Shown: positions 1 through 35,580 of the stretch, one piece after another
Layout of the letters: the number at the start of each line of letters is the position of its first letter
Position numbering within the stretch: the stretch's first letter is position 1
Assembly: GCA_020845895.1 (NCBI GenBank)
Contig: JADLEX010000113.1
Span: 1-35,580 of the forward strand
Source of the DNA: Deltaproteobacteria bacterium
GTDB lineage: Bacteria; Lernaellota; Lernaellaia; JACKCT01
Direction of reading: 5' to 3'
Length of the DNA stretch: 35,580 bases
Translations under genes and position numbers: made by a program
Notes under the pieces: generated by a model
What the model was told of the DNA's origin: nothing
Databases searched by the model: none
The model's input: only the letters and a program-made list of their open reading frames with translations

Positions 1-142
1 GCCGAACTCCCGGTCGAAAATCGACCAGTCGATCGCCTTGCCGAGCGGAATCAGCTCGTGGCGCTGGTTTTCGGATCTGGTTGACGTGGCTGCGGTAGAG
101 GTCGAAATCCGAGAGCGGCGGGGTTTGCTTTGGCGCCAGCTG
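1..142 (-). pseudogene. IS5-family transposase, N-terminal remnant (truncated by window edge and frameshifted)
   Basis: Read on the minus strand, two adjoining frames give PPLSDFDLYRSHVNQI and then NQRHELIPLGKAIDWS followed by IFDREFG. This resembles the N-terminal domain (DUF772) of IS5-family transposases, with its 'RHELV.LA..IDW' core. The two halves are in different frames; removing one base from the TTTT run at 68-71 joins them. The frame is closed upstream by a stop at 143-145 and no ATG is visible, so the start is missing or degraded. The rest of the gene would lie left of position 1. Family assignment rests on motif recognition only. It is probably a dead insertion-sequence fragment. 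Confidence 0.6.
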
Positions 143-387
143 TCACCGGTTTTGGGGGTTGTTATGCCCGATTCCCGGTGAAAAGAACTAGCACAAAATC
201 GACTATTTGTCCAGTGTTTTCAATCAATTAAGGCTTTTTTCAGGGACGACGCATGACGGGAGAGGGTGGCGTCTTCGATCCTGTCTTCGACCCTGAGGCT
301 CGGACCCGAATGGATCTTCGCGGGACGAGGTGAGGGTTCCGGCATCGTATTGCAGACGCGCTCGTCGGCGCTGACCGATCCATTTCG
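143..387. other. Non-coding spacer between transposase remnant and lipoprotein gene
   Basis: No convincing gene is present. Positions 150-245 are AT-richer than the main GC-rich genome and could include the outer end of the decayed insertion sequence, but no paired terminal inverted repeat can be shown because the other end is outside the window. No clear terminator for the minus-strand lipoprotein gene is seen here. Confidence 0.5.
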
Positions 388-1029
388 TTATTCTACCGAC
401 GACCGCACACACCTGACCAGATGTCCGAGGTCTCCACCTTCCGAATCGTCTCCTGTTTCGCATGAACCGACTCCGCCGGATTCATATCTCAAACACCATC
501 GGTTCTCAGTTGTGTTTGATCGCGGAGTGGAGGACCAGAACCAACCACAAGGAGCATCAAGTTCTTCAGCGCCATAACACCATTCATTTGGCCCCTTACC
601 ATACGAGCATCCTACGCAAGAGTCATTCTCACACGATTCACTGTCATAGCACTCATCCGTCGCCGCGCAGTCACCGCCTGCCATTGTCGCCGCGCAACCT
701 CGCACAAGGCTTCGCAGCTCCGAGATGGTCGGCAAGCGCCAGTCCGAAAAATTCCCCAGTGTCAGCACATCGCAATATTCCTCAGCGGCCCCGTATCTGC
801 GCCTGTCGCAAGAGCGCCCAGTCTGCCAGAGGAGGCCGGTGGAAACGTCCTCCCAGGTACCGCCGATGAACTCCTGATCGCTGCAGAGGTCGGCATCGTC
901 ATCCGGGTCTTGACCGTCGTCATCGTCATCGCTTTCGACGTCGTTGTCGTTGTCGTTGTCATCGCCTCCGCATGCATGGCTGAAGAGAACGAACAGCCCT
1001 ATTCCGATAACGAATAGTGCAAGTCGCAT
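388..1029 (-). CDS. DUF1566 (Lcl C-terminal domain) lipoprotein
   Basis: This 213-residue exported protein has a hydrophobic signal segment at residues 4-17 and Cys20 in the context SHAC, a non-canonical lipobox. An Asp/Asn-rich linker follows at about residues 22-47, typical of surface lipoproteins in deltaproteobacterial-grade genomes. The remainder matches the DUF1566/Lcl C-terminal pattern: 'W.DVSTGLLWQ', 'FSDWRLPTISELRSL', a cysteine-rich middle, 'WFWSST' and a terminal 'RCVR'. The domain is found in cell-surface proteins related to C-type lectin-like folds; the ligand is unknown. The ATG at 1029 is preceded by AAAGGA, and the gene starts 13 bases after the stop of the upstream metalloprotease gene, so it is probably the last gene of a three-gene unit. 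Lipid attachment is inferred, not certain. Confidence 0.8.
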   Translation of the reverse strand: MRLALFVIGIGLFVLFSHACGGDDNDNDNDVESDDDDDGQDPDDDADLCSDQEFIGGTWEDVSTGLLWQTGRSCDRRRYGAAEEYCDVLTLGNFSDWRLPTISELRSLVRGCAATMAGGDCAATDECYDSESCENDSCVGCSYGKGPNEWCYGAEELDAPCGWFWSSTPRSNTTENRWCLRYESGGVGSCETGDDSEGGDLGHLVRCVRSSVE

Positions 1030-1042
1030 GTTGGGGTTCCTT

Positions 1043-2212
1043 TCACTGACCGATCCCGTTGAAGTCCGCCCAGTCGTCCCAAACGGACTCGCTGACGCCG
1101 AAATCCATTGCGGCGTCCTTTATCAAATAATACACATCGTACCAAGGGTCCCAGTTCTCCGGATTGGATATATTATATATTTGTGCGATGTCCGAAACAG
1201 CGTAACCTTCGTCGCTATACATATCCCACCAAAAATGCACCCAGTCCCACTCCGTCGCACGACCAAAACACGTTTGACAGCAGTTCCCCTCTGAAATCCA
1301 ATTGCCGTCGTTTTCGCAAGATTCATTATTGTCATTGTAGTCACAATCTGCGCCACCTGCATCATTCCATGCAGCCACCATGTAAAATTCTGCAAACCCC
1401 TCCCACGAAGCACAACTTTGATACTCGAGACATCTGTTACAATGACACGTGTCACAAAAACGACTATCCCAGCAATCGCCAGTCCCCTCATAGGTGCAAT
1501 CATTCGTATGTCCATCGTTTCCATTTTTTTGATAAAGTATCTCATGTCCTGTTTCATGCGTTATGGTTGACTTTCTGTCAAGGTCATCTGGTCCGATCAT
1601 GATCCGATGATTTCCTCCATTCACTTGAAAACAGGAATTCGTGGACCCAGGGCACGGATCGGTAAAATACGTAATATCCAAGTTTGACAAGCCAGCATGG
1701 CGCCTGTCCACGGCCCAGCCCGCAGCCGCGAGGACGTTTGAAACCTTGAACGTGGAGTTGTACTGATGCACCAATGTATAAGTTCCATCGCGAAGCGGGT
1801 TCCAACTCGCACTCAGAACCTGCGCATGCCAAACCGGGTCCAAATAGTTGTCATAAACTTTTATCTCGTTGTTATTGCTCAACCGCGCCGCGGCATATAC
1901 TTTGATTTCAAAATCGTGAGCCGAATCCAGAGATAGTGTTGGCGTGCAATTTCCCGGGTTTGTGTAGGAGTTATAAATGACGCTACTTGTATCATTATCG
2001 CGCACACGCACATGTGGGCGAATGGCATCGTAGTCGTGCGGCGAAGAGAATTTGTAATAATCTCCCATCTCCCAATCTTCAAAATGCGTTTCATATTTGA
2101 TACAAATTATGATATCGTCGGTCGCGCTCGCCAACGTGACCGCAGAAGGTGACAACACAAACCAGATCACCGCGAGCAGGTGGACCAACGTCGAATTTCT
2201 CAGCGAACGCAT
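1043..2212 (-). CDS. Exported zinc metalloprotease-like protein with Cys-rich insert
   Basis: The ATG at 2212 is chosen because GGAGG lies 7 bases upstream and the product then begins with a standard signal peptide (basic MRSLRN, hydrophobic core about residues 9-28). A longer frame to 2356 would run into the preceding gene. The 389-residue product has HETGH at 219-223, a HEXXH zinc site, and EGFAEF starting at Glu271, which could supply the third zinc ligand as in gluzincins. Between them and just after lie twelve cysteines (239 to 315), suggesting a disulfide-rich or second metal-binding insert. The C-terminal 70 residues are rich in Trp and Asp. A secreted peptidase is the likely role; substrate and exact peptidase family are unknown. 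GC is low: 45 and 35 percent on two hand-counted 60-base lines. Confidence 0.72.
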   Translation of the reverse strand: MRSLRNSTLVHLLAVIWFVLSPSAVTLASATDDIIICIKYETHFEDWEMGDYYKFSSPHDYDAIRPHVRVRDNDTSSVIYNSYTNPGNCTPTLSLDSAHDFEIKVYAAARLSNNNEIKVYDNYLDPVWHAQVLSASWNPLRDGTYTLVHQYNSTFKVSNVLAAAGWAVDRRHAGLSNLDITYFTDPCPGSTNSCFQVNGGNHRIMIGPDDLDRKSTITHETGHEILYQKNGNDGHTNDCTYEGTGDCWDSRFCDTCHCNRCLEYQSCASWEGFAEFYMVAAWNDAGGADCDYNDNNESCENDGNWISEGNCCQTCFGRATEWDWVHFWWDMYSDEGYAVSDIAQIYNISNPENWDPWYDVYYLIKDAAMDFGVSESVWDDWADFNGIGQ

Positions 2213-2240
2213 AGCAAGCCTCCATTTTGCGTCAGTTGCA

Positions 2241-2921
2241 TCAGCGCGCTTCCTCAAGAACAATACCCGGTCCAATCTCCTCGATGAATTCACCTTTTGG
2301 TGTTTCTTCGAGAATTCGTCGGACCACGTCTTGACCTTCGGTTGTCGTGAAACCATACGGATATTTACTTCTGAGGGTGTCGTCGTTGATCAATTCGTAG
2401 TTTTTCAAGTCATCACGATAAACCAGAAAGCGCGTTGGAACTAATTGCGTGTAACGACGGCCGGTCTCCTCACGCGTGGCGCTGACGTAGCCGAGCAATT
2501 TTGTCGCATACTCAAATTGTTTCTCATGAAGGTTTCGGGCGTCACCGATTGAAATTTGAATGGATTTTTCCGAAAGAGGTGCCAGAAAAAACGCGTCTTG
2601 ATAGATTTTCTTCGAAAGGGGCCCGATTCTGGCAGTTATTTGTGCTTCAATATATATGCTTGTGTTTGTTGCTCCGCGAATGATCAAGGTCCCGGTGGGT
2701 GAATATCCATTGTCGCCGAGTAACGACGATTCTTCACTTACCCATGTAACATCTGCTCCCTCGCCCAGCCCTTCCTCTAATCCGTCTTCCGAACTGCCCG
2801 CTTGTACAAGGGTTGTTTTGTCAATTATGCTTTCGCCATCGTCAACGCTAAGATTGGATAATTGAAACACAATGATTCCTGTTAACAACAGGCCGATTGA
2901 CGTCGCTAGTATTAACCTCAT
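2241..2921 (-). CDS. Hypothetical protein with N-terminal membrane anchor
   Basis: This 226-residue protein is not recognised. Residues 3-20 form a hydrophobic segment that could be a signal peptide or anchor; no lipobox cysteine is seen. The acidic, Gly/Glu-rich stretch at about 43-57 looks like a flexible linker. The rest is soluble and would be periplasmic or extracellular. The ATG at 2921 is preceded by GGGAGA at good spacing. It is the first gene of the low-GC minus-strand unit, and its stop lies 28 bases before the metalloprotease start, so joint transcription is likely. No catalytic motif is visible; a partner, substrate or inhibitor of the protease is possible but only a guess from position. 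Confidence 0.65.
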   Translation of the reverse strand: MRLILATSIGLLLTGIIVFQLSNLSVDDGESIIDKTTLVQAGSSEDGLEEGLGEGADVTWVSEESSLLGDNGYSPTGTLIIRGATNTSIYIEAQITARIGPLSKKIYQDAFFLAPLSEKSIQISIGDARNLHEKQFEYATKLLGYVSATREETGRRYTQLVPTRFLVYRDDLKNYELINDDTLRSKYPYGFTTTEGQDVVRRILEETPKGEFIEEIGPGIVLEEAR

Positions 2922-3506
2922 AATGTTCTCCCAACGTCAGGTGGTTGCAAGGGAATGCCGCGCTGCGGCAGATCGACCGGGAAATCACGGTCACACTCGC
3001 AGTCCAAGCGCTCCATGAAGCTACGCCGCGAGGCGGCACCCCCGCGCGGCAAATTGCCTACTCGACGATGAGCCAAGACAGAGCATCCGAAAAAGGGGTC
3101 TGTCTTTCGATTCGAAGGATGGAATAGGAGGGTGAAGGGGCGACGGGGGCGTGTCGGTTCGGGGCCATTCTTGCGCGGACGCAAGCCGAATTGTTTGCGC
3201 CGAAGCATTTGTGAAGGGCCTTTTCGTCGCCGGGTCGAAGCTATCGGCCACTCATCCCATGCAGATTTCGCAACTGGATTAGTGTAGCGCAGTCGTGATT
3301 CATATGTCAAACAAAAAATCAAGTACTTTTGGGGGAGCAAAGCTGGCCGTTATTCGTCGACACCCCTCAGCCCCAAATTCCTGGCCGCACGCCTCGAACA
3401 TGGCGGCAGCCCGCACGCGTCGAACGAGAACGTGTGGCCGAGACGGCGCTCGGCGGTCCCACGGATCACTTTGATCGCGCGGTCGCGGCGGTGGGGACCG
3501 CCAAAA
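2922..3506. other. Intergenic stretch with no supported gene
   Basis: This spacer lies between the divergent low-GC unit and proS. Open frames exist on both strands but have low-complexity Arg/Pro-rich products, no ribosome-binding sites and no recognisable domain. A small perfect inverted repeat, TGCCGC-GCT-GCGGCA, lies at 2956-2970, where it could sit in the leader of the minus-strand unit. Base composition changes here from the low-GC unit to the GC-rich backbone, so this may be the junction of an inserted segment. Confidence 0.5.
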
Positions 3507-3535
3507 TTGACGCCCGCGCGTCGAACCCCTATAAG
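3507..3535 (+). promoter_or_regulatory. Sigma-70-type promoter for proS
   Basis: TTGACG at 3507-3512 and TATAAG at 3530-3535 are separated by exactly 17 bases, five of six consensus matches in each box. Transcription would start near 3542, giving a leader of about 30 bases with AAGGA at 3559-3563 before the proS ATG at 3571. Confidence 0.65.
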
Positions 3536-3570
3536 GTCCGCGAACCGGCTCCCATTGCAAGGAACGATCG

Positions 3571-5289
3571 ATGCGCTATTCGCGGATGCTCATCCCCACG
3601 CTCAAGGAAAACCCCTCCGAGGCCGAGGTCGTCAGTCACACGCTCATGATGCGCGCGGGATTGATCCGGAAACTCGCGGCCGGCATCTACGACGTGTTAC
3701 CGCTCGGGTTGCGGTCGTTTCGCAAGTTCGAGGCGATCGTTCGCGAGGAGATGAACCGCGCGGGGGCGCAGGAAGTCGTATTGCCGGTCATCCAGCCCGC
3801 CGAACTGTGGCAGGAGACGGGCCGCTGGCAGAAATACGGTCCGGAACTGCTGCGCATCAAGGATCGGCACGGCCGCGAGTTCTGCTTTTCGCCGACCGCC
3901 GAAGAGGTCATCACCAACGTCGTGCGACGCGACGTGCGCTCGTACCGGCAGCTTCCGATCAACCTCTACCAGATCCACACGAAGTTTCGCGACGAGATCC
4001 GCCCTCGCTTCGGCCTGATGCGTGGCCGCGAATTCGTGATGAAAGACGCTTACTCCTTCGACGCCGACGAGCCCGGCGCCGACAAGAGCTACGACGCGAT
4101 GCGCAAGGCGTATCACCGGATCTTCGAGCGCTGCGGCCTTCGTTTTCGAGCCGTCGCCGCGGACTCGGGCCAGATCGGCGGCGCGTTTTCGTCCGAGTTC
4201 ATGGTGCTCGCCGCGACGGGCGAATCCGCCGTCGCGTCGTGCGATGCGTGCTCCTACGCGGCAAATCTGGAGAAGGCGTCCACGCGCCCACCGGTGGGCG
4301 CCGAAAAGCCCGCTTCGCCCGCGGCGCTCACGCGCGTCGATACCCCCGGTGCGCGAACGATCGAAGAGGTCACGGCGTTTCTGGGCAAGACGGCCGATCA
4401 ACTCCTCAAGACGCTCATCTTCGTCGCCGATGGCACGCCGGTCGCCGTGCTCGTTCGCGGGGACCGCGAACTCAACTACGTCAAGCTGCAAAACCTGCTG
4501 GGCGCGGACGAGCTGCTGATGGCCGATCCCGAGACCACGCAGCGCGTCACCGGCGCTCCGGTCGGATTCGCCGGACCGATCGGGCTCTCCATCCGCGTCA
4601 TCGCCGATCTCGAAGTCGAGCACATGGCCGACTTCGTCGTCGGTGCGAACGAGGCCGACGCGCATTTCACGGGCTGTAACATCGGTCGCGATTTCCCCGC
4701 GCCCGCGTTCGCCGATTTGCGCAACGTGGTCGACGGCGACGCATGCCCCGTGTGCGAGGGACGCTTGCAACTCGACCGCGGCATCGAGGTCGGGCACATC
4801 TTCAAGCTCGGCACGAAATACTCGGAGTCGATGCACTGCGTGGTGCTGAACGACAAGGGCGAGGAAGTGCCGGTCGTGATGGGCTGTTACGGAATCGGCA
4901 TTGGACGCACGGTCGCCGCCTCGATCGAGCAGAACCACGACGACGCGGGAATCATCTGGCCGATGCCGCTCGCGCCGTATCACGTCGCGCTCATCGCGGC
5001 GTCGCCCAAGGACGACGTTTTGGCCTTCGCGGAGAAACTCCACGACGACCTCGAGGCGGCGGGCGTCGAGGTGCTCTACGACGACCGCGACGAGCGCGCG
5101 GGCGTGAAGTTCAAGGACGCGGATCTGATCGGGTTGCCGCTGCGCCTGACGGTCGGCGCGAAGGGGCTGGCCGAGGGGTTCGTCGAACTCAAGCGCCGCG
5201 CCGAACCGGGAGCGCCCTTCGAGCCCGTGCCCGTCGCCGATGTTGTCGAGCGGGTCCGGTCGCTGGTCGCGGGTGCGATGAACGTGTGA
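3571..5289 (+). CDS. proS: Prolyl-tRNA synthetase, bacterial type with editing insertion
   Basis: ProS charges tRNA-Pro with proline in the cytoplasm. The 572-residue product has the usual length of the bacterial form (ProRS with INS domain). It begins [13 protein letters not shown], then shows class II motif 2 in '[17 protein letters not shown]' (about residues 140-157) and motif 3 in 'GCYGIGIGR' (about 438-446). The INS editing domain that removes mischarged alanine lies between them (about residues 225-400), followed by the C-terminal anticodon-binding domain ('[14 protein letters not shown]'). The ATG has AAGGA 7 bases upstream and a good promoter in front. pyrF starts 4 bases after its stop, so the two are probably cotranscribed. 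No missing key residue was noticed. Confidence 0.97.
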
Positions 5290-5293
5290 GGGC

Positions 5294-5991
5294 ATGACCA
5301 GTCCCATCATCGTCGCGCTGGATTTTCCGATGCCGCCCGGGCGCGCGACGTCGCCGCTCGGCTGGTCAGCCACGTCGGCGCGATCAAGATCGGGTTCGAG
5401 CTGTTCGTGTCCGAGGGACCGGCTCTGGTCGAGCGGTTCGTCGCCGATGGTCATCGGGTTTTTCTCGATCTCAAATTTCACGACATCCCCAACACCATCG
5501 CCCAGGCCGTGCGCGCGGCGAAGCGGCTCCGCGTCTGGATGACGAACGTGCATGCGTCGGGCGGCGGCGACATGATGCGCGCCGCGGCCGAGGCGGCCCG
5601 TGACGAAGCCGCGAAGTGCGGCCAGACCGCGCCGCTGGTCATCGCGGTCACGGTCCTGACGAGTCTCGCCGACAGCGACCTCGCGCGGATCGGAATGGCG
5701 GGAACGTCCGACGACGCGGCGGCGCGTTTGGCGATGGCGGCACGCGAAGCCGGCCTCGACGGTGTGGTCTGCTCGGCGCGCGAAGCGGCGCGAATCAAGC
5801 GCGAAGCCGGTAACGACTTTTTGTGCGTCACGCCGGGAATCCGCCCGCCCTGGTCGCAGGCCGGCGACCAGAAACGCACCGTCACGCCGGCCGAGGCGCT
5901 GGCCGCGGGGGCGGACTATCTCGTCGTCGGTCGGCCCATCACGCGGGCCGACGACCCGGCCGACGCCGCGCGTCGGCTGCTCGGGTCGTAA
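5294..5991 (+). CDS. pyrF: Orotidine 5'-phosphate decarboxylase, interrupted by a one-base frameshift
   Basis: PyrF converts OMP to UMP, the last step of de novo UMP synthesis. From the ATG at 5294 the frame reads MTSPIIVALDFP and then goes wrong. From about 5329 the next frame continues the family pattern: DAARARDVAARLVSHVG, then 'AIKIGFELF', the catalytic signature 'DLKFHDIPNT', 'TPGIRPPW', and the phosphate-binding 'VGRPITRADDP' near the end. One inserted base around 5324-5328 (GATTTTCC) would restore a product of about 232 residues, the usual length. All catalytic residues are intact, so this may be a homopolymer sequencing error rather than a true pseudogene. It lies 4 bases after proS and in the same direction. 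Confidence 0.88.
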
Positions 5992-6402
5992 CCGACCGGG
6001 AAATTTCACGAAATTTGCCGACTCGGATGTGGGACGAATCCCCACCTCTCCCCCGCAGTTCATCCCGACCCCCCACCGAACTCACGCGTCTTTCGGAATA
6101 GAAGCTCGACCTCCAGGCCAATCGGGTCGGGAATCCGAGATTTCGTGGCTTCTCACCGTCCGTTGAGAGTCCATAGCAAGCCTTGCGAAAATCGACCAAC
6201 ACTTTTCCCCACCGATGTCCACAGCTGTGGATATCAAAAATTCTCGATATTTTTCGCTAAGATAGAGATGTCTGTCCGTGAATCTCCGAATCCGCTCTGC
6301 GGCCATCCCTGTCACCGAAAATTGCCAATAATCCCTTGATTTTTCTGACAATTTTTGAACCCTGGGGTGTAGATCACCCCTTTCTCTCACGTCAGATAGT
6401 TC
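5992..6402. other. Spacer upstream of the dcw cluster
   Basis: There is no gene in this stretch of about 480 bases before mraZ. It is clearly AT-richer than its surroundings from about 6180 to 6360. It contains a DnaA-box-like palindrome (6203-6234) and a short GC hairpin, GGGGTG-TAGAT-CACCCC (6364-6380), followed by TTTCTCT. A TAAGAT hexamer at 6258-6263 resembles a -10 box but has no matching -35. The region is the natural place for the promoter and control sites of the cluster. Confidence 0.55.
6203..6234. promoter_or_regulatory. DnaA-box-like palindromic site
   Basis: TCCACAGCTGTGGA at 6218-6231 is a perfect 14-base palindrome. TGTGGATAT at 6226-6234 is, on the other strand, an 8 of 9 match to the DnaA box TTATCCACA. 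ATGTCCACA (6215-6223) and TTTTCCCCA (6203-6211) are weaker 7 of 9 matches. It could bind DnaA and couple division gene expression to replication, or bind another dimeric regulator; this is inference from sequence likeness only. Confidence 0.4.
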
Positions 6403-6471
6403 TTGACAGGTGGGGATTTGTGTGCGATCGTGTCGGCGATCCCCATTTCATGGGTCTGGTGGGCCGAGTTC
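6403..6471 (+). promoter_or_regulatory. Possible dcw cluster promoter and MraZ control region
   Basis: A perfect -35-like TTGACA lies at 6403-6408. At 17 bases the -10 position would be GATCGT (6426-6431), a poor match, so the promoter is tentative. Two TGGG motifs lie just before the mraZ start (about 6449 and 6458) and TGGGG lies at 6411. MraZ of other bacteria binds repeated TGGG-type sites upstream of its own gene, but the spacing here does not fit the Escherichia coli pattern cleanly. Confidence 0.3.
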
Positions 6472-6933
6472 ATGCCGGAAAATGGAGAGCGACTCCTCGG
6501 CGGGCGATTCACGATGAGCATGGATGCCAAGGGGCGTCTGGCGCTGCCGGCCTCCCTGCGCGAACAGCTCGGCGACGCCCTCGACCGCCCGCTTTGGATC
6601 ACCAACGGCGATCGCTGCTTGGAAATCTACCCCCACGACGAATGGGAAGCTTTCGTCCGACGGGTCCAGGCCATGCCGCCCAAGGCGCAGCTCACGCGCG
6701 AGATCATGATCTACTACGTGTCCGCGGCGCAGCCGATCACCCTCGACAAGGCGGGGCGGATTCTGGTGCCGCCCAGTCTTCGCGAGGAGGCGGGTCTGCG
6801 GGGCGAGGTGGTGGTCGTGGGGATGTCGCAGACGATCGAGATCTACAACGCGGAGGTCTTCCGGCAGGTTTTCAGCCGGTCCCGGGAGAATTTCGCCGCG
6901 AATATCAGCGGTATGTCGGAACCTTTGAAATGA
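6472..6933 (+). CDS. mraZ: Transcriptional regulator MraZ
   Basis: MraZ is an AbrB/SpoVT-fold DNA-binding protein that controls the dcw cluster. The 153-residue product has the two tandem MraZ repeats: 'MDAKGRLALPASLR' near residues 15-28 and 'LDKAGRILVPPSLR' near 94-107. These contain the paired DxKGR/DKxGR DNA-binding loops. The ATG at 6472 is chosen because it puts the first repeat close to the N-terminus, as in the family; an open frame extends upstream to TTG 6403, but that hexamer is also the best -35 candidate. The N-terminus (MPENGERLLGGRF) is a few residues longer than in E. coli MraZ. As first gene of the cluster it probably represses its own transcription; rsmH follows after 77 bases. 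Confidence 0.93.
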   Translation: MPENGERLLGGRFTMSMDAKGRLALPASLREQLGDALDRPLWITNGDRCLEIYPHDEWEAFVRRVQAMPPKAQLTREIMIYYVSAAQPITLDKAGRILVPPSLREEAGLRGEVVVVGMSQTIEIYNAEVFRQVFSRSRENFAANISGMSEPLK

Positions 6934-7010
6934 CGGTGCGGGAAATGACATTGGGCGGCGGCAATTCGGCATGTGATTTTTCCGGGCTGGCCCACCGGGT
7001 GGTTTGAGGG

Positions 7011-7958
7011 ATGACGGACGGCGCTTGGCATAGCTCCGTCCTGCTCGAAAACGCGATGCGATGGTTACGGGTCCTGCCCGAGGGGACCTACCTCGACGCA
7101 ACCGTGGGCGCCGGTGGGCACACGGAGGCGATCGCCAGGCGGCTGTCCACCGGAATCGTGATCGGCATGGATCGGGACCACACAGCTTTGGATATCGCCC
7201 GGCGACGGCTCGAACCGTTGCGGGATCGCGTGCGTCTGGTGCATGGCGCGTTCGCCGATGTGAACGCGGCGCTCGCGGACGCCGGGGTCCCGGCGCTCGA
7301 CGGCGTTCTCGCCGATTTGGGCGTCAGCTCCATGCAGTTCGACGCGCCCGGGCGTGGATTTTCGTTCGCGTCGGACGCGCCGATCGACATGCGCATGGAC
7401 GGCGACGCGCCGCTCGACGCGCGCACGCTGCTGAAACGGTCGAGCGAGGCCGAAATCGCGCGCATTCTTTTTGAATACGGCGAAGAGCGGCATGCCCGGC
7501 GCATCGCCCGCGAGATCGTGACGCTGCGCGAATCGGGCGCCGAGTTGACGGGGCGCGCGCTCGCCGACGCGGTTCGTCGCGCGATTCCCAAACGCGAGTG
7601 GGCGGCGTCGCGCATCGATCCCGCGACGCGCACGTTTCAGGCGATCCGCATCGCGGTGAACGACGAGCTCGGGCAGATCGAGGCGTTCCTGCCCGCGGCG
7701 GCGCGCCGGTGCAAGCCCGGAGCGCGTCTGGTCGTGATCTCGTTCCATTCGCTCGAGGACCGGATCGTGAAATCGACCTTTCGCCGGTGGGCGACGGTCG
7801 AGACCGACCCGATCACGGGCCGGCCCGTCGGCGAGCCCTTCGCCCGGATTCTGACGAAAAAACCCGAAATCGCGGACGAGGACGAGGTTCGCGAGAACCC
7901 GCGCGCCCGGAGCGCGAAATTGCGCGCCGTCGAGATCGTCGGCGGCCGGGCAGCCTAG
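7011..7958 (+). CDS. rsmH: 16S rRNA (cytosine(1402)-N(4))-methyltransferase
   Basis: RsmH (MraW) methylates N4 of C1402 in 16S rRNA, in the decoding centre. The 315-residue product has the family's opening 'HSSVLLENAM' and the SAM-binding 'DATVGAGGHTEAI' (about residues 29-41). It also has the diagnostic 'LADLGVSSMQFD', 'PIDMRMD', 'ATRTFQAIRIAVNDEL' and 'VISFHSLEDRIVK'. The C-terminus reads 'NPRARSAKLRAVE', typical of the family. Only a short GAGGG is seen before the ATG at 7011, but moving the start would cut into the conserved N-terminus. It sits between mraZ and ftsL as in most bacteria, and ftsL begins 11 bases after its stop. Confidence 0.97.
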   Translation: MTDGAWHSSVLLENAMRWLRVLPEGTYLDATVGAGGHTEAIARRLSTGIVIGMDRDHTALDIARRRLEPLRDRVRLVHGAFADVNAALADAGVPALDGVLADLGVSSMQFDAPGRGFSFASDAPIDMRMDGDAPLDARTLLKRSSEAEIARILFEYGEERHARRIAREIVTLRESGAELTGRALADAVRRAIPKREWAASRIDPATRTFQAIRIAVNDELGQIEAFLPAAARRCKPGARLVVISFHSLEDRIVKSTFRRWATVETDPITGRPVGEPFARILTKKPEIADEDEVRENPRARSAKLRAVEIVGGRAA

Positions 7959-7969
7959 AGGGAGGACGC

Positions 7970-8341
7970 ATGTCGCGATCGCTCACCATGACGCAGACCA
8001 TCACGCGACGGCAGAACGTGCGCCGCGTCTCGAAACCCCTCGTGAGTTTCACGCGCTGGGAGTGGATCGTCATCGGCGCGCTGCTCGGGGTGACACTCGT
8101 CTGCCTGCTCCTCGCGGTCTGGTCGAGCGCGCAGCGCGTCCACCTCGGCCGACTCATGAGCACGGCCATTTACGAACGGCAGAATCTGGCGAACGAGCGC
8201 AACGCGAATCTGGTCGAGCTGCACCACCTGACGAACCCCGGACGCCTCGAAGGCGAGGCGCGACGGCTCGGGCTGGTCGTTCCCACATCTCAACAGATCG
8301 TCAACATCACGACGGACTATGCGAAGCCGACGAACCCCTGA
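7970..8341 (+). CDS. ftsL: Cell division protein FtsL
   Basis: This is a 123-residue bitopic membrane protein with a basic cytoplasmic tail (residues 1-28), one membrane segment (about 31-51) and a periplasmic helix suited to a coiled coil (about 55-85). The downstream 'LGLVVPTSQQIVNI' resembles the end of FtsL proteins. FtsL pairs with FtsB and FtsQ and activates FtsWI. Sequence conservation in this family is low, so the call rests on topology, size and its place between rsmH and ftsI. GGAGGA lies just upstream of the ATG at 7970. Its last 23 bases overlap the start of ftsI. Confidence 0.85.
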   Translation: MSRSLTMTQTITRRQNVRRVSKPLVSFTRWEWIVIGALLGVTLVCLLLAVWSSAQRVHLGRLMSTAIYERQNLANERNANLVELHHLTNPGRLEGEARRLGLVVPTSQQIVNITTDYAKPTNP

Positions 8342-10337
8342 ACGACGGATCGTTCTGAAACGAAGCGGACGCGACCTGTTCGAGTCGCGGACGATCGTCG
8401 TCGGCGTCCTGTTCGTCGCGATCATGGCCGTGCTCTTCGCACGGGCCGTTCAGCTTCAGTTCGTCCAGCACGACAAGTGGGACAACCTCGCCTCGCAGCG
8501 CCACAAGAAAGAAATCGAACTGACGCACCGACGCGGGCCGATCCTCGACCGCAACGGCCAGCCGATCGCGTTTTCGCTCGACGTCGATTCCGTCATTGCC
8601 GATCCCGCGATGGTGACCGACCCGCAGGCGGCGGTGGCCGCGCTCGCACCGATCCTCAAGGTCGATCCCCGGCAACTTGCCGGCAAGCTCGCGGACAAGT
8701 CGCGGCGCTTCGAGTGGATCAAGCGCAAGATCAGCGCCGAGGAAAGCCGCGCGCTCGACGGCCTCGGCAAGATCGCGGGAATCGAACGCCTGAAAGAGAG
8801 CGACCGCCGGTATCCCCTGGGCGAGCTCGCGGCGCCGGTGCTCGGTGTCGTCGGCCTCGACGGCATCGGGCTGGAAGGCGTCGAGGCGATTCACGACGTG
8901 GAACTGCGCGGCGACCCATGGCGGATGAGCGTGGAGCGCGACGCCTCGGGAAACATCTTCTTGTCCAACGGATTGCAGGATCTGACGACCAGCGACGGCG
9001 GCGAGGTCCGGCTCACGATCGAGCACCAGATTCAGGGCATCGTCGAGCAGGCGCTACAGGACGTCCTGAAGAAGACGCGCGCGCACATGGTCACCGCGCT
9101 CATGATGAAACCGGACACCGGCGAGATCCACGCGATGGGACAGGCGCCGTCGTTCAACGCGAACCAGGGCTCGCGCTACCCGCAATTCGTGCGCACGAAT
9201 CACGTGGTGGTGGACACCTACGAGCCGGGCAGCACGCTCAAGCCGTTCATCGTCGCGGCGGCGCTCGAGTCGGGTCTCGTGAAGCCGACCGATTCGTTCT
9301 TCTGCGAAAACGGCAGCTTCGCGGTCGGCAAGCACATCGTTCACGACGCACACCCCTACGGACACCTCACGCTGACCGAGGTCGTGGCCAAGAGCAGCAA
9401 CATCGGCGTTTCGAAGATCGGGTTCCGTCTCGGACCGGATCTGATGCACGACTGGCTCGAGCGCTACGGATTCGCCCGCAAGTCGCGCCTCGGGTTCCCC
9501 GGCGAAAGCAACGGCTTCATGCCCGCCGCTCACGACTGGCGCAAGATCCACCTGTCGAATCTGTCGTTCGGCCAGGGCATTTCGGTGAACTGCGTGCAGA
9601 TGGCGGCGGCCTACGCCGCGCTCGTCAACGGCGGCACGCTGGTGCGCCCGTACGTGGTCTCCGAAGTGCGCGACAAGACCGGCGCTGTTCGCGTGCAGCG
9701 CACCACGGAAATCGTCGACCGCGTGCTCTCGAAGGAAACGAGCGAGATCATCACCGGCATGATGCGGCGGGTGACCGAGCCGGGCGGCACGGCCGCGAAG
9801 TGGGTGCATCTCCCCGGCTACAGCGTCGCGGGCAAAACCGGCACGGCGCAAAAGGCGATCCCCGGCGGATATCACGTCACCGCGCGCGTGGCGTCGTTCA
9901 TCGGCGCGGTCCCGGCCGAAAACCCCGCGTTCGTGCTCATCGTCGTGCTCGACGATCCCCAGGGCGCGACGGGCGAGCGATACGGCGGCGTGGCCGCCGG
10001 CCCCGTGTTCGCGACGATCGCCGAGCGCACGCTTCGCTACCTGAACGTGCCGCCGTCGTCGATGCCGACCGAGCCGATGAACAAGCCCGGCGTTTACGTC
10101 GTGCAAAACGACGACACCCCCGGCGTCTCCGACGCCGACATGGCGGCGATCATGGACGACCTCGTGCCGAACCTGATCGGCCTGCCGATCACCGAGGTCG
10201 TGCGCATCGCGGGCACGGCGGAACTGGAACTGGAAGTCATCGGCAACGGCGGAATCTCGGTGGAGCAGGTCCCCGATCCCGGCGCGCCGCTGCCTGACGG
10301 ACGGAAGATCAAAGTGGTCTTTCGTCCCACGAGTTGA
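8319..10337 (+). CDS. ftsI: Septal peptidoglycan transpeptidase FtsI (PBP3) with C-terminal PASTA domain
   Basis: FtsI crosslinks septal peptidoglycan together with FtsW. The 672-residue product has a basic N-terminus and one membrane anchor (about residues 26-45). A pedestal/dimerisation domain ('RGPILDRNG') follows, then the transpeptidase domain with active-site 'STLK' (Ser305), 'SSN' (359-361) and 'KTG' (506-508). A PASTA domain ('VPNLIGLPITEVVRIAG') occupies about 608-670; this domain is missing from gammaproteobacterial FtsI but common in deltaproteobacterial-grade and Gram-positive PBPs. The ATG at 8319 overlaps ftsL by 23 bases and has no strong ribosome-binding site, so translation may be coupled. 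murE begins 7 bases after the stop. Confidence 0.96.
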   Translation: MRSRRTPERRIVLKRSGRDLFESRTIVVGVLFVAIMAVLFARAVQLQFVQHDKWDNLASQRHKKEIELTHRRGPILDRNGQPIAFSLDVDSVIADPAMVTDPQAAVAALAPILKVDPRQLAGKLADKSRRFEWIKRKISAEESRALDGLGKIAGIERLKESDRRYPLGELAAPVLGVVGLDGIGLEGVEAIHDVELRGDPWRMSVERDASGNIFLSNGLQDLTTSDGGEVRLTIEHQIQGIVEQALQDVLKKTRAHMVTALMMKPDTGEIHAMGQAPSFNANQGSRYPQFVRTNHVVVDTYEPGSTLKPFIVAAALESGLVKPTDSFFCENGSFAVGKHIVHDAHPYGHLTLTEVVAKSSNIGVSKIGFRLGPDLMHDWLERYGFARKSRLGFPGESNGFMPAAHDWRKIHLSNLSFGQGISVNCVQMAAAYAALVNGGTLVRPYVVSEVRDKTGAVRVQRTTEIVDRVLSKETSEIITGMMRRVTEPGGTAAKWVHLPGYSVAGKTGTAQKAIPGGYHVTARVASFIGAVPAENPAFVLIVVLDDPQGATGERYGGVAAGPVFATIAERTLRYLNVPPSSMPTEPMNKPGVYVVQNDDTPGVSDADMAAIMDDLVPNLIGLPITEVVRIAGTAELELEVIGNGGISVEQVPDPGAPLPDGRKIKVVFRPTS

Positions 10338-10344
10338 GGTGTTG

Positions 10345-11859
<1,515 letters not shown>

Positions 11860-11872
11860 ACGCGGAGACGAG

Positions 11873-13282
11873 ATGAGTTTCCCGTATTGGAATGCGGATT
11901 TCATCGAGAAGACGAGCGGCGGCGAACGCTTCGGCGATTCGGGCGCGGCGACGCGGGAGTTTCGGGGGATCTCCACCGACACGCGGACGATCGGCGAAGG
12001 CGACTGGTTCGTCGCGCTCAAGGGTCCGAACTTCGACGGCCACGATTACATCGGCGCGGCCTTCGACGCCGGCGTGCGCGGATTCGTCGTTGAGCGTTCG
12101 TTCGTTCCTTCGCCCGCGCATGCCTCCGCCGTGTTCGTGCGCGTGACCGATACGCTCGCGGCGCTCGGCGACATCGCCCACGCGCACCGGCTGCGCTTTC
12201 GCGTTCCGCTCGTCGCCATCACCGGATCGAACGGCAAGACGACGACCAAGGAGATGCTCGGCGCCATTCTCGCCAAGCACTTCTCCGGTCGCGTGCTCGT
12301 GACGCAGGGCAATTTCAACAACCTCATCGGCCTGCCGCTGACGCTGTTTCGGCTGAACGGCGAGCACCTCGCGGCGGTGGTCGAGATGGGCATGAGCCGC
12401 CGCGGAGAGATCCGCCGCCTCGCCGAAATCGCGAGCGCCGACATCGGCATCGTGACCAACGTCAGCCCCGTCCATCTCGAACACCTGACGAATATCCGCG
12501 ACGTGGCCGAGGCCAAGCGCGAGCTCTTCGAACGCTTCGGCGAGAATCAGGTGGCCGTACTCAACGCCGACGATCCGCTCGTCTTCGAGATGAGCCGAGT
12601 CGGGAAGTTTCCCGTGCGCAGTTTCGGCATCGACAACCCCGCCGACGTGACCGCGGCCGACATCGCAACGCGCAGCTTCGAGGGCATCGACTTCACGCTG
12701 CGCGTGGGCGAGACGTTCGCGCGCGTCGCGCTCACGTGCGTCGGCCGACACAACGTGCACAACGCGCTCGCGGCGGCCGCGGCGGCGACGCAGCTCGACG
12801 TTCCGATCGAGACGATTGTCGCGGGGCTCGAATCGTTCCGTCCCGCCGCGATGCGCATGCGGATCCTCGACATCCTGCGCGTGAAAGTCATCGACGACAC
12901 GTACAACGCGAGCCCGCGCAGCATGGACGCCGCGCTTTCGACGCTGCAGGAGCTCGCGGGCGACGGCCGTCAGGTTGTCGTGATGGGCGACATGAAGGAA
13001 CTCGGCGCGGAGACCGAGGCCGCGCATCGGCGCGTCGGCCGTCACATCGCCAAGAACGGCGTGTGGCGACTCGTCGTCATCGGCGAGTCGGCCCCGTGGG
13101 TGGTCGAAGGCGCGACCGAGGAAGGCATGAAGTCCTCGCAAATCGTCCACGCGACGAATCACCGCGACATCGTGGAATACCTGCGCAACGTGCTGGGCGG
13201 CGGTGATGTGGTGCTCGTAAAGGGCTCGCGCGCGATGCGCATGGAACTCGTGGTGCGCGGACTCAAGGGCGAGGCGTTCTGA
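11873..13282 (+). CDS. murF: UDP-MurNAc-tripeptide:D-Ala-D-Ala ligase
   Basis: MurF adds D-alanyl-D-alanine, made by Ddl, to UDP-MurNAc-tripeptide to complete the pentapeptide. The 469-residue product has the N-terminal '[16 protein letters not shown]' substrate-binding motif and an intact P-loop '[14 protein letters not shown]'. It also has '[14 protein letters not shown]', '[10 protein letters not shown]', 'VSPVHLEH' and '[16 protein letters not shown]', all characteristic of MurF. The ATG at 11873 follows GGAGA. The stop codon overlaps the start of mraY (TGATG), indicating translational coupling. Confidence 0.97.
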
Positions 13283-14358
13283 TGCTCTACCACCTGCTCG
13301 TGTCGCTCGCGGACCGCATCAGCGTTTTCAACGTGGTGCGGTATCTGACGTTCCGCACGGCGGCGGCGAGCCTGACCGCGATGCTGCTTTCGTTTCTGCT
13401 CGGTCCGTGGCTGATCCGCAAACTCACGGCCATGAAGATCGGCCAGACGATCCGCATCGACGGTCCGCAGACGCATTTGTCCAAGGCCGGGACGCCGACC
13501 ATGGGCGGCAGTCTCATCATCCTCGCCATTCTCGGCCCGACCCTGCTGTGGGCCGACCTGCGCGACTGGTACGTCTGGTCGGTGACGACGGTCGTCGTCG
13601 GCTATGGCCTCATCGGGTTCTGGGACGACTACCTGAAGCTGACGAAGAAGAACCCCAAGGGCGTGAGCGGTCGCGCAAAGATGGCCGGGCAGATCGTATT
13701 CGGCCTCGCCGCCGCCCTCATGATTTTTCATCACCCGAGTTTCTCGACGGTCATGACCGTGCCGTTCTTCAAGAACTTCTCGATCGATCTCGGGTACGCC
13801 TACCTGCCCTTCATGGTGCTCGTGATGGTGGCGGCGAGCAACGCGGTCAATCTGACCGACGGGCTCGACGGCCTCGCCATCGGCCCGACGATGATCAGCG
13901 CGGGCACGTTCCTGATTCTCGCGTACGTCGCGGGGCACATCAAACTCGCGAACTATCTGCAGATCACTTACGTTTCGGGTTCGGGAAACCTGTCGATCAT
14001 CTGCGCGACCATGATCGGCGCGGGCTTGGGATTCCTCTGGTTCAACACTTATCCCGCGCAGGTGTTCATGGGCGACGTGGGGTCGCTGCCGCTGGGCGGC
14101 GCGCTCGGCGCGATCGCGTGCATCACCAAAAACGAATTGTTGTTGCTTCTGATCGGCGGCGTGTTCGTGCTCGAAACCGTGAGCGTCATCGTGCAGGTCG
14201 CGAGCTTCAAACTCACGGGCAAACGCGTTTTCGCCATGGCGCCCATCCACCACCACTACGAACTCAAGGGCTGGCCGGAGCCCAAGATCATCGTCCGGTT
14301 CTGGATCGTGTCGATCATTCTTTCGCTGTTTTCGCTCATGACGCTGAAGTTGAGATAG
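13282..14358 (+). CDS. mraY: Phospho-N-acetylmuramoyl-pentapeptide transferase
   Basis: MraY transfers phospho-MurNAc-pentapeptide from UDP to undecaprenyl phosphate, making lipid I at the inner membrane. The 358-residue product is a polytopic protein of about ten membrane segments. It carries the family motifs '[12 protein letters not shown]', 'FWDDYLKL' (catalytic Asp pair), '[10 protein letters not shown]', '[20 protein letters not shown]' and '[12 protein letters not shown]'. Length matches the family (about 360). The ATG shares a base with the murF stop and has GAGG about 6 bases upstream. Confidence 0.97.
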
Positions 14359-14369
14359 GGACACCGACG

Positions 14370-15740
14370 TTGCCGACGACCTTCGCCATCGACTCCGCCG
14401 CCACCGCGATCCACGGACGCAAGGTGCTCCTCGTGGGCCTCGGGCGCTCGGGCATGGCGGCGCTCAAGCTGCTGGTCGCCCGGGGCGCGCGCGTCAACGT
14501 CACCGACGAGGCGGATGTCTCGAAGCTCGGCCCGGGCCTGATGGAGGCGTCGCAATACGCCGAGAAGATCGGCGTCGGCGCTTTCCGCGAGGAGTGGTTC
14601 GACCGCGCCGAGCTCATCGTCGTATCGCCGGGCGTGCCGCTGGCGCACGAGATCTTCCGGGCGCCCCGCAAGCGCGGCGTGCCGATCGTCGCCGAGGTGG
14701 AGCTCGCGTCCTGGTTCGTGTCCGTTCCCGTGCTCGGCGTGACGGGCAGCAACGGCAAAAGCACCGTCACGGCGCTCGCGGGCGAGATGCTGCGCGCCTC
14801 GGGCCTGCGTCCCTTCGTCGGCGGCAACCTCGGCGTCGCGCTCTCGCACCTGCCGCTCGCGCGCGAAGAGCACGACATCGCCGTCGTCGAACTGTCGAGC
14901 TTCCAACTCGAAGCCACCGACCGGCTGCACCCGGTCGCCGCGCTCATCACCAACCTCACGCCCAATCACCAGGACCGATACCCATCGTTCGACGACTACG
15001 TTCGGGCGAAGCTCAACATCTTCCGGCGCATGGACGCCCGGGACACCTCGATCCTCAACGCGCGCGACGACGGCACCGCGCGGCACGTGCGCAACGCCCC
15101 CGGGCGGACGTGGTGGTTCGGCGATCCGGATCGCCCGGGCGCGCATGTGCGCGATGGTCGGCTCGTCATCGCGACCGACACGCTTCGCGCCGAACTCGAC
15201 CTCGCGTCGTTTCGATTGCCGGGCGCGCACAACGTCGAAAATCTCGAGGCCGCGGCGCTGCTCGCCCTCGCGGGCGGGGCGACCGAGGGCGGCATCGCGG
15301 CGGCGATGGCCTCGTTCCCGGGGCTCGATCATCGACTCGAATTCGTGCTCGACAGCCAGGGCGTGCGTTTCGTGAACGACTCGAAGGCGACGTCGGTGGA
15401 CGCCGTCGCGACGGCGCTCGAAGCCATGAACGGACGCGTGATCCTGCTGCTCGGCGGACACGACAAGGGCGGCGACTTCACGCAGCTCGCCGACCTCCTG
15501 CGCTCGCGCGCGCGGCTTGTGATCTGTTTCGGCGAGTCGGGTCCCCAGATCGCGGAACAGCTCGCGGGCATCGTGTCGGTCGAGGTTGCGACGCGCCTCG
15601 ATGACGCCTTCGTGAAGGCGCTGGCCGCCGAAACCCCCGGCGACACGGTCCTGCTTTCGCCGGGTTGCACGAGCCACGACGCCTATCGCGATTTCGAACA
15701 ACGGGGCGAACACTTCCGGGAGCTGTGCCGTGCGCTTTGA
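14370..15740 (+). CDS. murD: UDP-MurNAc-L-alanine:D-glutamate ligase
   Basis: MurD adds D-glutamate to UDP-MurNAc-L-Ala. The product is 456 residues if translation starts at TTG 14370, the first plausible start after the mraY stop (AGGG lies about 10 bases upstream); no ATG or GTG suits the conserved N-terminus. It has the Rossmann-like 'KVLLVGLGRSGMAAL', 'VSPGVPL', the P-loop 'VTGSNGKSTVTAL', 'ELSSFQLE', 'TNLTPNHQDRY' and 'FVNDSKATSVDA'. The C-terminal domain has 'LLLGGHDKGGDF' and 'LLSPGCTSHDAYRDFEQRG'. Its end overlaps the GTG start of ftsW by 11 bases. Confidence 0.96.
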   Translation: MPTTFAIDSAATAIHGRKVLLVGLGRSGMAALKLLVARGARVNVTDEADVSKLGPGLMEASQYAEKIGVGAFREEWFDRAELIVVSPGVPLAHEIFRAPRKRGVPIVAEVELASWFVSVPVLGVTGSNGKSTVTALAGEMLRASGLRPFVGGNLGVALSHLPLAREEHDIAVVELSSFQLEATDRLHPVAALITNLTPNHQDRYPSFDDYVRAKLNIFRRMDARDTSILNARDDGTARHVRNAPGRTWWFGDPDRPGAHVRDGRLVIATDTLRAELDLASFRLPGAHNVENLEAAALLALAGGATEGGIAAAMASFPGLDHRLEFVLDSQGVRFVNDSKATSVDAVATALEAMNGRVILLLGGHDKGGDFTQLADLLRSRARLVICFGESGPQIAEQLAGIVSVEVATRLDDAFVKALAAETPGDTVLLSPGCTSHDAYRDFEQRGEHFRELCRAL

Positions 15741-16869
15741 CGACCACCGCCCCCTGCCCTTCGTGCCCGGCCGGGTGGACCCCTGGACGGCGGTTTTGCC
15801 GTGCCTCCTCGCGTTCTGGGGCGTCGTGATGGTGTATTCGGCCACGGTCGTCACCGGCGCGGAAGCCCTGTCGAATCACTACCTCGCCAAGCAGCTCCTC
15901 TTCTCGCTCGCCGGCGTCGTCGCGATGGTCGTCGTCACGCGGATCGATTACCGCAAGCTCGGTAAACCCCGCTTCGTGTACCTGCTGCTTTTTGCCACCG
16001 TGGCGCTGCTCGTTCTCGTGCACATCGAGCCTTTCGGCGCGCGGCGCGGCGGCGCGAGCCGGTGGATCGATCTCGGGTTCACGAGTTTCCAGCCCAGCGA
16101 ACTCGCCAAGGCCGTCGTCGTGATTTTTCTCGCGTCGAGCGTGGCGCGCAAGGGCGAGGAGAAGATGTCGACGTGGCGATTCGGGATCGCTCCCCATCTG
16201 CTGATCCCCGGCGTCGTCGTCGGGCTGTTCATGACGCAGCCCGACTTCGGCAGCACGGCGATTCTTTGCCTCATCATCGGCGTCATGCTGTACGTGGGCG
16301 GCGCGCGGATCTCGCATCTGGTGCTGCTCGCCGCGCCCGCGCTCGTCGGCGCCGCGGCGGCCATCATCACCGCGCCGTACCGGCTCAAACGGATTCTCGC
16401 TTTCTGGAATCCGTGGGCCGACCCGCGCGGCAGCGGGTATCAGGTCATCGAGAGCCTCGTGGCCGTGGGAAGCGGCGGCGTGTGGGGGCGTGGTCTCGGC
16501 GACGGCCGGCAGAAACTTAAATACCTGCCCGAGATTCACACGGACTTCATCTTCTCGAACATCGCCGAGGAAGCCGGACTCATCGGCGTCGCGATCACGA
16601 TGGTCCTGTTTGCGATTCTCGTGATCCGCGGAATGCGAATCGCGCGACGCGCGCCCGATCCCTTCGGTCGCTATCTCGCGTGGGGCGTGTCGAGCCTGCT
16701 CGGTCTCGAAATCGTGCTCAACCTCGGCGTGGTGATGTCGCTGCTGCCGACCAAGGGCCTCGCCCTGCCGTTTTTGTCGTATGGCGGCACGTCCGTCGTC
16801 ATCAGCTTCATGCTCGTCGGCCTGCTGCTCTCGGTGAGCCGCTGGAGCGAGCCGGAGTCGGCGCGATGA
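15730..16869 (+). CDS. ftsW: Septal peptidoglycan glycosyltransferase FtsW
   Basis: FtsW is the SEDS-family polymerase that builds septal glycan strands from lipid II, paired with FtsI. The 379-residue product starts at GTG 15730 (GGGAG 8 bases upstream) inside the end of murD. It has about ten membrane segments and SEDS motifs: 'WGVVMVYSAT', 'GGASRWIDLG' with 'FQPSELAK', 'MTQPDFGSTAI', 'GSGYQVIES', and 'FIFSNIAEEAGLIG'. The terminal signature 'GLALPFLSYGGTS' is also present. Both the placement and 'HTDFIFS' fit FtsW better than RodA. The stop overlaps the murG start (ATGA). Confidence 0.96.
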   Translation: MRFDDHRPLPFVPGRVDPWTAVLPCLLAFWGVVMVYSATVVTGAEALSNHYLAKQLLFSLAGVVAMVVVTRIDYRKLGKPRFVYLLLFATVALLVLVHIEPFGARRGGASRWIDLGFTSFQPSELAKAVVVIFLASSVARKGEEKMSTWRFGIAPHLLIPGVVVGLFMTQPDFGSTAILCLIIGVMLYVGGARISHLVLLAAPALVGAAAAIITAPYRLKRILAFWNPWADPRGSGYQVIESLVAVGSGGVWGRGLGDGRQKLKYLPEIHTDFIFSNIAEEAGLIGVAITMVLFAILVIRGMRIARRAPDPFGRYLAWGVSSLLGLEIVLNLGVVMSLLPTKGLALPFLSYGGTSVVISFMLVGLLLSVSRWSEPESAR

Positions 16870-17966
16870 GAGTGGTCTTCGCCGGCGGTGGAACGGGGGG
16901 GCATCTCATGCCCGCGCTCGCCATCGCGACCGCGCTGCGCCGCCGTGCGCCCGGCGCCGAAGTGCTGTTCGTCGGCACGGCCCGCGGCATCGAGGTCGAG
17001 AAGGTGCCCGCCGCCGGGTGGGAACTGCGTCTGGTCTCCGGCGGCCCAGTCAAGGGCGTCGGCGCGATTCGGGCCATGCGCAATCTCGCGTCGTCGCTGC
17101 GCGGCGTCGCCCAGACGTGGCGGCTGCTCGGCCGCCCGCGCGCCGACGTGGTGGTCTGCGTGGGCGGTTACGCGAGTTTCGCCGCGGGCGTCGCCGCGTG
17201 GCTGCGTCGCATTCCCGTCGTGGTGTTGGAACAGAACGCGATCCCCGGTCGCACGAACCGACTTCTGTCGCGCTTCGCTTCGCTCGCCATCGCCCCTTTC
17301 GAGGCGGCGATCGCGCGCCTGCACGGCCGCCGCCGCGAGGTCTGCGCCAATCCCGTTCGGCCGGATCTCGTCGAGCGGTTCGCGACGCTCCGGCAGGCGA
17401 AGACGGAAGATGCGTTTCACCTGTTCGTGTTCGGCGGCAGCCAGGGCGCGCGCCGTCTCAACGAGGCGACGCGCGAGTTCGCGGCGAAAAACGCGCCGCG
17501 CATCGGCCGGGATCTCGTCGTCACGCACCAGACCGGTCGCCTCGATTTCGACACGGTCTCGGCGTTCTACCGCGAGCGAAACGTCGCGGTGGACGTGCGC
17601 GCGTTCATCGACGACATGGCCGAGGCCTACGCGCGCTGCGATCTGGTGGTGTGCCGCGCCGGGGCGACGAGCATCGCGGAGCTCGCCGCGCTCGGCCTGC
17701 CCGGCGTGCTCGTGCCCTACCCCTTCGCCGCGGACGACCACCAACGCGCCAACGCGGCCGCCCTCGTCGAGGCGGGCGCGGCGCGCGCAATCGACGATGC
17801 GGCCCTCGACGCGGACTCGCTGGCCGCCGTGATCGACGAACTCGGCCGCGACCGTTCGCGTCTCGCGGCCATGGCCGAGGCCGCACGGCGGTTCGGCCGG
17901 CCCGACGCCGCGGACCACGTGGCGATGCGCGTGCTGGATTTGGGAGGCCTGGCTCATGTTTCGTAA
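16866..17966 (+). CDS. murG: UDP-GlcNAc:lipid I N-acetylglucosaminyltransferase MurG
   Basis: MurG adds GlcNAc to lipid I on the cytoplasmic face of the membrane, making lipid II. The 366-residue product starts [19 protein letters not shown], containing the N-terminal GGGTGGH loop. It has '[16 protein letters not shown]' and '[15 protein letters not shown]', and in the C-terminal domain '[13 protein letters not shown]', '[33 protein letters not shown]' (read in two parts around residue 270) and '[11 protein letters not shown]'. The ATG at 16866 overlaps the ftsW stop. The end overlaps murC by 11 bases. Confidence 0.97.
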
Positions 17967-19353
17967 AACACGGTCCATTCACTTCGTCGGCATCGGCGGC
18001 ATCGGGATGAGCGGCATCGCCGAGGTGCTGCTCAATCTCGGCTACGTCGTGTCCGGCTCCGATCTGTCGGAAAGCGCCATCACGCGACGTCTGCGCGAAC
18101 TCGGCGCGACGATCGCGATCGGCCATTCGGCGGCCCATATCGAGGGCGCGGAGGTGCTCGTCACCAGCTCGATCATCCGCCCCGACAACCCCGAGGTCGT
18201 GGCCGCGCGCGAGCGGTTCATCCCCGTCATCCCGCGCGCCGAGATGCTGGCCGAACTGATGCGCATGAAGAAATTCGGCATCGCGATCGCCGGCACGCAC
18301 GGCAAGACGACGACGACGAGCATGATCGCGACGATTCTCGGCGCGGCGAATTTCGATCCCACGGTCGTGGTGGGCGGGCGGCTCGACTCCATCGGCGGAT
18401 CGAACGCGCGGCTCGGCGAGGGCGACTATCTCGTCGCCGAGGCCGACGAATCGGACGGCAGTTTCCTGCTGCTCTCCCCGACGATCGGCGTGGTCACGAA
18501 CATCGACCCCGAACACATGGACTACTACACGGGGCTCGAACACCTGAAGAAGACCTTCGAGATCTTCATCAACAAGATCCCGTTTTACGGCCTGATGGTG
18601 CTGTGCATCGACCACGAGAACGTGCAGGCGCTGCTGCCGAAGATGCACAAGCGCTACGTCACCTACGGCCTCTCGCCGCAAGCCGACCTTTCCGCCGAGG
18701 ACATCCGCTTCGACGGCTTCGACACGCATTTCGCCGTCGTGCACGCGCGGCAGGGGCGGCTCGGCGAGGTGCGCATCTCGATGCCCGGACTGCACAATGT
18801 GTACAACGCGCTCGCGGCGGTCGCCGTGGGACTGGAGCTCGAAATTCCCTTCGACCGCATCGCGGGCGCGCTCGCGGGATTCACCGGGCCGCACCGGCGT
18901 TTCCACCGCATCGCCGATGTGGGCGGCGTGCTCGTGATCGACGACTACGGACATCATCCCGCCGAGGTGAAGGCCACGCTCGCCGCCGCCAAGAGCGCGT
19001 TCGACCGTCGCATCGTGGCCGCGTTCCAGCCGCACCGGTATTCGCGCACGCGCGACCGGTACGACGAATTCCTCACGGCGTTCAACGAGGCCGACGTGCT
19101 CGTCGTCACCGAGATCTACGCCGCGTCGGAAAAACCCATCGAGGGCGTCACCGCGAAAAAACTCGCCGACGGCATCCGTGCGTGCGGGCATCGCCATGTG
19201 ATCTTCGAGCCCGACCGCGCAAAGCTCGCGGCCCTGCTCACCGATCTCGCGCGGCCCGGCGACATCGTCCTGACGCTCGGCGCGGGCGACATCACCAAGA
19301 CCGCGAAGGAACTGCGCGACCTGCTCGTCGCGCGTGCCGGAGGAAACGCGTGA
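17956..19353 (+). CDS. murC: UDP-MurNAc:L-alanine ligase
   Basis: MurC performs the first peptide addition, L-alanine to UDP-MurNAc. The 465-residue product shows '[17 protein letters not shown]' at the N-terminus, the P-loop '[14 protein letters not shown]', '[12 protein letters not shown]', '[11 protein letters not shown]', '[11 protein letters not shown]', '[16 protein letters not shown]', and 'FQPHRYSRT', all standard for MurC. The ATG at 17956 has GGGAGG upstream and lies within the last codons of murG. Its stop overlaps the murB GTG start by four bases (GTGA). Confidence 0.97.
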
Positions 19354-20339
19354 CGCACGCCGCGTCGCCATACGAGGCGCTCTATCGCGACCTCGCACGA
19401 GCATTCGGCGACCGGGCCGAACGCGACGCGCCCATGTCCGAGCGCATCAACTTCCGCGTCGGCGGCCCGGCGGACATCCTCGTCGCGCCGACGGACGTCG
19501 AGGGATTGCAGACGCTTTTCCGCCTCATCGACGGATCGGGCGTGCCGATTTTCATCCTCGCGAGCGGCACGAATCTCGTGGTGCGTGACGGCGGCATCCG
19601 CGGCGTCGTCATCGACATGACGCGCGGCTTCGACGAACTCGTGTTTTCGCCCGGCCCCGACGGCGCGACGCACCTGCGCGTCGGCGCGGCACGGCAGGTG
19701 CGCGACGTGGTCGAGGCATGCGCCGGGCGCGGGCTGGCCGGCATGGAGTGGGGCGCGGGAATCCCCGGCACCATCGGCGGCGGCATCAAAGGCAACGCGG
19801 GCACCCGCGACGGCGATTTCGCCGGCACGCTCGTCGAGGTCGCCATGGTGCACCCCGGCGGCGAGCACCGCGTCTACGCGCGCGACGAACTGCGTTTCGA
19901 GTATCGGGGTCTCGCGATGGACCGGCCCTTCATCGTCGTGCGGGCTCTGCTGCGCCTGCATGACGGCGACCGCGCCGCGATCCGCAAGGCCATCGACGAC
20001 ATGATCGCGTGGCGCAACCAACGCCAGCCCTACGAGATGCCGAGCGCGGGCTCGATCTTCAAGAATCCCGAACATGCCCCGGCGGGCCGTCTGATCGATC
20101 AGGCCGGGCTCAAGGGCACGCGCGTCGGCAACGCCATGGTGTCGGACGTGCACACGAATTTCATCGTCAATCTCGGCGGCGCGCGCGCCGCGGACATCAT
20201 CGAGCTGATCGGCATCGTCAAGGCCCGAGTGCTCGAAGTCCACGGCGTCGAATTGAAAACCGAGGTCATCCTCGTCGGGGAAGATCCCGCGATGGACGAC
20301 CGTGCGCCCGCCACGGAGGTCGCCCATGTGGAAAGATAA
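19350..20339 (+). CDS. murB: UDP-N-acetylenolpyruvoylglucosamine reductase
   Basis: MurB reduces enolpyruvyl-UDP-GlcNAc to UDP-MurNAc with NADPH and FAD, supplying the substrate for MurC. The 329-residue product (GTG start at 19350, GGAGG upstream) has '[10 protein letters not shown]', '[16 protein letters not shown]' and '[16 protein letters not shown]' (FAD binding). The type II-like active-site strand '[11 protein letters not shown]', '[10 protein letters not shown]' and '[11 protein letters not shown]' also appear, along with the late Glu in 'ELKTEV'. A Lys sits in 'GIKGNAG' where GxxxNAG usually has small residues. The last 14 bases overlap the ddl start, and the C-terminal tail extends slightly past the usual end. 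Confidence 0.96.
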
Positions 20340-21270
20340 ACGGGTCGCCGTGCTGCTGGGAGGTCCGTCCACCGAACGCGACGTGAGCCTGCGGTCGGGC
20401 GCGGCCTGCGCCGCGGCGCTGCGCCGCAAGGCCTACGACGTGGTTGAGATCGACGTGGGATGGGATCTCGCGTCGCGGCTCGTGGACGAGCGCATCGACG
20501 TCGCCTTCAACATTCTGCACGGCAAGTACGGCGAGGACGGGTGCGTGCAGGGCGTTCTCGAACTGCTGCGGATTCCCTACACGGGCTCCGGGGTGTTCGC
20601 GTCCGCCGCGGCCATGGACAAGGTCGCCACCAAGGCGATTCTCGCCGCCGAGTCGCTGCCCGTCGCGCCGCACCGCCTGCTCACGCACGGCGCGCGCTTC
20701 GAACAGATCGCCGACGCCTTCGCGCTGCCGTGGGTCGTCAAACCCGCGACCGAGGGGAGCAGCGTCGGCATCTCGATCGTCACGCGCCGGGACGCCTTCG
20801 CCGTGGCGATCTCCAAGGCCCTCGCCTACGACCGGCGCGTACTGGTGGAGCCCTACATCAAGGGCCGCGAGATGTCGGTGGGCGTGCTCGACGCCCGCGC
20901 GCTGGGCATCGTCGAGATCGTTCCGAAGCCCGTCGAGGGCGAGGAGATCTCATTCTACGACTACACGCACAAGTACACCGCGGGCATGACGGAATACGTC
21001 ACATCGCCGGAGAACTTCGACCTCGCAGCCCGGCGGCGCGCGTACGAGCTGGCCGAGCGCGCCTGCACGGCGCTGGGCGTCGAGGGCGGCGCGCGGGTCG
21101 ATTTCATTTACTCCGAGGCGGGTGAGTACGTGATCATCGAGGTCAACACGCTGCCGGGCATGACCGAGCTGTCGCTATTGCCGATGACGGCGCGCGACGG
21201 CGCGGGGCTCGGCTTCGACGACCTCGTGGAAAAGATGCTCGCGGGCGCGCGACTGAAGATGGGACAGTGA
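20326..21270 (+). CDS. ddl: D-alanine:D-alanine ligase
   Basis: Ddl joins two D-alanines for MurF. This is an ATP-grasp enzyme of 314 residues with 'VLLGGPSTERDVSLRSG', 'LHGKYGEDGCVQGVLE', 'IPYTGSG', 'ATEGSSVGI', 'EPYIKGREMSVGVL', and 'RVDFIYSEAGEYVIIEVNTLPGMTE', read in pieces. The DNA- and Mg-binding Glu/Asn residues in 'IEVNTLPGMT' are intact. The ATG at 20326 is chosen because CGGAGG precedes it at good spacing and the product then starts just before the first conserved strand. It is embedded between murB and ftsQ, as in many dcw clusters. Confidence 0.96.
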   Translation: MWKDKRVAVLLGGPSTERDVSLRSGAACAAALRRKAYDVVEIDVGWDLASRLVDERIDVAFNILHGKYGEDGCVQGVLELLRIPYTGSGVFASAAAMDKVATKAILAAESLPVAPHRLLTHGARFEQIADAFALPWVVKPATEGSSVGISIVTRRDAFAVAISKALAYDRRVLVEPYIKGREMSVGVLDARALGIVEIVPKPVEGEEISFYDYTHKYTAGMTEYVTSPENFDLAARRRAYELAERACTALGVEGGARVDFIYSEAGEYVIIEVNTLPGMTELSLLPMTARDGAGLGFDDLVEKMLAGARLKMGQ

Positions 21271-21281
21271 GGAAGCGAATC

Positions 21282-22151
21282 ATGTGGCCGATGACCCGGG
21301 AACGACAAAGCGAAGGGCGATACGACGCGTGGCGCGAACGTGCCGCCGACGTGCGCGACGCCGCCGTGCGGGCCCGGTTCTTTTTCGCTCTGGTCGCCGT
21401 CGCCCTCGTCGCGTTCGTTTTGCGCGGACTGGTCACGCACTCGCCGCTCTTCGCGCTCAAGGCGATCGAAGTGAGCCGCTGCGAGCACGTGACGAGCGAC
21501 GAAATCCACCGGTTCCTCGAACTCTATCCGCGCCAGAGCCTGTTCGCGGTGGAACTGACGCCGATCCGCGAGCGGCTGCTCGACCACCCCTGGGTGGCCG
21601 ACGCGCGCGTGCGGCGCGTTTGGCCCGACACGGTTTCGATCGAGATCACCGAGCGCCGCCCCGTGGCGACGATTCTCATCTCCGCCGACGAGGACGCGGC
21701 GGTGCGCGCCGAGGGCCGCATCCGCAAGCACATGAACCTGTATTTCGTGGACGACCGCGGCGTCGTCTTCAGTCCCGTTCCCGTGGGCGACCATCGCCGC
21801 CTGCCCGTGCTCACGGGCTTTTCGCGCAAGGACTTCGTCGCGGCGCGCTCTCCCGACACGCCGGTGCGACGCATCTCCGAGGCGGTGGAGTTGCTCGGGC
21901 AGGCGCGGCTCGACTGGGACGACGACCTGCCGCCGATTCAGGAGATCGCGTACGACGGCGCCCGGGGCTTCTCGATTCTCGTCGACCGCACGCGCGTCGT
22001 CGTGGGACCCGCGCCGTTCCAGGATGTGTTTTTCCGGCTCGAAACCGTGCTGCGCCATCTCGGACCCCGCTGGACCGACGTGACGCGCATCGACCTGTCG
22101 TTGCCGGACCGGGCCGTGGTGAAGGGGTTGCGGGAGGAGAAGCCGTCATGA
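21282..22151 (+). CDS. ftsQ: Cell division protein FtsQ (POTRA domain)
   Basis: FtsQ is a bitopic divisome protein that recruits FtsB/FtsL. The product has a cytoplasmic N-terminus of about 30 residues and a membrane segment (about 32-52). The POTRA domain follows ('FALKAIEVSRCEHVTSDEI', 'HPWVADARVRRVWPDTVSIEITERRPVA'), then the FtsQ C-terminal beta domain. The ATG at 21282 (289 residues) is preferred because GAGGAAG at 21268-21274 is well spaced. A GTG at 21267, overlapping the ddl stop, would add five residues. The stop overlaps the ftsA start (ATGA). Confidence 0.92.
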   Translation: MWPMTRERQSEGRYDAWRERAADVRDAAVRARFFFALVAVALVAFVLRGLVTHSPLFALKAIEVSRCEHVTSDEIHRFLELYPRQSLFAVELTPIRERLLDHPWVADARVRRVWPDTVSIEITERRPVATILISADEDAAVRAEGRIRKHMNLYFVDDRGVVFSPVPVGDHRRLPVLTGFSRKDFVAARSPDTPVRRISEAVELLGQARLDWDDDLPPIQEIAYDGARGFSILVDRTRVVVGPAPFQDVFFRLETVLRHLGPRWTDVTRIDLSLPDRAVVKGLREEKPS

Positions 22152-23374
22152 AGGGACGATCGGACTTGATTGCCGGACTCGATATCGGCACGTCCAAAAT
22201 CGGGTGCGTCGTCGCCGAGCCGACCGATGCGGGCCTCAACATCCTCGCGGTGGGTTCGCACCCCAGCAAGGGCATGCGCAAGGGCGTGGTCATCAACATC
22301 GAGACCACGGTCGCGTCGATCCGCCGCGCGCTCGAAGAGGCCGAGATCATGAGCGGCGCGCGCATCGCCGGCGTCTTCGCGGCGGTGTCGGGCGGCCACA
22401 TCAAGTCGTTCAACAGCCACGGCATGATCCCGCTGCGCGGCGAAGAGGTCACGCAAAAAGACGTGGACCGCGTGCTCGACGCGGCGAGCGCCGTCGCGAT
22501 CCCCACCGACCGCGAGATCCTGCACGTGCTGCCGTGGGAGTTCATCGTCGACGAGCAGCGCGGCATCCGCGATCCGCTGGGCATGAACGGCGTACGCCTC
22601 GAGGTCAACTGCCACATCATCACGGGCGCGGTCGCCTCGTCGTCGAACGTGGTGAAGTGCTGCAACCAGGTGGACCTGCACGTGGACGGCATGGTGTTCG
22701 AACCGCTCGCCGCGTCGCTGGCCGTGCTCTCCGAGGCCGAGCGCGACATGGGCGCGGTGGTGATCGACATCGGCGGCGGCACCAGCGACATCGCCGTCTA
22801 TCACGAGGGCTGCCTCGTGCATTCCGCCGTGCTCGCGCTCGGCGGCGGCCACGTGACGAACGATATCGCCCACGGCCTGCGTCTGCCGGCCTACCCCACG
22901 GCGGAAAACCTCAAGATCAAGTACGGCGCGGCGGTGGCCGCGGACATCGACCCCGACGAAACGGTCGAGATCAACGACGGCGGGCGCGATCCGAAGTGGG
23001 TGGCGCGTCAGGTGCTGTGCGAGATCATCGAGCAGCGCTGCGACGAGATCCTGCGTCTCATTCACGCGGAGCTCGACGCGGCGGGCTATCTGCACGTCAC
23101 GCGCGCGGGGCTCGTGCTCACGGGCGGCTGCGCGCTGCTGGCGGGCATCGACCGGCTCGCCGAGCAGGTCTTCGATACGCCGGCGCGCGTGGGCTTTCCG
23201 CTCGGCGTGACGGGCCGCGCCGATCTCGTGCGCGATCCGGCCTTCGCCACGGCAGTCGGGCTCGTGCACTTCGGGCGCGACGAACTGGCGCGCGGCGGCG
23301 GAAAGCCGGCCAAGAGCTCGAAAATCCAGAATCGGTGGCACCGGACCAAAGAGTGGATCAAGGACTTCTTTTAA
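22148..23374 (+). CDS. ftsA: Cell division protein FtsA
   Basis: FtsA is the actin-like ATPase that tethers FtsZ to the membrane and recruits later divisome proteins. The 408-residue product has phosphate-1 motif 'AGLDIGTSKIGCVV', the 1C domain region with 'VSGGHIKSFNSHG', phosphate-2 'VIDIGGGTSDIAVY', 'LALGGGHVTNDIA' and 'VLTGGCALLAG'. It ends in a short Lys/Trp-rich amphipathic helix (NRWHRTKEWIKDFF), the usual membrane-targeting sequence. GGAGGAG lies upstream of the ATG at 22148, which overlaps ftsQ. A 45-base gap with a hairpin separates it from ftsZ. Confidence 0.97.
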   Translation: MKGRSDLIAGLDIGTSKIGCVVAEPTDAGLNILAVGSHPSKGMRKGVVINIETTVASIRRALEEAEIMSGARIAGVFAAVSGGHIKSFNSHGMIPLRGEEVTQKDVDRVLDAASAVAIPTDREILHVLPWEFIVDEQRGIRDPLGMNGVRLEVNCHIITGAVASSSNVVKCCNQVDLHVDGMVFEPLAASLAVLSEAERDMGAVVIDIGGGTSDIAVYHEGCLVHSAVLALGGGHVTNDIAHGLRLPAYPTAENLKIKYGAAVAADIDPDETVEINDGGRDPKWVARQVLCEIIEQRCDEILRLIHAELDAAGYLHVTRAGLVLTGGCALLAGIDRLAEQVFDTPARVGFPLGVTGRADLVRDPAFATAVGLVHFGRDELARGGGKPAKSSKIQNRWHRTKEWIKDFF

Positions 23375-23381
23375 GGGCACT

Positions 23382-23402
23382 CCCGCGCGGGCGCGGGCTT
23401 TT
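23382..23402 (+). terminator. Hairpin plus short T-run between ftsA and ftsZ (possible attenuator)
   Basis: CCCGCG at 23382-23387 and CGCGGG at 23392-23397 form a 6-base perfect stem with a 4-base loop, followed by C and TTTT. It could act as a weak intrinsic terminator, a processing site, or a structure tuning ftsZ translation; the ribosome-binding site GGAGGAG begins only a few bases later. The T-run is short, so full termination is unlikely. Confidence 0.4.
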
Positions 23403-23419
23403 CACGGAGGAGCGATCGC

Positions 23420-24682
23420 ATGATTGAGATGATTGAGCGGCACGAAACGGCGGTGATCAAGGTGATCGGTGTGGGCGGCGGCGGAGGCAACGCCGTGAAC
23501 ACGATGATCCAGTCCGGCATGGGCGGCGTCGAGTTCATCGCCTGCAACACGGACGCACAGGCGCTGGAGTCGAACCTCGCGCCGTGCCACATCCAGATCG
23601 GACGGGGACTGGGCGCGGGGGGAAACCCCGATGTCGGCCGTCAGGCGGCCGAGGACGCCGAGGACGCGATCCGTCGCCACATCGAGGGCGCCCACATGAT
23701 CTTCGTGACCGCGGGCATGGGCGGCGGCACGGGCACCGGCGCGGCCCCGGTCATCGCGCGGATCGCGCGCGAGATGGATGCGCTCACGGTCGCCATCGTG
23801 ACCAAGCCGTTCATCTTCGAAGGACATCGACGCCAGCGCCAGGCCGATGAAGGGCTCGACGCGCTCACGGAGCACGTCGACACGCTCATCACGATTCCGA
23901 ACCAGAAGCTGCTCGCCATCGCCGGGCGCGACACGTCGATGCTCGACGCGTTCCGCAAGGCCGACGAGGTGCTGCTCAACGCGGTGCAGTCGATCTCCGA
24001 CCTCATCACCGTGCCCGGGCTCATCAACCTCGACATCAACGACGTGCGCACGATCATGAAGGATATGGGCGTGGCGCTCATGGGCACCGGCATCGCCACC
24101 GGCGACAACCGGGCCATCGAAGCCGCGAACATGGCGATCTCCAGCCCGCTGCTCGAGAGCGTCGAGATCCGCGGCGCGCAGGGCGTGCTCATCAACATCA
24201 CCGGCTCGTCGGACATGACGCTGGCCGAGGTCAACGACGCGGCGAGTCTGGTGCAGGAAGCCGCCGAAGCCGCGACCGACCGCGCCAACATCATCTTCGG
24301 AGCGGTGATCGACGAGCGCATGGGCGACGCGGTGCGCATCACCGTTATCGCCACCGGCTTCGACTGCGCCGCCGTGGAATGGGGATCGACGACGATTCGC
24401 CGCGACGAACCCGTCGCCGTGCCGCGACGCAGCGAGCCGCTACCGGTCTCGCGCCCGTCGGTGATCTCGCGGCGGTTCGACGAGCGGCCCGCGCCGCCCG
24501 CGCGCGAAAACCGCCCCGTGATCCGCATGGGCCGCGTCTCCGACGTGGACAACGAGGCGCGCGAACAGGTCGCCACGCACGCCCGGCCCGAAGTGAAAGC
24601 CGCCGCCGGTGGACGCCGCCGCGACGCGCGACAGGGCGAGGACTACGACATCCCGACGTTCCTGCGCCGCCTGGCAGACTGA
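23420..24682 (+). CDS. ftsZ: Cell division GTPase FtsZ
   Basis: FtsZ polymerises into the Z-ring at the division site. The 420-residue product has '[16 protein letters not shown]', the tubulin signature 'GGGTGTG' at 101-107, '[11 protein letters not shown]', the T7 loop 'NLDINDV' at 203-209 with its catalytic Asp residues, and '[11 protein letters not shown]'. A variable Arg/Pro-rich linker covers about 320-400. The C-terminal peptide '[13 protein letters not shown]' is the FtsA-binding tail. GGAGGAG precedes the ATG at 23420. It is the last gene of the cluster and is followed by a strong terminator at 24883. Confidence 0.98.
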
Positions 24683-24882
24683 CCGAAGCGACCGGGCGAA
24701 ACGTCCGGCGAAAGACGACGAACACCGCGGAGCGAACGCGCTCCAAAGACGCTCTTTGACACGAAACGAATCGGCGCGATCGGAGGCTCCTTCGCCGGTC
24801 GTGTCGCGGGGACCGCGCCCGCCTCTTGCGGTCTCCAAACGGCGCCCGGGTTCCCCACCCGCCGCCGCAACATCCCTTTTTC
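24683..24882. other. Trailer between ftsZ and its terminator
   Basis: These 200 bases hold no supported gene. A TTGACA-like hexamer occurs near 24756 but no matching -10 follows it at 16-18 bases, so I do not call a promoter. The stretch would be the untranslated 3' end of the cluster transcript. Confidence 0.5.
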
Positions 24883-24917
24883 GGCCACCGGTTTGCCGCT
24901 CGGTGGCCCTTTTTTTA
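24883..24917 (+). terminator. Rho-independent terminator of the dcw cluster
   Basis: GGCCACCG (24883-24890) and CGGTGGCC (24901-24908) form an 8-base perfect stem with a 10-base loop, followed by a run of eight T from 24910. It is oriented for plus-strand transcripts and ends the ftsZ transcript; on the minus strand no T-run follows, so it would not serve recO. Confidence 0.9.
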
Positions 24918-24970
24918 TCTCGAATTCGGGGATGCCCGCCCAATTGGCTAATGCCGAAATGAATTGGCTA

Positions 24971-25762
24971 CTAATCGGCTATTGGTTGCGTGAGCGGCGA
25001 CGCGGCCACCTGCCCCGGCTTGGGCAGGCGGCGCGCGAAACGCAGCGCCACGAGCGGACCGCCGAGGTGGTGCTCGATTTGCGCGGGCAGGAGCGCGGCC
25101 AGTGCATCCTGATCCGCTTTCGACAAGACGCACGACAGCAGCTCCTCGTTCGGCCCATGGAATGAATCGCCCATGAAGGCGCGTGCGGCGGGGCCGATCG
25201 TCGCGAGTTGGTGATCGGCGAGGCAGCGCGAACACACGATGCCGCCGCGCAGCGTCGAGTAGCGTGCCGCGTCGTCCGTCCGCGCGGCGCGTCCGCACAC
25301 CACGCAGTTCGTCAGATTCGGCGCGAGGCCCGTCGCGGCGAGCGTTGCCGCCTCGAAAACCCGCAGCACGACCGGGCGCACGCCCGATTCGAGCGCCGCG
25401 AGCGTGAGGCACGCCGCGTCGAACAGCTCGGGTTCGGCGTGATTTTCGACCGAGACGCGGCGCGTCACCTCGATCACGTGCGCGAGGGCGGCGAAGGCGG
25501 CGACGGAAGCGGCATTCGCCCAGTGGCCGTCGATCATCTCGCCGGAGTCCACGGTCGGCATCCCGCCGCGCCGGGCCGACACGCGCACACGCACGAGGTT
25601 GCCGAGATCGAAGACGTTGGCGAAGCGCTTCTGGCTCTTGCGCACGCCGCGCACCAGAGCCGAGACGAGCCCCTGCTCGCGCGAGACGAGCCACGCGACC
25701 CGGTCGCTTTCGCGAAACGGGATCAGCTTGACGACGAGGGCGGTCAGCTCGACGCGCGACAC
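24971..25762 (-). CDS. recO: DNA repair protein RecO
   Basis: RecO works with RecR (and RecF) to load RecA on gapped DNA. The 263-residue product begins with the OB-fold sequence ('ALVVKLIPFRESDRVAWLVSREQGLVSALVRGVRKS' in part). In the helical domain it carries a four-cysteine zinc site: C153, C156, C177 and C180 ('NCVVCG' and 'VCSRC'). Length fits the family. Translation starts at GTG 25762, one base after the rlmB stop, so the two are probably cotranscribed and coupled. The gene ends about 55 bases from the ftsZ terminator, converging with the cluster. Confidence 0.93.
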   Translation of the reverse strand: MSRVELTALVVKLIPFRESDRVAWLVSREQGLVSALVRGVRKSQKRFANVFDLGNLVRVRVSARRGGMPTVDSGEMIDGHWANAASVAAFAALAHVIEVTRRVSVENHAEPELFDAACLTLAALESGVRPVVLRVFEAATLAATGLAPNLTNCVVCGRAARTDDAARYSTLRGGIVCSRCLADHQLATIGPAARAFMGDSFHGPNEELLSCVLSKADQDALAALLPAQIEHHLGGPLVALRFARRLPKPGQVAASPLTQPIAD

Positions 25763-25763
25763 G

Positions 25764-26507
25764 TCACGTCCGCTTCGACGCCGTCAGCCGCTGGCGGTGG
25801 ACTTCATACAGCGCGCAAGCCGTGGCGGCGGCGACATTGAGCGACGCGATCGGTCCCGCGGCCGGCAGGCGGCACACGCGGTCGGTGTGCTCGCGCACGA
25901 GCCGCCGCGCGCCCTTGCCCTCGCTGCCCATGACGATCGCCACGTCGCCCGACAGATCGATCTCATGCAACATCGCTTCGCCGTCCGCCTCGAGCGAATA
26001 ACACCAGAAGCCCGCTTCCTTCAGCGTTTCCAGCGCGCGCGTCAGGTTGGTCGCCGTCACGATCGGCACCGCGTCCGACGCGCCCGACGAGATCTGGTCG
26101 ACCAGCGGCGTGACCTGCGCGCTGCGATCGCGGGGCAGCACCACAAAACTCACGCCGAACGCACCGCAACTGCGCAGGATCGCGCCAAGGTTTTGCGGAT
26201 CGGTCACGCCGTCGAGCACCACGGCGACGCGCCCGCCGGCGGGGATGCGCTTGAGCGTTTCCTCCAGGGTCGCGCCTTCATGAGCACGCACGTCCGCCAC
26301 CACGCCCTGATGGCGACGCGAGGGGTCCTTGCGGTCGAGCTCGTGGCGCGGGACCGATTCGATGGGCACCCCGGCGCGCCGCGCGAGATCGGCGAGCTTT
26401 CCGAAACGATCAGCCCGTTCGCGATCGAGATAGATGCGCGTGACGCGCCCGGAAGACGACGCCAGCGCCGCTTCGACCGCGTGAATTCCGACAATCCGCT
26501 GCGTCAT
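25764..26507 (-). CDS. rlmB: 23S rRNA (guanosine(2251)-2'-O)-methyltransferase, TrmH/SpoU family
   Basis: RlmB methylates the 2'-O of G2251 in the peptidyl transferase region of 23S rRNA. The product of 247 residues has an N-terminal substrate-binding domain ('IVGIHAVEAAL', 'RRHQGVVADV') and a knotted SPOUT domain. The SPOUT domain shows the three TrmH motifs: 'DGVTDPQNLGAILRSC', 'IVMGSEGKGARRLV' and 'PIASLNVAAATACALYE'. ATG 26507 is chosen over an upstream TTG at 26519; GGGGAC lies 6 bases before it. The assignment to RlmB rather than another 2'-O-methyltransferase of this family is by overall pattern. It overlaps into recO without a gap. Confidence 0.9.
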   Translation of the reverse strand: MTQRIVGIHAVEAALASSSGRVTRIYLDRERADRFGKLADLARRAGVPIESVPRHELDRKDPSRRHQGVVADVRAHEGATLEETLKRIPAGGRVAVVLDGVTDPQNLGAILRSCGAFGVSFVVLPRDRSAQVTPLVDQISSGASDAVPIVTATNLTRALETLKEAGFWCYSLEADGEAMLHEIDLSGDVAIVMGSEGKGARRLVREHTDRVCRLPAAGPIASLNVAAATACALYEVHRQRLTASKRT

Positions 26508-26664
26508 GCCCGTCCCCAAAAAACTCTTCGCGCCCTTCTACCGCGTTCGGGGCCGATTACCTAGCGGAATACCACCGGAAAATTCTTCCGGCGGACATCC
26601 GGAGCGTCACCGCGAAATCAAGGCAATTTATCGAAAACGCCTGACCGACGGTCGGAATCACATT

Positions 26665-26680
26665 CGGGATGACCCTTGCA
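26665..26680 (+). promoter_or_regulatory. Candidate sigma-54 promoter of the pseudopilin gene
   Basis: CGGGATGACCCTTGCA fits the sigma-54 pattern TGGCACG-N4-TTGCA at 9 of 12 positions. It has the required GG and GC pairs exactly ten bases apart. Transcription would start near 26691, about 38 bases before the preferred start of the pseudopilin gene. A GACCG-A-CGGTC palindrome lies just upstream at about 26643-26653 and might bind an activator, but no activator gene is in the window. Confidence 0.45.
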
Positions 26681-26728
26681 TAAAGTCCGCAGGGAAACAT
26701 GTCGATACGTTCTGAGGGGAGAGCGGAC

Positions 26729-27337
26729 ATGCGAAGGATCCTAAAAACACCGATCGACCGCAAACGTGGCGGCTATTCGTTCATCGAGATCATGATGGTG
26801 CTCCTGATCGCGAGCATTGTCTTCGTCGGCTGGTATCGCACCATGTCGTGGACGCGTCACCGCGCCATGCTGGCCGTCTTCATGTCCGACATCCGGCAGG
26901 TCAAGATCGCGGCGGGGCGTTTCCAAACCGACGTCGGCGCTTACCCGCCCGACGTCAACCGCGGCATCGACCCCGGCATGATCGACAAGTTCGGCTGGCA
27001 GACCGGCGGCCACTCTGCCAAGTGGAATACCCTGGATCTGAGCGGTTGGAAGGGACCATATTTGGCCGAATGGAAAACGTGGAAGCGCAACCCCTGGGGA
27101 GGGCTCTACGACTGGGACAACTACGAACCCGGCTACAACTACATGGGCATCACGGGTGGTGCGGTCTATCTGACGCTCAAGCCCAGCACCTGGGGCGGTC
27201 AGGACGGTTTGCCCAAACCCATGTACGAGGACATGCTGGAAGACTTGGGACTCGACACGAGTTCCTGGGAGTACGTCGTCGCGGTCCGAATGGGCCACTA
27301 CCCCAGCACCAACCAAAACCTGGGCGGCGCCCACTAG
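26729..27337 (+). CDS. Type II secretion GspG-like pseudopilin
   Basis: This 202-residue product has a type IV prepilin leader: a basic stretch, then cleavage expected after Gly15 in RKRGG/YSFIE, with the conserved Glu at +5 (residue 20). The hydrophobic helix IMMVLLIASIVFVGW follows. The mature part resembles GspG-type pseudopilins: 'RFQTDVGAYPPD', 'GWKGPYLAEW' and 'NPWGGLYDW', which in GspG surround the calcium-binding loop. It is longer than typical GspG (about 140), with extra residues around 'STWGGQDGLPKP'. ATG 26729 has GAGGGGAGAG upstream; an earlier ATG at 26699 would lie almost at the predicted transcription start. No other secretion genes are adjacent; it converges on the minus-strand pair at 27353. 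Confidence 0.82.
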   Translation: MRRILKTPIDRKRGGYSFIEIMMVLLIASIVFVGWYRTMSWTRHRAMLAVFMSDIRQVKIAAGRFQTDVGAYPPDVNRGIDPGMIDKFGWQTGGHSAKWNTLDLSGWKGPYLAEWKTWKRNPWGGLYDWDNYEPGYNYMGITGGAVYLTLKPSTWGGQDGLPKPMYEDMLEDLGLDTSSWEYVVAVRMGHYPSTNQNLGGAH

Positions 27338-27352
27338 CGGAGGATCATCCCG

Positions 27353-27799
27353 TCAGTTGTGCCGCTCGTTGTGCAGGCACCACCACCGCCCCGCGCCGAA
27401 CCAGTAGTCGACGACCGGAGCATCCTTGGGCGGCTTTTTGTTGAGCGGGCAGACGATCAGCCCGGCATGATGCCGTTCGTCGAGGTCGATCACCATTTTT
27501 TGCGGATACGTCTCGCCCGGCGCGGGAAGAAAGATCAGCACCATCCTGCGCGCGCCGTCCGGAAGCGTCATCAGATAACCGGTGGACAGCAGGGGAACCT
27601 CGATGTTTTCCTCCGCCAGGACGCTCCACAGCGTCTCGTCGGCGGCCTGCTGATTGAGATGGCACATCTTCGCGTAGCGCATGTCGCGGTACTCGCCGAT
27701 CTTGAAGACGAGCAGGAAGCCCAGCACCACCGCGGTCAGCAGCAAAAGCAGATCAATCAGGGCGATTCCGCGTCGCCGACTGTGCGCGCGATGCATCAT
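27353..27799 (-). CDS. Atypical prepilin-like protein
   Basis: This 148-residue product starts MMHRAHSRRRG, then IALIDLLLLLTAVVLGF. That is a prepilin-type leader with cleavage expected after Gly11 and a long hydrophobic helix, but Asp16 replaces the usual Glu at +5. The rest is a small periplasmic domain of about 105 residues with two late cysteines ('IVCPLNKKP' and 'WWCLHN') that may pair. The start overlaps the stop of the zinc finger gene upstream (ATGA), so the two are translationally coupled. Function is unknown; the pairing suggests a pilus- or secretion-like assembly with its partner. Confidence 0.7.
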   Translation of the reverse strand: MMHRAHSRRRGIALIDLLLLLTAVVLGFLLVFKIGEYRDMRYAKMCHLNQQAADETLWSVLAEENIEVPLLSTGYLMTLPDGARRMVLIFLPAPGETYPQKMVIDLDERHHAGLIVCPLNKKPPKDAPVVDYWFGAGRWWCLHNERHN

Positions 27800-28416
27800 T
27801 CGATCGCCAGTTCCCCGGCTCCCGTCGCGTAAAGCTTGACGAAGCGGAATTGGTCGGCACGCGGCAGCGAGAGCACAAAACCCGACTTCGGTTCGAGCAC
27901 GTAGTTGAATCGCTCCTCGGTCTTCATGATCTTCGGCTCGACCGGCAGATAGTCCGGAACGAGCGCCTTGATGTCCGCGGGATATCGCCCCTTGGCAGCG
28001 CGGTACTGGAAGATCTTCGCCAGCACGTGCGTGAACTGCGGCGCCGGCGTGTCGTTCTCCCACAGGCGGGGATCGCTCACGGAAATGGTCGCCTGAGCAT
28101 AGTCCAGACGGCTATTGATCCACAGGTGCGCCAGGACGAGTGCGACGACGGCCAGCACGAGCGGCAGGCTGACCTGCACATTGAATCGTTCCCGCCAAGA
28201 GACGCGATGCGCCCGGTCGTGCGCGCGCCGCGCAAACTCCTGCTGCTCCTCGACCGCGCGGTTGGAGTGCGCGTCGACCGCCGTGTCGACGTTGCAGGTC
28301 GGGCACGTGATCTGATCGCTGTCGCCCGAAAAGACCATGCAGTCGCCGCAGACCGGCTGGCCGCACAGCGAGCATTCGTAGAGCGCGTCCTCGCGAGGAT
28401 GGCGGTAACACTTCAT
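27796..28416 (-). CDS. Zinc finger, one-membrane-segment protein with pseudopilin-like ectodomain
   Basis: This 206-residue product begins with a B-box-like zinc finger: C3, H6, C15, C18, C23, C26, C38 and C41. A charged linker (43-78) and one membrane segment (about 82-100) follow. The C-terminal part (101-206) contains 'FQYRAAKGRYPADIKALVPDYLP', which resembles the start of GspG/pilin globular domains ('YP.....L...YLP'). Thus the finger would be cytoplasmic and the pilin-like part periplasmic. The ATG at 28416 has GGAGAA upstream and begins the product exactly at the finger; a longer frame exists but is unsupported. It is the first gene of a coupled pair with the atypical prepilin. I do not know a named family for the whole protein. 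Confidence 0.7.
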   Translation of the reverse strand: MKCYRHPREDALYECSLCGQPVCGDCMVFSGDSDQITCPTCNVDTAVDAHSNRAVEEQQEFARRAHDRAHRVSWRERFNVQVSLPLVLAVVALVLAHLWINSRLDYAQATISVSDPRLWENDTPAPQFTHVLAKIFQYRAAKGRYPADIKALVPDYLPVEPKIMKTEERFNYVLEPKSGFVLSLPRADQFRFVKLYATGAGELAIE

Positions 28417-28435
28417 CGGCGATTCTCCGCCTATC

Positions 28436-28464
28436 CGCTTAGGCCGCGACGGGGGTCGTGTCAA
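28436..28464 (-). promoter_or_regulatory. Possible promoter for the zinc finger/prepilin-like pair
   Basis: On the minus strand a perfect TTGACA lies at 28464-28459; 17 bases on, the -10 position is TAAGCG (28441-28436), a poor match. If used, the leader would be only about 15 bases. Weak evidence. Confidence 0.3.
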
Positions 28465-28591
28465 GAATCGACGGCGCGCACGGCCTGGGCATGCTGCGCC
28501 CATGGCCAACGCGCCGGTCCGTGATTATGCTCTTGCGTCGGCGCGCCACGCGCCGCGCTGCCGGCAACGAACAACCGGCGGGGAGGACGAC

Positions 28592-29377
28592 GTGCGCTGC
28601 CCGGCCTGCGATTCCCCCGAGATCCGCGAGCTGCCCGAGCCGTTTGGGCCGCGCGAAGCGCCCGTACCCTATGCGCGGTGCTTGGCGTGCGCGAGCCTGT
28701 TCGCGGTCGGCGCCCTAGCCGCGCATGCGCTCGGGGCGCACGACTGGACGCGCGTTCCGCGCCCCGCGCCCCATTCACGACAAGCTTGGCGCATCGCGCG
28801 AATGCTGCGCGGCGTGGGCGACGTGGCGCTCGTCGGCCGGGCCGATGCCGCGCTGATGGCGGCGCTCGCGAAGCGGGGCCTGCGCGTGTCCGCCTGCGAT
28901 CCGAACGGCGACATCGCGCTGCCGCTCTCCAAGTCGGGCCTTTCCGTTTTCGTCGGGACTCCCGGTGCGGGCGCGCTCGCCGGTGAGTTCGATCTGGCGA
29001 TCGTCGAGGGGCTCGTCGAATACGCGGCGCACCCGGTCGAGGAACTCGCCGCCATTCGCCGCGCGCTGCGGCCGGGTGGGCGCGCGCGCATCGAGACGCC
29101 GCAGGCCGACGGCCTCGCGCTCCAGCAGCATGGCGCGGACTTTTTTCTTTTTGCGCCGCCCGCCGCGCGGCTGCTGCCGAGCTTCGATGGTCTCGCGAAA
29201 TTGTGCGCCCGGGCGGGATTCGAGTTCGTCACGCGCTCCGATGCCCCGCCGCGCTCGGGAAGTTGGCACTTTCGCACGCAGACCTACTCGCGATCTTGGG
29301 TGCGGGTGCTGGAGCGCGCGATCGACCCGCTCTATCGCGACCGCTCGGTGCTCGTCGTCACCGCTTCCGTGCGCTGA
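28592..29377 (+). CDS. Zinc-ribbon, methyltransferase-like protein (SAM loop degraded)
   Basis: The GTG at 28592 is chosen because GGGAGG lies 5 bases upstream and the product (261 residues) then begins with a zinc ribbon (C3, C6, C30, C33). The rest has the layout of class I methyltransferases of the Methyltransf_23 type often attached to such ribbons: 'VALVGRADAALMAALAKRG', 'VSACDPN', 'FDLAIVEGLVEYAAHPVEEL', 'RRALRPGGRARIETPQ'. The first motif lacks the GxGxG SAM-binding loop, so activity is doubtful. The late 'SWHFRTQTYS' fits the same group. It is divergent from the zinc finger/prepilin pair. Substrate unknown. Confidence 0.7.
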   Translation: MRCPACDSPEIRELPEPFGPREAPVPYARCLACASLFAVGALAAHALGAHDWTRVPRPAPHSRQAWRIARMLRGVGDVALVGRADAALMAALAKRGLRVSACDPNGDIALPLSKSGLSVFVGTPGAGALAGEFDLAIVEGLVEYAAHPVEELAAIRRALRPGGRARIETPQADGLALQQHGADFFLFAPPAARLLPSFDGLAKLCARAGFEFVTRSDAPPRSGSWHFRTQTYSRSWVRVLERAIDPLYRDRSVLVVTASVR

Positions 29378-29410
29378 AACGCCGCCGCTTTCGCTCGGCC
29401 GAAAACGGGA

Positions 29411-29458
29411 AAAGCGGGGTCGCCCCCGCTTTCCCACACGCTCCGACCGGGGCCGGAG
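29411..29458 (+). terminator. GC-rich hairpins after the methyltransferase-like gene
   Basis: AAAGCGGGG (29411-29419) and CCCCGCTTT (29424-29432) form a perfect 9-base stem with a 4-base loop. A second stem, CTCCG with CGGAG, spans 29441-29458. The first could terminate the gene ending at 29377, with its own TTT arm as a minimal T-run, or be a dispersed repeat. Confidence 0.45.
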
Positions 29459-29546
29459 TGCTCGCCTGTTGACGGCATTTCTATCACAACGCGTAGATGC
29501 ATTCCATTGATCGCGTTCGCGGACGTTGCGTCGAACCCGACCGGGT

Positions 29547-29610
29547 CATGTGGCACAGGCGCCCTCGCCTGTGCCCGTTGCCCGCACAGCCGGGGCGGCT
29601 GTGCCACATG
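29547..29610. repeat. Nested palindromic (REP-like) element
   Basis: Outer arms CATGTGGCACAG (29547-29558) and CTGTGCCACATG (29599-29610) are a perfect 12-base inverted repeat. Inside lie two more perfect hairpins: GGCACAGGCG with CGCCTGTGCC around loop CCCT (29552-29575), and GCACAGCC with GGCTGTGC around loop GGGGC (29584-29604). The DNA or RNA could fold as one long stem or as two hairpins. It sits in a 270-base gene-free stretch, and looks like a dispersed intergenic repeat rather than a terminator. Confidence 0.75.
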
Positions 29611-29650
29611 CCGCTTTTCGGAACTCCGACGACATGAATGGGTATCACGT

Positions 29651-30430
29651 TCAATCGTGGAAGACGAACTCGCGCCGCCCTGAGCGCGTCCCACGCTCGC
29701 GCGTTCCCAGCGCGTGAATCGTGGTGAAGGTGTAGCCTTCGGAATCCACCGAGCCGAAGATGAACGTCACCCCGCCGTCGGCCGCGAGATTCGGGTCGTA
29801 CACCAGCAGCGGCGCGAGCGAATCCGCATAACCCGCGCGAGCGTTTGCGCCGGATTTGCGGCGTTCCTCGCTTACGACCTCGAGCTTCGCGCGCAGCCGC
29901 GCCTCGTCGTCATCGTCGTAGAACGCGTCCGGCAGCGGGCGCGGCACCAGCATCAGGTAGAGCAGGAGGATCACGACGTTCGCCAACGCGCCGCCCGCCG
30001 CCCGGCGACGACCCGTCAGATGCCCGCGCCGCCGCTCGATGTCGACAAACGCCGCGAGCGAAAACGCGAGCCCGACAAGGGCGATCGCCGGATGCACCAC
30101 CGCGGCGACGAGCGCCAGCAGCGCGCCGATCGTCGCGAGCACGCTGATCTCGGTGGGTGGAGCCAGCGCGCGCGGCGCGAAGGGCGGCACCAGTGCGACC
30201 GCGCCGCACTCGGGGCAGGCGGCTTCGTCTCCGGGCTCGAACGCGCTGACGTCGAGCTTTGATCCGCAACCCGCGCACGCGACGAGCCGCACGGCGGGCG
30301 CGCCGCGCGCCGACACAACCTCGACGCGAAACGCGCTTTGGCATGCAGGACATACGGCCCGCTCGCCGATCGCGAACGCGCCGGTGTCGATTTCGCTGGC
30401 GCAATTCGGGCATGGGCCGATGCGTTCCAC
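29651..30430 (-). CDS. Double zinc-ribbon membrane protein with C-terminal ectodomain
   Basis: This 259-residue product (GTG start at 30430, GGGAG upstream) begins with two zinc ribbons of identical spacing, C-x2-C-x16-C-x2-C: C7, C10, C27, C30 and C52, C55, C72, C75. They share a 'D..AF..G..A.CP.C' pattern, like MJ0042-type fingers, so one is probably a duplicate of the other. Hydrophobic segments follow at about 93-112 and 113-128, and another ('LANVVILLLYLMLV') near 148-162. The last 90 residues form a soluble domain ending 'VTFIFGSVDSEGYTFTTIHA', which resembles the C-terminal part of some prepilin-like proteins. Function unknown. It lies 12 bases downstream of the crotonase gene, probably in one transcript. 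Confidence 0.68.
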   Translation of the reverse strand: MERIGPCPNCASEIDTGAFAIGERAVCPACQSAFRVEVVSARGAPAVRLVACAGCGSKLDVSAFEPGDEAACPECGAVALVPPFAPRALAPPTEISVLATIGALLALVAAVVHPAIALVGLAFSLAAFVDIERRRGHLTGRRRAAGGALANVVILLLYLMLVPRPLPDAFYDDDDEARLRAKLEVVSEERRKSGANARAGYADSLAPLLVYDPNLAADGGVTFIFGSVDSEGYTFTTIHALGTRERGTRSGRREFVFHD

Positions 30431-30442
30431 GCCCGCGCTCCC

Positions 30443-31234
30443 TCACGCCTTCCAGTTCGGCGGGCGCTTTTCCAGAAACGCGGTCATGCCTTCCACCGCT
30501 TCGTTCGTCGCACGCAGATCGGCGAGGCGCGCGGCGAGGCGGTCGAATGTCGCCCCCTCGATGGGCGGATCGGCTTCCTCGGCCACGAGATCCTTGGCCA
30601 TCGCCTGCGCGATCGGTCCGCCGTCGAGCAGGTGCGCGACGAGCGCCGCCGCCGCCGCCTCGAGTTCCTCGGGCGCAACGCATTCGTGAATCAGGCCGAT
30701 CGATTCCGCCCTCGGTGCGGGAATGCGCTCGCCGGTCAGGTAATAGCGCCGCGCGCGGCGGGGGCCGATCGCCGAGACGATGTAAGGGCTGATGACGACG
30801 GGCAGCATGCCCATCTTGACGCCCGAGATCGCGAATACGGCATTCGACGACGCCACGGCAATGTCGCAGCACACGACGAGGCTCGCCCCGCCGCCCAGCG
30901 CCGCGCCGTGCACGACGGCGAGCGTGGGATGCGGGAAAAATTTCAGTTTGCGCATCATCTCGCCCACGGCGCGCGCGTCGCGGTCGTTGGCGTCTTCGCC
31001 CGCCATCGCCAGGTGCGCCATCCAGTTCAGATCGCCGCCCGCGCAAAAATGCTTGCCCGCGCCGCGCAGCGCCAGCATGCGGCACGCGCCGGGGCGCGCG
31101 AGTTCGTCTAGCCGTGCGTCGATGGCCGCGACGAGCTCGCCGTTGAACGCGTTGCCGACCTCGGGGCGGTTGAGGGTCATCGTGGCGACGCCGCGCGCGT
31201 CGGTCTCGCAGCGCAAAATCATGGAATCGGTCAT
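30443..31234 (-). CDS. Enoyl-CoA hydratase/isomerase family protein, methylglutaconyl-CoA hydratase-like
   Basis: A crotonase-fold enzyme of 263 residues. It has 'LNRPEVGNAFNGELVAAI', the oxyanion-hole segment 'KHFCAGGDLNWM', the second oxyanion motif 'VHGAALGGGASLVVCCDIAVA', 'ISGVKMGMLPVVISPYIVSAIG' in part, 'RRYYLTGERI' and the ending 'FLEKRPPNWKA'. The 'AGxDLNWM', 'VISPYIV' and terminal 'RPPNW' match methylglutaconyl-CoA hydratases of leucine breakdown (LiuC) more than general fatty acid hydratases. ATG 31234 is preferred because GGGG is 6 bases upstream of it and directly adjacent to the other ATG at 31240. No other leucine pathway genes are in view, so the substrate is inferred. Confidence 0.83.
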   Translation of the reverse strand: MTDSMILRCETDARGVATMTLNRPEVGNAFNGELVAAIDARLDELARPGACRMLALRGAGKHFCAGGDLNWMAHLAMAGEDANDRDARAVGEMMRKLKFFPHPTLAVVHGAALGGGASLVVCCDIAVASSNAVFAISGVKMGMLPVVISPYIVSAIGPRRARRYYLTGERIPAPRAESIGLIHECVAPEELEAAAAALVAHLLDGGPIAQAMAKDLVAEEADPPIEGATFDRLAARLADLRATNEAVEGMTAFLEKRPPNWKA

Positions 31235-31308
31235 GCCCATCCCCGTGAAAAATCGGCCAAACTGTGGCACAGGGTGACGGGCGGCGCAACGAAAAACGCG
31301 CCCGCGCC

Positions 31309-31337
31309 TTGGTTCGACGGCGCGCCGTGCGTATATG
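31309..31337 (+). promoter_or_regulatory. Possible promoter of the metal permease gene
   Basis: TTGGTT (31309-31314) and TATATG (31332-31337) are separated by 17 bases and lie 20 bases before the permease ATG. Both boxes match the sigma-70 consensus only partly, so this is tentative. No clear metal-regulator palindrome is seen around it. Confidence 0.3.
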
Positions 31338-31357
31338 GATGCCGAATCGGAGTGGCG

Positions 31358-32620
31358 ATGGAATTCCTCGCGAACTATCTGAACTCGGTCTGGTCGATCC
31401 TGCTCGACCTTTCCGGGCCGTTGCTGCTCGGCCTGTTCATCGCCGGGCTCGTCCACGAATTTTTGCCCAAGTCGTTCATCCGCCGCCGGCTCGCGGGCAA
31501 CACCTGGCGCTCGGTGACCGAGGCGGCGCTGGTGGGCGTGCCGATGCCGCTGTGCTCGTGCGGCGTGGTGCCGACGGCGATCGGCCTACGCAACGACGGC
31601 GCGTCGAAAGGCGCGGCGACGAGCTTCCTCATCAGCACGCCGCAGACCGGCGTCGATTCCATTCTCGTCTCGGCCACGTTCCTGGGCTGGCCCTTCGCCG
31701 TGTTCAAGCTGTTTTCGGCCTTTGTCACGGGCCTTGTCGGCGGGCTCGCGGTCAACTGGACCACGCCCGCCGCCGAGCGCGAGGCTCGCGACGACATTGT
31801 CGAGGCCAAAGACGCCGCGCCGCGCCACAAGGGCTGGCGGCGCATCACCGGCGCGATGCACTACGCCGCGTTCGACCTGTTCGCCATGATCGATCTGTGG
31901 CTCGCGGTCGGCATCCTCGCCGCCGCGTTCATCTCCGTGCTCGTGCCGCCCGGCTACCTGCAGGGCATCCAATGGACGCAGGGCATCGGCGGCATGCTGC
32001 TCACGCTGGCCATCGCCATGCCGCTCTACGTGTGCACCACCAGCTCGGTTCCCATCGCCGCGTCACTGATCGCGGCGGGCATGCCCACCGGCACGGCGCT
32101 CGTGTTTCTCATGGCGGGCCCGGCGACGAACATCGCCACGATGGGGCTGGTGTACCGGGCTCTGGGCGCGCGGGTGCTGGCGATCTATCTGTCGACCATC
32201 GCCGTTTTCAGCATCGCGTTCGGCCTGATCTTCGACCGGGTGATCGCGCCTGTCGCGGTCGGCGAACATGCCCACCACGTGCATCACCCGGGCGGTTCGA
32301 ATTGGATCGCCGTCGTCTCCACGGCCCTCGTGCTCGGCCTGCTCGCGTTCTTTCTCTCTCGCCGCATCGTCCATCGCGTTCGGGCGATGCGTCCGGCGAC
32401 CGTGCCCGAGGGCGCGGTCACGCTGACGGTTGAGGGCATGTCGTGCGTGAAGTGCGTGGCCAAGGTGAAGGACGTGTGCGAGGCGAGCCCCGGCGTCACG
32501 AGCGCCGAGGTGAATCTCGCCGCCGGGCGCGTGACCCTTCACGGCGCGGACATCGCGACCGACGCCGTCGCCGCCGCTATCCGCAAAGCGGGGTACAAGA
32601 TCGCGGATCGGCCGGCATAA
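31358..32620 (+). CDS. Metal efflux permease (DUF318/SO_0444-like) fused to a C-terminal HMA domain
   Basis: This 420-residue product has about eight membrane segments with the permease motifs 'MPLCSCGVVPTAIGL' (Cys66 and Cys68 in the membrane), 'STPQTGVDSI' and 'CTTSSVPIAASLI', followed by 'AGPATNIAT'. A His-rich stretch 'GEHAHHVHHPGG' lies before the last membrane segment. The C-terminal 70 residues are a heavy-metal-associated domain with 'GMSCVKC' (Cys363 and Cys366). The layout matches the SO_0444 family of Cu/Zn efflux transporters, so export of soft or transition metals is likely; the exact ion is not determinable. ATG 31358 has CGGAG upstream. It is divergent from the crotonase gene. 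Confidence 0.87.
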   Translation: MEFLANYLNSVWSILLDLSGPLLLGLFIAGLVHEFLPKSFIRRRLAGNTWRSVTEAALVGVPMPLCSCGVVPTAIGLRNDGASKGAATSFLISTPQTGVDSILVSATFLGWPFAVFKLFSAFVTGLVGGLAVNWTTPAAEREARDDIVEAKDAAPRHKGWRRITGAMHYAAFDLFAMIDLWLAVGILAAAFISVLVPPGYLQGIQWTQGIGGMLLTLAIAMPLYVCTTSSVPIAASLIAAGMPTGTALVFLMAGPATNIATMGLVYRALGARVLAIYLSTIAVFSIAFGLIFDRVIAPVAVGEHAHHVHHPGGSNWIAVVSTALVLGLLAFFLSRRIVHRVRAMRPATVPEGAVTLTVEGMSCVKCVAKVKDVCEASPGVTSAEVNLAAGRVTLHGADIATDAVAAAIRKAGYKIADRPA

Positions 32621-32677
32621 ACCACCCGCTTCCTTATGCGCGACGCGCGTGGGCGCATCGGCTATCATGCGCGCGAA

Positions 32678-34684
32678 ATGGCCGCGACAACGCACCGCTA
32701 CAGCGTGATCGTCCGGCGCAAGCGCGTCGATGCGCAGACGCTCGAGGCTCGCGTGCGCGATCTGCACGAACGGCTCGGCGTTGATCCCTACATCACGCGC
32801 GTGGCGCTCTCGGGCGACGGCCTCGCGCAGATCGTGCGCGACGACGATCGGGCGAAGCTCGAACAGGCCGTGCGCGCGCTGCGCGACATGGGGTACGCCG
32901 CGGCGATCGTGGCGTCGCCGCCGCCGAAGCGCGACGTGATCGACGTCAAACGATTCGAGATCTCGTCGGGCGGCATGCGCTTTCACGGGCGGCGCGGATC
33001 GGCCGAGGTGACGGGCGCGACCGCCGTCATCGCGGTGCTGGCGGGGATGGGGGCGGACGTCGTCAACCGGCTCATCAAGCGCGCGGCGCTCACCGGTTCG
33101 GCGGGCGTGCTGTCGGACGCGGAGAAGATGGACCTGCTGCTCGGCGCGTCGCCGATTCTCGATCTCTACGTGATCGCGCCGGGCGCGGCGGCGCTCGGGC
33201 CGCTGCGCATCGAGCCCGGGCGCTACGACCCGCGCTCGTTGGGCGACGTCGCCTCGACATCGTCGCGCGAAAACCTGCAAACGTTGTTGCGCCTCATCGG
33301 CGAGCGCGCCGCGCGGCTCGACATCGAGACTGACTTCGGCCTGTGCCAGCTTCCGCACTGCCGATACGACCCCTCCGTGAACGACCCCGAGGTGCTCGCA
33401 CGAAACCGCGCCCAGCTCGTCCACTACGGCGCGTATCTGGTGGAGCTTTTCCGTCAGGCGGGTCCGCCCGATGCAGCGAAGGCGTCGCCCGTGTCGCCGG
33501 TCGAGGCCGCCGTGGCGGGCGCGCTCGCCGCCGGCGCCGTTGCCCCGCGTGCGATTGCGGATGACGCCGTGGCGCTTGCCGCCGGCGCGGCGTTCATCTC
33601 GGCCGCGCGGGCCGCTTCGGTTTCCGCGCCGGAATCGACCGGCGAGACGACGTTCCTGCCGCCGCCGCCGATCGACCTGAAGCAGTGGTCGTCGCCGTGG
33701 ACCTCGCCCCACAGCCTGTTCATGATCGTCTATTGGTCGGCGATGGTCGCGTGGTTCACGCTCGCGTCCGCGGCGCACGACGTGTCGGTCGGGCCGCTGC
33801 GTCATGTGGGGCTCGACCTCGGTGCGCTGTTTTTCTGCGTGGCGGCGGTGGCGTTTTACGAGTCGTTCCGCGCTCTACGCGTGAAGCGCTGGATCGACCA
33901 CACGCCCACGTCGAAGGCGCGGTCCGTCGCGATGGGCATGGCCGAACTGCGCGGCACGGCGCGCCGCGCGTACAACCTACTCACCCCGCTCACGAGCCAG
34001 GCGTGCGTGCATTACCGGCTGCGCCGCTACGAAAAGGTGGCGACGAGCAAGGGCGAGCGCGAACGCGTCACCGGCGACACCTCATGCGGCCCCGTGCCTT
34101 TTTATCTCGACGACGAGACCGGCACGGTGCTCGTCGATCCCCTCGGCGCGAAAATGAAACCCACGCACACGCAGCACATCGACGGCGAGTACCGCACGCC
34201 CTGGGGCGCGTCGCTCGTCACCGAGGGCAACGTCCGCTACGTCGAGGAGTGGATTCCCGAGGGGGCCTCGCTCACGGTGCTCGGTCAGGCGACGGACATG
34301 GAGCGCCCGGTGGTGGCGCTGCGCGACCGCGTCGCGGCCAAGCTGCGCGCGCTCAAGGGCGACCGGGCGCGGCTGGCGAAATATGCTGCGAACCGCGACG
34401 TGCATATCGACGAGGGCGAGTGGGAAACCGCGCGGCGGGACGCCGAACGCGAGGCCGCGCGCGAGGCCGCGGAGGGCGATCCGCTGGCCGCGCCGGATGA
34501 GACGGCGATCGCCGTGAGAAAGCCCGATCACGGCGCGTTTCCGTTCCTCATCGCGCGTGGCGAGGGCGGGCGAATTTCGACGCGCTACGGCCTCGTCGCG
34601 TTCGCGTGGATGATCGCGTCGATCGTCGCGGCGCTCGTCGGCACGGCGGCGTTGCTCGACTGGATTCGTTTCGGCCCGGCCTGA
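32678..34684 (+). CDS. GIDE-domain membrane protein with long N-terminal region
   Basis: A protein of 668 residues from ATG 32678 (an in-frame ATG at 32636 would add 14; neither has a clear ribosome-binding site). Residues 1-260 are soluble and not recognised; they include 'RYSVIVRRKRVDAQTLEARV' and a Gly/Ala-rich part. Residues 265-330 are low-complexity, Ala-rich. Two membrane segments follow (about 346-366 and 378-397). The GIDE domain covers about 408-560: 'HTPTSKARSVAMGMAELRG', 'LTSQACVHYRLRRYEK', and 'PFYLDDETGTVLVDPLGA'. A charged helix and a last membrane segment (about 636-660) end the protein. GIDE domains occur in mitochondrial MUL1-type proteins and in bacterial membrane proteins next to LemA, as here. 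No RING domain is present. Confidence 0.8.
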   Translation: MAATTHRYSVIVRRKRVDAQTLEARVRDLHERLGVDPYITRVALSGDGLAQIVRDDDRAKLEQAVRALRDMGYAAAIVASPPPKRDVIDVKRFEISSGGMRFHGRRGSAEVTGATAVIAVLAGMGADVVNRLIKRAALTGSAGVLSDAEKMDLLLGASPILDLYVIAPGAAALGPLRIEPGRYDPRSLGDVASTSSRENLQTLLRLIGERAARLDIETDFGLCQLPHCRYDPSVNDPEVLARNRAQLVHYGAYLVELFRQAGPPDAAKASPVSPVEAAVAGALAAGAVAPRAIADDAVALAAGAAFISAARAASVSAPESTGETTFLPPPPIDLKQWSSPWTSPHSLFMIVYWSAMVAWFTLASAAHDVSVGPLRHVGLDLGALFFCVAAVAFYESFRALRVKRWIDHTPTSKARSVAMGMAELRGTARRAYNLLTPLTSQACVHYRLRRYEKVATSKGERERVTGDTSCGPVPFYLDDETGTVLVDPLGAKMKPTHTQHIDGEYRTPWGASLVTEGNVRYVEEWIPEGASLTVLGQATDMERPVVALRDRVAAKLRALKGDRARLAKYAANRDVHIDEGEWETARRDAEREAAREAAEGDPLAAPDETAIAVRKPDHGAFPFLIARGEGGRISTRYGLVAFAWMIASIVAALVGTAALLDWIRFGPA

Positions 34685-34704
34685 CCGGGCGCGGAGGTGC
34701 GCGC

Positions 34705-35271
34705 ATGGCGCTCGTGGGGATCGGGGCCGTGGGACTGCTGGTGCTCTTCGCCGGGGCCGCCGTGTATTTCGTGATCGTCTACAACGGCCTCGTGCGCCTG
34801 CGCAACAACATCGACAAGGCGTGGAGCAACATCGACGTCGTGCTCAAGCAGCGCTTCGACGAACTGCCCCGTCTGGTCGAGGTCTGCAAGGGCTACATCG
34901 CGCACGAGCGCCAGACGTTGGAATCGGTGACTCGCGCGAGGTCCCGCGTCGAGGGGGCGCGCGGCGACCGCGAGATGTTCGGCGCGCAATCGGAGCTTTC
35001 CGGCGCACTGCGCGGCCTGTTCGCGCTGGCCGAAAACTACCCCGACCTGAAAGCGAACGACATGTTCCAGCGGCTGCAAACGCGCATCACGCAGCTCGAG
35101 GACATCATCTCGGACCGACGCGAGTTCTTCAACGAATCGGTGACGATCTACAACACGTCGATCCAGCAGTTCCCCGACGCGATGGTCGCGCGGACCGGCG
35201 GATTCACGGCGCGCACGCTATGGGAGATCGACGCGTCCGAACGCGCGCGGCCTGCGTCTTCGCTCGCGTAG
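34705..35271 (+). CDS. lemA: LemA family protein
   Basis: This 188-residue membrane-anchored protein has an N-terminal membrane segment (about 5-27) and then the LemA helical domain: 'YNGLVRLRNNIDKAWSNIDV', 'LKQRFDELPRLVEVCKGY', 'ENYPDLKANDMFQRLQTRI', 'RREFFNESVTIYNTSIQQFP'. These are the standard LemA motifs. The ATG at 34705 has GGAGG 7 bases upstream and lies 20 bases after the GIDE gene, a pairing seen in many bacteria. Its biochemical role is unsettled in the family. It converges on the cysteine-repeat gene with a 13-base gap. Confidence 0.93.
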   Translation: MALVGIGAVGLLVLFAGAAVYFVIVYNGLVRLRNNIDKAWSNIDVVLKQRFDELPRLVEVCKGYIAHERQTLESVTRARSRVEGARGDREMFGAQSELSGALRGLFALAENYPDLKANDMFQRLQTRITQLEDIISDRREFFNESVTIYNTSIQQFPDAMVARTGGFTARTLWEIDASERARPASSLA

Positions 35272-35284
35272 GTTCGGGGAGAGA

Positions 35285-35580
35285 TCAGCACCCGCAGCAA
35301 ACGCTGGCGTTGTCGTTATACGAGCCGTATTTACCTTCGGGCGTGGGCGTGGCGAGGTCGGCGTCCAGACATTCGCCTTCCTCCTCGTCGCAAATCTGAA
35401 GCGAGCCGCAGGGGCTGCCGGTCGTCGTGCACTGGCCCGTCGATTCGTCGCAGGTCTCGGTGCCCGTGCACCACAGGCCGTCGTCGGCGCACGGCGATCC
35501 GCTCGACACGCACGCGGCCGTTTCCTCGTCGCACGACTCGTTGCCGTCGCAGAACGCGCCGTTGTCGTTGCAGGGATCGC
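35285..35580 (-). CDS. Cysteine-repeat secreted protein, C-terminal part (truncated by window edge)
   Basis: The open frame on the minus strand runs from the window edge to a TGA at 35285, giving about 97 residues with no start in view. It consists of repeats of about 25-30 residues of the form 'PC.D.G.FCDG.ESCD...A.CVSSGSPC', 'DDGLWCTGTETCD...GQC', then 'GSLQICDEEEGEC', each with several spaced cysteines. Such arrays occur in large extracellular proteins of Myxococcota-like bacteria. The protein ends in NDNASVCCGC right after the last repeat, with no membrane helix. The N-terminal part, its signal peptide and function cannot be seen. Confidence 0.7.
   Translation of the reverse strand, partial: DPCNDNGAFCDGNESCDEETAACVSSGSPCADDGLWCTGTETCDESTGQCTTTGSPCGSLQICDEEEGECLDADLATPTPEGKYGSYNDNASVCCGC

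Follow-up and report, generated by a model that had tools for sequence, protein, structure and literature searches.

A translationally coupled zinc-finger protein and Asp+5 prepilin in Candidatus Lernaellota, a possible accessory module of type IV filament machines

Results

The gene pair

The window, the whole 35,580-nucleotide stretch of DNA that we analysed, comes from a 5.0 Mb draft genome (99.5% complete) of Candidatus Lernaellota (FEN-1099). Two adjoining genes on its reverse strand are the subject of this study. The product of the upstream gene (27796-28416) has 206 residues and consists, from the N-terminus on, of a zinc finger, a basic stretch, a single transmembrane (TM) segment and a C-terminal GspG-like domain. 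The downstream gene (27353-27799) encodes a 148-residue prepilin-like protein with an Asp at +5 (G11/I12ALID16). The TGA stop codon of the former and the ATG start codon of the latter share ATGA at 27796-27799; the raw DNA at the junction reads CGATCGAATGATGCATC, also given as GAATGATGCAT. Such an overlap is predicted to couple translation, so that the two proteins would be made together. This anatomy had been described in a first-pass annotation of the window, and it is borne out by the raw DNA and the translations. Direct searches of Pfam and NCBIfam gave no informative family match for either gene.

The zinc-finger protein

The sequence of the 206-residue protein starts with MKCYRHPREDALYEC and ends with GELAIE. 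Its first 41 residues (28294-28416, reverse strand) form a putative cytoplasmic zinc finger, MKCYRHPREDALYECSLCGQPVCGDCMVFSGDSDQITCPTC, with the ligands C3, H6, C15, C18, C23, C26, C38 and C41. All eight are invariant in an alignment of five Lernaellota homologues, and the eight positions are kept in 7/7 aligned proteins from three lineages. The B-box family zf-B_box (PF00643) matches the finger with 21.0 bits (E 4e-4), below the Pfam cut-off of 24.1. The last ligand pair of a B-box is H..H. Here it is C..C, which departs from the eight-ligand B-box pattern with its final His pairs. A PDB sequence search with the finger alignment returned RING/TFIIH-like matches only. By these measures the finger appears to be B-box/RING-like, short of formal PF00643 membership.

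The TM segment (about residues 82-100; 28117-28173, reverse strand) was assigned from hydropathy and charge count, and the predicted structure has a helix at residues 84-104. Its upstream flank is positively charged. The segment is preceded by a zinc-binding and basic region of about 80 residues, and no class III signal is present near the TM segment in any of the seven homologues checked. This agrees with the earlier statement that an N-terminal finger precludes prepilin cleavage. In pilins, one continuous helix runs through the TM segment into the ectodomain. In the predicted model, a proline-containing stretch (residues 105-113, pLDDT < 50) separates the TM helix from that of the ectodomain. 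Therefore, the lack of a class III signal, the long region before the TM segment and the split helix together indicate a protein that stays in the membrane rather than a filament subunit. Its sequence is that of an uncleavable anchor and is incompatible with a cleaved prepilin, and both sequence and model predict that it should remain membrane-bound, outside filaments.

The remainder of the protein, about residues 121-206 (27799-28056, reverse strand; GRYPADIKALVPDYLP), is a predicted periplasmic GspG/pilin-like ectodomain, delimited with the model, a fold search and profiles. It carries the GspG-like pattern Y....G.YP..I..L.P.YL, and a direct Pfam search of the window's protein gave no T2SSG match. 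The model of the whole protein is of low confidence (mean pLDDT 71, pTM 0.43), with most blocks of the ectodomain at 72-88. In a PDB fold search with this model, three of the best nine matches are pilins or pseudopilins, namely the minor pilin PilE (4noa), a type IV pilin (4d40) and GspG (3gn9); their E values of 0.14, 0.47 and 2.2 are not significant. The ectodomain profile aligns with the T2SSG domain of a related fusion protein described below (G275) at E 7e-5 in a profile comparison, and the profile of the whole protein also recovers true prepilins (L182, L183). A neighbouring pseudopilin at 26729 and the GspH/I/J subunits gave no significant match. Several weak lines thus agree that the ectodomain is pilin-like, by what is probably remote homology. 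The first-pass annotation had proposed the same, and the domain did not turn out to be unrelated to pilins.

The partner prepilin

The 148-residue protein has the N-terminus MMHRAHSRRRG/IALIDLLLLL. By direct reading, a class III leader peptide of 11 residues (27767-27799, reverse strand) ends in Gly at -1, with the cleavage region R10-G11/IALIDLLLLLTAVVLGFLLVF, and a hydrophobic tract follows Gly-1. Every prepilin from the six genomes has Gly-1, Asp+5, the same three cysteines and a C-terminal histidine, and the C-terminus has the conserved motif CPLx...DYW..G.WWCL....H. All 14 profile-detected prepilins of the window's genome have Glu at +5, whereas the prepilin of the pair has Asp. Its invariance in six of six genomes against this background indicates that Asp+5 is a lasting trait of the family rather than noise. 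It is not unique to the family: a degraded duplicate of a GspG-like prepilin that adjoins the pair in another Lernaellota genome (G002) has it as well (GFSILD).

Pfam gave no match to this protein, N_methyl included. Its model consists of a helix (residues 9-64) and five strands (pLDDT 86). A fold search with its ectodomain found no pilin among the best matches, none of which was usable, and a PDB sequence search with the prepilin alignment matched only the N-terminal helix of geopilin. When 84,980 genomes were scanned for the C-terminal motif, only two Lernaellota contigs and one false positive, in an alpha/beta hydrolase, were found; a preceding scan with the single sequence found no matches.

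Conservation in Lernaellota

Among the seven Lernaellota genomes compared, the pair is found in six, invariably adjacent and in constant order. The junction is ATGA in five of them and a 1-bp overlap of stop and start in the sixth. Homologues in six genomes with 30-48% identity and invariant ligands argue that the two genes are not chance open frames, and we reject that explanation. The pair stayed together in all six genomes that have it, and a finger gene with a prepilin gene also occurs in two other lineages (below), so the conservation on which the earlier note had staked its case was found.

The seventh genome (G003, 98% complete) has neither gene and retains type IV filament/pilus ATPases and a prepilin peptidase. 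The pair is therefore not a core part of the machinery. The survey for such machinery proposed earlier gave a divided answer: a prepilin peptidase and GspE-type ATPases are encoded in every Lernaellota genome of the set, but the pair does not lie beside T4P or T2SS operons. It lies near division and housekeeping genes, ftsZ-recO-rlmB or proS-pyrF. The window's genome (G000) has a single prepilin peptidase, encoded on contig C57 at 123806-124129, and all the required filament machinery.

The surroundings and the genes themselves vary. In three Lernaellota genomes (f3), the gene of a HAMP/HisKA sensor kinase precedes the pair by about 60 bp on the same strand, and no kinase gene is found beside the pair in the f1 genomes, the window's included. 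In G002 (L009:8859-9477 and 10588-11388) the zinc-finger frame is broken near the linker, possibly by an assembly error, and the prepilin frame is open. In G001 (L008:8870-9436) the prepilin leader is lengthened to about 50 residues with RSFASLRMTNRRLRFL, which resembles a translated dispersed repeat.

Homologues and related modules in other lineages

A wide profile search that covered 386 genomes added two full-length zinc-finger homologues from other lineages, in G012 (E 1.9e-16) and G109. A second wide search centred on G012 gave no additional full-length homologue. In G012, the zinc-finger gene overlaps a prepilin gene by ATGA, and the prepilin signal is GFTLVELIITI with Glu at +5. In G109, the overlap with a prepilin-like gene is 14 bp, again with Glu at +5 (GLTNLEWLITI). 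An alignment of the partner prepilins from the three lineages showed no shared ectodomain beyond the N-terminal helix. What is conserved is therefore the pairing of the anchored protein with a prepilin.

The G012 pair (L126:3078-8349, L146) is divergent from the gene of a 1337-residue sensor kinase. A PilB/GspE ATPase gene (MshEN and T2SSE domains) lies about 4 kb off on the divergent side, behind the kinase gene, which provides the machinery gene near a pair that the Lernaellota loci lack. After the kinase gene come PilB/GspE and two genes for response-regulator-like proteins. Genes resembling ftsZ, ftsA, ftsQ, murC, murG, ftsW, murD and mraY are found on the same contig. The pair is within about 3-8 kb of ftsZ in G012, in the window's genome and in G002; this proximity may reflect old common inheritance of the pair.

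The wide searches also found related modules. The G275 protein (L135:2983-3627) combines a B-box-like finger, a TM segment and a T2SSG domain (Pfam E 2e-9). Its gene has no neighbouring prepilin gene and is flanked by genes for a cyclic-nucleotide-binding-like protein and an RNA polymerase sigma factor-like protein. In G014 (L128:3764-4603), a TM segment and GspG-like module (profile E 3.5e-9) are followed by a PilP domain (E 7e-13); an AMIN-domain gene lies about 2.4 kb downstream of this fusion. A DUF4388 domain precedes a TM segment and GspG-like ectodomain in G110 (L176:2675-3802) and G246 (L177:3436-4536). The G110 gene directly follows a gene whose product has an N-terminus like the GspE/MshE N-terminal domain. 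GspG-like modules are also present in many larger membrane proteins and lipoproteins unlinked to pili. Most other B-box matches (rhomboids, kinases, two-TM proteins and others) were set aside as not pilin-related.

Other genes in the window

A 259-residue protein encoded at 29651-30430 (reverse strand), about 1.2 kb from the pair and directly following an enoyl-CoA hydratase gene, has a double zinc ribbon (DZR match), about three TM segments and a PilA-like ectodomain. Its C-terminal domain shares 48-55% identity with the ectodomains of PilA-type pilins from Lernaellota, with E values as low as 3e-15, and none of 1000 shuffled sequences scored better than E 2.4. No class III signal was found at its N-terminus. 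On sequence grounds it appears to be a stronger fusion of zinc module, membrane segments and pilin domain than the 206-residue protein, with another zinc module and another pilin.

A GspG-like pseudopilin with Glu at +5 is encoded on the forward strand at 26729-27337, divergent from rlmB. We judged it to be a neighbour outside the pair. It is beside and divergent from rlmB in four of the genomes (window, L085, L086, L087), lies on contigs apart from the pair in the three f3 genomes, and is absent from G003 and from G001, which is 99% complete and has the pair. We therefore rejected it as a third member.

Discussion

The gene pair is real, conserved and undescribed, and it likely belongs to the type IV filament world. 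Literature searches returned no paper on B-box zinc fingers together with type IV pili, nor on DUF4190 together with pilin. The ectodomain of the zinc-finger protein resembles GspG/PulG (T2SSG, PF08334) in its helix and its GxYP and L.P.YL pattern, but the protein lacks a class III signal and has a cytoplasmic zinc domain of about 80 residues before the TM segment. The G275 protein is an analogue in which the same type of finger precedes a significant T2SSG domain, whereas the window's protein has no direct Pfam match. PilN, PilO and PilP, as well as GspL and GspM, are likewise bitopic and join the cytoplasmic and periplasmic parts of their machines, and the G014 module is fused to PilP; however, the window's protein matches none of these families. 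The pilus region of the window's genome, on contig C58, has its own PilM-like gene.

Among described systems, TfpY comes closest, by analogy of working rather than by family membership. The TfpY gene accompanies pilin genes, and its product, which binds minor as well as major pilins, stays outside the filament and aids assembly; TfpY/FimB-like proteins of Pseudomonas, Acinetobacter, Neisseria and Dichelobacter are thought to act as chaperones or adapters in the start of assembly (PMC11841053). Like TfpY, the zinc-finger protein is membrane-anchored and encoded beside a pilin gene, and is not itself a pilin. In contrast, TfpY has three TM segments, another beta fold and no zinc finger, whereas the window's protein has one TM segment, a finger and a GspG-like ectodomain.

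The prepilin resembles the minor pilins and tip pseudopilins PilHIJK, GspHIJK and TcpB in its class III signal and, in the predicted model, in a long N-terminal helix and small beta domain, but it has Asp+5 and sits outside any pilHIJK or gspHIJK cluster. Its Asp had been taken as the mark of a tip pseudopilin lacking Glu5. GspK/PilK-type tip subunits have no acidic residue at +5 and carry a large helical insertion. The prepilin of the pair retains an acidic +5 residue, has only 148 residues and is without that insertion, which rules out a GspK/PilK tip subunit. The apparent GspK-type subunit in the gspG-K cluster of this genome has Val at +5 (GVALLV), in line with a reported tip-capping subunit of type 4 filaments without Glu5 (PMC10191384). 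In TcpB, a minor pilin of Vibrio cholerae, E5D causes a slight loss of function, and E5Q and E5V are clearly worse (PMC5207764). Glu5 is not needed for prepilin processing (PMC4471445). The kept charge, the mild E5D phenotype and the Val of the GspK-type subunit suggest a minor subunit still able to dock, not specifically one at the tip. The partners outside the phylum, with Glu+5, also speak against the earlier interpretation.

We propose, with a probability of about 45%, that the pair serves a type IV filament machine, either for type IVa pili or for type II secretion, as an accessory module in which an uncleavable pilin mimic holds its cognate minor prepilin and the zinc finger couples to the machine. 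The two proteins would be translated together, as the overlap of their genes predicts. The prepilin may then be inserted into the membrane, cut after the Gly by the single prepilin peptidase and kept as an inner-membrane pilin. The zinc-finger protein is predicted to be a permanently anchored mimic; it lacks a cleavage site and has a linker that contains proline, and should therefore not enter the filament. Its ectodomain could bind the cognate pilin as adjacent pilins bind each other, and stabilize it at the assembly site. The cytoplasmic finger may dock on the extension ATPase, the platform or a regulator, and the complex could help to start or gate filament assembly. The Asp+5 would keep the acidic docking group and may weaken docking, as expected of a rarely incorporated minor subunit.

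This proposal is based on the adjacency of the genes in 6/6 genomes and their joint loss from the seventh, the same pairing of finger and prepilin in two other lineages with PilB/GspE near the G012 pair, the fusions of the anchored module to PilP and T2SSG, the machinery in the genome and the TfpY precedent. We count against it the distance of the Lernaellota pair from pilus operons, G003 without the pair, G275 without a prepilin and the broken frame in G002, as well as the lack of a pilin fold match for the prepilin ectodomain and the pTM of the zinc-finger model.

The main rival is a sensor of the pilin inventory or of surfaces, an explanation that we find doubtful. The ectodomain and TM segment would read whether the partner pilin is free, assembled or under load, much as PilS reads PilA in Pseudomonas, and the finger would signal to a kinase or regulator. 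PilS, the PilA-sensing kinase, is a proposed reader of pilin in the membrane, and direct intramembrane contact between PilA and PilS is attributed to Kilmury and Burrows (2016) in PMC6058289. The kinase gene just upstream of the pair in all three f3 genomes, the large sensor kinase and response regulators adjoining the G012 pair, and the DUF4388 modules fused to the same type of TM segment and ectodomain are all consistent with sensing. However, the zinc-finger protein is not a kinase and its finger has no output domain, and the f1 genomes lack an adjacent kinase gene.

The distance of the Lernaellota pair from pilus operons could also mean that a generic periplasmic GspG-like fold was reused on a zinc-finger anchor for another envelope task, with the prepilin retained in the membrane. 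The GspG-like modules in many proteins unlinked to pili fit such reuse, but in each of the three lineages the partner gene encodes a prepilin, and G012 has PilB/GspE next door; we consider reuse unlikely. The scenario of the first-pass annotation, a scaffold for a separate, dedicated pseudopilus that is built with the 26729 pseudopilin and tipped by the Asp+5 protein, now appears highly improbable. In the window and in G002, the 26729 gene lies close to the pair; the link did not hold up beyond that, since the constant neighbour of this gene is rlmB, the f3 genomes carry it on separate contigs from the pair and G001 does not have it. The acidic group retained by Asp and the Glu+5 of partners elsewhere weigh against the tip assignment.

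Beyond the accessory module proposed for the pair, a wider undescribed class is suggested by the 29651-30430 fusion together with the G014 protein that carries PilP and the two proteins, from G110 and G246, that carry DUF4388. Tentatively, these proteins may be membrane-fixed pilin mimics, often translated with a cognate prepilin, through which type IV filament machines are gated or coupled from inside to outside. Their common design would be a pilin/GspG ectodomain on an uncleavable anchor, with a swappable cytoplasmic module such as a B-box-like finger, a double zinc ribbon or DUF4388. If so, the window might carry two members, differing in both zinc module and pilin ectodomain. A natural uncleavable mimic with a cytoplasmic docking domain, translated with its partner prepilin, would be a direct handle on two open questions, the start of type IV filament assembly and the coupling of the cytoplasmic motor to membrane pilins. 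Pilin-like ectodomains can occur in non-filament proteins, which annotation based on the class III signal alone overlooks.

Elsewhere in the window, positions 1-4000 have a GC content of 52-55%, compared with about 68% for most of the contig, and possibly are foreign or fast-evolving cargo; a gene for an Lcl_C-domain lipoprotein-like protein lies within this region at 388-1029. On the forward strand, the gene at 32636-34684 has a match to the GIDE (E3 ubiquitin ligase-like) domain (E 3.5e-9), here in a bacterial genome.
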